Shown here piece after piece: positions 1-48,882 of a stretch of 48,882 bases of DNA. The stretch is taken from NCBI GenBank assembly GCA_019429005.1, contig JAHYJR010000002.1, positions 104,852 through 153,733 on the forward strand, in the 5' to 3' direction. Under the pieces are notes generated by a model that saw only the letters and a list, made by a program, of their open reading frames with translations, had not been told where the DNA came from and did not search any database. The DNA is from Nanobdellati archaeon (GTDB lineage Archaea; EX4484-52; GLR71). The first letter of the stretch is position 1. The number at the start of each line of letters is the position of its first letter. The position numbers and the translations under genes were made by a program.

Positions 1-19
1 TTATTAAATAATTTAAATA

Positions 20-1156
20 TTAAACCATTTTAAAATTCTTATAATTTTCAAGATTTTCTTTTGTAATCGCAGGGTTAACAGTATCAATCGCTTTTCTAAA
101 ATCATCTAAAATTATATAATCATTTTCTTTTGTATTAACATAACGAATAATTGCATTATATCCCGCAGCAGAAATAATATTTTTTATGTCGCGACCACTA
201 TATAACGAACAAAAATTATTTTCTTTTTTCGCCATTATATGATATATACTTTTAGGATTCACATCACTAGCAAAACAATCTTCACCAATTATTGTCTTTT
301 TAATCTCATTATTAATTATAGATATTTTTGCATCTTTATCGGGAGGTCCGACATATAATTGCATAGGTAACCGACTCAATATTGCATCATCAATCATATC
401 GGGCCTATTTGTAGAACCTATAATCGTTATATTATTATTATCTTTACTTGATGCACCATCCATTTCAACAAGAAGCGTACTGATAAATCTTAAAGAAGCT
501 TCACTTTCAGATGCATCTCTTTTTTTTGTAAGAGCGTCAATCTCATCAAGAAAAATTATACTTTTCTGCAATTTAGCAGAATCAAAAATAGCCTTAATAG
601 ATTTTTCAGAATCACCAACCCATTTTGAAATAACATCTGAAATTTTAACATCATATACTTTAATATCTGAATCAATCTCACCCGCTGCAGCACACACTAA
701 ATAAGTCTTACCACACCCAGGAGGACCATACATAAGTATACCACCTTGAGATTCAACTTTAAACGAAAGCTCATGTGATGAAGAATATACAATTCTTGCC
801 AAAAGCATATCTTTCACTGAATCCATACCAATAATATCATCAAAAGTACTATAAGATGATAAGATACAACCCTCAGTCCAACAGATATCAGATAAATCTG
901 AATTAAATAATTCTTGTGAAACGGGATTATGTTCTGATATCTGTTTAAAAATATTCCAAGATAATTCTTGAGCCTCTTTTAAATAAGTCCTACAAGTCTC
1001 TTTTAATGCAAAATCATCAGTTGATATAGCACAATTTGCAAATCCATCCTTTGCCTGATAAAAAAGACTCATTGCGATTTTACTGTCTTGAGCTGTTTTT
1101 GCACCCAATAAATTATTTTTGGCATTATTAAATAATAGCCTCTGTAATCTATCCAT
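20..1156 (-). CDS. Vps4/CdvC-like AAA ATPase with MIT-like N-terminus
   Basis: AAA ATPase of 378 residues, predicted to disassemble or remodel ESCRT-III-like filaments in division or membrane scission. Residues about 5-75 form a helical, Ala/Lys-rich segment with the spacing of an MIT domain (key stretches SLFYQAKDGF and TYLKEAQEL). The AAA core has Walker A GPPGCGKT, a pore-region motif SKWVGDSEKS, Walker B IIFLDEID, and the ESEAS...LLVEMDG stretch typical of the Vps4/katanin clade. The C-terminus (NPAITKENLENYKNF) resembles the Vps4 C-terminal helix. The usual double arginine-finger segment reads AILSRLP, so one arginine is missing. It lies 25 nt downstream of the helical protein gene on the same strand, probably as one operon. 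The AAA family call is secure; ESCRT partnership is inferred from domain layout and neighbour. Confidence 0.85.
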   Translation of the reverse strand: MDRLQRLLFNNAKNNLLGAKTAQDSKIAMSLFYQAKDGFANCAISTDDFALKETCRTYLKEAQELSWNIFKQISEHNPVSQELFNSDLSDICWTEGCILSSYSTFDDIIGMDSVKDMLLARIVYSSSHELSFKVESQGGILMYGPPGCGKTYLVCAAAGEIDSDIKVYDVKISDVISKWVGDSEKSIKAIFDSAKLQKSIIFLDEIDALTKKRDASESEASLRFISTLLVEMDGASSKDNNNITIIGSTNRPDMIDDAILSRLPMQLYVGPPDKDAKISIINNEIKKTIIGEDCFASDVNPKSIYHIMAKKENNFCSLYSGRDIKNIISAAGYNAIIRYVNTKENDYIILDDFRKAIDTVNPAITKENLENYKNFKMV

Positions 1157-1181
1157 AATACCACTATCTAAATTTAGATAA

Positions 1182-1886
1182 TTATGTATATAATTCCTTA
1201 TTTAAATGAACAGTATCAGGACCATTAGGACTCTCAATAATTTCATAAGCTTTGATAATTGACGGATTATACATATTAGGATTCTGTTTAATATCATTAA
1301 TAACTCGATCAATATCTAAAACACCTTTCATACGTGCAACATCTGCATTAAGCGTATCTTTTTGCATATCTCTCTGTTTCTCTTTAAACCGTCTTATTTT
1401 GTATGCATCAATTGAAGTCTTCTGACCAAGCATATCATCAGTCTCTTGTATTATATCAATTATCCCCTCAATTGTATCAGTACTAATTGGAGTACCAAAA
1501 GTTTTTGCATCATACATTGCACGTTGCATAGAATAAATCTTATTTTTAACAGCACGATGTAAAGGTCTTAATTCATTATAACAACTTCTTGAACTAGCAA
1601 ATTCAAGCTTTACATCTGATTGCTCTTCCTGAAGCATTACCATCTGTGAAAGCAAAGCTTTTGCTTCATCATCATCATAAATAGTCTCAGAATTTGTTGT
1701 GTATTTTTCAATACTATTTAAAATCTCTGCCAACTCAATATCTATATTTGATATTGTATCTTTTGAACGTGCAATCTCAACTTGATACCGATCCATTTCA
1801 CTTTCAATTTTTGAATAAGACAACTCAAGATTATTAAGCTGTACTTCCGGACTAGTCTCTTTTTTAAAAATATCTAAAAACCCCAT
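1182..1886 (-). CDS. ESCRT-III/CdvB-like helical protein (putative)
   Basis: A 234-residue, almost wholly helical, charged protein without signal peptide or membrane segment. It opens with a short amphipathic MGFLDIFKK, as many Snf7-family proteins do, followed by long heptad-like helices (about 15-55, 70-130), then STDTIEGIIDIIQETDDML, which matches the spacing of the ESCRT-III alpha4-alpha5 region. The C-terminal tail (NPNMYNPSIIKAYEII) could be a partner-binding motif but is not a clear MIM. The start is set by AGGTGAT four bases before the ATG. The MIT-bearing Vps4-like ATPase follows directly, as CdvC follows CdvB in Cdv loci. No family is recognised with certainty by eye; a generic coiled-coil adaptor is the alternative. 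Confidence 0.6.
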   Translation of the reverse strand: MGFLDIFKKETSPEVQLNNLELSYSKIESEMDRYQVEIARSKDTISNIDIELAEILNSIEKYTTNSETIYDDDEAKALLSQMVMLQEEQSDVKLEFASSRSCYNELRPLHRAVKNKIYSMQRAMYDAKTFGTPISTDTIEGIIDIIQETDDMLGQKTSIDAYKIRRFKEKQRDMQKDTLNADVARMKGVLDIDRVINDIKQNPNMYNPSIIKAYEIIESPNGPDTVHLNKELYT

Positions 1887-1976
1887 AATATCACCTAAAT
1901 TTAAAATAGTTAAATTAGGTATATATCAAAAGGTTACCATACAAAGTGTAATTTTTTATTTAAATTACTTTATAGA

Positions 1977-2010
1977 AAATTAAATTAAATTAAATTAAAT
2001 TAAATTAAAT
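1977..2010. repeat. AAATT pentanucleotide microsatellite
   Basis: About seven perfect copies of the 5-nt unit AAATT in the intergenic stretch between the ESCRT-like gene and coaDE. The rest of 1887-2083 is AT-rich and shows no gene. It probably overlaps the promoter of the ESCRT-like operon. Confidence 0.85.
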
Positions 2011-2083
2011 AGATTTATATTTAAAAATTAGATTTTTAAAATTATATATTACATAAACAAAAATACTAAACAAAACAAAAACA

Positions 2084-3217
2084 TCATTTAACTTTCAATT
2101 CACCAATAATATTTTCAAAAAGTAATTTGATTTCGGACCCATCAGAAGAATCAAAATTATCAATTGTCCAAATATAACCTTGTTTATCTCGACTTATAAT
2201 CTGTTCCATCATTTTTTTCTTATCTTGATAACAATACTGGCTTTTAAGCCGTCTATCTATCTGTTCATCAGAAAAACCTTTACCTTTCAAACGCCTTTTT
2301 TGACTTGAAATATCAGTATTTACAAGTATTATATTATTATTACATAAATAAGTCATATCAGTTTCAACCATCAAAGCAGCATCAATCAAAATCAAACCTT
2401 TCTTACCATACAAATTTCGTCTTATCCTAACAAGCATAGGCGTATACATAATAGCATTCAGCTTATTTAATGCAACAGAATCATTAAATACAATATCACC
2501 TAACACTTTACGATTAATAGTTCCATCACCAACATCAACACGAGATCCAAAAGTTTCAATAATTTGCTCCCGAACCTGCTGATATTTAGGTTCTTTCAAC
2601 TTACCAAGAATATTATGACCAATCTTATCCAAATCAAGATTATGTACAGTAATTCCTTTAGCTTTTGCAATCTCTTCAAATTTACAACTAATATACGATT
2701 TACCAGAACCAATCTCTCCAGTCACACCGATTATAAATTGATTAGAAATCCGCTCTTCCAAACATAATTTCACATACAAAGGCACATATTCATGTACAAG
2801 TCCCTGTTCATTCTGAATAGATTTAACAATACTTGAACTGATATGTGCAAGTTCAGGCTTTGCAAACAAGATATAAGTATCAATACCTAATTTTTGACTT
2901 TCACCGACCTGATGCAAGATATTTTCATAATTAAAATCAGAAGCATTTCTAACACCTTTAACTATAACAAAAATACCATTCTCATACGCATAATCTACAA
3001 GAAGACCTTTAAAAGAAACAACATCAACGTTAGACAAATGAGCAGTTGATTTCTCAGCCATTAATTTTCGCTCATCCAAACTAAACATATATTCTTTAGA
3101 AGGATTGATTCCAATACCTACTAAAACCTTACCAAACACTTTAGAAGCACGTTCAATAATATCCATATGACCATACGTTATAGGATCTCCAGAAAATGCA
3201 TAAATCGCGATATTCAT
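2084..3217 (-). CDS. coaDE: Fused phosphopantetheine adenylyltransferase-dephospho-CoA kinase (CoaD-CoaE)
   Basis: Bifunctional enzyme of 377 residues for the last two steps of coenzyme A synthesis. Residues 1-160 are a bacterial-type CoaD: the nucleotidyltransferase motif appears as FSGDPITYGHMDI, followed by PSKEYMFSLDERKLMAEK, VKGVRNASDFNYE and the ISSSIVK motif. From about residue 165 a P-loop kinase begins with GVTGEIGSGKS and continues as a CoaE-like domain, with the LDLDKIGH segment and an arginine-rich lid. Archaea usually have a different PPAT family and a GTP-dependent dephospho-CoA kinase, so both halves look bacterial in type, and their fusion recalls animal CoA synthase. The start is the internal ATG (MNIAIYA) with GAGTGAT upstream, not the ATG five codons earlier. 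Confidence 0.88.
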   Translation of the reverse strand: MNIAIYAFSGDPITYGHMDIIERASKVFGKVLVGIGINPSKEYMFSLDERKLMAEKSTAHLSNVDVVSFKGLLVDYAYENGIFVIVKGVRNASDFNYENILHQVGESQKLGIDTYILFAKPELAHISSSIVKSIQNEQGLVHEYVPLYVKLCLEERISNQFIIGVTGEIGSGKSYISCKFEEIAKAKGITVHNLDLDKIGHNILGKLKEPKYQQVREQIIETFGSRVDVGDGTINRKVLGDIVFNDSVALNKLNAIMYTPMLVRIRRNLYGKKGLILIDAALMVETDMTYLCNNNIILVNTDISSQKRRLKGKGFSDEQIDRRLKSQYCYQDKKKMMEQIISRDKQGYIWTIDNFDSSDGSEIKLLFENIIGELKVK

Positions 3218-3328
3218 ACTAATAATTATCACTCAAAAGTTTAAAAACTATGTTAAAATTGAATTAAAAAATATTATTTAACAAAACATTAAAAAAATAA
3301 CAAAATATAAAGAAAAAAAAAGTAGAGA

Positions 3329-3613
3329 TTATTTAATCTCTATTTTCCCAGTTCTTGGTAAATTAATTTGAAGTTTGTCACGCCATTCTGTAACGTAACC
3401 ACCTGTAATCTCAATTGTCTTACCTTCTTTTAATAAACTTATGTTATCTTCCCATAAACTTAAATCAATCTGTCCGGAATCATCTTCAATTGTTGCTGTT
3501 GCAACCTTTTTTTGACCAAATCTAGTATTAACGACTCTTGGCTCGTCAACTTTAACAACTGTTCCCTCAACAGTAATATCTTTACTGTCTAATGTTATCT
3601 CACTTATTTTCAT
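3329..3613 (-). CDS. Single OB-fold ssDNA-binding-like protein
   Basis: A 94-residue protein consisting of one OB fold, similar in layout to archaeal RPA/SOSS-B-type single-domain SSBs. Visible features are the strand pattern ITVEGTVVKVDEPRVV, TATIEDDSGQIDLSLW, the loop EGKTIEITGGYV and WRDKLQINL; the aromatic W and Y positions are those expected to stack on nucleic acid. It likely binds ssDNA or RNA. GGTGA lies five bases upstream of the internal ATG (MKISEI), so that codon is preferred over the in-frame ATG four codons earlier, which overlaps the Shine-Dalgarno site itself. It is divergent from the TatD gene. Confidence 0.75.
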   Translation of the reverse strand: MKISEITLDSKDITVEGTVVKVDEPRVVNTRFGQKKVATATIEDDSGQIDLSLWEDNISLLKEGKTIEITGGYVTEWRDKLQINLPRTGKIEIK

Positions 3614-3696
3614 TGTTTTCACCATTATATTATCAAATATATTATCTAAATATTTTTAATACTTACATTTATATATTTTTATAAATATTGCTGATT

Positions 3697-4467
3697 ATGG
3701 AACAAATGAAAGTAATAGATATACATTGTCATTTACAACATGAAATGTTTGATAAGGACCGAGAACAAATAATCAAAACAGCAAAAAATAAGATGCAGTT
3801 CCTCATTATTTCTGGCGCAAGACCTGATTGGAATAGAGACGCGATTAAACTTTCTGAAGAAAACCCAAATTTTGTTTATGCAACAATTGGCGTTCACCCA
3901 ATTGATTTGCAAAAAATGACTGAAGATGAATTTGAAAAAGAACTAACATATACAAAAGAAGTTAGTGATAAAATTGTTGGAATTGGTGAAGTTGGTCTCG
4001 ATTATCATTGGGAAAAAGATGAAACAAAACAAAAAATCCAATCTGAACGATTTAAAAGATATATTCAACTTGCAAATAAATTAGAAAAACCACTAATAAT
4101 ACATTCATGGGAAGCAGATAAAGAAACAATAAAAATACTTCATGATAATAATGCAAAATCTGTTGTGATGCACTGCTTTTCTGGAAAACTAGATACACTT
4201 AAAGAAGCACTTTCTTTAGGATATTACATATCATTCTCAACTATGATTGCATTTTCAAAACATCACAAAAAATTAGCAAAAAACACACCACTTGATAAGA
4301 TCTTTCTTGAAACAGACTCACCTTACCTAGATCCTACACATATCAGAAATGTTCCTTGGAACACACTTATTGTTGCAGAAAAAATTGCAAAAGTTAAAGA
4401 TTTAACAAAAGAAGAAGTGATTTTTGCAGCGATAAATAATGCAAAAAAAGTATTTGGTATTAAATAA
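3697..4467 (+). CDS. tatD: TatD-family metal-dependent hydrolase/DNase
   Basis: About 257 residues, the usual TatD length. It has the metal-binding HCH motif near the N-terminus, IGEVGLDYHW (conserved Glu), IIHSW, VMHCFSG and LETDSPYL, all TatD signatures of an amidohydrolase-fold phosphoesterase with 3'-5' exonuclease activity in known members. A box A (TTTATATA, 3668-3675) sits about 25 nt before the ATG at 3697, which suggests leaderless translation from that codon or from the ATG at 3706; the upstream TTG at 3688 is less likely. Confidence 0.9.
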   Translation: MEQMKVIDIHCHLQHEMFDKDREQIIKTAKNKMQFLIISGARPDWNRDAIKLSEENPNFVYATIGVHPIDLQKMTEDEFEKELTYTKEVSDKIVGIGEVGLDYHWEKDETKQKIQSERFKRYIQLANKLEKPLIIHSWEADKETIKILHDNNAKSVVMHCFSGKLDTLKEALSLGYYISFSTMIAFSKHHKKLAKNTPLDKIFLETDSPYLDPTHIRNVPWNTLIVAEKIAKVKDLTKEEVIFAAINNAKKVFGIK

Positions 4468-4483
4468 TCAAATTAATTGTAAT

Positions 4484-5110
4484 TCACATAAATTGTTCCA
4501 ATTCATATAATGAATTCAAAATAACAGAAGGACTCACATCATCCAAATCATGTTCATCTCTATTGATTAAAATATCAAGAACACCAGCAGCTTTTGCAGC
4601 AATAACATCTTCACTACCATTTCCAACATACATAGTTTTTGTCTTATCAGCACCACATAAACGTATGCATTCATTAATACCATGAGGGTCTGGCTTATAA
4701 TTGATACCATGCTCATCTCGTGCAATAACAATATGATCAAATTTATTTATACCAATAAGACCTAATTCCATTAAAGCAATTTCCTCTGGAGCTCCTGTAA
4801 CAATACCTATTGTATGACCGTATTTTCTAAGCTGATTAATAATTGAAATATCATTATAAAGTTCAATAAAAGGTTTCCTAAATGCTACAGTATCATAATT
4901 CGTAAAAGAGTTCCAAAACAAATCGGGATTAATACCAGCATTTTTCAATAATATATCCCTATGTGTACCAAACCATACATGATCAACAAGCTCATGATTA
5001 TATTCAACACCAATATCTTGAAGCGTTTTACGTACAACATCATACCGATATTCATCTCTAGTATGAACAAGTGTGCCATCAAGATCAAATATAAATGTAT
5101 TAAAACCCAT
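4484..5110 (-). CDS. HAD-superfamily hydrolase (phosphoglycolate phosphatase-like)
   Basis: A 208-residue HAD phosphatase with an alpha-helical cap. Motif I is FDLDGTLV (nucleophile and acid Asp), motif II is IVTGAP, motif III Lys lies in INYKPDP, and motif IV reads YVGNGSEDV, where most relatives have GDxxxD; the first Asp is replaced by Asn. Small phosphorylated metabolites such as phosphoglycolate are plausible substrates, but specificity cannot be read. A box A-like AAATATAAAA lies about 27 nt before the ATG, pointing to a leaderless transcript. It converges with tatD. Confidence 0.8.
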   Translation of the reverse strand: MGFNTFIFDLDGTLVHTRDEYRYDVVRKTLQDIGVEYNHELVDHVWFGTHRDILLKNAGINPDLFWNSFTNYDTVAFRKPFIELYNDISIINQLRKYGHTIGIVTGAPEEIALMELGLIGINKFDHIVIARDEHGINYKPDPHGINECIRLCGADKTKTMYVGNGSEDVIAAKAAGVLDILINRDEHDLDDVSPSVILNSLYELEQFM

Positions 5111-5297
5111 ACTTAATAATTTATGTTAAGTTTTATATTTATTAACAAAAAGAAATATAATAAATCAATTTTAAAATAAATAATATACTAAATAAATTCT
5201 AAAAAAATAATATACTAAATAAATACAAAAAAACAGAAAAAATAAAAAAATATGCCTTTAAAACAAGACATATATCATTTAATTAAAACTTTTAAAA

Positions 5298-7004
5298 TCA
5301 TCGATTACTACGACGTCCACTAAAAGCTGGTTTTTTTCTCATACCACCACGTGATGATATGTTTCTTTTAGGTCCATTGCCTGAAGGATTAAATTTAGTT
5401 GTTGGACTAGAATCACTACTAGAACTTGAACTGCTTTTAAATCCGGAACTTGAACCGGAACTTCTTCGATATCCACCACTTGAACCAGCTCCATCACTTG
5501 AACCTGAACTTCTTCGATATCCACCACTTGAACCAGCTCCATCACTTGAACCTGAACTTCTTCGATATCCATCACTTGAACCAGCTCCATCACTTGAACC
5601 TGAACTTCTTCGATATCCATCACTTGAACCAGCACCATAACTTGAACTGGAACTTCTTCGATATCCACCACTTGAACCAGCACCATAACTTGAACTGGAA
5701 CTTCTTCGGTATCCTTCACCTGAAACAGCCCCATAACTTGAACCTGAATTTCTTCTAGATCCATCACTTGGACCAGAACCTCTTCTAAATCCGCCGCTAG
5801 AACCACCAGATCCACCACGACTTCCATAACTTGAAGTTCGTCTGTTACCACGACCATTATCATCTCTTGAAGGTGGTGCTCTTTCAAACATAACAGTTTC
5901 AATATCTTTTGGAATTTCCATACTGATTATATTTAAAGTTTTATCAGACAAAACATTTCGGAAATTATCATAATCCCTATCAGTCAATAAAGTTACAGCT
6001 TCACCATTTTTACCTGCTCTCGCAGTTCTTCCAACACGATGAACATAGTCTTCAGAAGTCTGAGGAACATCATAATTATATACATGTGTAACATCCTTTA
6101 TGTCAAGACCTCTTGCTGCAACATCAGTCGCTACAAGAACTTGTATATTTCCAATTTTAAGTGAATTAAGAGCATGAGTCCTTTGATTCTGCCTTAAACC
6201 ACCATGAATTGCCATAGCATCAACACCATGATTCTTAAGATTAAATGCTAAATTATCAACTTCACGTCTTGTAGCACAAAATACTAAAGATAAACCACTA
6301 GCCTCTCTTTTAACCAAATTTAATAATAATGACAATTTAAAATTCTTATTTACATTAAAATAAATCTGATTTAATTTACTTTTATCAATTCTTGTCTGCC
6401 CTTTAATAATTACAGGAGCATTTAAGTAAGTCCTTACCACAGATTCTACTTTAGGTGGTAAAGTTGCACTAAAAAGAATTGTCTGTCTTTGTTTTGGTAC
6501 AGATTTTAATATCCTATCAACATCTTCCTTGAATCCCATCTCAAACATTTTATCTACTTCATCAAGAATTAAATATTTTATGTTTTTAAGATCAATTGTT
6601 TTACGTTTAATATGATCTAATAATCTACCAGGTGTTGCTACAACAACGTCTGTTCTTTTAACATCACGTATCTGCCGACTCATGTCAGCTCCACCATATA
6701 TCGCTGTGGTATTAATGCGTTTTGATCTTCCAAAAGTCGAAAATGTATCTTTAACTTGCATACAAAGCTCCCTTGTTGGAGTTAAAACTAATGTTTGTAT
6801 ACCTTTATCTGGTGTCATCATCTCTAGAACTGGAATAGCAAATGCTACCGTTTTACCAGATCCTGTTACAGATTGACCAACTACATCTTTTCCTTTCTTT
6901 ATCTCAGGAATACACTTTTCCTGTATCTCAGTAGGCTCTTCAAATCCTTCTTTCTTAATTACTTCAAGAATAGATAGACTAAACCCAAAATCTTCAAATT
7001 TCAT
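5298..7004 (-). CDS. DEAD-box RNA helicase with Ser/Gly/Arg repeat tail
   Basis: ATP-dependent RNA helicase of 568 residues. The core (about 1-370) shows the Q motif region (GFEEPTEIQEKCIP), motif I TGSGKT, Ia PTREL, Ib TPGRLLD, motif II as DEVD instead of DEAD, SAT, ATDVAARGLD and HRVGRTARAGK. The last 190 residues are low complexity: RG-rich, then 16-residue repeats of the type GYRRSSGSSDGAGSSG, then a Ser-run and a basic end. Such tails bind RNA or drive condensation in other DEAD-box proteins. It may act in ribosome assembly or cold adaptation. AAGGACGAT precedes the ATG, and the upstream gap could hold a long leader. Confidence 0.92.
   Translation of the reverse strand: MKFEDFGFSLSILEVIKKEGFEEPTEIQEKCIPEIKKGKDVVGQSVTGSGKTVAFAIPVLEMMTPDKGIQTLVLTPTRELCMQVKDTFSTFGRSKRINTTAIYGGADMSRQIRDVKRTDVVVATPGRLLDHIKRKTIDLKNIKYLILDEVDKMFEMGFKEDVDRILKSVPKQRQTILFSATLPPKVESVVRTYLNAPVIIKGQTRIDKSKLNQIYFNVNKNFKLSLLLNLVKREASGLSLVFCATRREVDNLAFNLKNHGVDAMAIHGGLRQNQRTHALNSLKIGNIQVLVATDVAARGLDIKDVTHVYNYDVPQTSEDYVHRVGRTARAGKNGEAVTLLTDRDYDNFRNVLSDKTLNIISMEIPKDIETVMFERAPPSRDDNGRGNRRTSSYGSRGGSGGSSGGFRRGSGPSDGSRRNSGSSYGAVSGEGYRRSSSSSYGAGSSGGYRRSSSSSYGAGSSDGYRRSSGSSDGAGSSDGYRRSSGSSDGAGSSGGYRRSSGSSDGAGSSGGYRRSSGSSSGFKSSSSSSSDSSPTTKFNPSGNGPKRNISSRGGMRKKPAFSGRRSNR
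5444..5740 (-). repeat. 48-bp tandem repeats in helicase tail
   Basis: About six 48-nt units, each coding 16 residues (GYRRSS[SG]SS[YD]GAGSS[GD]). The third and fourth units are nearly identical at the DNA level, and outer units differ by Tyr/Asp and Ser/Gly exchanges. The pattern indicates recent in-frame expansion by slippage or recombination. Confidence 0.85.
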
Positions 7005-7236
7005 TTTATTATCGTCCTTTTTTTAATTAGTTAACATACAAGTATCTTACTTTTTTGATATTTTTGATATATGTTACTATTATATTATCAAATCATATTT
7101 CTGTTATTAGATATATCTTATAATTGAAAAATAAGACATAGTATATCATTTTTAGATAACTTATGATATTTTTAAAAGAATAAAGTGGTCAAAATCCAAA
7201 ATATTCTTAACCCATAATATAAAACTTCTTTATAGG

Positions 7237-7256
7237 GTTAGCTTTATAAACTTAAC
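7237..7256 (-). promoter_or_regulatory. Candidate box A inside an inverted repeat upstream of helicase
   Basis: TTTATAAA (7243-7250) is flanked by GTTA and TAAC, forming an imperfect palindrome. Read on the minus strand it could be the helicase box A, giving a start near 7220 and a leader of about 215 nt. A nearer AT-rich box around 7060-7070 is an alternative. The rest of 7005-7278 holds no gene that I can see. Confidence 0.3.
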
Positions 7257-7278
7257 GGATTTATACAAACAACCATAA

Positions 7279-8481
7279 TCACTTAGCAGCACTTGCAATC
7301 CTAATTATATCCCTATCTTCAAGAACTTGGTCTGCCTTGATACGAATATGTTTCCTGCAATCAACCGCATAAATGAAATTAGCTCCAATATCAGTATGAA
7401 CCTTAAATGCAAGCTGTTTTGCAGTTGTACCCTTTTTTACTAATAACGCATCAGGAAAAACGTCACCTTTAGTATTTGTGTACTTATTTTCATTTTCAAC
7501 TGGATACACAACAATATAATCGAGAAGATCATATGCCGCACGATTAACACATTCTTGAACCCCTGTTGATTTAAATGCTTCAATATAACGCTTCATAATA
7601 TCAAGACCTGATTGTTGCTTATCTAAAAGCTCAATATCAAGATTCACATCAAATGAAGAACTACCAGGTTCATAATTTATAACATATTTTGATGCAGCTT
7701 GCCTTAAAGACAATTCTATTATAGCAGATGTTGGAATAATTATTTTTTCTGGATATTTCTCTTTAAGTTTTTCTAAATTATCTTTTGATTTTGGCATATC
7801 CATCTTATTTGCTGCGATTATAATTGGTTTAGATAATTCACGAACTTTTTTTGTAAAAGATAATAATGTATCAGCATCCCAACTATCACCTTTCATTATA
7901 TCAAGATCTAATTCAAATACAGCATCTTGCATATGTTTTTTTGTTATACCAAGGCCAGACAAACCAATTTCAATAGATTCCCAAGGTTCACGTTTTTCCA
8001 TTCTAAGAGACCTTACTAATTTTGTCCAATTTTTATTAATAATATTATAAAGCCACAAATTTATTTCGCGCTCAAGAAATTCAACCTCATCTAAGGGATT
8101 TGAATTTTCTGATAATTCACCCTTTTCATTTGTTGTACCTGACATATCAACAACTTGTATCAAAACAGACGCCTGCCTCAAATCGTCAAGAAACTGATTC
8201 CCCATACCTTTACCTTCACTTGCACCAGGAACAAGACCTGCTACATCCATCAATTTAACAGGGATATATCGTGTTCCAGAAATACATTTAGAATTATGTG
8301 GATTGCACTTAACATCAAGTTCAGTACAAGGACATTTACTTGACACATAACCTATAGCTTCATTAGGTCGTATGGTCGTAAACGGATGTGCATTCATCTC
8401 AACATCTGCAAGAGTCAAAGAATTAAAAAAAGTACTTTTACCAGATGACGGTTTTCCAACAATACCAATTAAATCAACCAT
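7279..8481 (-). CDS. YchF/OLA1-type archaeal GTPase with C-terminal TGS domain
   Basis: About 400 residues, Obg-like translation-associated P-loop NTPase. G1 is GKPSSGKST, the switch region is [15 protein letters not shown], and G3 is [16 protein letters not shown], typical of YchF/NOG proteins. G4 is NKMD and G5 is TSA. A Cys-rich insert ([17 protein letters not shown]) lies after the switch, as in archaeal members. The C-terminal 70 residues form a TGS domain ([23 protein letters not shown] region). It probably acts on ribosomes. TGTGAT lies four bases before the ATG at 8481, so the GTG three codons earlier is part of the ribosome binding site and not the start. Confidence 0.85.
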
Positions 8482-8496
8482 AAATATCACAATAAT

Positions 8497-8687
8497 CTAT
8501 AATAATTATCTATAATAATTATCTATAATAATTATCTATAATAATTATCTATAATAATTATCTATATAATTATCTATATAATTATCTATAATAATTATCT
8601 ATAATAATTATCTATAATAATTATCTATAATAATTATCTATAATAATTATCTATAATAATTATCTATAATAATTATCTATATAATAT
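8497..8687. repeat. 13-bp minisatellite, about 14 copies, in a divergent promoter
   Basis: Tandem array of CTATAATAATTAT. Five perfect 13-nt units are followed by two 12-nt units (CTATATAATTAT), seven more perfect units and a degenerate end. It fills most of the gap between the GTPase gene (minus) and the zinc/KH gene (plus). Each unit contains a TATA-like string, so it may affect box A choice or DNA melting for one or both genes. No gene lies in it. Confidence 0.95.
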
Positions 8688-8753
8688 ACAACATAAAATT
8701 AAAATATATAGTTACTAAAGCAATCTTTTATAAATCCTATTTCTTAAATAATA

Positions 8754-9275
8754 ATGATTACTATGAAAACAAAACTTTGCGATTTCTGTCTCAATGGAGA
8801 TATTGAAGCGATTCTCTGTGGTACGTGTAATATAAAACGTAAAGCATGTGAATTCAATGACACTTATGTTGAAATCGCACGCATTATAAAAAATCTTTCA
8901 AAAAAACATAATATGCTTGAAAATATTGAACTTGTAAATGTTATTGACACAAGAATGTTTATAATAATCATAGTAAATAAAAATAATGTTCCACAAATAA
9001 TAGGTAAAGATGGTCAAATTATCAAAGAGATTTCAAAAAAAATTGGAAAAACAATAAAAGTTCTTTCTGATAAAATCACAGATAATGAAGTAATAATAAA
9101 TTTACTGAAACCCTACATTATAAAAAAAATAAATATGATATACCTTATTGATGGCGAAAAACTTAAAATTATAATGTCAAAACAAGATGAAAAAAACATA
9201 ATTAATAATTACAATTCATATGAAACGGCAATAAAAATTCTCACAGGTAAAGAGATTTCAATTATATTTGAATAA
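8754..9275 (+). CDS. Zinc-binding KH-domain RNA-binding protein (NusA-like archaeal family)
   Basis: A 173-residue protein. The N-terminus has two Cys pairs, CDFC and CGTC, which should bind zinc. Residues about 60-105 form a KH domain with the GxxG loop as IIGKDGQIIKEI, and a second divergent half follows (ITDNEVIINLLKP onward). It resembles the archaeal zinc-ribbon/KH proteins linked to transcription or translation; RNA binding is the safe call. Box A TTTTATAAAT around 8727-8735 is about 25 nt upstream, giving a leaderless start at the ATG at 8754 or 8763. ABCE1 follows on the same strand. Confidence 0.7.
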   Translation: MITMKTKLCDFCLNGDIEAILCGTCNIKRKACEFNDTYVEIARIIKNLSKKHNMLENIELVNVIDTRMFIIIIVNKNNVPQIIGKDGQIIKEISKKIGKTIKVLSDKITDNEVIINLLKPYIIKKINMIYLIDGEKLKIIMSKQDEKNIINNYNSYETAIKILTGKEISIIFE

Positions 9276-9303
9276 ACTATCTAAAAATAGATAATCAACC
9301 AAT

Positions 9304-9343
9304 ATTATATTAATATAACAATTAATATAACAATTAAAATAAC
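9304..9343. repeat. Short AATATAACAATT direct repeats
   Basis: Two perfect 12-nt copies and one variant (AAAATAACAAT) in the spacer between the KH gene and the ABCE1 gene. No function is evident; it adds to the AT-rich repeat load of intergenic DNA here. Confidence 0.7.
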
Positions 9344-9424
9344 AATACACTTACGATATTATAAAAATTAAACAATTTAAAAATTTAAACTTATTGAAAA
9401 ACGAATAGACAAAAGTGATAGTAT

Positions 9425-11179
9425 ATGAGACTTGCTGTAATAAATCGAAAAAAATGCATATTCAAAGATTGTTATAAGCCTTGTATTAGCTTTTGTCCCG
9501 GTGTAAGAACGGGTGATGAAACTGTAATTGAGAAAGATGGAGCAATAGTGATAAGTGAAGATCTTTGTATCGGTTGTGGTATATGCACAAAAAAATGTCC
9601 AACTGATGCTATAACAATCATTAACATTGCAAAAGAACAAGATGATATAATACATCAATATGGTGAAAATGCATTCAGATTATACGGACTTCCAATACCA
9701 GTAAAAGGTCAAGTCACAGGTATTTTAGGTGCAAACGGTATAGGTAAATCAACTGCACTTAACATCCTTTCGGGAAAAATAAAACCTAATCTTGGAATCC
9801 TTGATAAAACACCAACAGATAAAGAAATAATTCTTAAATTCAGAGGAACAGGTCTTCAGAATTACTTAAAAGACCTTTTTGAAGGTAATGTAAAAACAAT
9901 ATATAAACCACAACATATAGATACAATTCCAGACATGTTTAAAGGTACAGCTCGTGACATACTTAAAGATGAAAGAGGCGTCCTTGAAAAAGTTTCAAAA
10001 AAACTTGAAATTGACCATATCCTTGACCAAGATATAAAAACACTAAGTGGTGGTGAACTTCAAAGAGTTGCAATCACAGCTGCAATAATAAAAGATGTTG
10101 ATGTATATTATTTTGATGAACCCTCATCGTATCTTGATGTCAAACAAAGACTTGCTGTTGCAAAAGCAATACGCGACCTAGCACAAGCCAATAAATCCGT
10201 AATCGTAGTAGAACATGATCTTGCAACACTTGATGTACTCGCAGATAACATACACATAATTTATGGTACATCTGGAACATACGGTGTTATATCAATATTA
10301 TATTCTGCAAAAAGAGGAATAAACACATATCTCGATGGTTTTATTAAAGAAGAAAATATACGATTCCGTGATGAAAGTTTAGTATTTGATAAATATGATG
10401 TTAATTTCAAAGGTTTTGAAAAATTAATAAAATATGATAATATTGAAACAAAATTAGATAAATTTAAATTAAAAGTAGATTCAGGTTATATTTACAAAGG
10501 TGAAATCATAAGTATATTTGGTGCAAATGGAATAGGTAAAACAACATTTGCAAAAATCATTGCAGGCGATATCAAAGCAGATAAAGGACAATTAAAAGAA
10601 AATATCAAAATTGCATATAAACCACAATATTTATCCTCAGATTATACAGGAACTGTAACTGAGCTTCTAATGAGCATAACAAAAGATTTTGTAACTTCAA
10701 AATATAAAGCAGAAATAATTAAACCGCTTGAACTTGCAAGTATTCTTGAAAGTAATGTCCAAAATTTAAGTGGCGGTGAACTTCAGAGAGTTGCAATTGC
10801 AGTTGTGCTTTCAAACAAAGAAGCAGAATTTATACTTATGGACGAACCATCAGCATATTTAGATATAGAACAGAGAGTTAAATTCGCAAAACTCATGAGA
10901 CGATTTATTGAAAACAACAAAAAAACATGCATGATCATTGATCATGATATCCTTCTTTTAAATTATGTCTCAGATAGATCCATATTATTCAAAGGTACAG
11001 CTGGTACTCTTGGTCATGCAGGATCACCAGATAAACTTCATCTTGTAATAAATGATTTCTTAAAAGATCTTAAAATAACATTCCGTAAAGAACCACAATC
11101 TGGAAGACCAAGAGCAAATAAATTAAATTCTCAGAAAGACCAAGAACAGAAATCAAAAAATAAATATTATGAAAGATAA
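9425..11179 (+). CDS. abce1: ABCE1/RLI ribosome-recycling ATPase
   Basis: A 584-residue ABCE1 (Rli1), which splits post-termination ribosomes with aRF1 and aPelota. The N-terminal ferredoxin-like domain holds two 4Fe-4S sets: CIFKDCYKPCISFCPG and CIGCGICTKKCP. Two ABC domains follow: Walker A GANGIGKST and GANGIGKTT, signature LSGGELQRVAI twice, Walker B YYFDEPSSYLD and LMDEPSAYLD. Length and order match archaeal orthologs. AGTGAT lies five bases before the ATG. The C-terminus ends in a short charged tail. Confidence 0.97.
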   Translation: MRLAVINRKKCIFKDCYKPCISFCPGVRTGDETVIEKDGAIVISEDLCIGCGICTKKCPTDAITIINIAKEQDDIIHQYGENAFRLYGLPIPVKGQVTGILGANGIGKSTALNILSGKIKPNLGILDKTPTDKEIILKFRGTGLQNYLKDLFEGNVKTIYKPQHIDTIPDMFKGTARDILKDERGVLEKVSKKLEIDHILDQDIKTLSGGELQRVAITAAIIKDVDVYYFDEPSSYLDVKQRLAVAKAIRDLAQANKSVIVVEHDLATLDVLADNIHIIYGTSGTYGVISILYSAKRGINTYLDGFIKEENIRFRDESLVFDKYDVNFKGFEKLIKYDNIETKLDKFKLKVDSGYIYKGEIISIFGANGIGKTTFAKIIAGDIKADKGQLKENIKIAYKPQYLSSDYTGTVTELLMSITKDFVTSKYKAEIIKPLELASILESNVQNLSGGELQRVAIAVVLSNKEAEFILMDEPSAYLDIEQRVKFAKLMRRFIENNKKTCMIIDHDILLLNYVSDRSILFKGTAGTLGHAGSPDKLHLVINDFLKDLKITFRKEPQSGRPRANKLNSQKDQEQKSKNKYYER

Positions 11180-11228
11180 CTATATTTTTTGAAAAAATAT
11201 TTAAATACATTAATCATAATATTTCTTT

Positions 11229-11768
11229 ATGTCAATTATAATTGGAGTTACCGGACTTGCAAGAGCTGGAAAAGACACAATGGCAGATTACCTTGTAAGA
11301 AAATACAATTTTAAAAAATTCAATATGAGCGATGTCATAAGTTTAGAACTGATGAAACGCGGTAAACAGGTAACAAAAGAAAACATGTCACTATTAGGTG
11401 ACCAGATGCGTAAAGAATTTGGAAATGACATTATAATAATTAAAACTTTGGAAAAATGCAAAAATTTTGATAATACAATAATAACTGGTTTCCGTAGCCC
11501 CGAAGAAGTATCTGAAATGAGATATAGAAGCAATAATTTTTTCTTATTTTCAATTAACGCAGAAAAAGAGATACGATTTTCAAGACGTACAGATATCGAC
11601 CCTCAGACAGAATCTGAATTTTTCGAAAGAGATACTCGTGATATAGACAATAAAGGTCTCGGCAGAGTCATTGAAAGTGCTGATATAAGTATAGATAATA
11701 ACAGCACATTCGAAAAATTGGATGAACAGATAGATAAAAATCTAAAACATATTTTAAATCAGATTTAG
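11229..11768 (+). CDS. UPF0200-like P-loop kinase (dephospho-CoA kinase-related)
   Basis: A 179-residue P-loop protein with Walker A variant GLARAGKDT, the NMSDVI segment and the ELMKRG and LGDQMRKEFGNDI motifs, resembling the archaeal UPF0200 family as I recall it. The Lid-like part (FSRRTDIDPQTESEFFERD) is conserved in type. The substrate is unknown; a nucleotide or nucleoside monophosphate is likely. Box A (TTTAAATA near 11200) is about 27 nt before the ATG, so the mRNA should be leaderless. The last 15 bases overlap the convergent peptidase gene. Confidence 0.7.
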   Translation: MSIIIGVTGLARAGKDTMADYLVRKYNFKKFNMSDVISLELMKRGKQVTKENMSLLGDQMRKEFGNDIIIIKTLEKCKNFDNTIITGFRSPEEVSEMRYRSNNFFLFSINAEKEIRFSRRTDIDPQTESEFFERDTRDIDNKGLGRVIESADISIDNNSTFEKLDEQIDKNLKHILNQI

Positions 11769-13055
11769 TTTTCTTTCATCTTTCAAAGGATCACGTAACA
11801 TCAGAACATATCCATCATCATCTAAACTGCTCGGTAAATATTTTATTGCTGCATCCATTATGTCTTGTGCCGTTACAGCTTCAATTCTTTTATATTGCAT
11901 CTCAGGATTGATGCCCGTATCAATTATAGATTCAAGCAATTCAACACGACTCTTATTTGTCTCAAATGTATTAACAAATTTATACAATTCTCTTTTCTTG
12001 ATTAACTCCAACTCATCATCAGATACAGGTTCGGTCTTTAATAAATCCATTTGTTCAAAAATAGAATCAATCGCCTCATCAACCCTAGTAGCATCAAGTT
12101 TACTATATATACGAACATTATACACACCATTAAAATGCTTCAAATAAGCCGACTTAATTGAATACGCAAGACCCTTCACTAAACTAATATTTGTTAAAAG
12201 TCTAGATTTAATATACCCACCTAAAACAACATTCATCAAATTTACAGCAGAACTATCTTTTTCAGATAGATTAGGTGCAAATAACCGCATATTAAGTTCT
12301 GCAGAACTTTCATTAGGATTATCATTATTTAATAAATCATCTGTTTTTTCATGAATCAATTTATTCCCAACCAATTTAGGACTTGATTGAATTATATATT
12401 TTTCATAAACACCTTTTTCAAAACCACCAAAATTTTGTTCAATCAAATCTTCAATATTATCAGGTAAATTTCCAACTAAAAATAAATCAATGTTATTGCA
12501 TTGGTATTCTCTATTATGAAACATTTTCAACATACCAGAATCAATTGTTTCAATTACAGATTTATTACCAAGTACAACTTTTGAATATTCCGAACTCTTA
12601 CCATAAAAAGCATCTTGACATCTAAAAAATGCCATAGCGTTAGAATCACTTTTACGATTTGAAATTTCTCTTAAAACCCTTTGTCGTTCCCTTTCAATTA
12701 TTAATTCATCAAATTGAGGATTAAAAACCCAATCAGAAATAAACCCTACATATAACGGTAACTCATCTGACAAGATACTAAGTTGGTATTGAGTTTTTTC
12801 TAAAGATGTGACTGCACGAACACTACCCGCAGAATCTCTTAATTTCTCAAACTCCGAAAGACTATAATTTTTAGAACCACCCATAACAACATGTTCCAAA
12901 AAATGAGCAAGACCATCTTCTCCCAGCTTTTCATTTATTGCACCAGAATTAACTCGCACTTTAACAAAAATTGTCTGTGTATCTGTATTTTGCAAAGATA
13001 CAGTTAAACCATTATTTAATGTATATTGTTTATAATTAAATTGTAGATTTGACAT
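11754..13055 (-). CDS. M16-family zinc metallopeptidase
   Basis: A single-chain M16 peptidase of about 433 residues, similar to PqqL/YmxG-type enzymes. The inverted zinc motif HxxEH is present as HFLEH (residues 51-55), with the downstream Glu expected in the RVLREIS helix. The second half keeps the M16 C-domain fold (MNVVLGGYIKSRLLTNI, GLAYSIKSAY). It has no signal peptide, so it should act in the cytoplasm on peptides or small proteins. The start is the internal ATG (MSNLQF), with a box A (TTTATAAT near 13080) about 27 nt upstream. The earlier ATG would lie inside the promoter. Confidence 0.88.
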   Translation of the reverse strand: MSNLQFNYKQYTLNNGLTVSLQNTDTQTIFVKVRVNSGAINEKLGEDGLAHFLEHVVMGGSKNYSLSEFEKLRDSAGSVRAVTSLEKTQYQLSILSDELPLYVGFISDWVFNPQFDELIIERERQRVLREISNRKSDSNAMAFFRCQDAFYGKSSEYSKVVLGNKSVIETIDSGMLKMFHNREYQCNNIDLFLVGNLPDNIEDLIEQNFGGFEKGVYEKYIIQSSPKLVGNKLIHEKTDDLLNNDNPNESSAELNMRLFAPNLSEKDSSAVNLMNVVLGGYIKSRLLTNISLVKGLAYSIKSAYLKHFNGVYNVRIYSKLDATRVDEAIDSIFEQMDLLKTEPVSDDELELIKKRELYKFVNTFETNKSRVELLESIIDTGINPEMQYKRIEAVTAQDIMDAAIKYLPSSLDDDGYVLMLRDPLKDERKLNLI

Positions 13056-13230
13056 AATTATAAATATCAATTTAATATTATAAAGCATAGATTAATACAA
13101 TTTATAAAGAACAAAACCTAATGTTACTAATCAGAAGAATAAAAACAAATTTAAATTATTTCTATAAGTACATTTCAAGAAAATAAAAAATCTATAAAAA
13201 AGAAAATCAAAATTATAACAAATAAAAACC

Positions 13231-13632
13231 TCAACTCCTAACAACGGAATTGATATTTGCAACCTTAACTTCTATAAGCTCAATCTCATCTGTTGTCTCC
13301 TGCAATAAAGCAGAACTTACAGATTTACTCTGCTTATATTTTTCCATTGTTCTTGAAAGTGCATCAAGTGTATTTCTTAAAACATCTATATCATTTTTAA
13401 GAGCATTAAAACGATCAATACTAATAAACATAGGTCCTTTTGTATAATTTGATGCAGATGAAAGTGTATCCTTACCCAAATTATGTTTAGGTGGCATTGG
13501 TGGTACGGCTCTAAAATCATTATTAGTTAAAGGTGTATTTTCAATACGGTTTTCAGATACAACATTATTATTACCTTGAACCTCAACAGCTTTATTCTCT
13601 TCAACAGAAACATCTTTATCATAATCAGCCAA
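13231..13632 (-). CDS. Small acidic protein with conserved FISIDRF helix (unknown)
   Basis: About 133 residues, cytoplasmic. The N-terminal half is disordered and rich in Asn, Glu and Val with a PPMPPK stretch. The C-terminal half (from GPMFISIDRFNAL) is a helical hairpin with heptads. This architecture, a low-complexity N-part plus a short coiled coil opened by a hydrophobic strand, recurs in small archaeal genomes but I know no function. GGTGAT followed by four T's precedes a TTG codon (reading LADYDK), which is therefore the likely start; the upstream ATG overlaps the binding site. Three 16-nt repeats lie just upstream. Confidence 0.65.
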   Translation of the reverse strand: MADYDKDVSVEENKAVEVQGNNNVVSENRIENTPLTNNDFRAVPPMPPKHNLGKDTLSSASNYTKGPMFISIDRFNALKNDIDVLRNTLDALSRTMEKYKQSKSVSSALLQETTDEIELIEVKVANINSVVRS

Positions 13633-13646
13633 AAAAATCACCATAT

Positions 13647-13694
13647 ATTATACGTTATAAATATTATACGTTATAAATATTATACGTTATAAAT
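13647..13694. repeat. Three perfect 16-bp direct repeats (operator or box A candidates)
   Basis: ATTATACGTTATAAAT is repeated three times without spacer, directly upstream of the small acidic protein gene. Each copy is near-palindromic (TTATACGTTATAA) and holds a TATA-like string, so the array could be a multi-site operator or three stacked promoters. Confidence 0.8.
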
Positions 13695-13771
13695 TAGTAT
13701 ACAATTAATAATTATTTAATTATTATAATTATTTTATAGATAATCTTATATATAATTTATCTAAACGCCCT

Positions 13772-13975
13772 TTAACCAATAACTTTGATTGCGTCAACAG
13801 GACAAGTATCCGCAGCATCACTATTACAACCAACTTCTGACAATTTTGTTTTTATTGGTTTAGCCTTAACTTCAGAACCACTCTCATCCATAACCCAATT
13901 ATCAGGGCATACCGCATTGCATGAACCGCAACCGATACAAGCATCTTTATCAAATTCAATTATAATATTAGCCAT
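13772..13975 (-). CDS. Single-cluster 4Fe-4S ferredoxin
   Basis: A 67-residue ferredoxin for low-potential electron transfer. One cluster is built from CIGCGSCNAVCP plus the distal Cys in DTCPVDAI. A further Cys in GCNSDAADTC, nine residues before the distal Cys, could form the disulfide seen in some single-cluster ferredoxins. No redox partner enzyme is adjacent. Confidence 0.92.
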   Translation of the reverse strand: MANIIIEFDKDACIGCGSCNAVCPDNWVMDESGSEVKAKPIKTKLSEVGCNSDAADTCPVDAIKVIG

Positions 13976-14064
13976 ACAAAATATTAGACTATAACATATA
14001 AATAAATTGTGAATTTATTTAAAAATAATCATAAACAAATTATAAAAAAAGACATTAATCCTAT

Positions 14065-14310
14065 CTAAAACATTACATCTAAATCAAATTCTAATTCCCA
14101 AACACCTTCCATATCAGAATTAGACCTTTTGACAGCTTTTATAATTCGATCAGATGACTTATAAGTAAAATATTTATTTAAAAATAAAAAATTAAGTTTT
14201 TCAAGATAAAGAACGGTACGTCCACAAAAATAATTGTGTTCAGACACTCTAAATATATTATTTATTTCGTCAGGAACACTAATTATAATATTATCATATA
14301 ATTCAACCAT
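14065..14310 (-). CDS. Conserved-looking small protein, unknown
   Basis: An 81-residue protein with mixed alpha/beta character: SVPDEINNIF, an aromatic middle (FLFLNKYFTY) and an acidic end (ELEFDLDVMF). GTGAT lies five bases before the ATG, supporting a real gene. No family or motif is recognised. It lies between ferredoxin and the ribosomal operon promoter and is divergent from rpl7ae. Confidence 0.5.
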   Translation of the reverse strand: MVELYDNIIISVPDEINNIFRVSEHNYFCGRTVLYLEKLNFLFLNKYFTYKSSDRIIKAVKRSNSDMEGVWELEFDLDVMF

Positions 14311-14420
14311 ATCAAATCACATAAATATTAATAATTAAATTTAAAATTTTATATTATAATTTATTCAAATAAATATAAACAAAAAAATAAGACCATTTAA
14401 ACAAAAATCCAATAAAAAGC

Positions 14421-14475
14421 TTTATAAAAGTTTATACTTACAGTATGTAATAATCTAAATATAACCCCTTATGGG
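14421..14475 (+). promoter_or_regulatory. Promoter and leader of the rpl7ae operon
   Basis: Box A TTTATAAA (14421-14428) should place the transcript start near 14450, leaving a leader of about 57 nt. A small hairpin CCC-TTAT-GGG (14466-14475) lies in it. L7Ae is known to bind K-turns in its own leader in some archaea; I do not see a clear K-turn here. Confidence 0.5.
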
Positions 14476-14506
14476 ACTATAATTGATTAAATGAAGGTGA
14501 AAAAGT

Positions 14507-14905
14507 ATGTCCAAAAATTATGTAGACTTTAGTGTGCCTAATGAATTAGCTGAAGAAGTTTTAAATGTCCTTGAGACAATTTCAACATCAGGTGGTATAA
14601 TCAAAAAAGGTACTAACGAAACAACAAAAGCTCTTGAGCGAGGAATCGCAAAGATTATTGTTATTGCAGAAGATATTGAACCAGAAGAGATTGTTATGCA
14701 CTTACCAATTCTTGCAAAAGAAAAAGGTATTGCTCATGTATTTGTTTCAACAAAACAAGAGTTAGGTGGCGCAATCGGTATATCTGTATCATCATCAGCT
14801 ATTGCTATTACTGATGCAGGTAAAGCAAAAGATAAATTAGATGATCTTATTGCAAAGATTAAAAAAATTCAATCCAGCGGAACTTCAAAACCTGCTGAGA
14901 AATAG
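14507..14905 (+). CDS. rpl7ae: Ribosomal protein L7Ae
   Basis: A 132-residue K-turn-binding protein, part of the large ribosomal subunit and of box C/D and H/ACA RNPs and RNase P. The RNA-binding signature is clear: GIIKKGTNETTKALERGIAK, followed by IIVIAEDIEPEEIVMHLP and VFVSTKQELGGAIG. The tail is slightly longer and more charged than usual (KIQSSGTSKPAEK). AAGGTGA precedes the ATG. First gene of rpl7ae-rps28e-rpl24e, a common archaeal order. Confidence 0.96.
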   Translation: MSKNYVDFSVPNELAEEVLNVLETISTSGGIIKKGTNETTKALERGIAKIIVIAEDIEPEEIVMHLPILAKEKGIAHVFVSTKQELGGAIGISVSSSAIAITDAGKAKDKLDDLIAKIKKIQSSGTSKPAEK

Positions 14906-14926
14906 ATATTAACTTAAGTGATCCAT

Positions 14927-15121
14927 ATGGCAATTGAAGCAGACGTTATAACAGTAATGGGTAAATTTGGACTTAAAGGTGTCTACAGAGTACGATGTCA
15001 AGCAAAAGATACTAAAGGCAGAACTAAAATTCTTGTAAGAAATGTTGTTGGACCAATCCGAGTTGGAGACAAACTAATGATAAGCGAGATTGACATGGAT
15101 ACTGCAGTAAGTATCGAATAA
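14927..15121 (+). CDS. rps28e: Ribosomal protein S28e
   Basis: A 64-residue OB-fold protein of the small subunit. Core segments AIEADVITVMGKFGLKGVYRVRC and NVVGPIRVGDKLMI (read in parts) match S28e. The end (SEIDMDTAVSIE) differs from the REARRL-type tail of most orthologs. AGTGATCC lies just upstream of the ATG at 14927, so the in-frame GTG at 14918 belongs to the binding site. Second gene of the operon, 21 nt after rpl7ae. Confidence 0.9.
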   Translation: MAIEADVITVMGKFGLKGVYRVRCQAKDTKGRTKILVRNVVGPIRVGDKLMISEIDMDTAVSIE

Positions 15122-15135
15122 ATAGGTGTTTATAA

Positions 15136-15318
15136 ATGAAATGTACATTTTGCGGTAAAGAAATGGAAAAAGGCACTGGTAAACTCGTAGTCAAAGCAGA
15201 CGGAAAGATACTTTCATTCTGTAAATCCAAATGTGAAAAAAATAGTATCATACGAAATCCAAGACGTGTTGCTTGGACAGAAGTATTTAAAGAGCAAAAG
15301 CAAACTAAAAAAGTTTAA
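15136..15318 (+). CDS. rpl24e: Ribosomal protein L24e
   Basis: A 60-residue zinc-ribbon protein of the large subunit. Zinc ligands are CTFCG near the N-terminus and FCKSKC downstream; NPRRVAWTEVFKE is the usual L24e end. TAGGTGT precedes the ATG. A strong hairpin with T-run follows the stop codon directly. Confidence 0.95.
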   Translation: MKCTFCGKEMEKGTGKLVVKADGKILSFCKSKCEKNSIIRNPRRVAWTEVFKEQKQTKKV

Positions 15319-15348
15319 TTGGCATAACATTTAGTTATGTCAATTTTT
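15319..15348 (+). terminator. Hairpin plus T-run after rpl24e
   Basis: A 10-bp stem TTGGCATAAC/GTTATGTCAA (one G-T pair) with loop ATTTA, followed by five T's, starting one base after the L24e stop. It looks like an intrinsic terminator or attenuator separating the ribosomal genes from the small membrane protein and ndk. Confidence 0.65.
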
Positions 15349-15367
15349 AACAAAACCTGTGACAGTT

Positions 15368-15520
15368 ATGATTTTTACTATTTTTGGTATAATTGATATC
15401 TTAGCAGGTATTTTCTTATTAATTGGAGATATACCAGCACCAGACTTCATAGTAAACCTGTCAGCAATTATTCTAATAGGTAAAGGTCTTATGTCAGTTA
15501 TCCCAAACATAATCAAATAA
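15368..15520 (+). CDS. 50-residue two-helix membrane protein
   Basis: A short gene between rpl24e and ndk. It codes for 50 residues with two hydrophobic helices, IFGIIDILAGIFLLI and FIVNLSAIILIGKGLMSVI, joined by a GDIPAPD turn; the end is short and basic. TGTGAC lies upstream of the ATG. Small two-helix proteins of this type (often with an IIDILAGI-like motif) occur in many archaea, with no known function. The frame is intact to TAA, and codon use resembles that of neighbours. Confidence 0.6.
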   Translation: MIFTIFGIIDILAGIFLLIGDIPAPDFIVNLSAIILIGKGLMSVIPNIIK

Positions 15521-15539
15521 ATTATAGGTGTATTGAAAA

Positions 15540-16109
15540 ATGATAGAGAAAACTTTTATGATGGTAAAACCAGATGGTGTCAAAAGAGCACTTACAGGCA
15601 CAATAATACAACGTGTAGAACAAAGAGGTCTAAAAATTATAGCATTAAAAATGATTTTAGCTGACAAAGAACTTGTTGGAAAACATTATGTTGATGATGC
15701 TGAATGGTGTGATAGCGTCGGTAAAAAAACTATGGACAGCTGGGCAAAAAGAGGTGTCAAAAGTGATGAAACACCAATAGAAATCGGAAAAAGAATAAGA
15801 CAATGGCTTATGGATTATATAACATCAGGTCCTGTTGTCGCTATGGTTATAGAAGGCCATGACACAATCAAACAGATAAGGAAACTAGTAGGTGACACAA
15901 GCCCACATTCCGCAGCACCAGGTACAATACGAGGTGATTTCTCAATAGATTCATACGCAGTTGGAGATCAACTTAATAGACCTATAAAAAATCTTGTACA
16001 TGCATCAGGAAACAAAAAAGAAGCACAGAATGAAATAAGTTTATGGTTCAATAAAGACGAAGTACAAGATTACAAAAGAATTGATGAAGATCTTATATAT
16101 AGGACTTAA
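15540..16109 (+). CDS. ndk: Nucleoside diphosphate kinase, enlarged
   Basis: Transfers the gamma-phosphate of ATP to NDPs through a phosphohistidine. The N-terminus (EKTFMMVKPDGVKR), GPVVAMVIEG, PGTIRGDFS and the catalytic His in NLVHASGN are typical. The protein has 189 residues against about 150 for most NDKs; the extra part is an insert of about 35 residues around EWCDSVGKKTMDSWAKRG, similar to inserts in some archaeal NDKs. AGGTGT precedes the ATG. It follows the ribosomal genes as in many archaea. Confidence 0.93.
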   Translation: MIEKTFMMVKPDGVKRALTGTIIQRVEQRGLKIIALKMILADKELVGKHYVDDAEWCDSVGKKTMDSWAKRGVKSDETPIEIGKRIRQWLMDYITSGPVVAMVIEGHDTIKQIRKLVGDTSPHSAAPGTIRGDFSIDSYAVGDQLNRPIKNLVHASGNKKEAQNEISLWFNKDEVQDYKRIDEDLIYRT

Positions 16110-16178
16110 TTTCATAAATATAAGACCTAAATACGCAAGTTAAAAACAAATATTGCGAAGGTACAAAATACAATTGTA

Positions 16179-16403
16179 TCAATATTCGCCTTTTTCTTTT
16201 CTTATTTTTTTCAAATATTTATATACTGTCAAAATATTAACATTATATTTAGAAGCGATTTCTCTTGCAGAATCACCAGATTTATTCATGCTCCACCATT
16301 CATTCAAAATATGATTCCATTCGTCCTTATGTGATATACTAAGATGCTGATTATAAACTCTTAGTTTCTCAAAAGTTTTATCACAGAATTTGCACGTATA
16401 CAT
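16179..16403 (-). CDS. C2H2 zinc finger plus helix-turn-helix protein
   Basis: About 74 residues. The N-terminus is a classical C2H2 finger: C-x2-C-x12-H-x4-H (CKFC...HLSISH) with the conserved Phe and Leu core positions. The C-terminal half is a resolvase/homeodomain-like HTH (GDSAREIASKYNVNILTVYK) with a basic end. It probably binds DNA as a small regulator. A TATA-like string (TATAAATAAT near 16428) lies about 25 nt before the ATG at 16403, favouring that start (MYTCKF) over the ATG at 16409 or the TTG at 16418. It converges with ndk. Confidence 0.7.
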   Translation of the reverse strand: MYTCKFCDKTFEKLRVYNQHLSISHKDEWNHILNEWWSMNKSGDSAREIASKYNVNILTVYKYLKKIRKEKGEY

Positions 16404-16556
16404 ATACATATTATACAAGGATTATTATTTATATGTTTTGTAAAAAATCACAAAAAATTAAAAATAGATAGGCATATGGCATAAAAACCTCAAAAAATAC
16501 AAAAAAACCGAAACACATATAAACTCTTTGAAAACAAATATCATTAATAAAAAAAG

Positions 16557-17171
16557 GTGATTTATATTATTCAAAAAATTAAACACAACCACGGATTTAT
16601 CATATTCAGTGTATTTACTTTAATTGTAGGTATACTAGTCGGAATGTCATCAGCAGGAACTTTTGCTGATGCTAAAGCAGCTAAAGGTATAGATAACAGT
16701 GCTATCGTAGAACAGCTTATATATGATATCACATATGATGACAACAGTGCTACATACACTAATGGTAACGATGTATCTATAATATCAGCATACCTTAAGG
16801 GAAACAAGATAATCAAAGCAAAAGGTGATATAATGATAACACCGCTTACAGGTACAATTACAATTAATGATGTTGAGCAAGATATACAGATAAAAAACAC
16901 TAACAGTCCACCTACAGTAACAAAGACAATCACATACTTAGAGGGTATAGAATCCATCGGCTGTAAACAAATCACAGAAGCAATATATATGAACATTGAT
17001 GCAAAAATTGATGATAAAATATACACAGGCACATTTTCATCTGATTTAAGCACAACGGAAAATATAGAAGGTGTAACTTGTACATTAGGTACAGGAACAA
17101 CAGGTTTTACATATATAGATCTATATGATACATCCAATGAAGAAGACGTAGTTATAAATATTATAGCATGA
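16557..17171 (+). CDS. Exported or membrane-anchored protein, unknown
   Basis: About 200 residues. A hydrophobic N-terminal segment (GFIIFSVFTLIVGILVGMSSAG) is either a signal peptide ending near GTFADA or an anchor. The outer part is beta-rich with Thr/Ile/Asp, and two Cys (GCKQ, VTCTLG) could pair. The start is unclear: GGTGAT at 16556-16561 is an excellent ribosome binding site, but only ATT codons lie at the proper distance (16566, 16569). The in-frame GTG at 16557 is inside the binding site. No family is recognised. Confidence 0.6.
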   Translation: MIYIIQKIKHNHGFIIFSVFTLIVGILVGMSSAGTFADAKAAKGIDNSAIVEQLIYDITYDDNSATYTNGNDVSIISAYLKGNKIIKAKGDIMITPLTGTITINDVEQDIQIKNTNSPPTVTKTITYLEGIESIGCKQITEAIYMNIDAKIDDKIYTGTFSSDLSTTENIEGVTCTLGTGTTGFTYIDLYDTSNEEDVVINIIA

Positions 17172-17197
17172 TAATGCAAACCATAACTATAACAAAC

Positions 17198-17231
17198 CTT
17201 TTTCTTTTTTTTCTTTTTTTATTTTCATTTC
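17198..17231 (+). terminator. T-rich terminator
   Basis: Several T-runs (5, 8 and 7 T's) follow the exported protein gene and precede the next promoter. Archaeal RNA polymerase terminates on such tracts without a hairpin. Confidence 0.5.
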
Positions 17232-17263
17232 CATATTTAAAGCTTAAAATATAATCTAGATTT

Positions 17264-17857
17264 ATGCGTTTCACATACAAAGACTTCAAAATTGAGCTTT
17301 CAGAAGATGTCTATGAACCCTCAGATGACACATACCTTCTTGCAGACGCACTTAAAATCAAAAAAGACTCAAAAGTGCTTGAAATCGGAACAGGCACAGG
17401 AATAATCGCAATGATTGCATCCAAAACGGCTAAACAAGTAACTGCAATAGACATTAATCCTGAAGCTGTAGCTCTTGCTAAACAAAATGTAAAAATAAAT
17501 AACATACAAAATATAAGCGTAATACAATCAGATCTTTTCAACAATATCAAAGACTCTTTTGACACGATAATATTCAACACACCATACCTCCCACAAACTG
17601 AAGACCAACACATTGAATCACCAATAAACCACGCCTGGGATGGTGGTCCTGACGGAAGAACCGTAATAGACCGATTCTTAAACGACTTTAAAAAACACCT
17701 CAATAAAAACGGCACATTATATCTTGTAGAATCAACACTTTCATCATATAATAAAACATTAGAATTTCTTAAAAAAAATGATTTTGATACAAAAGTGATT
17801 GCAAAGAAAAATCTTTTTTTTGAAACAATCGTTGTAATTAAAGCAAAATCTAAATAA
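17264..17857 (+). CDS. HemK2/Mtq2-like class I methyltransferase
   Basis: A 197-residue SAM-dependent methyltransferase, probably modifying the GGQ glutamine of aRF1. It shows VYEPSDDTYLLADAL, the SAM loop LEIGTGTGIIA, AIDINPEA, and the substrate motif as FNTPYLP; orthologs usually have NPPY, so the first Pro is Thr. Short single-domain length matches archaeal and eukaryotic HemK2/Mtq2. Box A TATTTAAAG lies about 27 nt before the ATG, indicating a leaderless mRNA. Stretch 17858-18072 is AT-rich and holds no gene that I can see. Confidence 0.85.
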   Translation: MRFTYKDFKIELSEDVYEPSDDTYLLADALKIKKDSKVLEIGTGTGIIAMIASKTAKQVTAIDINPEAVALAKQNVKINNIQNISVIQSDLFNNIKDSFDTIIFNTPYLPQTEDQHIESPINHAWDGGPDGRTVIDRFLNDFKKHLNKNGTLYLVESTLSSYNKTLEFLKKNDFDTKVIAKKNLFFETIVVIKAKSK

Positions 17858-18087
17858 TAATTAGAATTATAAATCTAAATAATAAACATAATGTATGAAT
17901 TGATTAAATAATAGATTAAATCAATAGATAAAACTAACAAATAAAATAATAGATAACAATAACCTTCTAAAACTAAGATTAAAATCCAATTTGAAAACTA
18001 AATAAATACCGTATAATAAACCATAATAAACCATCACATAACCAATATTCCTAAATATATATATACAACCAGATGACAAAGATAATT

Positions 18088-21060
18088 ATGGAAAAAAAGT
18101 ATGCAATTATAGCCATAATTCTCCTTATTTTGACTGCAACAATCTCCTCAGTATCAGCTATGGAACAAAAAGTTATAATGATACCTTATTACATCAGCCA
18201 AAATACACCTTTCTTTGCATGTGCAAAACTAGATAATTCAATATGTATAGAAGGCACTGAACAATTCACATATACTTATGGAAGTACAACGTATAGAGAA
18301 CTCAGACCACTTGAAGAGATTATTGAACCACTTGGATTTGATTACTATTCAGAATATTGGTGTAAAGAACTTAATCCAATTTATGCAATGACCGATTTCC
18401 CTAAAAGTGATACAACCGTAACAAAAGGAAGCAGTACTGTTTGCGAGATTGATTATGTTAATTATACAATAGATTTTCTCGAATATACAAATCCCTCTTT
18501 CAAAATAAAATATCATACTCCAACCGGAACTGTTACAGACTGGTATAATCTAACAGATACGATAATACTTGATACAACAACAAACAAAAAAATATGGTTT
18601 AGAGCAATCCGTATAGGTGCAAGTACATTTTTAGACCTATCATGTAATTCTGATGCAAACATCCTAATGCCAATATCAAAAATAACAATAAATGGATCTT
18701 GTGAAGACAAAGATATTGCAGAACATAACTTACAATGGAGTGAAACAGAAACATTAGTTATTGATAATGTCACAATTATTTTTGAAACAAATACAAGCCA
18801 ACTTAACTACAGTATATTACAAGAACAAAATATGACAATAACTGCCACACTTTTCAATAAAAATGGTGAAAAAAGCACAGGAAATATCTATTATAGCCTA
18901 CGAAGCATAACAGGGCCAGTCTTTATAAAAGGCGAACTCATCCTTAATACAACATCACAAAATTATTATAACTCTATATATATACCACCAGAATATCCAG
19001 TAGGCATAATTGAACTAGAAGCAAAAGACATATCAGGATACACAGGCGGTATTAAAACGATTTATAAGACAATACCATACGATTTCAACCTTAGCATAGC
19101 AGACGATAACATAAATACAGATTTTAATTATTTCATAAAAGATCAAGTACCAATAACATTTGAAATAGATAATAAATATGGTACTATATACAACATAACA
19201 GGCACTTTAAAATACCTAAATACAACATCATCTGAAAATGAACTTACAGACCTAAACATGCAAAATAATGGTGGTAAATATCTTTTTAATATCCCGGGAG
19301 ATCAACCTGGAGAATACATAATTGAAATTAATGTAAAACATTCAACGGGATATAATATGACATATTACAGATATTTACATGTAATGGGTTTTTCATTTGA
19401 ATTGTTTGTACCAAAAACATGGATACAAGGCGACATAATAGAAATTTTCACATGGGTTGAAGATGCAAGAAATGTAAGTGCAAAATCTATTGATAGTAAT
19501 ATCACATATAGTAAAATAAGAAAACCATCTGGCTCTGAAGACATAATTACTGAAGAACCAAAAGCACCTACAGACTATAAACATAAATTCTATTATACCA
19601 CATTAAATTCAACAGAATTAGGATTTTATACAGTAACAATCAAAGCTACAGACATATACAATTATTCTTATGAGAAATCATATCCATTCTATTTAGGTAC
19701 AAACTACAAAAATGAATTTATAGAAATCACAAAACCACCAGAATTAAATGTGACAACTTTCAAAATAATTGAAGGTAACATAACCATCAAAAACATAAAA
19801 AACACTAAAATTTATGATATCAATGTAAAAGTAAATGCATTCTCAGAATATCTTTCAGTCAACATAAGCGATATGCAAAAAGACCTTGAATCCCAAAATA
19901 CTACAAATTTCAAATATATAATTATACCAGATAAAAATATACCATCAGGCAATAATACTGGAGAAATAGAGATTACAGTAAATAATGTTTCAATACGTAT
20001 ACCTATAGAAATTGAAGTAGATCTTAAAGGATATATGACAACAACACCAACAAAAGTTGAATTTGATACAATAACCCAAACAACAATATCAAAATCAATA
20101 AACCTAAAAAATACAGGTTACTTAATGCTTAAGAATGTAAATGTAGAACTTACAGGAAACATCACAAACCATTCAACAATAATATTTACAGAGAAAAATA
20201 TAACAATAGGTAATGATTACAATATAGAGCTTAATTTCAATTTTAATAACCCTGGTTATTATGAAGGCCTAATAAAAGTAAAATCAGAAACATCCGAAAC
20301 CAATCAAATAAAAATAAAAATAACAGTCTATAACAATTTAGATTCAAATATTGAATCAATGTTCTCTGAAATCAGCAACCTTCAGATTAATTTAACCGAA
20401 CTTGAAACATATAATATAAATCTCTATAACCTAACAGAGAGAATGATAAATATAATAGGAAACCATTCTGAACTTGAAGATTATTATGATGCAAAAAATT
20501 ATTCTGAAAGTAAAAAAATCTATGATCAATTACAGATAGAACTAAACGCAATCAAATCAGAATATAATGTAAAATACCAAGAATTTCAAAAAAGCCAACA
20601 GCCAGTTGAAAATGATGGTTTTTGTGAAGCAAAAGAATTATGTTCAAGCCAAGATTGTATGTTTTCTGCAAGATGCAACCCTGTTGTTTGTGGTGATGAC
20701 ATTTGTGACCTTGGAGAATGTACTACATGCCCAACTGACTGCAATCCAATCATTTGTAATACAGCAGTACAAACAGATGATACAACGGATTCAATAACAA
20801 ACAAAAAAGATGATAATACATCCACAAGTTCAAGTAGTATAATAAAAATCGTAATGGCTATATTTGGACTTATAATATTAATAGTCGTAGCAACAAGCAT
20901 AATACCTATAAAAAACACATCAACAAATGATAATAACAATAATAATAATGAAAATAATACAGGACAAGAACAACAACAATCAAAAGAAACCATAACTGAA
21001 AAAATCGAACAAACTGTAAATAATATAAAAGATAAAATAAACAATCTACTAAACAGATAA
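18088..21060 (+). CDS. Large surface protein with Ig-like repeats, Cys-rich stalk and C-terminal anchor
   Basis: About 990 residues, Sec-exported (EKKYAIIAIILLILTATISS, cleavage near VSAMEQ). The long ectodomain is beta-rich with several Ig/CARDB-like modules and very many Asn-x-Thr/Ser sequons, suggesting N-glycosylation. A helical segment follows (about 745-830), then a Cys-rich motif (CEAKELCSSQDC...CGDDICDLGECTTCPTDC, shown in parts), common in archaeal surface proteins. A membrane helix (IIKIVMAIFGLIILIVVAT) and an Asn/Gln-rich and charged cytoplasmic tail end it. Topology suits an S-layer or adhesion protein. The ATG at 18088 is favoured because the TATA string at 18053-18065 lies about 28 nt before it. 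Confidence 0.75.
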   Translation: MEKKYAIIAIILLILTATISSVSAMEQKVIMIPYYISQNTPFFACAKLDNSICIEGTEQFTYTYGSTTYRELRPLEEIIEPLGFDYYSEYWCKELNPIYAMTDFPKSDTTVTKGSSTVCEIDYVNYTIDFLEYTNPSFKIKYHTPTGTVTDWYNLTDTIILDTTTNKKIWFRAIRIGASTFLDLSCNSDANILMPISKITINGSCEDKDIAEHNLQWSETETLVIDNVTIIFETNTSQLNYSILQEQNMTITATLFNKNGEKSTGNIYYSLRSITGPVFIKGELILNTTSQNYYNSIYIPPEYPVGIIELEAKDISGYTGGIKTIYKTIPYDFNLSIADDNINTDFNYFIKDQVPITFEIDNKYGTIYNITGTLKYLNTTSSENELTDLNMQNNGGKYLFNIPGDQPGEYIIEINVKHSTGYNMTYYRYLHVMGFSFELFVPKTWIQGDIIEIFTWVEDARNVSAKSIDSNITYSKIRKPSGSEDIITEEPKAPTDYKHKFYYTTLNSTELGFYTVTIKATDIYNYSYEKSYPFYLGTNYKNEFIEITKPPELNVTTFKIIEGNITIKNIKNTKIYDINVKVNAFSEYLSVNISDMQKDLESQNTTNFKYIIIPDKNIPSGNNTGEIEITVNNVSIRIPIEIEVDLKGYMTTTPTKVEFDTITQTTISKSINLKNTGYLMLKNVNVELTGNITNHSTIIFTEKNITIGNDYNIELNFNFNNPGYYEGLIKVKSETSETNQIKIKITVYNNLDSNIESMFSEISNLQINLTELETYNINLYNLTERMINIIGNHSELEDYYDAKNYSESKKIYDQLQIELNAIKSEYNVKYQEFQKSQQPVENDGFCEAKELCSSQDCMFSARCNPVVCGDDICDLGECTTCPTDCNPIICNTAVQTDDTTDSITNKKDDNTSTSSSSIIKIVMAIFGLIILIVVATSIIPIKNTSTNDNNNNNNENNTGQEQQQSKETITEKIEQTVNNIKDKINNLLNR

Positions 21061-21144
21061 GTATACTTTTTAAAAATAAGACATTCTATATTATACTACT
21101 TAATTATAAAACAATAAATTGAAAACTAAAGGGAGGGAATTCTT

Positions 21145-22236
21145 TTGTCAGAAATTGAAGATAAAATACAAAAAATAGAAGATGAACTTGCGATTACTCC
21201 TTCAAATAAAGGAACTCAAGGACATATCGGACTCCTTAAAGCTAAAATTGCTAGACTTAAAGACGATCTTGTTGTAAGAAGTTCCCAAAAAACAGATGGT
21301 TACGGTTATTCTGTAAAAAAATCTGGAGATGCAACAGTTATATTACTAGGTTTTCCTTCAGTTGGAAAATCAACACTCATAAATAATATTACTAATGCAG
21401 ATTCGCCTGTAGCTGGATATGAATTTACAACACTTAATGTAATTCCAGGCATTATGGAATATGAAGATACACACATACAAATACTAGATATCCCTGGTAT
21501 AATTGAAGGTGCTTCAGAAGGTAAAGGTAAAGGAAAACAAGTTCTTGCCGTATCAAAAATGGGAGATATTATACTCATCATTGTTGATGTATTTAAGACA
21601 CATCAACTTGAAATAATCAAAAAGGAATTATATAACGCAGGAATTAGATTAAATGAAAAAAAACCAAAAGTTAGAATTAAAAAAACTGGAATCGGTGGAA
21701 TATTAATAAACAAAACTGTAAAACTTACAAAAATAAATTATGAAACAATAAAGTCTATACTTACAGGTTTTGGAATACTTAATGCTGACATACTTATACA
21801 AGATGATATTGATGATAACCAATTAATTGATTGTATAGCTGGAAATCGTAATTATATCTCAATGATGGCCGTACTTAACAAAATAGATCTTGTAGACAAT
21901 GAAACATTAAATAATATTAAAAAAAACATTTCAGATGATCTTATATGTATTTCTGCAGATAAAAATCTAAATATAGAACAATTAAAAGAACATATTTATA
22001 AACGTCTTAATTTTATTAAAATCTATACAAAACGTATTGGAAAAAAACCAGATATGAAAGATCCAATAATACTTAAAAAAGGTTCAACAGTTGAAGATGT
22101 ATGCCTCCATTTACATAAAGATTTTGTAAAGACATTTGAATATGCAAAGATTTGGGGAGATAATGTTAGGTTCCAAGGGCAGAGAAAAGACCTAAATCAT
22201 GTGTTATCTGACAAGAACATAGTTGAACTGCATTAA
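21145..22236 (+). CDS. DRG/Rbg-type GTPase with TGS domain
   Basis: A 363-residue developmentally-regulated-GTP-binding-type protein that associates with ribosomes in other organisms. A helical N-terminus is followed by YSVKKSGDATVILLGF, G1 GFPSVGKST, G2 around YEFTTLNVIPG, G3 DIPGIIEGASEGKGKG, G4 NKID and a C-terminal TGS domain (DPIILKKGSTVEDVCLH onward). The start is a TTG (read as MSEIEDK) after a GGGAGGG site. Together with the YchF-type protein it gives two TGS GTPases in the window. Confidence 0.9.
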   Translation: MSEIEDKIQKIEDELAITPSNKGTQGHIGLLKAKIARLKDDLVVRSSQKTDGYGYSVKKSGDATVILLGFPSVGKSTLINNITNADSPVAGYEFTTLNVIPGIMEYEDTHIQILDIPGIIEGASEGKGKGKQVLAVSKMGDIILIIVDVFKTHQLEIIKKELYNAGIRLNEKKPKVRIKKTGIGGILINKTVKLTKINYETIKSILTGFGILNADILIQDDIDDNQLIDCIAGNRNYISMMAVLNKIDLVDNETLNNIKKNISDDLICISADKNLNIEQLKEHIYKRLNFIKIYTKRIGKKPDMKDPIILKKGSTVEDVCLHLHKDFVKTFEYAKIWGDNVRFQGQRKDLNHVLSDKNIVELH

Positions 22237-22255
22237 ACAAGTAATTTAAACATAA

Positions 22256-22714
22256 TCACTCAGATTCTTTGCGTTCAGATACGTCCTGCTTTTCAATAGA
22301 AAGGTCATGCTTCTCTTTATTTTTAGGTTCCTTATCCTTTTTAAAAATAGATTCATATATTGACGTAAAAATCCAAATTACAGAATTACCTATAAAAATA
22401 AGTATATTAAGTGGTACCAATATAACTTTACCTGTAAAAATACTAGCACTAATCATTATTCGTATTATCTCATATATAAGATACAATAACATACCAAATA
22501 TCATAAAATTAAATGATGTTGAAAGAGAAAGCTCAACAAAGCCGCTGATACCAAAAATATTATTTATTATAAAAGGTACAAATCCCAAAATAAGACCAGC
22601 AAAAACTGTTTTTATAAATAACTTAACTGCTTTGAGCATAATAAATATGAATCCTAAAAATCCAAGTATAATAAAAAACCATAAAAGATTATTTCCAACT
22701 AAAAATTCAAACAT
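22256..22714 (-). CDS. Multi-pass membrane protein, unknown
   Basis: A 152-residue protein with about four hydrophobic helices (around 8-27, 30-55, 68-88, 95-115) and a highly charged cytoplasmic tail rich in Lys and Glu. No motif or family is recognised. A TATTTAAG string about 27 nt before the ATG suggests a leaderless mRNA. It converges with the DRG gene. Confidence 0.6.
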   Translation of the reverse strand: MFEFLVGNNLLWFFIILGFLGFIFIMLKAVKLFIKTVFAGLILGFVPFIINNIFGISGFVELSLSTSFNFMIFGMLLYLIYEIIRIMISASIFTGKVILVPLNILIFIGNSVIWIFTSIYESIFKKDKEPKNKEKHDLSIEKQDVSERKESE

Positions 22715-22791
22715 AATAATCTTTAGAGAGTATAACTTAAATAGTTAACAGATATGTACAAAACAACTAATTCAAGTAATAAAAAGTATAT

Positions 22792-22821
22792 CAATTGATT
22801 ACAAACCAATTGATTACAAAC
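22792..22821. repeat. Two 15-bp direct repeats
   Basis: CAATTGATTACAAAC twice in tandem, with a degenerate third copy behind, in the gap 22715-22858 upstream of the membrane protein gene. Function unknown. Confidence 0.7.
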
Positions 22822-22858
22822 ATATCAACTAATTACAATAAAAACCAATTAATTCTAA

Positions 22859-23560
22859 TTATGCAGGAGTCTTCAATAATGTTGATTTGATAATACCATC
22901 TCCTAAAAAGGTAAATGAACTTTTATCTCTCATTATAAAATCACCTTTAAATGACATAATATCTATAACACTCTCTTTTGATAATTGATATGTAATCTTA
23001 TCTGATTTATCAGTAACATTGATCTCACCAAAAACAGATTCCATATGTACATCATTTACAGGAATATTATCTAGACCCATATAAACAATTGTAAGATTAT
23101 TTGCTTCTAAAGAAAGAAGATTCTTATGACTCATTGTATTATCATTAACTTTAATCATAAGCGCCTTCCCGTTAATACTAACCTTATCAGTAACATGAAT
23201 AGTACCTGTAAAATTCACAATCACAACAAGATTATTATCTGAAGCAACAAAAATACCGTTTACAAGAAAAGGCATATTTGGCATAGAAAAATTAAGTTCT
23301 ATCATAGATATGGGTTCTTTAGCAATTATAACAAAATCCTGGACTTTATATGGTTCAAGCTCTGCTGAAAATGAAACAGTCTTTGATTCAGAAAAACCTG
23401 AAATCTTTTGAACTAATGAAAAACCCATTGGATTATCAAAAAGAGAATCAAAATTAAAATCAAAACCAGTACCATTATCACCATCAACCAAGACTGAAAA
23501 TGAAAATGTAAGCACAAAAGCTCCAATAACTGCAGCAAAAAGCGTTTTATAATCTACCAT
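22859..23560 (-). CDS. Exported beta-rich protein, unknown
   Basis: About 233 residues with an N-terminal signal or anchor (YKTLFAAVIGAFVLTFSFSVLV) and a beta-rich ectodomain of repeated strands such as GTIHVTDKVSINGKALMIKV and NLTIVYMG. The repetitive short strands suggest a beta-solenoid or sandwich, but no family is recognised. GATGAT lies just upstream of the ATG at 23560 (MVDYKT). It is divergent from dph2. Confidence 0.6.
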   Translation of the reverse strand: MVDYKTLFAAVIGAFVLTFSFSVLVDGDNGTGFDFNFDSLFDNPMGFSLVQKISGFSESKTVSFSAELEPYKVQDFVIIAKEPISMIELNFSMPNMPFLVNGIFVASDNNLVVIVNFTGTIHVTDKVSINGKALMIKVNDNTMSHKNLLSLEANNLTIVYMGLDNIPVNDVHMESVFGEINVTDKSDKITYQLSKESVIDIMSFKGDFIMRDKSSFTFLGDGIIKSTLLKTPA

Positions 23561-23637
23561 AAATATCATCATATAATATTATTATATATATTATAGTGTC
23601 TGTTACTTTAAAAATTTTCGATAATAATAAAGTTATT

Positions 23638-24600
23638 ATGGTATTTATAAAAAAATTCAAAAAATCTGAAGAATTTGAAAAGATTAAATCCTTTATCAAT
23701 AACAAAAACGCAAAAAAAATAGCTTTACAACTACCCGAAGGATTAAAAACACAATCTAGAGAGATTATAGACAGTATAACAGATCTTGACTGCGATGTTT
23801 TATTATTTGCAGACCCTTGTTTTGGTGCTTGCGACATACCAGAAGATTCAGCAAAACAACTAAACTGTGATGTAATCATACATTTTGCTCATTCTAAATA
23901 CCTTAAGAACATAAAAATACCTATACTATATGTCGAATACAGAACAGATAACAATAAAGAAATAATTGAAACACTTACTAAAAATATAAGTAAATTAAAA
24001 GAATATAGTTCAATAGGTCTTATAACAACATTACAACACATTAATTCTCTTGATAACGTAAAAGAAATCCTAGAAAAAAATAACATTAAAACATATATAG
24101 GTAAACCAAAACTTGCAACATACAAAGGACAAATTTTAGGATGCGATCAATCAAGTGCAAAAGACATAACTGAAAAAGTTGAATGTTTCTTATATATAGG
24201 CTCAGGCCTATTTCATCCATTAGGTGTCGCAAGAGATCAAGACAAACCAGTATGGATACTTGATATTGAAAAAAAAGAATTAAATCATCTAAAAAAAGAA
24301 TATGAAAAATATTATACAAAAATAATATTAAAAAAAGCAAAATTTGATATAGCACAAAATATAGGTCTTCTAGTATCTACAAAAAATGGACAAATGGATA
24401 AAAATATCAAACCAATAAAAACTAAATTAGAAGCACTTGGAAAAAAAGTATATGTACTAGTAATGAACCATATCTCTTACGATAAAATGGAAGGTATAGG
24501 TATTGATTTTCTTATAAACACAGCCTGCCCACGACTTGAAGAAGATCTTACCTTTGACAGACCACTTCTAAACTGGAATACCTTAAAGCAATATCTTTAA
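23638..24600 (+). CDS. dph2: Diphthamide synthesis protein Dph2
   Basis: A 320-residue radical-SAM-like enzyme with a noncanonical 4Fe-4S cluster that starts diphthamide formation on aEF2 by transferring a 3-amino-3-carboxypropyl group from SAM. The three cluster cysteines are in ADPCFGACD, LGCDQSSAK and NTACPRLEEDL, spaced as in the archaeal enzyme. A box A-like CTTTAAAAAT (23606-23615) lies about 27 nt before the ATG at 23638; the longer frame from 23596 would start upstream of the transcript. Confidence 0.92.
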   Translation: MVFIKKFKKSEEFEKIKSFINNKNAKKIALQLPEGLKTQSREIIDSITDLDCDVLLFADPCFGACDIPEDSAKQLNCDVIIHFAHSKYLKNIKIPILYVEYRTDNNKEIIETLTKNISKLKEYSSIGLITTLQHINSLDNVKEILEKNNIKTYIGKPKLATYKGQILGCDQSSAKDITEKVECFLYIGSGLFHPLGVARDQDKPVWILDIEKKELNHLKKEYEKYYTKIILKKAKFDIAQNIGLLVSTKNGQMDKNIKPIKTKLEALGKKVYVLVMNHISYDKMEGIGIDFLINTACPRLEEDLTFDRPLLNWNTLKQYL

Positions 24601-24698
24601 AAAGATATATATGAAAGTTTAACAAGAATTATAATTAATTAGTAAATCAATAAGATATATAAAGACGTTTACATAAAATGTAATCATTGGTGTTTAAT

Positions 24699-24971
24699 AT
24701 GAATGTGACAATTAAAAATGAAAAAAATTCCCTTGTAGTAGAAATGACAGAAACTAAACATACATTACCTAATATGTTAAGAGTAGCATTATGGGAAGAC
24801 CCAACAGTCACACTTGCAGCTTATGAAAAAAAACATCCATTAATGGGAAACCCTACATTAATCATAAAAGCAAAAGACCCAAACAAAGCACTTTTAAATG
24901 CAATTAAAAAAACAGAAACTGATTTAAAAGATTTTGAAGACTTATTTAAAAAAGCAATGAAAAAAGCTTAA
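24699..24971 (+). CDS. rpoL: RNA polymerase subunit L (Rpb11)
   Basis: A 90-residue subunit that pairs with RpoD (Rpb3) in assembly. The motif HTLPNMLRVALWEDPTV, then AAYEKKHPLMGNPTL, is the L/Rpb11 signature. TTGGTGT precedes the ATG at 24699; the upstream in-frame TTG overlaps this site. T-rich DNA at 24972-25010 should act as terminator. Confidence 0.95.
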   Translation: MNVTIKNEKNSLVVEMTETKHTLPNMLRVALWEDPTVTLAAYEKKHPLMGNPTLIIKAKDPNKALLNAIKKTETDLKDFEDLFKKAMKKA

Positions 24972-25117
24972 TTTTTTAAAACTTTTTTTATTTTTAAATT
25001 TTATTTTTTATATAAATTATATTTTATATAAATATTTATATTTTTTATATAGATTTATCTTTATTCTAACATTTAATTATAGACACAATTATTAAAACAG
25101 CATCTAGAACAAAATTC

Positions 25118-26341
25118 TTACTCATACCTTAATGCATCCACAGGATTCAACCCAGCAGCCTGTCTTGCAGGAATAACGCCAGAAACACAGCCCACAACAA
25201 ATGAAAATATAAGAGCACCAAACAACAACTCAAAAGATAGATACGCACTAATATAACCCGGACCCATTACATAAACCGCAATAAGTTCAACACTTTTACT
25301 TATACCTACCCCTATTAAAACACCAACAGTACCACCAACAAGACCAAGTACACCCGATTCAATAAGAAATATCATCATTATATCATTATTTTTTGCACCT
25401 ATCGCTTTCATCAAACCGATATCACGTGTACGTTCTAGAACTGAGGTATACATAGTATTCATAACCCCAATACCACCAACTATAAGAGATATTGCAGCAA
25501 TACCAATAAAAACAATCTGAATAATTGCAAAGATACTTAAAAAACGTTCAATAATCTCAGTAGGTGTTGAAATCTTAAAATCTTCCTCACCAACCTTAAC
25601 ATTCCTACTTTTTCTAAGACTATATTCTATATCATTTGATACTTTTGTAACATCAAAACCTGCTATAGTCTTAACGAAAATACTTGAAATCATATCAGGC
25701 TCATCCAATAATTCACGTGCCACATCAATAGGCATCCTAATCATTTTATCATGTAACGGACTTCCGCTCTTTTTCTGTATACCAACAACCTTGAAATCCT
25801 CATTATTAACAGTTATAACATTCCCCACATCGACATCTTTGATAAAAGTATCATAAGCAAGAACAGGACCGATTGAAACTTTATATTGATCACTACTATC
25901 TATAGTCCTTCCAAGTTCAATTTTAAAAAAATCCATTGTATTTAAATACTTACTAGTCTCTGTATCAACAGGTGTACCAAATAATATCACATAATTAATA
26001 TCACCTTTAAATTCTGCCAAAACTGGCATTATCAAGACTTCGGATACAACATCAACCCCCTTAACACGATTAATGACATCAATATCTTTTTGTGTTAACT
26101 TTGATGGTGTCATATCAGCTGACGCTGGCGTACTAGTCATCCCTGAACCAGGTGTTATAACAAGACGATCTGTACCAATTTTCTGAAATTCGGACAGAAC
26201 AGCTTCCTGCATCCCAAATCCTAAAGATATTAAAGAAACAACTGCAGCAATACCCACAATTATACCAATCATAGTAAGCCATGATCGTATACCTTTGTGT
26301 CTGATATTGCCTATAACCATACTAAAATAATCTAATATCAT
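25118..26341 (-). CDS. MacB/FtsX-type ABC transporter permease
   Basis: A 407-residue permease with one N-terminal membrane helix (SWLTMIGIIVGIAAVVSLISL), a large extracytoplasmic domain (about 45-270), and three C-terminal helices including GIAAISLIVGGIGVMNTMYTSVLERTRDIGLMKAIGA (in parts), typical of FtsX/MacB. Such proteins act as mechanotransmission devices on surface lipoproteins or peptides rather than as classical channels. It is third in an operon; its ATG overlaps the stop of the CARDB-like gene by 4 nt (ATGA). Confidence 0.9.
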   Translation of the reverse strand: MILDYFSMVIGNIRHKGIRSWLTMIGIIVGIAAVVSLISLGFGMQEAVLSEFQKIGTDRLVITPGSGMTSTPASADMTPSKLTQKDIDVINRVKGVDVVSEVLIMPVLAEFKGDINYVILFGTPVDTETSKYLNTMDFFKIELGRTIDSSDQYKVSIGPVLAYDTFIKDVDVGNVITVNNEDFKVVGIQKKSGSPLHDKMIRMPIDVARELLDEPDMISSIFVKTIAGFDVTKVSNDIEYSLRKSRNVKVGEEDFKISTPTEIIERFLSIFAIIQIVFIGIAAISLIVGGIGVMNTMYTSVLERTRDIGLMKAIGAKNNDIMMIFLIESGVLGLVGGTVGVLIGVGISKSVELIAVYVMGPGYISAYLSFELLFGALIFSFVVGCVSGVIPARQAAGLNPVDALRYE

Positions 26342-27591
26342 GCTTTTTTATCCCTCTTATACCTGTATCCAGCATAACCAAGGATTAAAACCACAATAAA
26401 TATCAAATATCCTGAATTAAACGCTTTTGGTTTAAGCATAAATTGTTCAGCTTCAGCTTGAGTATATAACGGCACTGTCACATATTTAATTTCAGTATAT
26501 ATGCCATTATTAGCATCAAGATATTTTAATGTAATTGGAAGCTCTAAATCATCACCATCTATACCATTACTAAATACATGTATATTAAACTCAGCTGTAT
26601 CATAATCATCTGATTCAAGATCACCGACATATACATTTTTTGAAGACAAAACAGTATAATCATCTGATTCCCCTAAAGAAATATCAAGAAGTTTAATATC
26701 AATAATACCCTTATTAATTATACTAACATACAACAAACCAGTATCACCTGATGTTAATATCTCTGTGTATTCAAGACCAACATAAATATTTGGTTTTCCA
26801 CCAATAACAATACCAATTACAGACGATTTAGAAAAATCATTTCCAACTAAATCAGTATAAGTAATCGTTACAGGTACCTTATAAACACCAGCACTCGCAC
26901 CTGGTATTGCAATTATATTAAATACTGCTTCAGATGACTTTCCAGCTGTAAGTTTTCCTAAACGTACCTCTGAAATAGAATCAACTGGTGCAAAAGGTGT
27001 AGCTGTAGTTGAAATATCAAGAGCAACAACAATATCATCTATTATTGACACACCATTATTTTTCAAAATAATCTTTATGCTACCCACAGAACCTGGACTA
27101 AGATCATCAACAGATACGGATTCAACATCAATTTTTGCTTTCTTTGTAAGAACTTGTATATCAAAAGTCTCAACAAAACTGATACCAAAATCATCACTGA
27201 CTTTATACCTAAGACTCAATTTATTTAAACCCTCAATTGCATTATCATCAACTTTAACCCTATAACTTACAACTGCATCTTGTGCAATCCCAAGAGACCC
27301 TATAGACTTAATAGGCTTTTCAGATGTATCAAGTGAAAAAGGAAAACTAGGAACAAATTCAATACTAACATTTTTTGCAGGAGAATTACCTAAATTTTCT
27401 ATTTTAAACCAAGTCTCAAAATACTGACCAGGCTGTGCTGGATCAGGTTCATTTTTCATATTGGTCAAAACAACTGATGCAGATTCACCACTTACAACCG
27501 CAAAAGATGATGGCACCATCAAAATGATTGTAAAAGACATAACAATCATAAACATTACTAATTTTTTAATTAAAGATTTTTCTATTTTCAT
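26338..27591 (-). CDS. Exported CARDB/COG1361-type protein of ABC operon
   Basis: About 417 residues: signal peptide (LVMFMIVMSFTIILMVPSSFA), three to four CARDB/Ig-like beta domains (GQYFETWFKIENLGNSPAKN, LKNNGVSIIDDIVVALDIS, LYVSIINKGIIDIKLLDIS), and one C-terminal membrane helix with a basic tail (YRYKRDKKA). COG1361-type proteins often sit between the ATPase and permease of archaeal MacB-like systems and may be the outer partner. GGTGAG lies three bases before the ATG at 27591, fixing the start. Confidence 0.8.
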   Translation of the reverse strand: MKIEKSLIKKLVMFMIVMSFTIILMVPSSFAVVSGESASVVLTNMKNEPDPAQPGQYFETWFKIENLGNSPAKNVSIEFVPSFPFSLDTSEKPIKSIGSLGIAQDAVVSYRVKVDDNAIEGLNKLSLRYKVSDDFGISFVETFDIQVLTKKAKIDVESVSVDDLSPGSVGSIKIILKNNGVSIIDDIVVALDISTTATPFAPVDSISEVRLGKLTAGKSSEAVFNIIAIPGASAGVYKVPVTITYTDLVGNDFSKSSVIGIVIGGKPNIYVGLEYTEILTSGDTGLLYVSIINKGIIDIKLLDISLGESDDYTVLSSKNVYVGDLESDDYDTAEFNIHVFSNGIDGDDLELPITLKYLDANNGIYTEIKYVTVPLYTQAEAEQFMLKPKAFNSGYLIFIVVLILGYAGYRYKRDKKA

Positions 27592-27651
27592 AAACTCACC
27601 ATAATCATAAATTACTATAATATATTTTATCAAACAATAATATACTATTTA

Positions 27652-28392
27652 TCAAACAATAGACTTAACTTTAATACCCTCTTTAGAGACTTTAATACCA
27701 TCTTTTGATACTTGACCATCTTTTATATAGATAACACGATCTCCAAAATTATATAAACTAGGATCATGCGTTACCATAACAATTGTTTTTTTACCCTCTT
27801 TATTTAATTTTTTAAAAAAGTCAAGAATTTCACGACCCGTTTTTGAATCAAGATTTCCAGTCGGTTCATCTGCAAGGATCATCTCAGGATTATTTGCAAG
27901 AGCTCTTGCAATAGCAACCCTTTGTTGTTCACCACCACTTAATTCAGATGGCTTATGATACATACGTTTTTCAAGACCAACAATTTTTAACAATTCTTTT
28001 GCTCTTTTTTCTCGCTTTTCTTTAGACGTATTTTGAAAAATCATTGGAAGTGTTACATTTTCAAAAGCAGTTGCAGTCTGTAAAAGATTCGCTTTCTGAA
28101 AAACAAAACCAATCTTACGACCACGTATCTGTGCAAGATCACTTTCTTCCAATGTTGAGATATCATGACCATCAAGATAAATCTGTCCTTTTGTTGGAAC
28201 ATCAAGACAACCTACCATATTCATCAAAGTAGATTTTCCAGAACCAGATGGACCCATAATAATTATAAATTTACCTTTTTTTATTGAAAAAGATACATCT
28301 TTTATAGCTGAAACTTCAACAGAACCCATCTTATAAATCTTCTCAATTTTCTTAAGTTCAACAATGTTTTCAGACACGCTTTTAACTACCAT
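27652..28392 (-). CDS. ABC transporter ATPase (LolD/MacB type)
   Basis: A 246-residue ATPase driving the MacB/FtsX-like permease encoded two genes downstream. Walker A GPSGSGKST, Q-loop FVFQKANLL, signature LSGGEQQRVAI, Walker B ILADEPTGNLD and the switch His in VMVTHDPSL are all intact. The C-terminus carries a short duplication (VSKDGIKVSKEGIKV). First gene of the three-gene operon; the box A is probably TTTAAAAAT near 28414. Confidence 0.93.
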   Translation of the reverse strand: MVVKSVSENIVELKKIEKIYKMGSVEVSAIKDVSFSIKKGKFIIIMGPSGSGKSTLMNMVGCLDVPTKGQIYLDGHDISTLEESDLAQIRGRKIGFVFQKANLLQTATAFENVTLPMIFQNTSKEKREKRAKELLKIVGLEKRMYHKPSELSGGEQQRVAIARALANNPEMILADEPTGNLDSKTGREILDFFKKLNKEGKKTIVMVTHDPSLYNFGDRVIYIKDGQVSKDGIKVSKEGIKVKSIV

Positions 28393-28548
28393 AATAAACT
28401 ATTATTGATTTTTAAAGTATATATATAGAGAGAGAGAGCACAAAAGAGAAAGACCTAAAAGAAATTAAAAAAAACGAAAGACTAACAAAAATAAATAACA
28501 AAACAAATAATTAATTTAAAAAGTTAAATTAAAAAATAAAACAAAAAT

Positions 28549-28836
28549 CTACTCAAAAGTAGATTCATCTATATCAATTATAATATCATCAAGTTCAGAT
28601 GATATCTCAGAATCAATTACATCGATACCCAAAATCTCATCTGTCAATATATCCATATCAGACGCAACACTTCCAGGAACCGCAGCATCATCAACAATTG
28701 TTTTTGTATCATCAACAATACTCTGATAAGTCACACCAGAACTCTGATCAGTCACAGCAGAATCCTGTACACACCCTGATAAAAAAACTAGAAAAACTAA
28801 CATTAAAACAATTGCATATCTTCGTTTCATAACCAT
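28549..28836 (-). CDS. Small acidic lipoprotein, unknown
   Basis: A 95-residue protein with a basic N-terminus, a hydrophobic helix and a lipobox (FLVFLSGC), after which a very acidic, Asp/Ile-rich stretch forms the outer part. Lipid anchoring is inferred from the lipobox. TGTGAT precedes the ATG at 28836 (MVMKRR). It lies downstream of the coiled-coil protein gene on the same strand. Confidence 0.65.
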   Translation of the reverse strand: MVMKRRYAIVLMLVFLVFLSGCVQDSAVTDQSSGVTYQSIVDDTKTIVDDAAVPGSVASDMDILTDEILGIDVIDSEISSELDDIIIDIDESTFE

Positions 28837-28899
28837 AAAAATCACATAATTCATATTTACTTATTATTATTTAATCTCTTTAATATATATAATTTAATT

Positions 28900-28938
28900 T
28901 AAAAAAATAAAACAATAACGGACAAAATAGCCCGTTAT
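28900..28938 (-). terminator. Hairpin terminator after the exported coiled-coil gene
   Basis: On the minus strand a 7-bp stem ATAACGG/CCGTTAT with a 10-nt loop is followed by a T-rich tract. It begins about 33 nt after the stop of the coiled-coil gene. Confidence 0.6.
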
Positions 28939-28970
28939 AAATTTTTAATATTAACAAATTATTCATTTGT

Positions 28971-30095
28971 TTAGTTTTCATCTTCTATCTCAGTTTCATC
29001 TCCAGAATCATCTGAATCAAGATATTCTGCACCATTAGCATTTCGTACTTCAGACACAATATTCTTTAAAATCTTATGAGCTTCTTTAAGCTCAACTTGA
29101 GACTGTTGCATATACCTATTTGATGTTTTTGCAACTTCACCTTTATTAATTGAATTATTTACACCTAAAAGATTAAGATTTGCATTCTTATATTGCTCTC
29201 TTGCCTGTTCAATCCTCTGATTAAACTCATCTACAAGATCTTGAATAACAGAAACATCTTTATTCTCAGCTTCCATTATAGCAATTATTGCATTAAGGCG
29301 CTCTCTAAGATGTGCTGTTTTCTCAACAACAAGACCAACTCTAGAATTTACAAGCATCTGTTCAACAAGTTTTATTTCATTTTTTGTCATTGTTAATTCT
29401 GCTTTAAGTGCAGATGAAACTAAAGCAATCTCTTCTTTTGTTGAGTTCTCATTAAGGTCACCTAACTGTGCTTTTAAAAGCTCTAAATTTGCAGTTCGCT
29501 GAGCAAGCCTTTCTTCTAAATTGCTTGCAATAACATCATCTATATCTTCAGAAAGATTAATTTTGTTTGATAGTGTATCTATTGCTGATATTAATACATC
29601 AACTATATTATTAAGATAACTTACAGAATCTTTCTTAAGCTGATTTTTTACATTAATACAATCATCAGAGGTTACATTTTTAGCTTTACAATCAGCATAT
29701 TTTGTTTTCTGTACTTCAAATTGTGATCTAATTTCACCAAAATTTAATTTTTTCTCTTGATATTTGTTAATAACTTGTTCTTTTTTCACATTTAATTCTT
29801 TAACACGCTCTTGAATTATAACACGTTTCTTAAATTCTGCTTTAACAAGAGCTGAATCAACCACATGTTTTACATTATCTTGTATTTTTATCTGATCTCT
29901 TGAACCATTATCCTCTGCATTATCTGAACCTGTAATAGACCCATTATCAGACCCAACATTTGTTGAAGTAACAAGACGAGTCGTACCAACTGCATTTTGC
30001 GCAGAAGCAAAAGGTATTATGCATAACATAAATACCAATCCAAAAACCAATATAATGGATTTGGACATTCCTGAAAAAATCGTTTTTGATATCAT
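28971..30095 (-). CDS. Exported coiled-coil protein, unknown
   Basis: About 374 residues. The signal peptide (IILVFGLVFMLCIIPFASAQ) is followed by a Ser/Gly/Asn-rich linker and then long helices with heptad patterns over most of residues 80-350, ending in a very acidic tail (SDDSGDETEIEDEN). Two Cys (YADCKAKN, SDDCINV) could form a disulfide. Proteins of this type are common in small archaeal genomes without known role; a cell-envelope spacer is one possibility. GTGAT lies four bases before the ATG at 30095. A membrane-bound winged-helix regulator is divergently encoded next to it. Confidence 0.7.
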   Translation of the reverse strand: MISKTIFSGMSKSIILVFGLVFMLCIIPFASAQNAVGTTRLVTSTNVGSDNGSITGSDNAEDNGSRDQIKIQDNVKHVVDSALVKAEFKKRVIIQERVKELNVKKEQVINKYQEKKLNFGEIRSQFEVQKTKYADCKAKNVTSDDCINVKNQLKKDSVSYLNNIVDVLISAIDTLSNKINLSEDIDDVIASNLEERLAQRTANLELLKAQLGDLNENSTKEEIALVSSALKAELTMTKNEIKLVEQMLVNSRVGLVVEKTAHLRERLNAIIAIMEAENKDVSVIQDLVDEFNQRIEQAREQYKNANLNLLGVNNSINKGEVAKTSNRYMQQSQVELKEAHKILKNIVSEVRNANGAEYLDSDDSGDETEIEDEN

Positions 30096-30221
30096 TTTTA
30101 TCACAAATTTATTAATTATAAATCTAAATTATTTTTATTATTTAACAACAATTTGTAACGCCCATATATAAAGACACTTTACATCCACTAAATTTAAAAC
30201 TTTACCAATACTTATTTCCTA

Positions 30222-30248
30222 AAAATAAGACCAAAACGGTCTTTATTT
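30222..30248. promoter_or_regulatory. Inverted repeat in a divergent promoter region
   Basis: AAATAAGACC-AAAAC-GGTCTTTATTT, an inverted repeat with one extra T in the right arm. It lies between the coiled-coil gene and the membrane-bound winged-helix gene, just upstream of the latter's box A (near 30265), a plausible operator for one or both. Confidence 0.45.
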
Positions 30249-30291
30249 ACTTTACAAAAGCTATTTAAAATATATTTTACAATATAAGAAT

Positions 30292-31020
30292 ATGATATAT
30301 GACTTTAAATCAAAATCATTAATCAAAATTATACAAATAGTCATACTTCTTTTAATATCATCACTATTAATAGTACCAGTTTCCGCAGCAACAATCAAGG
30401 GAACAATATATGATTGGACAACCTTAACACCCCAAAAAAATGTTGTACTTGAAATAGACAGCATACCAAAACAACTTATTGTATTACCAGACGGAAAATA
30501 TGATATTGAACTTCCAAACGACAATTATACCCTTTATGCAAGATATTATGAAAACAATAATATTGAATCAGAAACCTCCGAAATTATCAGCATCACAAAA
30601 GATGGTATTTTTATAATAGACCTTATCCTAATGCCAACAATTGAAAATATTGATACATTAAATAATATAGACCTTATAATTGATGACTATTTCGAAGAAA
30701 CTGAAAATACATACAATAAATATATCCTATACTTAATAATCATATCAGCTTCAATTATTATATATTACAGATATCAAACATTAAAAAATAAAATATCAAA
30801 AACAAATACACCAAAAACACAAGATTCCGAACTCAACAAAATAATATCATTAATAAAAAATAACAATAACAGAATAACACAAAAAGAACTTAGAAAACAT
30901 ATGCCTTTTTCTGAAGCAAAGGTAAGTCTTATGCTTGACGACCTTGAAAATCAAAAAATAATAAGAAAAATAAAGAAAGGCCGTGCAAACATAATAATAT
31001 TGCAAGACCAAACAGGTTAA
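30292..31020 (+). CDS. Membrane-bound winged-helix transcription regulator (COG2512-like)
   Basis: A 242-residue one-component sensor candidate. Signal anchor (IIQIVILLLISSLLIVPVSA), an extracellular beta-sandwich similar to carboxypeptidase-regulatory domains (about 34-115), a second membrane helix (YILYLIIISASIIIYY), and a cytoplasmic winged helix (NKIISLIKNNNNRITQKELR, then SEAKVSLMLDDLENQKIIRK). Archaeal COG2512-type proteins have this plan. It may sense an envelope signal and control the neighbouring exported proteins. Leaderless start: TATTTAAAATA lies about 26 nt upstream. Confidence 0.8.
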   Translation: MIYDFKSKSLIKIIQIVILLLISSLLIVPVSAATIKGTIYDWTTLTPQKNVVLEIDSIPKQLIVLPDGKYDIELPNDNYTLYARYYENNNIESETSEIISITKDGIFIIDLILMPTIENIDTLNNIDLIIDDYFEETENTYNKYILYLIIISASIIIYYRYQTLKNKISKTNTPKTQDSELNKIISLIKNNNNRITQKELRKHMPFSEAKVSLMLDDLENQKIIRKIKKGRANIIILQDQTG

Positions 31021-31037
31021 ATTGATTCAAATTTGAT

Positions 31038-32213
31038 TCAGATAAATTCTTTCATCTTTTCAAAAAAACCTTTACCTATATGAAGATTATCTTCACCAGA
31101 TTCTTCTGCAAACTCTTCAAGAAGCTTTTTCTGTTTTGAATTAAGTTTGTCTGGAATCTTAACAACAACTTTTACAAGCTGATCCCCTTGTTTACGACCA
31201 CCATGAACATCAGGCATACCTTCACCTTTAAGCCTAAAAACTGTATGACTTTGTGTTGCTTTAGGTATCTTCAATATAGCATGACCTGAAATTGTTGGAA
31301 CTTCAATCTCTGCACCAAATATAGCTTGAGTTATTGATATAATTGTTTTAATGAAAAGATCATTCTCAATCCGCTCAAAAACATCATGAGGCTTGACATG
31401 AATCTCAACATAAAGATTACCATTAGAACCACCATTGATACCAGGTGCACCTTCATTTGCAACCCTTAAATGAGAACCTGTTTCGACACCACCAGGAACT
31501 TGAATCTCAATTGTCTTTGTAACTCTAACAAGACCGTTACCCTCACAATCACCACAAGGCGTATCAATAACCTTACCCGTACCGTTACAATGATCACATA
31601 AAGATATATTTATCATCTGACCAAACATAGATTTTCGAATAGTTTTCTTCTCTCCAGAACCATTACAAACAGAACATGTTTTTGGACTTGTACCTTTTTT
31701 TGCACCAGTACCACCACAAGATGTACATTTATCATAATTAGGTATATGTATCTTTGTAGTCACACCAGAATGTGCATCTTCAAGAGTTATCTCAAGATCA
31801 TATTTTAAATCTGCACCTTCCTGTGGTCCTGATTTGCCACGACCTCTTTGACGTCCTCCACCACCAAACATAGAAAATATGTCAAAAACATCATTAAAAC
31901 CACCTGAAAAAAGATCATCAAATGAACCAAAACCGCCTCCATTACGACCAAAACCAGAACCTCCTGAAGAACCACCAGCACCTTGCGTAAATGCAGAATG
32001 ACCAAACTGATCATATTGTGCTTTTTTCTGGGGATTTCCAAGAGTTTGGAATGCACTATTAACTTCTTTAAATTTTTCTTCGGCTGCTTTTTGATTGTCA
32101 GGATTGACATCAGGATGCCACTTCCTTGCAAGATGACGATATGCTTTTTTTATCTCATCTGCTGTAGCATCCTTGCCAACACCTAAAACATCGTAATAAT
32201 TTTTATCAGCCAT
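31038..32213 (-). CDS. dnaJ: Chaperone DnaJ (Hsp40)
   Basis: A 391-residue type I Hsp40. J domain with HPD (KWHPDVNPD), a Gly/Phe-rich linker with GGFGSFDDLFSGG, four zinc CxxCxGxG repeats (CTSCGGTG, CSVCNGSG, CDHCNGTG, CGDCEGNG) and the C-terminal substrate domain. It stimulates the DnaK ATPase. It lies 31 nt after dnaK; GTGA precedes the ATG. Bacterial in type, as in all archaea that have this set. Confidence 0.96.
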   Translation of the reverse strand: MADKNYYDVLGVGKDATADEIKKAYRHLARKWHPDVNPDNQKAAEEKFKEVNSAFQTLGNPQKKAQYDQFGHSAFTQGAGGSSGGSGFGRNGGGFGSFDDLFSGGFNDVFDIFSMFGGGGRQRGRGKSGPQEGADLKYDLEITLEDAHSGVTTKIHIPNYDKCTSCGGTGAKKGTSPKTCSVCNGSGEKKTIRKSMFGQMINISLCDHCNGTGKVIDTPCGDCEGNGLVRVTKTIEIQVPGGVETGSHLRVANEGAPGINGGSNGNLYVEIHVKPHDVFERIENDLFIKTIISITQAIFGAEIEVPTISGHAILKIPKATQSHTVFRLKGEGMPDVHGGRKQGDQLVKVVVKIPDKLNSKQKKLLEEFAEESGEDNLHIGKGFFEKMKEFI

Positions 32214-32244
32214 TTTTTATTCACTTTATTTGATTTCAGTTTAC

Positions 32245-34134
32245 TTATTTTTTAGATGTTTTTTTATCTTTCTTTTCATCTTCTACTTTAAACTCAGCAT
32301 CAACGACTTTATCACCATCATCTTTTTTAGAATCAGTTGATTTTTTGTCGTTTGCCCCAGCCTCAGCAGCGACTTTATCAGCATCAGCTTGCTGATAGAT
32401 AGATGCACCTGCATCTTGTAAAATCTTTGAAAGATTATTTGTTTCAGTCTTTATTTTTACAGTATCATCAACCGATAATGCATCTTTAAGAGCTTTCATA
32501 CCAGATTCTATTTTTTTCTTATGATGATCTTGAAGCTTATCACCAAGTTCAGATAACATTTTTTCAGCTGAATAAGCAAGAGAATCTCCTGTATTTTTTA
32601 CTTCAACCTCTTCTTTCTTTTTCTTATCGACTTCTTCAAATTCTTTAGCCTTATTGACCATATCATTTATAGCGTCTTCAGAAAGTTTTGTGCTTGCACT
32701 TATTGTTATCTTCTGCTCTTTTCCAGTACCATGATCCTTTGCAGAAACACTAATAATACCGTTTGCATCAATATCAAAAGTTACCTCAATCTGTGGTATA
32801 CCTCTTGGTGCAGGTGGTATTCCTACAAGATTAAACTGTCCAAGACTTGTATTATCTTGTGCCATAGACCGTTCACCTTGAATAACATGTATAGTAACTG
32901 CTGTCTGATTATCAGCTGCAGTTGAAAACGTCTGACTTTTCTTTGTAGGTATTGTAGTATTTCTCTCAATTAAAGCCGTCATAACACTTCCAAGTGTCTC
33001 AATACCAAGTGTAAGTGGTGTAACGTCAAGTAAAACAAGATCTTTTACATCGCCTCCAAGAATACCTCCTTGAATTGCAGCACCCATAGCTACACACTCC
33101 ATTGGGTCAATACTCTTTTCGGGTTTTGAATCAACATACTTTTCAACAAATTTCTGTATGATTGGCATTCTTGTTGGTCCACCGACAAGTATAACCTTAT
33201 CAATTTCGTTTTTTGAAAGACCTGCATCTTTTATGGCTTGCTCAATAGGATGCTTACATTTTTCAACCACAGTCTCAATCAATTTTTCAAGAGTTGATCT
33301 TGATATTTTCATAACAAGATGTTTAGGTCCAGAATCTGTTGCAGTTATATACGGAAGATTGATATCAGTTTCAACAACTGTAGATAATTCAATCTTTGCT
33401 TTTTCAGCTACTTCTTTTACTCTCTGAATAGCCATACTATCTTTGCTTAAATCAACACCTTCTGCTCTTTTAAATTCATCTACAATGTAATCAACTATAG
33501 CAGTATCCATATCAGTTCCACCAAGATGAGTATCTCCAGATGTAGACAATACTGTAAATGCACCATCACCAAATTCCATAATAGTTACATCAAGTGTACC
33601 ACCACCAAGATCAAAGACAAGTATCTTATGCTCACCAGTCTTATCAAGACCATATGACATTGACGCAGCAGTCGGTTCGTTCACAAGCCTTACAACATCA
33701 AGACCTGCAATCTGTCCAGCATCTTTTGTAGCTGTTCTCTGATTATCATTAAAATATGCTGGTACTGTTATTACAACTTTCTTTACTTCTTCACCTAAAA
33801 ATGCTTCTGCATCTCTTTTAATCTTCTGTAAAATAAAAGCAGAAATTTGTTGCGGTGTATACGTTTTTCCATGTACCTTAAAGGTATGATTTGTACCAAT
33901 ATGTCTTTTTGCAGCAAAGATTGTACCTTCGGGATTAGAAATTGCCTGACGTCTTGCCGGCTCTCCTACAAGAAGCTCACCATCTTTTGTAAATGCAATA
34001 ACTGATGGAAACATTTTTCCAGCAACAGTTGCACCTTCAGCAGAAGGGATTATTGTTGGTTTTCCACCCATCATCACAGATGCCTGTGAATTTGATGTTC
34101 CTAAATCTATACCTACTATTTTTTCTTTAGCCAT
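32245..34134 (-). CDS. dnaK: Chaperone DnaK (Hsp70)
   Basis: A 629-residue Hsp70. Phosphate loop 1 [33 protein letters not shown], the linker region [16 protein letters not shown], and the substrate-binding domain are intact; the last 40 residues are charged and Lys/Asp-rich. The nucleotide-binding domain keeps the FAAKRHIG segment. Its ATG overlaps the grpE stop by 8 nt, so translation is probably coupled. Order grpE-dnaK-dnaJ. Confidence 0.97.
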
Positions 34135-34690
34135 TTTTATTACCTCCAGATATTTTTACTTTTGAATGCCTTATTACATTTGAACCTACCATATATCCTG
34201 CTTGTAATTCCTCAAGAATCATATTTTCATTTTTTTCTGAAACACATTTAAGAAGAACTTCATGATAATAAGAATCAAACATTTTATCAACAGTTTCTAT
34301 TTTTTTTAATCCCATTTCAGAAAGAGTTTTCATAAGATTCTTAAATACAAGTTCAACACCTTTACGATCCTCATCATTTTCCATTGAGATTATTGCTCTC
34401 TCAAGATCATCAACTATAGGAAGAAGCTTTTTTATGATGATGCCATTTGCATTTTTTATAACATCTTGTCTTTCTTTTTCACTATATTTCTTGAAATTTT
34501 CAAAGTCTGCTTGAAGTTGTTGTATATGTCCTAAATAACTACTTGACTTTTTAATTTCTGCTTCAAGCTGACTCTTAGGGTCTAACAAAACCTCAATTTT
34601 ATCTTCCGAAGTATGCTCTTTAGCTGAAACATCATCATTTTCAGACGTATGTTTAACATCGTTTTTTTCGATTTTATCTTTGTGTACCAT
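34127..34690 (-). CDS. grpE: Nucleotide exchange factor GrpE
   Basis: A 187-residue GrpE. An acidic, disordered N-terminus leads into a long helix ([20 protein letters not shown]), then [13 protein letters not shown] and the beta-domain end ([17 protein letters not shown]), the hallmark of GrpE. It releases ADP from DnaK. AGGAGTG lies upstream of the ATG at 34690 (MVHKDK), fixing the start; the longer frame runs into the leader. Confidence 0.92.
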
Positions 34691-34852
34691 AAACAACACA
34701 CTCCTAAAGGAATAACATATAAATTGAAAACAAAAACTCAAAGTTATATGTTCATGTAAGTATACATAAAATAGATAAATATCTTTAAAAACTTTTTGGA
34801 TTTTGATTAAAAATCAGTTAAAAATTTAAAAAATAAACATATATCATATCTA

Positions 34853-35017
34853 TTAATCTAACATTTTAAAAAATTTCTTGTCAATCCATTTTATTTTTAA
34901 TAATAAATTAAGAAGATCCGATTCAACTGTAGTTAATTTTTTATTAAATTCAAATGTCTTTAAAATATATTCTTCAACATCTTTAACTTTGAGTATATAA
35001 CTTATATTTAATAGCAC
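34853..35017 (-). other. Possible 54-codon ORF or gene remnant
   Basis: A GTG-started frame of 54 codons whose translation looks protein-like (LKVKDVEEYILKTFEF, TTVESDLLNLLLKIKWIDKK), with helix-forming charge patterns. No convincing ribosome binding site is seen. It may be the end of a decayed gene or a small peptide gene. It lies in the 413-nt gap between grpE and infB. Confidence 0.3.
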
Positions 35018-35019
35018 AT

Positions 35020-35109
35020 ATGCTTAAACAAGATTATCATGTATGTCGTATTCCTAAAGAAAAATTAGAAAAGGTAATTGACCATTTCAGTGGACATGAC
35101 GGTATGTAA
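35020..35109 (+). other. Possible 29-codon ORF
   Basis: ATG frame of 29 codons (MLKQDYHVCRIPKEKLEKV and on), with a TATA-like TTATATTTAAT about 15 nt upstream. It reads like a short soluble peptide, but nothing else supports it. The rest of the 34742-35154 gap holds no feature I recognise apart from the grpE leader. Confidence 0.25.
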
Positions 35110-35154
35110 AATCAAAAAATTGAAAAAAATATAATATCAAAATAAACTAAAAAA

Positions 35155-36927
35155 CTAAACAAAATCCCAATGCCTATCTTTTTTAACCATTATCTCACGA
35201 ATAAGCTCTAAAGTATTAATCTCATCACCGCTCATAAGTTCCTTATTCTCAATCAGTTTTTTATAATCAGACTGATTCAAAACGGTAAAAACCTCATCAC
35301 CTTCCTTAAGGTTTCTGCCCATAACAGCACCATCAACAGAAACAGCAACACGTTCACCCATTTTAACTTCCTTTACATTCACACCTTTAGACTGTATCTG
35401 CTTAACACGTCCCACAACAGTACCATCACGCTTCATCAGTTTGACACCATCTTTCAAAAGACCACCAAGTATATCAAAACCACAAATTGCAGGTCCAGAT
35501 TGCCTAAATACAAAACCTTGAGCCTGTACCAAATGTGCCGGTCTTGTAACAGCAGCTATAACTTCTCGTTTTTTCTTCTCTTCAAGCTGTTTTTCATATT
35601 CGTCATAATCTTCAATTAGACGATATATTACACGATTTGAAAAAAGATTAACACCACTATAATCAATCTCAACTGTTGCATCAGCAAGAACCTCAACATT
35701 GAAGGCAAAAATGATTTTATATTTCTCATCAACAGCACGAACAGACACAACATCTTTTTTAGTAACAGGACCAATATTTGCAAGCTTTATAGGTATTCCT
35801 TTTTCTTTAAGAAGTGTAACCATAGCTTCAAGACCACCGATTGTATCTGCTTTAATTACAACACCTTCACTTTCAGTCTCAAATCGAATAGTATCTATTG
35901 TCTCATTAACCTCTTTTTTAACTGCTTCAATATCTTTCTCTACACGCATAGCAACAATAGGCACACCTGGAATAACATCATCAAGTCCTGTTGCTGATAT
36001 TTTAAATCCTGAAGCCGCATGTACCTCATCTAACTGCTTAAATTGCTTTTCTACACGAATATCACGCATTGGTTCTGGTTTAAGTATTGCTTTAACTTTA
36101 GTCTTTATTGCACCACTTGGATGACCTATCACAAGAACATCATTACGCCTTATCAAACCATCATAAAGTATAACATCAATTGTCATACCAAGACCTTTAA
36201 TTTCTTTTACTTCAAGTATTGTACCCCTACCAGGACCATCCTCATCAATCTCAAGAGTTTTTCCAAGGTATTTTTGAGTCACACCTGAAAGTATTGTAAG
36301 AAGCTCAGACATACCTTCACCATTCTGAGCAGAAATTGGAACAACACATATCTGTTTTGTAAAGTCTTCAACACGATCAAATCGATCAACCTGAAAACCT
36401 CTATCAAAAAACTGCCCTATCAATTCATAAATTTTCATGTCAAGATGCTCTTTCACATCATCTCTTTGCTTACCATAACTCTCAAGAAAACACATACCTT
36501 TATTTTTTTGCCACCCTGAAAGTTTATCTATCTTATTTGCAGCAACAATAAAAGGTGTTTTTGATTTTTTTAATATAGTTATTACTTCATCAGTCTGAGG
36601 CCTAAAACCTTCTGTAATATCAATAACAACAATTGCAATATCAGCAAGACTGCCACCACGCTCACGAAGAGGTGTAAAAACAGCATGACCTGGAGTATCT
36701 ATAAACAGAAGTCCTGGAAATGTAACATCCATATTCCATTTTTCAAATAAATTAGAACAAATAGCCTTTATATTTTTAATTGGAATTTCTGTAGCACCTA
36801 TATGCTGAGTAATACCACCAGCTTCACCTCCAGCAACATTCGTTCCGCGTATATAATCAAGAAGTGTTGTTTTCCCATGATCTACATGTGCTAAGATAGC
36901 TATGATTGGTTGACGTATCTTGGACAT
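35155..36927 (-). CDS. infB: Translation initiation factor aIF5B
   Basis: A 590-residue GTPase promoting subunit joining. G1 AHVDHGKTT, G2 region GGITQHIGAT, G3 DTPGHAVF, G4 NKIDKL, G5 SAQNGEG; domains II-IV follow, with the long linking helix near EDYDEYEKQLEEKKKRE and the end ELIREIMVKKDRHWDFV typical of archaeal IF5B. AGGTG lies six bases before the ATG at 36927; the GTG three codons earlier belongs to that site. Confidence 0.95.
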   Translation of the reverse strand: MSKIRQPIIAILAHVDHGKTTLLDYIRGTNVAGGEAGGITQHIGATEIPIKNIKAICSNLFEKWNMDVTFPGLLFIDTPGHAVFTPLRERGGSLADIAIVVIDITEGFRPQTDEVITILKKSKTPFIVAANKIDKLSGWQKNKGMCFLESYGKQRDDVKEHLDMKIYELIGQFFDRGFQVDRFDRVEDFTKQICVVPISAQNGEGMSELLTILSGVTQKYLGKTLEIDEDGPGRGTILEVKEIKGLGMTIDVILYDGLIRRNDVLVIGHPSGAIKTKVKAILKPEPMRDIRVEKQFKQLDEVHAASGFKISATGLDDVIPGVPIVAMRVEKDIEAVKKEVNETIDTIRFETESEGVVIKADTIGGLEAMVTLLKEKGIPIKLANIGPVTKKDVVSVRAVDEKYKIIFAFNVEVLADATVEIDYSGVNLFSNRVIYRLIEDYDEYEKQLEEKKKREVIAAVTRPAHLVQAQGFVFRQSGPAICGFDILGGLLKDGVKLMKRDGTVVGRVKQIQSKGVNVKEVKMGERVAVSVDGAVMGRNLKEGDEVFTVLNQSDYKKLIENKELMSGDEINTLELIREIMVKKDRHWDFV

Positions 36928-37102
36928 AAAAAACACCTGAAAACATATAAATCTGCTTTATACATAATTCTTTATATTTTTTTCTTTGTTTTATTAAAAA
37001 GATAATAAAAATAACCATTTTTAATGCAACAAAAACAAAACCTTTAAATACATTTACATGCCTTCTATTAATATTTTAAATCAAAAAAACACGGCCTATA
37101 TA

Positions 37103-37582
37103 ATGAAAAAAATATTAAAACAAATCGAAAAAATATTAAAAGAAGATAGTATCTTAAATGACCTAATTTGGGTTTTAACAGGAATTCTAATTGCATTATT
37201 AATTTATTATGGTATGGGTCTAATACTTACAACGACAAAACCCATGGTTACAGTTATTTCAGAATCAATGTACCCTACATTAACAAGAGGTGATATGCTA
37301 ATATTAAAAGGCATAGATCCTTCAGACATTAAAGTTGGTGATATAATTGTTTACAATTACGCTCCAAAAAACAAATTAATCGTTCATAGAATATATAATA
37401 TAAATGAAGATGGCACATTCAAAACAAAAGGAGATAACAACGAAACAAATAAAAATCCAGACCCTTGGATAGTACAACCTGAATGGGTTGTTGGAACAAT
37501 GATATATCAAATACCAAAATTAGGATATCCACGAATAATTATAGGAGAAACAGTACAAAAAATATATCAGACAATAATATAA
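37103..37582 (+). CDS. Signal peptidase I (archaeal/ER type)
   Basis: About 159 residues. An N-terminal membrane helix (LIWVLTGILIALLIYYGMG) anchors the protein; the catalytic Ser lies in VISESMYPTL and the His in IVHRIYN, the Ser-His arrangement of ER-type enzymes; box D/E is KTKGDNNETNK. It should cleave Sec signal peptides of the many exported proteins here. The ATG at 37103 (MKKILK) is favoured because box A candidates at 37042-37051 and near 37075 both place the transcript start after the earlier ATG. Confidence 0.88.
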   Translation: MKKILKQIEKILKEDSILNDLIWVLTGILIALLIYYGMGLILTTTKPMVTVISESMYPTLTRGDMLILKGIDPSDIKVGDIIVYNYAPKNKLIVHRIYNINEDGTFKTKGDNNETNKNPDPWIVQPEWVVGTMIYQIPKLGYPRIIIGETVQKIYQTII

Positions 37583-37597
37583 CTAAAATGTGATACT

Positions 37598-37924
37598 ATG
37601 GAATTATGTCAAAAATGCAAAAGTTTGCTTATGCCAGTTAAGACTGATGGAAAGATAATACTTCAATGTAGAGTTTGCAACAACCAAACAAAGGCAAACG
37701 GCAATAATATGAAAATAACTGAAAAAATTGAACATGAATCAAAAGATAATATACCCGTTTTTGATGAATCCAATATAACACTACCAAAAATGAAAATGTT
37801 ATGTCCAAAATGTGATAATTCTGAAGTATATTGGTGGACACGTCAAACAAGATCAACAGATGAACCTGAAACACGATTTTATAGATGTACTACATGCAAA
37901 TATACTTGGAGAGAATATAGTTAA
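37598..37924 (+). CDS. tfs: Transcription elongation factor TFS
   Basis: A 108-residue homolog of TFIIS/Rpb9 that stimulates transcript cleavage by backtracked RNA polymerase. The N-terminal zinc ribbon is CQKCKS...CRVCNN; the C-terminal ribbon is CPKCDNSEVYWW...CTTCKYTW, with the catalytic Asp-Glu pair in RSTDEPETRFYRC. GTGAT precedes the ATG, 15 nt after the signal peptidase gene. Confidence 0.95.
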   Translation: MELCQKCKSLLMPVKTDGKIILQCRVCNNQTKANGNNMKITEKIEHESKDNIPVFDESNITLPKMKMLCPKCDNSEVYWWTRQTRSTDEPETRFYRCTTCKYTWREYS

Positions 37925-37996
37925 TTTGGTATTATCTTTTTTAATTTAAATAAAAACAAATCATATTTATTTAAATATTTCTTACAAATATTTATT

Positions 37997-38305
37997 ATGT
38001 ATATATTTAAAGAATCTCTAGCAATTGAGAAAGATATAAAAAACATTAATAATAAGGATAATAAAGTAAAAATCTTAGGTACAGTCATATCTAAAATAAA
38101 TAAAAATCTTATAATTGATGATAAAACAGGAACTATAAATGTAACATCTACTGATGATATAAACAATATATTCGAAGGTCAGATTGTTCGTATTTTTGGT
38201 CGTGTAGCAAATGATACATTATTTGCCGAAATAATACAAGACATGACAAAACTTGATATTGAACTTTATAAAAAAGCAAAAGTAAAATGGGAAGGTATTT
38301 GGTGA
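37997..38305 (+). CDS. Small OB-fold protein coupled to PCNA
   Basis: A 102-residue single OB-fold candidate: KVKILGTVISKINKNLIIDD, TGTINVTSTD, GQIVRIFGRVANDTLFAEII follow the five-strand pattern of RPA/Stn1-type OB folds, with a helical end (DIELYKKAKVKWEGIW). It may bind ssDNA. Its stop lies five bases before the PCNA start and the PCNA ribosome binding site is in its last codons, implying coupled expression and a replication role. A box A (ATTTAAATATTT) about 25 nt upstream suggests a leaderless mRNA. Confidence 0.65.
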   Translation: MYIFKESLAIEKDIKNINNKDNKVKILGTVISKINKNLIIDDKTGTINVTSTDDINNIFEGQIVRIFGRVANDTLFAEIIQDMTKLDIELYKKAKVKWEGIW

Positions 38306-38310
38306 TATGA

Positions 38311-39060
38311 ATGTTTAAAGCAGTATTAAATGAAATTACATTATTAAGAGATGCTCTAACAAGTGTTTCAGAATTCATAAGTGAAGGTACATTCAAAATT
38401 GAAAAAGAATGTATTACACTTAATGCAACCGACCCTACAATGGTTGTCCTTGTAAATTTTAAATTCATGAAAAACCAATTTGAAACCTACGATTTTAAAG
38501 AAAATAAACGAATTTCACTTAATATTGATAACCTTCTTTCAACACTTAAGAGAGCAAAAGCTGCCGATAAAACAACATTTGAACTTGATGAAGAAAATAA
38601 TAAGTTTAAAATAATATTTGAAGGCGCAGCAATACGTAAATTTGTAATACCATTAATTGATTTAGAAGAAACAGAACCACCTGAAATGAATCTTGAATTC
38701 GATGCAACTATAGATATATCCAGTTCAGTACTTGAGGACGGTATAGGCGATGCATCTATTGTAACAGACACAATCACATTTGGAGCAGACGCAAAAGAAT
38801 TTACTATGACTGCAAATGGTGATTTTAATAACATGAAATTACAACTTGAAAAAGGTGCAGAAGGTCTTATTAACCTAAAAGCAGATTTAAATATATCTTC
38901 AAAATACAGTCTAGATTATCTAAAAAAAATTATAAAAGCAAGTAAAATATCAAACAGCACAAGACTTGAGATGGGAAATGATTACCCAATCAAAATAACA
39001 TTCCGTCAGATAGACAAACTTGAACTAGCATACATACTTGCACCAAGAGTTGAGGATTAA
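38311..39060 (+). CDS. pcn: DNA sliding clamp PCNA
   Basis: A 249-residue clamp subunit, usual length for archaeal PCNA. Typical segments are SEFISEGTFKIEKECI, LNATDPTMVVLVNF, the interdomain part LIDLEETEPPEM and the C-terminal ITFRQIDKLELAYILAPRVED. It tethers polymerase, FEN1 and ligase to DNA. GGTGAT lies four bases before the ATG. Confidence 0.96.
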   Translation: MFKAVLNEITLLRDALTSVSEFISEGTFKIEKECITLNATDPTMVVLVNFKFMKNQFETYDFKENKRISLNIDNLLSTLKRAKAADKTTFELDEENNKFKIIFEGAAIRKFVIPLIDLEETEPPEMNLEFDATIDISSSVLEDGIGDASIVTDTITFGADAKEFTMTANGDFNNMKLQLEKGAEGLINLKADLNISSKYSLDYLKKIIKASKISNSTRLEMGNDYPIKITFRQIDKLELAYILAPRVED

Positions 39061-39164
39061 ATATCCCCAGCCAAACATTTTTCTTGCATAATTTTTTTCT
39101 TACATTATTGTTAGGATTTTCTTATTTTCATAAAAGATATATAAATTAAAAACAAATAATTTTT

Positions 39165-39515
39165 ATGAAATTTTATCTTATTTCAATCATTTTATTAATG
39201 ACGATATTTATATCAGGTTGTACAGACATAAACATAAATACTGAAAATGAAACAAATCAACTTGCAAACCCAGCCGCAGTGCTATGTCAGGATAAAGGAC
39301 ATTCTTATGAAATCCGAACAGATAAAGACCAAAACCAATACGGTATATGTACCATCAACGGTGTAGAATGTGATGCATGGGATTTCTATCGCGGTGATTG
39401 CCCAACATGCGAGAAATGGTGCCCCTCACAACCGCACATTATGTGTGTCGGAAATTGGAACATAAGCGGAACTTATCCAAAATGTAATTGTATGTATACT
39501 TGTGTTGTTGAGTAA
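39165..39515 (+). CDS. DUF333-like lipoprotein
   Basis: A 116-residue lipoprotein: lipobox IFISGC, then a DUF333-like segment (NPAAVLCQDKGHSYEIR, YGICTINGVECDAWDFY), then a second Cys-rich part (CPTCEKWCPSQPHIMC...CNCMYTC). Eleven Cys after the lipid Cys suggest several disulfides. DUF333 proteins are labelled putative hemolysins in databases, without evidence of that function. A TATA-like string about 27 nt before the ATG suggests a leaderless mRNA. Confidence 0.75.
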   Translation: MKFYLISIILLMTIFISGCTDININTENETNQLANPAAVLCQDKGHSYEIRTDKDQNQYGICTINGVECDAWDFYRGDCPTCEKWCPSQPHIMCVGNWNISGTYPKCNCMYTCVVE

Positions 39516-39606
39516 GTTAGATTATTTGCTGCGAAATTAATTAAAAAAATAAATTAAACAAAAATAATCCCGCAACCCATATAAACATAAATATCCCTAT
39601 ATCACT

Positions 39607-40338
39607 ATGGACCCCTTGTACATAATACTTATCATAAGTGTAATAGGTCCCATTTTAGGTTCACTTATAGGAGTACTGAAAAAACCATCCGAATTATTCA
39701 CATTCAATATGCTTTCTTTTGCAGCAGGTGTAATGCTTGCAATATCATTTCTGGAATTAATACCAAAAAGTATCGAACATTCAACAGTATGGCTAAGTGC
39801 TATAGGTTTACTCATTGGCACTATTTTTATGTATGGAGTCGATAAACTAATACCACATATTCACCCTGAAACATTCGAACTTGAACAAGGAACTAAAATT
39901 AAAAAAACATCCAAATACCTCCTAATCGGAATGTTTATGCATAACCTACCTGAAGGTATGGCTATCGCAACAGGATTCATAAATGGTTTCAGCTCAACAT
40001 TAGCAATAGCAATCGCAATTGCAATACATAATATACCAGAAGGAATCTGTACAAGTTCAGCATATTATTATTCAAGCAAAAATAGATTAAAATCATTCTT
40101 ATTATCATCATCAACAGCAATACCAATAATGATTGGTTTTATAATAGCACAATTCATTTTCAAAAATATACCGCTTACAATTATAAGTATGATAATTGCG
40201 GCAACAGCAGGTGTAATGATTTATATCGCCGCAGACGAACTAATACCTACATCTTGTAATACAAATAACAAAAAATGGAACCATAGCACAATATTTTCCT
40301 TGATTTTCGGTGTACTTTTTGTAATGATACTTATTTAA
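39607..40338 (+). CDS. ZIP-family metal transporter
   Basis: A 243-residue, eight-helix ZIP transporter for zinc or other divalent metals. Metal-binding motifs are MHNLPEGMAIATG in helix 4 and IHNIPEGICTSSAYYY in helix 5; a short His-containing loop (LIPHIHPETFE) lies between helices 3 and 4. Leaderless start: CATATAAAC lies about 27 nt upstream. No metalloregulator is adjacent. Confidence 0.92.
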   Translation: MDPLYIILIISVIGPILGSLIGVLKKPSELFTFNMLSFAAGVMLAISFLELIPKSIEHSTVWLSAIGLLIGTIFMYGVDKLIPHIHPETFELEQGTKIKKTSKYLLIGMFMHNLPEGMAIATGFINGFSSTLAIAIAIAIHNIPEGICTSSAYYYSSKNRLKSFLLSSSTAIPIMIGFIIAQFIFKNIPLTIISMIIAATAGVMIYIAADELIPTSCNTNNKKWNHSTIFSLIFGVLFVMILI

Positions 40339-40352
40339 TCAAAAAAACAAAA

Positions 40353-41021
40353 TCAACTACAATTACAAGTACCACCAAGACCACAACAAACATGATCTTC
40401 TGAAGAACTACCACCGCAATGACAACCCTTAGACATTTCTTTTAACTTTTCCACAAGTATATCTTTTAACACATTCCCAAATCCATCCTTATATAGTATT
40501 GGTTCAAGTACAGGTGATGTTAATGTTTGAAGCAAAAGACCTTCACCATATTCAGCATTTTGAATAATATTATCATGCATTATTGAATATAAAGAATCAA
40601 GCTCATCTTCAGAAAATTTAGTTGGAATAAAAAATAGATTACCATCTGCCCATGATGCAATTAAACTATTCTTAAAATAAGGACTATTATACATAATATT
40701 TTTAATATTTTTTTTTGAAAAAACATCAGAAGTATTACAAACATCATATGGAAACACAAAAAGATCACTATCAAATTTTGCTGCAGGATAAGCACCATAT
40801 TTAGTACCCCTTGCAATCACCCATTTAGAACCTTCAATATCAAGAATATCTGCAGAAATATATTTCATATAACCTGTGCAAGTCCTATGACTATCACTAT
40901 CTTCTGCAATCTCTGACATAGTATCTTCCAATAAAATAATTTGTCTAGAACCATACTCTTTAACAATCAAATCATAAGTATTTTCAATAAGCTGTCCAAC
41001 TAATAAACCTTTTTCTTTCAT
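40353..41021 (-). CDS. Unknown soluble protein with Cys-rich C-terminus
   Basis: A 222-residue protein without signal peptide. The main part is alpha/beta with SRQIILLEDTMSEIAEDSDS and KWVIARGTKYGAYPAAKFDS. The end carries a compact Cys cluster (CHCGG...CCGLGGTCNC) that could bind a metal or cluster. No family is recognised. It converges with the ZIP transporter gene, which makes a metal link tempting but unproven. Confidence 0.55.
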   Translation of the reverse strand: MKEKGLLVGQLIENTYDLIVKEYGSRQIILLEDTMSEIAEDSDSHRTCTGYMKYISADILDIEGSKWVIARGTKYGAYPAAKFDSDLFVFPYDVCNTSDVFSKKNIKNIMYNSPYFKNSLIASWADGNLFFIPTKFSEDELDSLYSIMHDNIIQNAEYGEGLLLQTLTSPVLEPILYKDGFGNVLKDILVEKLKEMSKGCHCGGSSSEDHVCCGLGGTCNCS

Positions 41022-41137
41022 TCTAACACCATTATTATAATTAATATAATTCCTCTTATTAAGACTATAATACTAAAACCAAATTTTATAAATAAATCTT
41101 AATATCTATTTATAAAGATAAATAAAAACCAATTAAA

Positions 41138-41497
41138 TTACTTATATAATTTTTTAAATTTCTCAACAATATTTCTAACACCTTTAAGATTTTCAATATC
41201 TGAAAGACCCTTAGGTGTCACTTCAAAAGATATATGTTTAGAAGCCGAATCTGTATAACATAAACCCCTATATTGTTTTGAATTAAAATCCGATTTAATA
41301 TGTAAAACCTCCAAAGAAACATCAAATGATATACGTACCGATTTAGGTTCATCTGAAACAAAAGAAGGATAAAATAAAGATAAAGGATCACCATCAACAG
41401 CATTCAAAAACGATACAGAAAGATTTCCAATCTTATGTTCAATACTAAGTTCTGTAGCAAGATCAATCGCAGAATAATAATATGGTTCATTTTTCAT
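41138..41497 (-). CDS. Unknown 119-residue protein
   Basis: A soluble alpha/beta protein: N-terminal helix (YSAIDLATELSIEH), a beta-rich middle (VRISFDVSLEVLHIKSDF) and a helical end (VRNIVEKFKKLYK). TGTGAT lies three bases before the ATG, supporting a real gene. No family is recognised; it is probably transcribed with the 222-residue protein gene downstream. Confidence 0.5.
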   Translation of the reverse strand: MKNEPYYYSAIDLATELSIEHKIGNLSVSFLNAVDGDPLSLFYPSFVSDEPKSVRISFDVSLEVLHIKSDFNSKQYRGLCYTDSASKHISFEVTPKGLSDIENLKGVRNIVEKFKKLYK

Positions 41498-41585
41498 AAA
41501 ATCACACTCTATAGTAATAATATAATCTAAAATGTAATATAACTTAACAACTTTAAAAGAATTTGGGTATTAATTTATAAAAAAA

Positions 41586-42605
41586 TTATTTCAGACCTAA
41601 ACCTTCAACAAGAACAAAAACAATATAATTCACCCCAAGACCAAATACATAATTGAAACTACGAATAAGCAATGTACCTGCAAGAGCCACTTCGGGAGGA
41701 ACACCCATTGATGTATATATACCAATCATAGATATCTCGGAAATACCAAAACCTCCTGGTATCGCGATTATGAATGATAATATCATTGTAATTGTAACTG
41801 TAACAATTATAGTAATCAAGCTGACCTCATAGCCAATTGCGAGAAATGCGATATAACTTTGTAAATAAATAAGAGACCATCTAATAGATGATAAGAATAA
41901 ACCAATCTCAACAAGACCCCTATTTTTAGATAATTCCATTATCTGATGTGAGAACTTATGCATTTTTGAAATGCAAAAACGCTCAAAAACATGATATGTC
42001 CTAAAACGATTTCTTAAAAATGCAAAAAAGTGAAAATTATATATATAATGAAAAATCGCATCAATATATCTTTTTTCTGAATTTGCACGCTTCTCAAGAA
42101 TATAACCAGACACTATAGATGATAATACAAAAAGCACAAACACTTCAAGAACAAACGAAAACATCTGAGGTATCTCAAACATAAAAGATATCACAAAAAT
42201 TGAACCAAGCGACATGATAAAAAATATTACATAATCACACATCTTATCTAATACAGTTGTAGCCATAGATTTTGAAAGATCCACACCAAAAAGACGCGAA
42301 ATCTTATAAGCTCTATAAGGTTCACCCCCAATCCTTGTACCCGGAGTCGCATTAGATATAAATTCAGATGCAAAAAAGATTGGTAACAATTTAAGATAAC
42401 CAATACGTGCTATTGAATTTACAAAAAGACCCCATTTTATACTTGATATAAATAATATAAACAGCTCAATTACAAAAAGATATAATATCGCATTAACCTC
42501 AGTATTAATTATTATACTATAAGCCTCATACATACTGACATTAAAGAATAAATACCCAACTACCAAAAACGATAACATAAGTATAAACGATTTTAATCTT
42601 TTCAT
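41586..42605 (-). CDS. Flippase-like membrane protein (LPG synthase TM/UPF0104 family)
   Basis: A 339-residue protein with about eight membrane helices. Family signatures are ATPGTRIGGEPYRAYKI after helix 3 and IPGGFGISEISM near the end. This family includes the membrane part of bacterial lysyl-phosphatidylglycerol synthases and archaeal AglD/AglR-type proteins linked to lipid or glycan-lipid handling. A role in N-glycan lipid carriers would suit the many sequons in surface proteins here, but this is inference. Confidence 0.8.
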   Translation of the reverse strand: MKRLKSFILMLSFLVVGYLFFNVSMYEAYSIIINTEVNAILYLFVIELFILFISSIKWGLFVNSIARIGYLKLLPIFFASEFISNATPGTRIGGEPYRAYKISRLFGVDLSKSMATTVLDKMCDYVIFFIMSLGSIFVISFMFEIPQMFSFVLEVFVLFVLSSIVSGYILEKRANSEKRYIDAIFHYIYNFHFFAFLRNRFRTYHVFERFCISKMHKFSHQIMELSKNRGLVEIGLFLSSIRWSLIYLQSYIAFLAIGYEVSLITIIVTVTITMILSFIIAIPGGFGISEISMIGIYTSMGVPPEVALAGTLLIRSFNYVFGLGVNYIVFVLVEGLGLK

Positions 42606-42742
42606 AATATTATTTATAGACGCACCTTATATATAACATTTTCAGTTATAATTCAAAAAATCAACAAAAAAAAAATATCATATAATGCTAATCTAACACA
42701 ATAACAAATTACTTTAGAAAAAACAAAAACAATGAAAAGTTA

Positions 42743-42997
42743 TTAACCACCCATTATAACAGGTGCAAAGGATATTACGTCTTTTGCACTAATTATAATG
42801 TTTTTCTTATCTGTGATATTGACCCCATTTTTAAGTATCAATGTACCATCTTTCAAAATCATATCAATAAACTTTTGACCATATTTTTTAAAAAGAATTT
42901 TCTCTAAATCTGAAAGAATTATCATCTTAACATCTAAATCTTCAACCCTTTTTCCAGTTATTTCATTTACATGATTTGAAATATATCTTATCTGCAT
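42743..42997 (-). CDS. MoaD/ThiS-like ubiquitin-fold protein with C-terminal GG
   Basis: An 84-residue beta-grasp protein ending in SFAPVIMGG, matching the MoaD/ThiS/SAMP pattern in which the terminal Gly-Gly is adenylated by an E1-like enzyme and used for sulfur transfer or protein conjugation. Other parts fit too: a helix LSDLEKILFKKYG and the strand-turn NGVNITDKKNIIISAKDVISF (shown in part). No E1, MoaE or ThiG gene is in the window. GTGG precedes the ATG at 42997; the ATG at 43015, overlapping the upstream stop by 4 nt, is the alternative start. Confidence 0.8.
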   Translation of the reverse strand: MQIRYISNHVNEITGKRVEDLDVKMIILSDLEKILFKKYGQKFIDMILKDGTLILKNGVNITDKKNIIISAKDVISFAPVIMGG

Positions 42998-43011
42998 AAA
43001 ACCACAAAAAA

Positions 43012-43308
43012 TCATTCTTCAAGATTTTCTTTTACAGGCGTTAAAGACTCAATACTAAACTCAACAATATTAGATGTAATTTTTGTGATTTTCTCATCAA
43101 CAGAATTACCTAAAGTTTTTGAAATAAAATCTTTTATATCTCCTCTTGTCACCTCAAGTTTTTTCTGTTTTCTAAGACCATCTTTAATTGTATCTTTAAT
43201 ATCCAAAAGCACATCACCCCGGATTTTTTCCAAAACGTTTTTTGAAATATTTGAAATAACTTTCTCTAAAATGACTTCTTCGACAAGCTGTTTAACAAGA
43301 TCTGACAT
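43012..43308 (-). CDS. Histone-fold-like protein (putative)
   Basis: A 98-residue helical protein. Residues about 17-63 align without gaps to helix 2-helix 3 of archaeal histones as I recall HMfB: ISKNVLEKIRGDVLLDIKD, then RKQKKLEVTRGDI, against the AEDI motif that opens histone helix 3 (shared D-I). A short helix 1 candidate (LVKQLVEEVI) precedes and a 35-residue extension follows. It could be a DNA-binding or TBP-associated-factor-like histone-fold protein. It overlaps the ubiquitin-like gene by 4 nt if that gene starts at 43015. The start is the ATG at 43308 (MSDLVK), preceded by GTGAT. Confidence 0.5.
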   Translation of the reverse strand: MSDLVKQLVEEVILEKVISNISKNVLEKIRGDVLLDIKDTIKDGLRKQKKLEVTRGDIKDFISKTLGNSVDEKITKITSNIVEFSIESLTPVKENLEE

Positions 43309-43533
43309 AATTATCACTTAAAATTATTTTATTATACTACCATTATTTTTTTAAATAGATATATAAATAACATAGATAGATTCAAACTAAATAATCTAAA
43401 ATAAACATATAAAAAAAACATAAAATCAAAACTTAACAATAAAAAAACATATTTAAAAACTGAAAAATAATTTTAACAATCTAAAAGATAAAAAATCTAT
43501 AAATATAAAAATAAAAAAAACTAATCTTAACAC

Positions 43534-44193
43534 ATGAAACCTTTAATTGTGATTAATCTTAAAACCTATGAAAATGGTACTGGTTATAAAGCAAAAGAAT
43601 TAGCACTTATAGCACAAGAAATTACAGATGCTCGTAATAGTAACATAATATTTGCCGTACAAGCAACAGATATCTATAATATATCACAATCTGTTAAATA
43701 TCCTATATACGCACAACACATAGATGCAATACCTTTTGGTTCACACACAGGTTACATCCTTCCAGAATCAGTAAAAGAATCTGGTGCAGCTGGTACTTTA
43801 TTAAATCACAGCGAACGAAAAATAACTTTAGAAAATCTTGAAAAATCAATTAAACGTGCAAAAGATCTCGGACTTATAATAATCGCATGCGCTGACACAC
43901 CTGATGAAGCTGAAGCAATCGCAGCATTCTCTCCAGATTATATAGCAGTCGAACCACCTGAATTAATAGGGGGTGACATCTCAATATCAACATCAAAACC
44001 AGAAGTCATTACAGAAACGATTAAGCTTGTTAGAAAAGTCAATCCAGACATAAAGATTCTTGTAGGTGCAGGCATAAAGACTGGAAAAGATGTCAAAAAA
44101 GCACTTGAACTTGGTGCAGTAGGAATACTTCTCGCATCTGGAGTAACTCAAGCTAAAGATCCAAAAAAAGTTTTAGAAGATCTTGATATTTAA
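43534..44193 (+). CDS. tpiA: Triosephosphate isomerase (archaeal type)
   Basis: A 219-residue TIM barrel, the short archaeal form. Catalytic residues: Lys in VINLKTYENGTG, His in LLNHSERK, Glu in VEPPELIG; phosphate loops GAGIKTGKDV and ILLASGV. It interconverts DHAP and glyceraldehyde-3-phosphate. A TATA-like TATAAATATAAA lies about 30 nt before the ATG. The gap 43322-43533 is AT-rich and shows nothing else. Confidence 0.95.
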   Translation: MKPLIVINLKTYENGTGYKAKELALIAQEITDARNSNIIFAVQATDIYNISQSVKYPIYAQHIDAIPFGSHTGYILPESVKESGAAGTLLNHSERKITLENLEKSIKRAKDLGLIIIACADTPDEAEAIAAFSPDYIAVEPPELIGGDISISTSKPEVITETIKLVRKVNPDIKILVGAGIKTGKDVKKALELGAVGILLASGVTQAKDPKKVLEDLDI

Positions 44194-44208
44194 GTTAAAA
44201 AAAAGATT

Positions 44209-44241
44209 ATCAGCCAACAATATTGTCTGATGTTTTTATTT
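44209..44241 (+). terminator. Hairpin plus T-run after tpiA
   Basis: Stem ATCAG/CTGAT with an inner ACAATATTGT palindrome, followed by GTTTTTATTT, 15 nt after the tpiA stop. Confidence 0.5.
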
Positions 44242-44310
44242 AATATTTAACTGAAATAATTTTAAATTAATAAATTATATTAATCCACAAATATAAATTA
44301 AATCTTATTC

Positions 44311-45066
44311 CTAATCTTTAAATCTAACTAAACCTTGTTTAGTTAAACCCATTTTATCTTTTTGTACGTCTGTACCAATCACAGAACTATAAACTTAGTT
44401 ATAAGCGCCTTTTAATATCTCAAATGCATCACCTACATTTAGTTTAATTCCTTCTAATTTTTGTTGTGTACCAACAGAATCTAAATTATGTGTTTTTGCA
44501 AACGTATCAAAATGATCAGGATTCTTAACAATGTTTGAAATTCAATTATCTGCTATAATACTAAGTGATTCAAGATCACTAACAATTTTTCTAAGATATG
44601 ATGCAGAATGTGCGTATTCATCTTTAATACGATAAACTGAAGAATCTTTAGTTAATTCATCTGAAACCGTCAAAATGTGATTATCACCTTCAACATAAGT
44701 TGAAAGACCTTTACTTGTTTTATCTTTAATATAAGACATTTTTTGTTTTAATTTCTTTAAATCTTCAAATAAAGAAGTTAAACTAAAATCATCGATATCT
44801 TCATCACCCAAATAAGATTTTAATTCCCTAAGACCATCAAGATATTGACTTTTAATATCACCTCTCAAAGATAAATCATTTCGAGTTGGAACATAATTAA
44901 AAGTTTCAAAACCACCTTCTTCAATTTATTTTCTAACAGACTCACGAACTAAATCCAAATCACCATAAACTTGTGCTTTAGCTCTTTGTAATTGAAGTTA
45001 TCCCAAAGACATAGCCACAAGGACTGTACCAACCAATGCCATAATAGCACTTATAATCAAAACCAT
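44311..45066 (-). pseudogene. Membrane-anchored protein gene with four in-frame stops
   Basis: One continuous frame of 252 codons including the final TAG, beginning MVLIISAIMALVGTVLVAMS. That segment shares 19 of 22 residues with the start of the intact protein at 47366-48103, so the two are related at least there. The frame is broken only by stop codons: TAA at 44998-45000, TAA at 44926-44928, TGA at 44542-44544 and TAA at 44395-44397, with TAG at 44311-44313 as natural end. No frameshift is seen; all segments between stops read as charged helical protein (YLDGLRELKSYLGDEDIDDF, LFEDLKKLKQKMSYIKD). Single C-to-T changes from Gln/Arg codons would explain all four. It is most likely a pseudogene. 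Confidence 0.8.
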
Positions 45067-45110
45067 AATCAACATATCAATATATAATAAGACTAATTTA
45101 GTAAAACCAC

Positions 45111-45173
<63 letters not shown>

Positions 45174-45284
45174 CCATTTTATAACACACAAAAATAAGCA
45201 CAACAATTACCAAAAAATCACTTAAACAGTACAAAAATTGCCTTAATCAAACAGAAGGTATAATCCTAAATCAAAATAACATCT

Positions 45285-45770
45285 ATGAGAAGCACTTATA
45301 TATTGGTAGATTCCAACCGTTCCACCATGGACATCTAGAAACTGTCAAGAACATTGCAAAAGAATGTGATTCAATAGCGATTGTGATTGCAAACAGCACA
45401 GAACATAACACAGAACAGAACCCATTCACAGCAGAAACAAAAAAACAAATGATCTCAAAAACACTTGAACATTATGGACTTCTTGAAAAGACAGATATAA
45501 ACACAACCTGATATGGGCAACGACAGACTATGGGCTGAAAATATACTTCAAAAAATAGGATATGCAAATATCGCATACACAGGCAATAGTTGGACATCCA
45601 GATGCTTAGAACCTTACATCAAGATAAAACAACAGGAAATGATTGAAAGAAACCTATTTAGGGGCACAAATATACGCAAACTAATAAGAATAGGAGACTT
45701 AAGATGGAAAAATTATATCCATCCAAAAGTCACAAGATATATCGAAGACAAATTCCCTATTCAGATTTGA
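45285..45770 (+). pseudogene. nadM: Frameshifted nicotinamide-nucleotide adenylyltransferase (NadM)
   Basis: Archaeal-type NMN adenylyltransferase split by two frameshifts. ATG-AGA-AGC-ACT at 45285 is in a different frame from YIGRFQPFHHGHLETVKNI, which contains the GRFQPFHxGH nucleotidyltransferase motif; adding one T near 45296 would restore MRSTLYIGRF. That frame ends with TGA at 45509-45511, while the rest of the enzyme (PDMGNDRLWAENILQKIG, RNLFRGTNIRKLI, end KFPIQI) continues in the next frame. With both shifts repaired it would be about 162 residues, near the family length. All active-site parts are otherwise intact, so the damage is recent, or these are assembly errors. The 3' end overlaps the convergent cysteine synthase gene. 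Confidence 0.85.
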
Positions 45771-46692
45771 AAAGAGGTGTGCTAAGGTACTTAAAACCGT
45801 TATCTGGAAATATCACAACAATATTCTTATCTGGACCTAAGCCTTTAGCTTTCATCTGTGCAATATACATCGCAGCTGCAGAACTCATACCCACAAGCAA
45901 TCCATCTGTTTTTGCAATATCTTGAGCAGTCTTAAATACATTTGGCATCTCATCTTGAGAAACCTCCACAACCTCATCAAAATGACCACTATCATAAAGT
46001 TGAGTCGGATAAAGTTCATTAGGATTTCTAAGACCTTGTATTGAAACACCTAATTTAGGTATTACAGCAACCACTTGTATGTCTGAACGATATTCTTTCA
46101 ATCGTTTAGATATACCAACACCAGTTCCAGCAGTACCAATACCTAACACAACCATATCCACATCACCTGCCATCTGCGTCAAAATCTCTTTAGCAGTCGT
46201 ATCATAATGCACCTCAATATTTGCATAATCCTTAAACTGGTTTATATCAACATATTTGTCAGGATTCTCTGAAAGCATCTTAAGCTTTAATTCAACAGCA
46301 CCCCCAGTACCTTTTGAACCGGGTGACAATACTAGTTTAGCCCCATATGCCTTGATAATATCTCGACGTTCAATACTTACAGATTCAGGCATAACAATCT
46401 CAATAGGATGCCCCTTCATTGCAGCAATCATAGAAAGCGATATCCCTGTATTTCCAGACGTTGCTTCAAGTATAATCTTGCCTTCCTCAAAACGGCCTTG
46501 AGCTTCAGCATCCTCAATCAATCTTAAAGCCATTCTATCTTTAATAGAAGAACTAAGATTATACCATTCAAGCTTTGCAAAAATATTTGCAAAATTATTT
46601 TGAATACCACTCAATTTAACAATTGGTGTATTACCTATAAGATTATATGTCGAACTTATAAAATTCATTTTATTAACCGATTTACTAATCAT
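45757..46692 (-). CDS. cysM: Cysteine synthase (CysK/CysM family, PLP enzyme)
   Basis: A 311-residue fold-type II PLP enzyme making cysteine from an activated serine (O-acetyl- or O-phosphoserine) and sulfide. The PLP Lys lies in NLSSSIKDRMAL, the substrate loop is EATSGNTGISLS, and the phosphate-binding loop is GIGTAGTGVGISK. Length suits CysK/CysM. AAAAGGTGAT lies five bases before the ATG. CysM versus CysK, and the acyl or phospho donor, cannot be told by eye. The upstream gap 46693-46977 holds a tRNA promoter (TTATATATAAAAAG, 46923-46936) and no gene. Confidence 0.9.
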   Translation of the reverse strand: MISKSVNKMNFISSTYNLIGNTPIVKLSGIQNNFANIFAKLEWYNLSSSIKDRMALRLIEDAEAQGRFEEGKIILEATSGNTGISLSMIAAMKGHPIEIVMPESVSIERRDIIKAYGAKLVLSPGSKGTGGAVELKLKMLSENPDKYVDINQFKDYANIEVHYDTTAKEILTQMAGDVDMVVLGIGTAGTGVGISKRLKEYRSDIQVVAVIPKLGVSIQGLRNPNELYPTQLYDSGHFDEVVEVSQDEMPNVFKTAQDIAKTDGLLVGMSSAAAMYIAQMKAKGLGPDKNIVVIFPDNGFKYLSTPLFKSE

Positions 46693-46977
46693 AACAGATC
46701 ACCTTTTAAAAAAGTATTATACAGAAACAGAAACGACAAACTATTTAATTGTAATATTAATAGAAATATCGTAAAAATTGATTGTCCAAAGAAAACAAAA
46801 AGACTATAAACTAAATAAGGTTTGAGATTTACAAAAATATTCGCCTGTCATAGTTTCACCCTTTATAACACTGTTATATTTTTAAAATTATATAAAGCTT
46901 TCTATAATACTCAAATAAAACATTATATATAAAAAGGTTTCAACAATAATAATTATAGTTTAAAAAAGGGGTAAAAA

Positions 46978-47140
46978 GGGGTCATGGTGTAACCTGGTAG
47001 CACAGTAGGCTCCAATCATGCATAAATTGCATTTATGGAGCGATGAGGGCGTAAAAACCCAATGATATGGCGAATCTGTGTATAATCAAAAAAATGAGAG
47101 ATACCTACTAATTGGGGTTCAAATCCCTATGACCCCACCA
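46978..47140 (+). tRNA. tRNA-Trp (CCA) with intron, 3' CCA encoded
   Basis: Acceptor GGGGTCA/TGACCCC, D stem GTGT/GCAC, anticodon stem GTAGG/CCTAC with loop CTCCAA+A (anticodon CCA), T arm TGGGG-TTCAAAT-CCCTA, discriminator A and genomic CCA (47138-47140). An 87-nt intron splits the anticodon loop between positions 37 and 38. A TATA-like box at 46923-46936 lies upstream. The tRNA-Gly gene follows after six bases, so both are probably one transcript. Confidence 0.93.
47016..47102 (+). other. Intron of tRNA-Trp (37/38), relaxed BHB
   Basis: Bulge A36-A37/T on the 5' side and AT/A38 on the 3' side enclose a central helix CTCC/AGAG with one C-A mismatch, flanked by GTAGG/CCTAC and CAT/ATG. Inside, a hairpin CATAAA...TTTATG is followed by TGGAG, the complement of the anticodon loop CTCCA, and by GCGATGA, which resembles box C. 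A C/D guide for the tRNA, as in haloarchaeal tRNA-Trp introns, is possible but no clean D box is seen. Confidence 0.8.
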
Positions 47141-47146
47141 AAATAT

Positions 47147-47290
47147 GCAGTCTTAGTCTAGCGGTATGACACGGGCCTTCCAAGCCTGTAACCCGGGTTC
47201 AAATCAACTTTAATCAGTCGATACGCGGTTGATATTTATTTTCGGATATGTATCAATATGGATATTGTTGTGAAAATCCCGGAGACTGCA
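47147..47290 (+). tRNA. tRNA-Gly (TCC) with T-loop intron
   Basis: Acceptor GCAGTCT/AGACTGC, D arm with GGTA loop, anticodon stem CGGGC/GCCTG with loop CTTCCAA (anticodon TCC), T stem CCGGG/CCCGG with loop TTCAAAT once a 73-nt insert is removed. Discriminator A; CCA is not encoded. The insert lies within the T-loop, so common tRNA finders may miss the gene. Confidence 0.92.
47204..47276 (+). other. Intron of tRNA-Gly at position 59/60, canonical BHB
   Basis: A complete bulge-helix-bulge: T-stem GGG/CCC, 3-nt bulge AAT (47275-47277), 4-bp central helix TTCA/TGAA (47198-47201 with 47271-47274), 3-nt bulge AAT (47202-47204), then helix CAAC/GTTG (47205-47208 with 47267-47270). Cutting after the second bulge base on each side removes 73 nt and restores loop TTCAAAT. 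Confidence 0.9.
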
Positions 47291-47365
47291 TAAAAACACC
47301 CTTAAAATAAAAATAGATAATTTTAGATTTAAAAAACTAAAGACTAATAGATTATAATAAACGTA

Positions 47366-48103
47366 TTATTTTTTACGTTTATGAATAATGACCTTAGATG
47401 GACCAGAACTAGTAACATTCAGATTACCTTTACCAGAACCAAGATCAACCTTAATATCAGAACCTGCACCTACACTAATTTTAAGATTTCTTCTATTTTT
47501 ATAAGATGGCTCTAATCCTACTTCATTCGAGGTATTAAGATATGAATTAATTTGATCTATTTGTTGATAACAGCGATCCATATCTTTTATTACACCATCA
47601 AGCAAAACATTACAAAAAGCAGGCTTCAAATTACCAAATAAATTAGATGTCTCATAAAAAGATGAATCCTTCTTAAGACTATTACGCATATCTTCTGCAA
47701 AATACTTTAAAAGCTCAACACCATAAACTAAAGTAGAAATACCATCTTTAGTAAAATAATCTTCACTAAAACCCGATTTATTATCTGGTGCTTCATTATT
47801 AAACAATACTTGATATACTTTTTCAATACGAGTCTTCATAACAGTAGACTCACCAAGAATAGGAGCAATATCTATAGGTTTATTTTCAGAAACCTTTTCA
47901 AGACCAAGTCTATTTGCAAAAGCATTCAACTGGGATTTAAAATAAGGAGCGGTATATATAGTATCACCATCTTTAGAGACCAATTCAACTGCATTTTCAA
48001 TATTTTTTCTTTCCTCTTTTCTAGTATAATCAAGAGTTCCGAGAGATGAAGCTACAAGAACTGTACCAACAAAAGCCATTATTGCACTTATTATAAAAAC
48101 CAT
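47366..48103 (-). CDS. N-terminally anchored protein sharing its anchor with the 44.3-45.1 kb pseudogene
   Basis: A 245-residue protein with an N-terminal hydrophobic helix right from the start (MVFIISAIMAFVGTVLVASS), followed by a charged helical domain and a Gly/Ser/Lys-rich beta end (LKISVGAGSDIKVDLGSG, then a basic tail HKRKK). The anchor is nearly identical to that of the stop-ridden gene at 44311-45066; similarity beyond residue 22 is weak by eye. The hydrophobic start without preceding basic residues is unlike a usual signal peptide. No family is recognised. Confidence 0.6.
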   Translation of the reverse strand: MVFIISAIMAFVGTVLVASSLGTLDYTRKEERKNIENAVELVSKDGDTIYTAPYFKSQLNAFANRLGLEKVSENKPIDIAPILGESTVMKTRIEKVYQVLFNNEAPDNKSGFSEDYFTKDGISTLVYGVELLKYFAEDMRNSLKKDSSFYETSNLFGNLKPAFCNVLLDGVIKDMDRCYQQIDQINSYLNTSNEVGLEPSYKNRRNLKISVGAGSDIKVDLGSGKGNLNVTSSGPSKVIIHKRKK

Positions 48104-48305
48104 AATAAAACCAAATTTAAATTTAACAAATAATACTTTAATAAACTCTATATATATAGATTTTGGTTATAAAAAAACTCAAAAAATTATAAACATTTTA
48201 TCAAAAACAAAACATACAACAAAATTATCTGAAAAAGATAAATATTATATCAAAAAACATAAAGTATATAAAAATATATTGATAATAACTATATAGTGGT
48301 TACTA

Positions 48306-48882
48306 ATGAATATTAAACACTCTAAACTAATACTTTTATTGACAATATTATTGACAATAACCTTATATGCAAGCGATGCAAATGCATATCCTTATGATTC
48401 TGACTGGGAACAAAAAGACATAGCAGATTATAACTGTGTAATGTATGACAACTGTCCAAAAACACAATGCTACAAACCATCATGTCAAACGGATTATCAT
48501 TATCATTACGAACCAGCCGTAATACCAACATACACTCCAACATACAGACCAACAACAACTACGACTTATAAAACCTCTTGGACTCCAAGCGGGAATGTTT
48601 GGGACGACTCAAGATATTCAGCAACAACATACAATAAAGATGCAAACATAGGCATAAACACAAGAAGCGGTGGAAATGTTTGGGACGACTCAAGATATTC
48701 AGCAACAACATACAATAAAGATGCAAACATAGGCATAAACACAAGAAGCGGCGGGAATGTTTGGGACGACTCAAGATATTCAGCAACAACATACAATAAA
48801 GATGCAAACATAGGCATAAACACAAGAAGCGGCGGGAATGTTTGGGACGACTCAAGATATTCAGCAACAACATACAATAAAG
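48306..48882 (+). CDS. Secreted repeat protein, 3' end outside window
   Basis: Partial gene, open to the window edge (192 codons visible). Signal peptide KLILLLTILLTITLYASDANA, a short Cys-rich segment (CVMYDNC...CYKPSCQ), a His/Tyr stretch (DYHYHYE), a Pro/Thr linker (TPTYRPTTTTT), and then 27-residue repeats of the kind GNVWDDSRYSATTYNKDANI plus GINTRSG. Four copies begin in the window. It is probably exported to the cell surface. A TATA-like string at 48264-48277 lies upstream. Confidence 0.75.
   Translation, partial: MNIKHSKLILLLTILLTITLYASDANAYPYDSDWEQKDIADYNCVMYDNCPKTQCYKPSCQTDYHYHYEPAVIPTYTPTYRPTTTTTYKTSWTPSGNVWDDSRYSATTYNKDANIGINTRSGGNVWDDSRYSATTYNKDANIGINTRSGGNVWDDSRYSATTYNKDANIGINTRSGGNVWDDSRYSATTYNK
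48591..48882 (+). repeat. 81-bp tandem repeats, nearly identical
   Basis: Units begin at 48591, 48672, 48753 and 48834; the array continues past the window. Copies differ by only a base or two around the GGC/GGT-GGG/GGA junction, so expansion is recent. Period 81 is a multiple of three and keeps the reading frame. Confidence 0.97.

Follow-up and report, generated by a model that had tools for sequence, protein, structure and literature searches.

A probable minimal ESCRT-III/Vps4-like gene pair in a probably Nanohaloarchaea-like archaeon that also carries FtsZ and SepF

In most archaeal ESCRT systems, the gene for ESCRT-III lies upstream of the gene for Vps4, and minimal pairs are known outside the TACK and Asgard archaea in Thermoplasmata, Thermococcales and other clades (PMC10936438). 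The minimal system of Thermoplasmata consists of Vps4, ESCRT-III and arCOG07400 and often occurs alongside FtsZ (PMC10936438). DPANN archaea, among which Nanohaloarchaea are usually placed (PMC9765267), were not mentioned in this 2024 survey. A 2021 review describes ESCRT proteins as absent from DPANN (PMC10117752), and according to a 2024 review, division in DPANN is FtsZ-based (PMC7617429). Here, we describe two adjacent genes in a stretch of 48,882 nucleotides (the window) from a Nanobdellati archaeon (GCA_019429005.1, contig JAHYJR010000002.1). The host is probably a small, FtsZ-bearing, Nanohaloarchaea-like DPANN archaeon; NCBI taxonomy files the class Nanohaloarchaea under Methanobacteriota. 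Its genome has a size of 1.08 Mb and is 93.6% complete with 1.1% contamination. We consider it likely that the two genes form a minimal and fast-diverging ESCRT-III/Vps4 module.

Both ORFs were found where the preliminary description had placed them, on the minus strand at the start of the window, with the gene for a 234-aa protein 25 nt upstream of the gene for a 378-aa ATPase (Table 1). Their products contain MGFLDIFKK, GPPGCGKT, IFLDEID and SKWVGDSE as well as the tail NPNMYNPSIIKAYEII. The pair stands alone in its own genome, since its neighbors are a CoaD-CoaE fusion gene on the 5' side (2084-3232, minus strand) and, past the window edge, a gene on the opposite strand, named nitroreductase-like from its sequence. 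There is no third gene beside the pair, and no CdvA-like gene was noticed among the adjacent genes. The ORF at 2084-3232 joins a cytidylyltransferase-like (CoaD/PPAT-type) domain (Pfam 6.7e-16) and a CoaE dephospho-CoA kinase domain (4e-23) in one protein, an arrangement that resembles the eukaryotic CoA synthase fusion. A short AAATT pentanucleotide tandem repeat (1979-2008) lies between this gene and the ESCRT-like gene. Further along, a DEAD-box helicase-like ORF (5298-7004, minus strand) carries a long, repetitive Gly/Ser/Arg-rich C-terminal tail that gives rise to overlapping spurious ORFs.

Table 1. Positions in the window of the two genes and of the features assigned to their products.
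Feature	Position	Strand	Basis
ESCRT-III-like protein, 234 aa	1182..1886	-	ORF; kept in 7 sister-genus genomes; archaeal ESCRT-III profiles matched above decoys
N-terminal amphipathic segment MGFLDIFKK (a0-like)	1860..1886	-	Hydrophobic moment; AF2 low-confidence helix 3-6
Predicted helix a1, residues 13-64	1695..1850	-	AF2, pLDDT mostly 86-94
Predicted helix a2, residues 72-125	1512..1673	-	AF2; hhalign register
Predicted a3/a4 region, residues 136-179, low-moderate confidence	1350..1481	-	AF2 pLDDT 47-64
Conserved C-terminal two-helix element, residues 192-218 (within DIDRVINDIKQNPNMYNPSIIKAYEII)	1233..1313	-	AF2 pLDDT 84-91; invariant columns
Vps4/CdvC-type AAA ATPase, 378 aa	20..1156	-	Pfam AAA; NCBIfam CdvC top match; tree
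N-terminal three-helix region, MIT-like, residues 2-76	929..1153	-	AF2; Pfam MIT sub-threshold
Walker A, GPPGCGKT	704..727	-	Sequence; invariant in ATPase family except final T/S
Walker B, IFLDEID	536..562	-	Sequence; D204, E205, D207 invariant
Arg262, sole arginine of ILSRL finger loop, without PG insertion	371..373	-	Alignment with TACK, Asgard-like and f12 Vps4s
Vps4_C-like C-terminal region (FRKAIDTVNPAITKENLENYKNF)	32..112	-	Pfam Vps4_C sub-threshold; alignable

The ATPase contains a complete AAA core (Pfam AAA, 4.6e-37) in a single cassette with intact Walker A and B motifs. Its best NCBIfam match was CdvC (3.3e-43), with a score of 148 bits that is far below the model cut-off of 650. 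Pfam Vps4_C was matched below threshold (E 0.0046; 17.3 bits versus a cut-off of 21.3), and the C-terminus can be aligned with the C-termini of other archaeal Vps4s. When the predicted structure, a low-confidence model (pLDDT 51), was searched with Foldseek, it fell into the classical AAA group, with matches that include Metallosphaera Vps4 and yeast Vps4. In a maximum-likelihood tree, the ATPases of the window and of a sister genus (g3) grouped together as a single clade (100/100), whose long branch lies outside CDC48 and in no resolved position among the Vps4 lineages. The finger loop lacks the two-residue PG insertion, as do those of TACK, Asgard-like and f12 Vps4s, while the insertion is present in CDC48 and in the Vps4s of families f5 and f33. 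At the position of RRF in TACK Vps4s, the window ATPase reads ILSRL. The single arginine in this segment, pointed out in the preliminary description, is therefore real, though not peculiar to this enzyme, since f12 Vps4s have LSRF here. In the alignment, f12 and Asgard-like Vps4s likewise lack two consecutive finger arginines, which thus cannot serve as an absolute criterion for Vps4/CdvC. The best NCBIfam match, the weak Vps4_C match and the compact finger loop bear out the proposed Vps4 type, and the assignment of the enzyme as a Vps4/CdvC-type ATPase is well supported.

An MIT-like N-terminus had also been proposed for the ATPase. AF2 indeed predicted three helices in this region (2-21, 25-45 and 49-76; pLDDT 63-87), but Pfam MIT was matched only below its cut-off (E 0.077), profile comparison did not separate the N-terminus from decoys, and a PDB search with it did not confirm an MIT domain. 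The three predicted helices fit a putative MIT domain.

The preliminary description had suggested searching relatives for conserved adjacency. Searches with the ATPase returned one strong relative per genome in six genomes of the sister genus (35-37% identity), and the product of the gene directly upstream of it is, in each genome, helical and about 216-230 aa long, so that both genes are clear and stand in the same order. In a seventh genome of this genus (G005), the gene for the small protein is present and the ATPase gene is interrupted at the contig edge. Among 394 archaeal genomes searched, the profile of the small-protein family was matched over its full length in the window genome and in all seven sister-genus genomes. 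The pair was not found in any other of these genomes, the remaining small-protein matches being short partial stretches. Neither gene was found in G001, a genome of the same family with 72% completeness. A search for related loci with the ATPase family named the sister genus and otherwise returned mostly CDC48 and other AAA proteins. A profile built from the sister genus only recovered the small protein of the window with an E-value of 4e-5 against 1361 background ORFs. With dN/dS values of about 0.05-0.09 for the small protein and 0.06-0.14 for the ATPase, both genes are under strong purifying selection. That the pairing is more than chance is well supported. Contamination was rejected as the source of the pair on the grounds of the 153-kb contig, the low contamination estimate and the retention of the pair in seven other MAGs, where it sits near archaeal PCNA, TFS and RpoL genes. 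In the sister genus, a gene for a protein of about 245 aa lies directly upstream of the ESCRT-like gene (L014 11486-12223, minus strand, and homologues). It has no Pfam match, its C-terminal half looks helical, and it was rejected as part of the window module because the window genome lacks it.

We then turn to the small protein. AF2 (mean pLDDT 71) predicted a short N-terminal helix, two long helices, a1 and a2 (52 and 54 residues), and C-terminal helices, that is, a hairpin followed by shorter helices in an ESCRT-III-like order. The hydrophobic moment of the MGFLDIFKK segment is 0.42, and values of 0.57-0.67 were obtained for four sister-genus homologues. The C-terminal helices comprise residues 192-201 and 208-218, and eight of the 14 family-invariant columns fall within residues 194-214. 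Since the tail is the most conserved stretch of the protein, this element is, judged from sequence, the best candidate for docking of the ATPase. A regex search for MIM1/MIM2 gave no match in the 234-aa protein, and most reference archaeal ESCRT-IIIs fail the same regex. The basic-N/acidic-C charge pattern of ESCRT-III is not seen in the window protein: its N-terminal half has a charge of -8, followed by -4, whereas reference ESCRT-IIIs are mostly basic in the N-half. The sister-genus proteins are about neutral in the N-half and then acidic.

The preliminary description had called the 234-aa protein ESCRT-III-like. No member of the small-protein family matched Pfam Snf7, nor did any protein of the window genome; many accepted archaeal ESCRT-IIIs likewise fall below this cut-off. 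Searches of the PDB with phmmer/hmmsearch returned nothing or keratin-type coiled coils. Foldseek gave no ESCRT-III among the top matches in the PDB, which were tektin-like proteins, SMC and designed bundles, all unrelated and with E-values of at least 0.02; it was judged uninformative because the model is helical and of low confidence. Without a Snf7 match or an ESCRT-III among the Foldseek matches, family profiles were therefore compared with controls using hhalign. The best targets of the small-protein family were archaeal ESCRT-III sets (scores of 40.3, 37.4, 32.2, 29.8 and 26.5), followed by PspA (25.9), Rad50/SMC-type coiled-coil windows as the best coiled-coil decoy (23.2), the best unrelated family (20.6) and the best reversed set (20.1). 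The alignment with ESCRT-III runs from start to start and stays in register from the N-terminus to a2, where the segment DEAKALLSQM aligns to ESCRT-III a2. None of 400 heptad-block shuffles of the profile of all ESCRT-IIIs and none of 200 shuffles of the non-euryarchaeal set reached the family score. The window protein alone was discriminated poorly, with its score reached by 2 of 400 and 55 of 200 shuffles, respectively, and the best probability of the family against ESCRT-III was 76%, below the usual 95%. The profile comparison thus supports, at the level of the family and not beyond doubt, membership in the ESCRT-III superfamily, while the single protein was placed neither by library searches nor by Foldseek.

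The same data bear on the possibility that a Vps4/katanin-like AAA remodeller is here paired with an unrelated coiled-coil protein that serves as its substrate or adaptor, with the likeness to ESCRT-III arising from convergence of helical hairpins. The failure to match Snf7 or an ESCRT-III fold, the acidic N-half of the window protein, its poor discrimination when taken alone and the modest profile probability would all agree with such a partner. Yet, when placement in an unrelated coiled-coil family was looked at by hhalign, the ESCRT-III sets scored above all coiled-coil, reversed and heptad-shuffled controls at the family level, and length, helix order, amphipathic start and gene order match ESCRT-III. 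We regard this explanation as unlikely and prefer a diverged ESCRT-III.

Could the pair be the main cell-division machine, in the manner of Cdv? A search of the genome for ftsZ, as previously suggested, revealed three Tubulin/FtsZ-family matches and one SepF. Two of the three matches are arranged in tandem in a stretch of about 2 kb (G000:C10:72034-74046). In the sister genus, wherever the contig is long enough, sepF is located about 3 kb from the pair on the other strand (L014 6105-6470 and equivalents), with MarC-like, PCNA, TFS-like and RpoL-like genes in between. This proximity and the resemblance of the minimal pair to CdvB/CdvC speak for a Cdv-style division machine, but FtsZ and SepF are encoded in the same genome, which makes a role as sole division machine unlikely, and FtsZ and SepF occur in most families of the phylum although no pair was detected there. 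We therefore assign a low probability, lower than to the unrelated coiled-coil partner, to the pair being the main division machine. By analogy with known ESCRT roles, the pair more likely acts in late scission, when division ends, in the budding of vesicles or in remodelling of the cell surface.

Compared with described systems, the pair shares with that of Thermoplasmata the minimal gene set, the occurrence outside TACK and Asgard archaea and the coexistence with FtsZ. It differs in that the partner is too diverged for Snf7, no third gene is present, and the ATPase does not group with the f33/f5 branch in the tree. With CdvB/CdvC of TACK archaea it has in common an ESCRT-III with a Vps4-type ATPase, a compact finger loop and a Vps4_C-like C-terminus; unlike them, it gave no MIM2 match and has only one finger arginine, and its ATPase stays far from the CdvC cut-off given above. 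The f12-type pairs (G328 and G377, in tandem in G328) show a similar single-arginine loop (LSRF) and YSGRE lid, but their ATPases branch only loosely with that of the window. A more canonical set of ESCRT-III and MIT-Vps4 was found in family f5 of the same phylum (G012, G017, G022 and G025; L189 2566-4264, L183, L184 and L185). The f5 ESCRT-III has an MFKLFKKK-type start that resembles the start of the window protein, and in G025 it lies directly upstream of Vps4. Unlike the window proteins, the f5 ESCRT-III has a sub-threshold Snf7 match (0.0057), and the f5 Vps4 reads RRPGRF. In all four genomes, the gene after this Vps4 encodes a membrane protein whose C-terminus resembles a winged helix (incomplete at the contig end in G025). 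PspA/Vipp1 shares a helical hairpin with the small protein at the superfamily level, with a lower profile score. Bacterial PspA systems are not known to have a Vps4 partner. It is very improbable that the small protein derives from the PspA/Vipp1 type rather than from archaeal ESCRT-III and was captured by a Vps4-like ATPase: the PspA score comes near those of the weaker ESCRT-III sets and a PspA-like protein adjoins a Vps4-like ATPase in Halo_adaptin loci (PMC10936438), but the two best ESCRT-III sets score far higher, the PspA_IM30 profile has no match in the window genome or its phylum relatives, and the ATPase carries a Vps4_C-like C-terminus.

For a diverged ESCRT-III/Vps4 module, we infer the following mode of action. 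An amphipathic N-terminus would anchor the 234-aa protein to the membrane, and the protein may polymerize via the long hairpin predicted for a1-a2. The Vps4-like ATPase would bind to it as a hexamer, probably via the conserved C-terminal NPxxY two-helix element, and could pull subunits through its pore, so that the filament would be remodelled or disassembled, leading to scission. More tentatively, and with slightly more doubt than confidence, the locus may represent an undescribed ESCRT-III/Vps4 clade of a DPANN-type lineage (Nanohaloarchaea/EX4484-52 neighborhood) beside FtsZ/SepF, in which a new NPxxY two-helix docking element replaces MIM1/MIM2.

The literature search, outside of which lay most subscription papers and all preprints, yielded no paper describing the window pair. 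The preliminary description was right to place the module outside Crenarchaeota and Asgard archaea but overlooked the pairs of Thermoplasmata, Thermococcales and others (PMC10936438). As pairs of this kind have been described there, DPANN went unmentioned and the f5 set is more canonical, the kind of pair is already known, and what is new, as far as the searched collection shows, is the lineage in which it occurs and how far it has diverged. Together with the f5 pair in the same phylum, the conserved window pair would extend ESCRT to the DPANN branch, which would bear on its presence in the last archaeal common ancestor. It would also provide a scission system of two proteins that could be reconstituted, and it suggests that ESCRT-III may diverge until profiles no longer recognize it, with gene order and the ATPase partner retained.

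Follow-up and report, generated by a model that had tools for sequence, protein, structure and literature searches.

Positions 47147-47290 of a 48,882-nucleotide stretch of DNA from a Nanobdellati archaeon (the window) raise two questions: do they encode a working tRNA-Gly(UCC) whose T-loop is interrupted by an intron, and, if so, what kind of endonuclease would remove it? The original prediction placed an intron with a perfect bulge-helix-bulge (BHB) motif at tRNA position 59/60, next to an intron-bearing tRNA-Trp, in a host of DPANN type. It held that non-canonical intron positions are frequent mainly in Thermoproteales and require a splicing endonuclease (EndA) of broad specificity, perhaps epsilon2 or heteromeric. 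The anatomy of the locus, its neighbour and the DPANN-type host are all confirmed here, and what had been expected of the enzyme and of the distribution of such introns is revised. We consider it highly probable that the segment is a functional, apparently single-copy tRNA-Gly(UCC) gene with a BHB intron at 59/60 that is cut by an alpha4-like EndA.

A tRNA-Gly gene interrupted in its T-loop

A mature tRNA is obtained from this gene only after excision of 73 nucleotides (Table 1). Pairing of the acceptor strands (GCAGTCT, 47147-47153, with AGACTGC, 47283-47289) and of the T-stem strands (CCGGG with CCCGG at 47278-47282) requires that they be taken out. The resulting 71-mer, in which GGGTTCAAA is predicted to be joined to TCCCGG, is identified by ARAGORN as tRNA-Gly(tcc) with a score of 123.35, among the highest in the genome, and has all four stems (a 7-bp acceptor stem, a D-arm, an anticodon arm and a 5-bp T-stem) and a 7-nt T-loop. 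ARAGORN detects no tRNA at all in either the unspliced gene or the whole window. At the gathering score, Rfam reports only the upstream tRNA-Trp in the window, the 5' part of tRNA-Gly(UCC) reaching 21.5 bits in a whole-genome search, which is under the cut-off. The exons have a G+C content of 56%, versus 30% for the intron, and the CCA end is not encoded.

No second Gly(UCC) gene was found in the 1.08-Mb assembly (15 contigs totalling 1,078,986 bases, with a completeness of 93.55%, so that an additional copy could be missing), the remaining glycine genes having the anticodons GCC and CCC. As GGA accounts for 166 of the 722 glycine codons in the open reading frames of the window and Gly(UCC) was found only once, this gene is probably needed.

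Table 1. Coordinates of the tRNA-Gly(UCC) gene, its splice motif, the neighbouring tRNA-Trp gene and endA (window positions unless a contig is named; G000, genome of the window)
Feature	Position	Strand	Basis
tRNA-Trp(CCA), canonical 37/38 intron at 47016-47102 (87 nt), CCA encoded	46978-47139	+	Rfam 46.5 bits; spliced ARAGORN 123.4
tRNA-Gly(UCC) 5' exon: acceptor 5' strand, D-arm, anticodon arm (TCC), T-stem 5' strand, T-loop 54-59	47147-47203	+	sequence; ARAGORN on spliced form
Outer helix of BHB, 5' strand: T-stem CCGGG, 5 bp with 47278-47282	47193-47197	+	sequence; BHB test
Central helix of BHB, 5' strand: TTCA (T54-A57), 4/4 with intron TGAA at 47271-47274	47198-47201	+	sequence; BHB test
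5' bulge AA^T, 5' splice site between 47203 and 47204	47202-47204	+	BHB test
Intron, 73 nt, tRNA position 59/60, 30% G+C as in the window	47204-47276	+	ARAGORN splicing; BHB; shuffling
Inner helix of BHB, 5' strand: CAAC, 4/4 with GTTG at 47267-47270	47205-47208	+	BHB test; covariation in the phylum
3' bulge AA^T, 3' splice site between 47276 and 47277	47275-47277	+	BHB test
tRNA-Gly(UCC) 3' exon: T-loop position 60, T-stem 3' strand, acceptor 3' strand, discriminator A	47277-47290	+	sequence; ARAGORN on spliced form
endA, 187 aa	L001:1474-2037 = G000:C11:246126-246686	-	single gene in genome

The tRNA-Trp gene lies 7 nt upstream, a gap short enough to suggest that the two genes are probably co-transcribed. 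The BHB of its own intron is imperfect, and that intron may harbour a box C/D-like guide. The CCA end is encoded by tRNA-Trp and not by the adjoining tRNA-Gly.

A strict bulge-helix-bulge motif fixes the splice sites

The junction forms a strict BHB with a 5-3-4-3-4 layout, with AAT in both bulges, as foreseen, and complete pairing of both 4-bp helices. It has the features of archaeal BHB tRNA introns (a 4-bp central helix, 3-nt bulges on opposite strands and a cut after the second bulge base), and the intron at 59/60 joins that class at a position already listed and not new: 59/60 is among the non-canonical BHB positions of Thermoproteales (PMC4090602; PMC4033280, itself citing Fujishima et al. 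2010).

With the boundaries as given, both helices are fully paired in 0.075% of 20,000 shuffled introns. The number of BHB motifs taken alone was rejected as evidence, there being 26 strict matches in the window versus 27 in the reversed control. Because a bare BHB carries little weight, given its chance frequency in A+T-rich DNA, the argument relies on its agreement with the tRNA boundaries and on relatives. A direct repeat, AAATC, is present at both junctions and makes the excision point ambiguous by exon sequence alone; the ambiguity is resolved at 59/60 because the BHB fixes the cut. The 4-bp central helix is absent from the minimum-free-energy fold, and the centroid structure keeps the T-stem and the inner helix.

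Other interrupted tRNA genes in the same genome

A census of the genome's tRNA genes, combining Rfam matches with a BHB-splicing test, revealed further T-loop introns with a strict motif in tRNA-Asp(GUC) (62 nt), tRNA-Glu(UUC) (161 nt) and tRNA-Lys(CUU) (75 nt), and one with a relaxed motif in tRNA-Ala(UGC). The tRNA-Glu(UUC) gene has two introns, one of 40 nt at the canonical site and the 161-nt one at 59/60; the full gene (contig C11, about 279470-279806, minus strand) is missed by both ARAGORN and the Rfam tRNA model. The D-arm also holds introns: tRNA-Ser(GCU) (C11, around 68593) combines a D-loop intron with a canonical one, and tRNA-Leu(UAA) (C13, around 4526) has an apparent D-arm intron whose ends are not fixed. 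Canonical introns are found in the Trp, Tyr, Met, Ile(UAU), Arg(UCU), Arg(UCG), Ser(UGA), Leu(CAA) and Gly(CCC) genes, and those of Leu(CAA) and Ser(UGA) are, like the T-loop intron of Ala(UGC), relaxed. The intron-bearing tRNA-Ile with anticodon UAU (C13, 44508-44629) replaces the usual modified CAU tRNA for AUA.

T-loop introns across the phylum

Introns at 59/60 were sought in 34 genomes of the same DPANN phylum (EX4484-52 in GTDB), all from one order, with a pattern consisting of the outer triplet and the central helix, the inner helix being left out. This pattern gave 62 matches in 24 of the 34 genomes (a control pattern gave 2), about 50 of which splice into full tRNAs, distributed over 22 genomes and some 18 anticodons and including tRNAs for Glu, Arg, Gly, Leu, His, Lys, Ser, Cys, Ala, Thr, Asp and Tyr. 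Across 43 T-loop introns the inner helix covaries through many pair types, with 137 of 172 cells paired versus 54-78 of 172 after a shift of the partner strand by 1 to 3 bases, which argues strongly for selection on the BHB.

The tRNA-Gly(UCC) gene itself is interrupted in three relatives (G004, G010 and G011) and uninterrupted in other members, including two (G016 and G021) from the genus of G010, so that gain or loss of this intron must have been recent. The expansion is not simply a trait of all relatives, as the same search in 28 Nanohaloarchaeota genomes gave 3 matches and no spliced tRNA. A small third phylum has real strict 59/60 introns, in tRNA-Glu and tRNA-Arg.

A view that confines non-canonical positions mainly to Thermoproteales is consequently too narrow, given how commonly T-loops are interrupted in this DPANN phylum and how many non-canonical introns some Asgard archaea have (PMC11291895). 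We found no description in open-licence papers of the phylum-wide T-loop expansion, nor of the lysine-lacking EndA discussed below.

Probable spread of the introns between tRNA genes

In G010, the introns of Gly(UCC), Glu(UUC), Cys, Leu(CAG) and Leu(CAA) are alike, at 72-100% for Gly/Glu/Cys/Leu; two Arg introns are 92-97% alike in both G006 and G007, and the Gly and Glu introns of G004 are 87% alike. The occurrence of near-identical introns in different tRNA genes of one genome implies intron transposition, which has been reported on a large scale for Thermoproteales (PMC4033280; PMC4090602). Four of the five T-loop introns of the window's own genome were compared and have no likeness to one another; transposition is thus seen in relatives only, and we claim no recent event here.

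T-loop introns would then have spread from tRNA to tRNA within the phylum. Their focus on the T-loop is likely due to the near-universal TTCRA, which supplies the 5' side of the central helix and lets one intron fit many tRNAs; a form ending in TGAAAA should fit the T-loop of almost any tRNA. As to how they moved, gene conversion or recombination between T-arms at the DNA level, with no RNA intermediate, has in our estimate an even chance of being correct, and it is compatible with the functional explanation of the gene. The near-identical introns of different tRNAs lie between T-arm sequences that are themselves short, near-identical stretches, and the proposal made for Thermoproteales is also a DNA-level one (PMC4090602). 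However, the homologous flanks span only about 10-15 nt, which is very short, and the same pattern would result if an excised intron were reverse-spliced and the cDNA then recombined; the data do not tell the two routes apart.

A single short EndA

The genome encodes one EndA and one RtcB, as expected of a genome with archaeal BHB introns. The endA gene directly adjoins those for tRNA-Phe and tRNA-Asn on the same strand (C11, 246126-246876). Genomes of the phylum have a single EndA wherever any was found, and a search for a beta subunit in the window's genome (93.6% complete) matched only EndA itself and chance matches. The AlphaFold2 model of the protein (pLDDT 88.9) has the M. jannaschii alpha4 enzyme 1a79 as its best PDB match (Foldseek E-value 6.6e-16, TM 0.81/0.89). 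EndA thus has the single short subunit and M. jannaschii-like fold of alpha4 enzymes; it lacks the three-unit chain of the epsilon2 type, and no separate beta subunit as in the (alpha-beta)2 type was found.

With these components, the T54-A57 segment of the precursor would base-pair near the 3' end of the intron, the single short alpha4-like EndA, presumably as a homotetramer, would cut at both AA^T bulges (most likely on a joint Trp-Gly transcript, at each BHB), and RtcB would then join the exons. Recognition by EndA would rest on the BHB alone, because the elbow between D-loop and T-loop cannot form before splicing. We infer from sequence that tRNA-Gly(UCC) is indeed spliced.

Two other readings of the locus bear on this scheme. 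An insertion may have killed this tRNA-Gly copy while another, intact one reads GGA, and a second copy could indeed be missing from an assembly of this completeness; but stems and loops are intact after excision, giving one of the best tRNA scores in the genome, the splice motif is perfect, phylum-wide and covarying, and the other glycine genes read GCC and CCC only, which makes a pseudogene highly improbable. The requirement for a broad-specificity heteromeric or epsilon2 enzyme with an ASL/CSL-type loop, put forward in the original prediction, is a less remote alternative that we nevertheless consider unlikely. The loop at the ASL/CSL site is 14 residues long (G to L), as in ARMAN-2 and against 10 in M. 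jannaschii, and contains the motif K35-[I/Y/W/F]-[I/V], with Lys35 conserved in 84 of the 85 distinct rows and adjoining a residue that is often aromatic. Some introns of the genome (Leu-CAA, Ser-UGA and Ala-UGC) are also relaxed, a hint that EndA may have some tolerance. On the other hand, the single endA gene is of alpha size and accounts for the beta-family matches. A position-by-position comparison of the loops, in which Thr159-Tyr160-Lys161 of ARMAN-2 faces the motif above, led us to reject identity with an ARMAN-type ASL, Tyr160-Lys161 not being conserved. T-loop introns are found as well in a lineage with a short-loop EndA, namely the third phylum, whose enzyme is short, lacks the long loop and keeps the catalytic lysine.

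Nor does a non-canonical position in itself call for broad specificity, which is documented for relaxed motifs and not for non-canonical positions as such (PMC6379350), whereas the motif of tRNA-Gly(UCC) is strict. Since alpha4 enzymes prefer canonical BHB motifs (PMC4033280), they could in principle cut a strict BHB wherever it is located, and an epsilon2 or heteromeric enzyme is not implied.

Loss of the catalytic lysine

The catalytic Tyr116 and His133 are present in this EndA, and the catalytic lysine is replaced by Ala164, so that the Tyr-His-Lys triad of alpha4 enzymes is incomplete. The literature describes all three residues as conserved in each of the four EndA types (PMC6379350). The site of the lost lysine (Lys282 of ARMAN-2) stands after a conserved arginine (R163) and is occupied by Ala, Ser or Thr in 109 of 109 sequences (85 distinct) of a DPANN group comprising EX4484-52-like archaea, Nanohaloarchaeota and Aenigmatarchaeota (L001, L044-L072 and L133-L212), 80 of which were fetched with conserved group peptides as bait; control archaea keep the lysine in nearly all cases. 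An enzyme without a lysine regarded as catalytic cannot be taken as self-evidently active.

All 85 distinct rows of the group have a lysine, Lys128, in an insertion between Tyr116 and His133, and we hypothesize that it may replace the lost one. A tentative and rather doubtful extension of this idea is that T-loop-specialised mobile introns are expanding in this DPANN phylum and are processed by a single-subunit EndA whose lysine has been relocated to Lys128; this form, which the phylum shares with Nanohaloarchaeota and Aenigmatarchaeota, would be a fifth functional archaeal EndA type.

Comparison with known systems

The introns resemble those of Thermoproteales in their splice motif, the use of 59/60, the presence of several introns per tRNA and the similarity of introns in different tRNAs, but they belong to a DPANN branch, concentrate on one site in the T-loop and have TGAAAAT at the 3' junction. 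Atabeyarchaeia and Freyarchaeia (PMC11291895) likewise have many non-canonical introns outside Crenarchaeota; those hosts are Asgard archaea, and the comparison is at the level of intron abundance.

Unlike the crenarchaeal (alpha-beta)2 enzyme with its CSL, the EndA described here is single-subunit. It has in common with ARMAN-2 (Ca. Micrarchaeum; PMC12397907) a DPANN-type host with non-canonical introns, the length of the ASL-site loop and a loop inserted between the catalytic Tyr and His, as in the epsilon2 EndA. It differs from that enzyme in being one 187-aa domain instead of a three-unit 395-aa chain, in lacking Tyr160-Lys161 and in having Ala for the catalytic lysine. The alpha4 EndA of Methanocaldococcus jannaschii (1a79) is close in size, fold and the catalytic Tyr and His, but it is only 30% identical, its ASL/CSL loop is 4 residues shorter, its Lys156 corresponds to Ala164 and it lacks the 7-residue, lysine-bearing insertion between Tyr and His.

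Implications

The points of interest are the phylum-wide expansion of T-loop introns and the unusual EndA. The former adds to Thermoproteales a further clear example of similar introns distributed over different tRNA genes, and it serves as a warning that T-loop-interrupted genes in DPANN genomes escape ARAGORN and the general Rfam tRNA model. According to the published rule, rich sets of non-canonical introns go with heteromeric or epsilon2 enzymes bearing special loops. In the present case such sets occur across an entire DPANN phylum together with one short EndA that lacks the conserved lysine. This combination allows a direct test of two ideas, namely that intron diversity is linked to enzyme type and that the lysine is needed.
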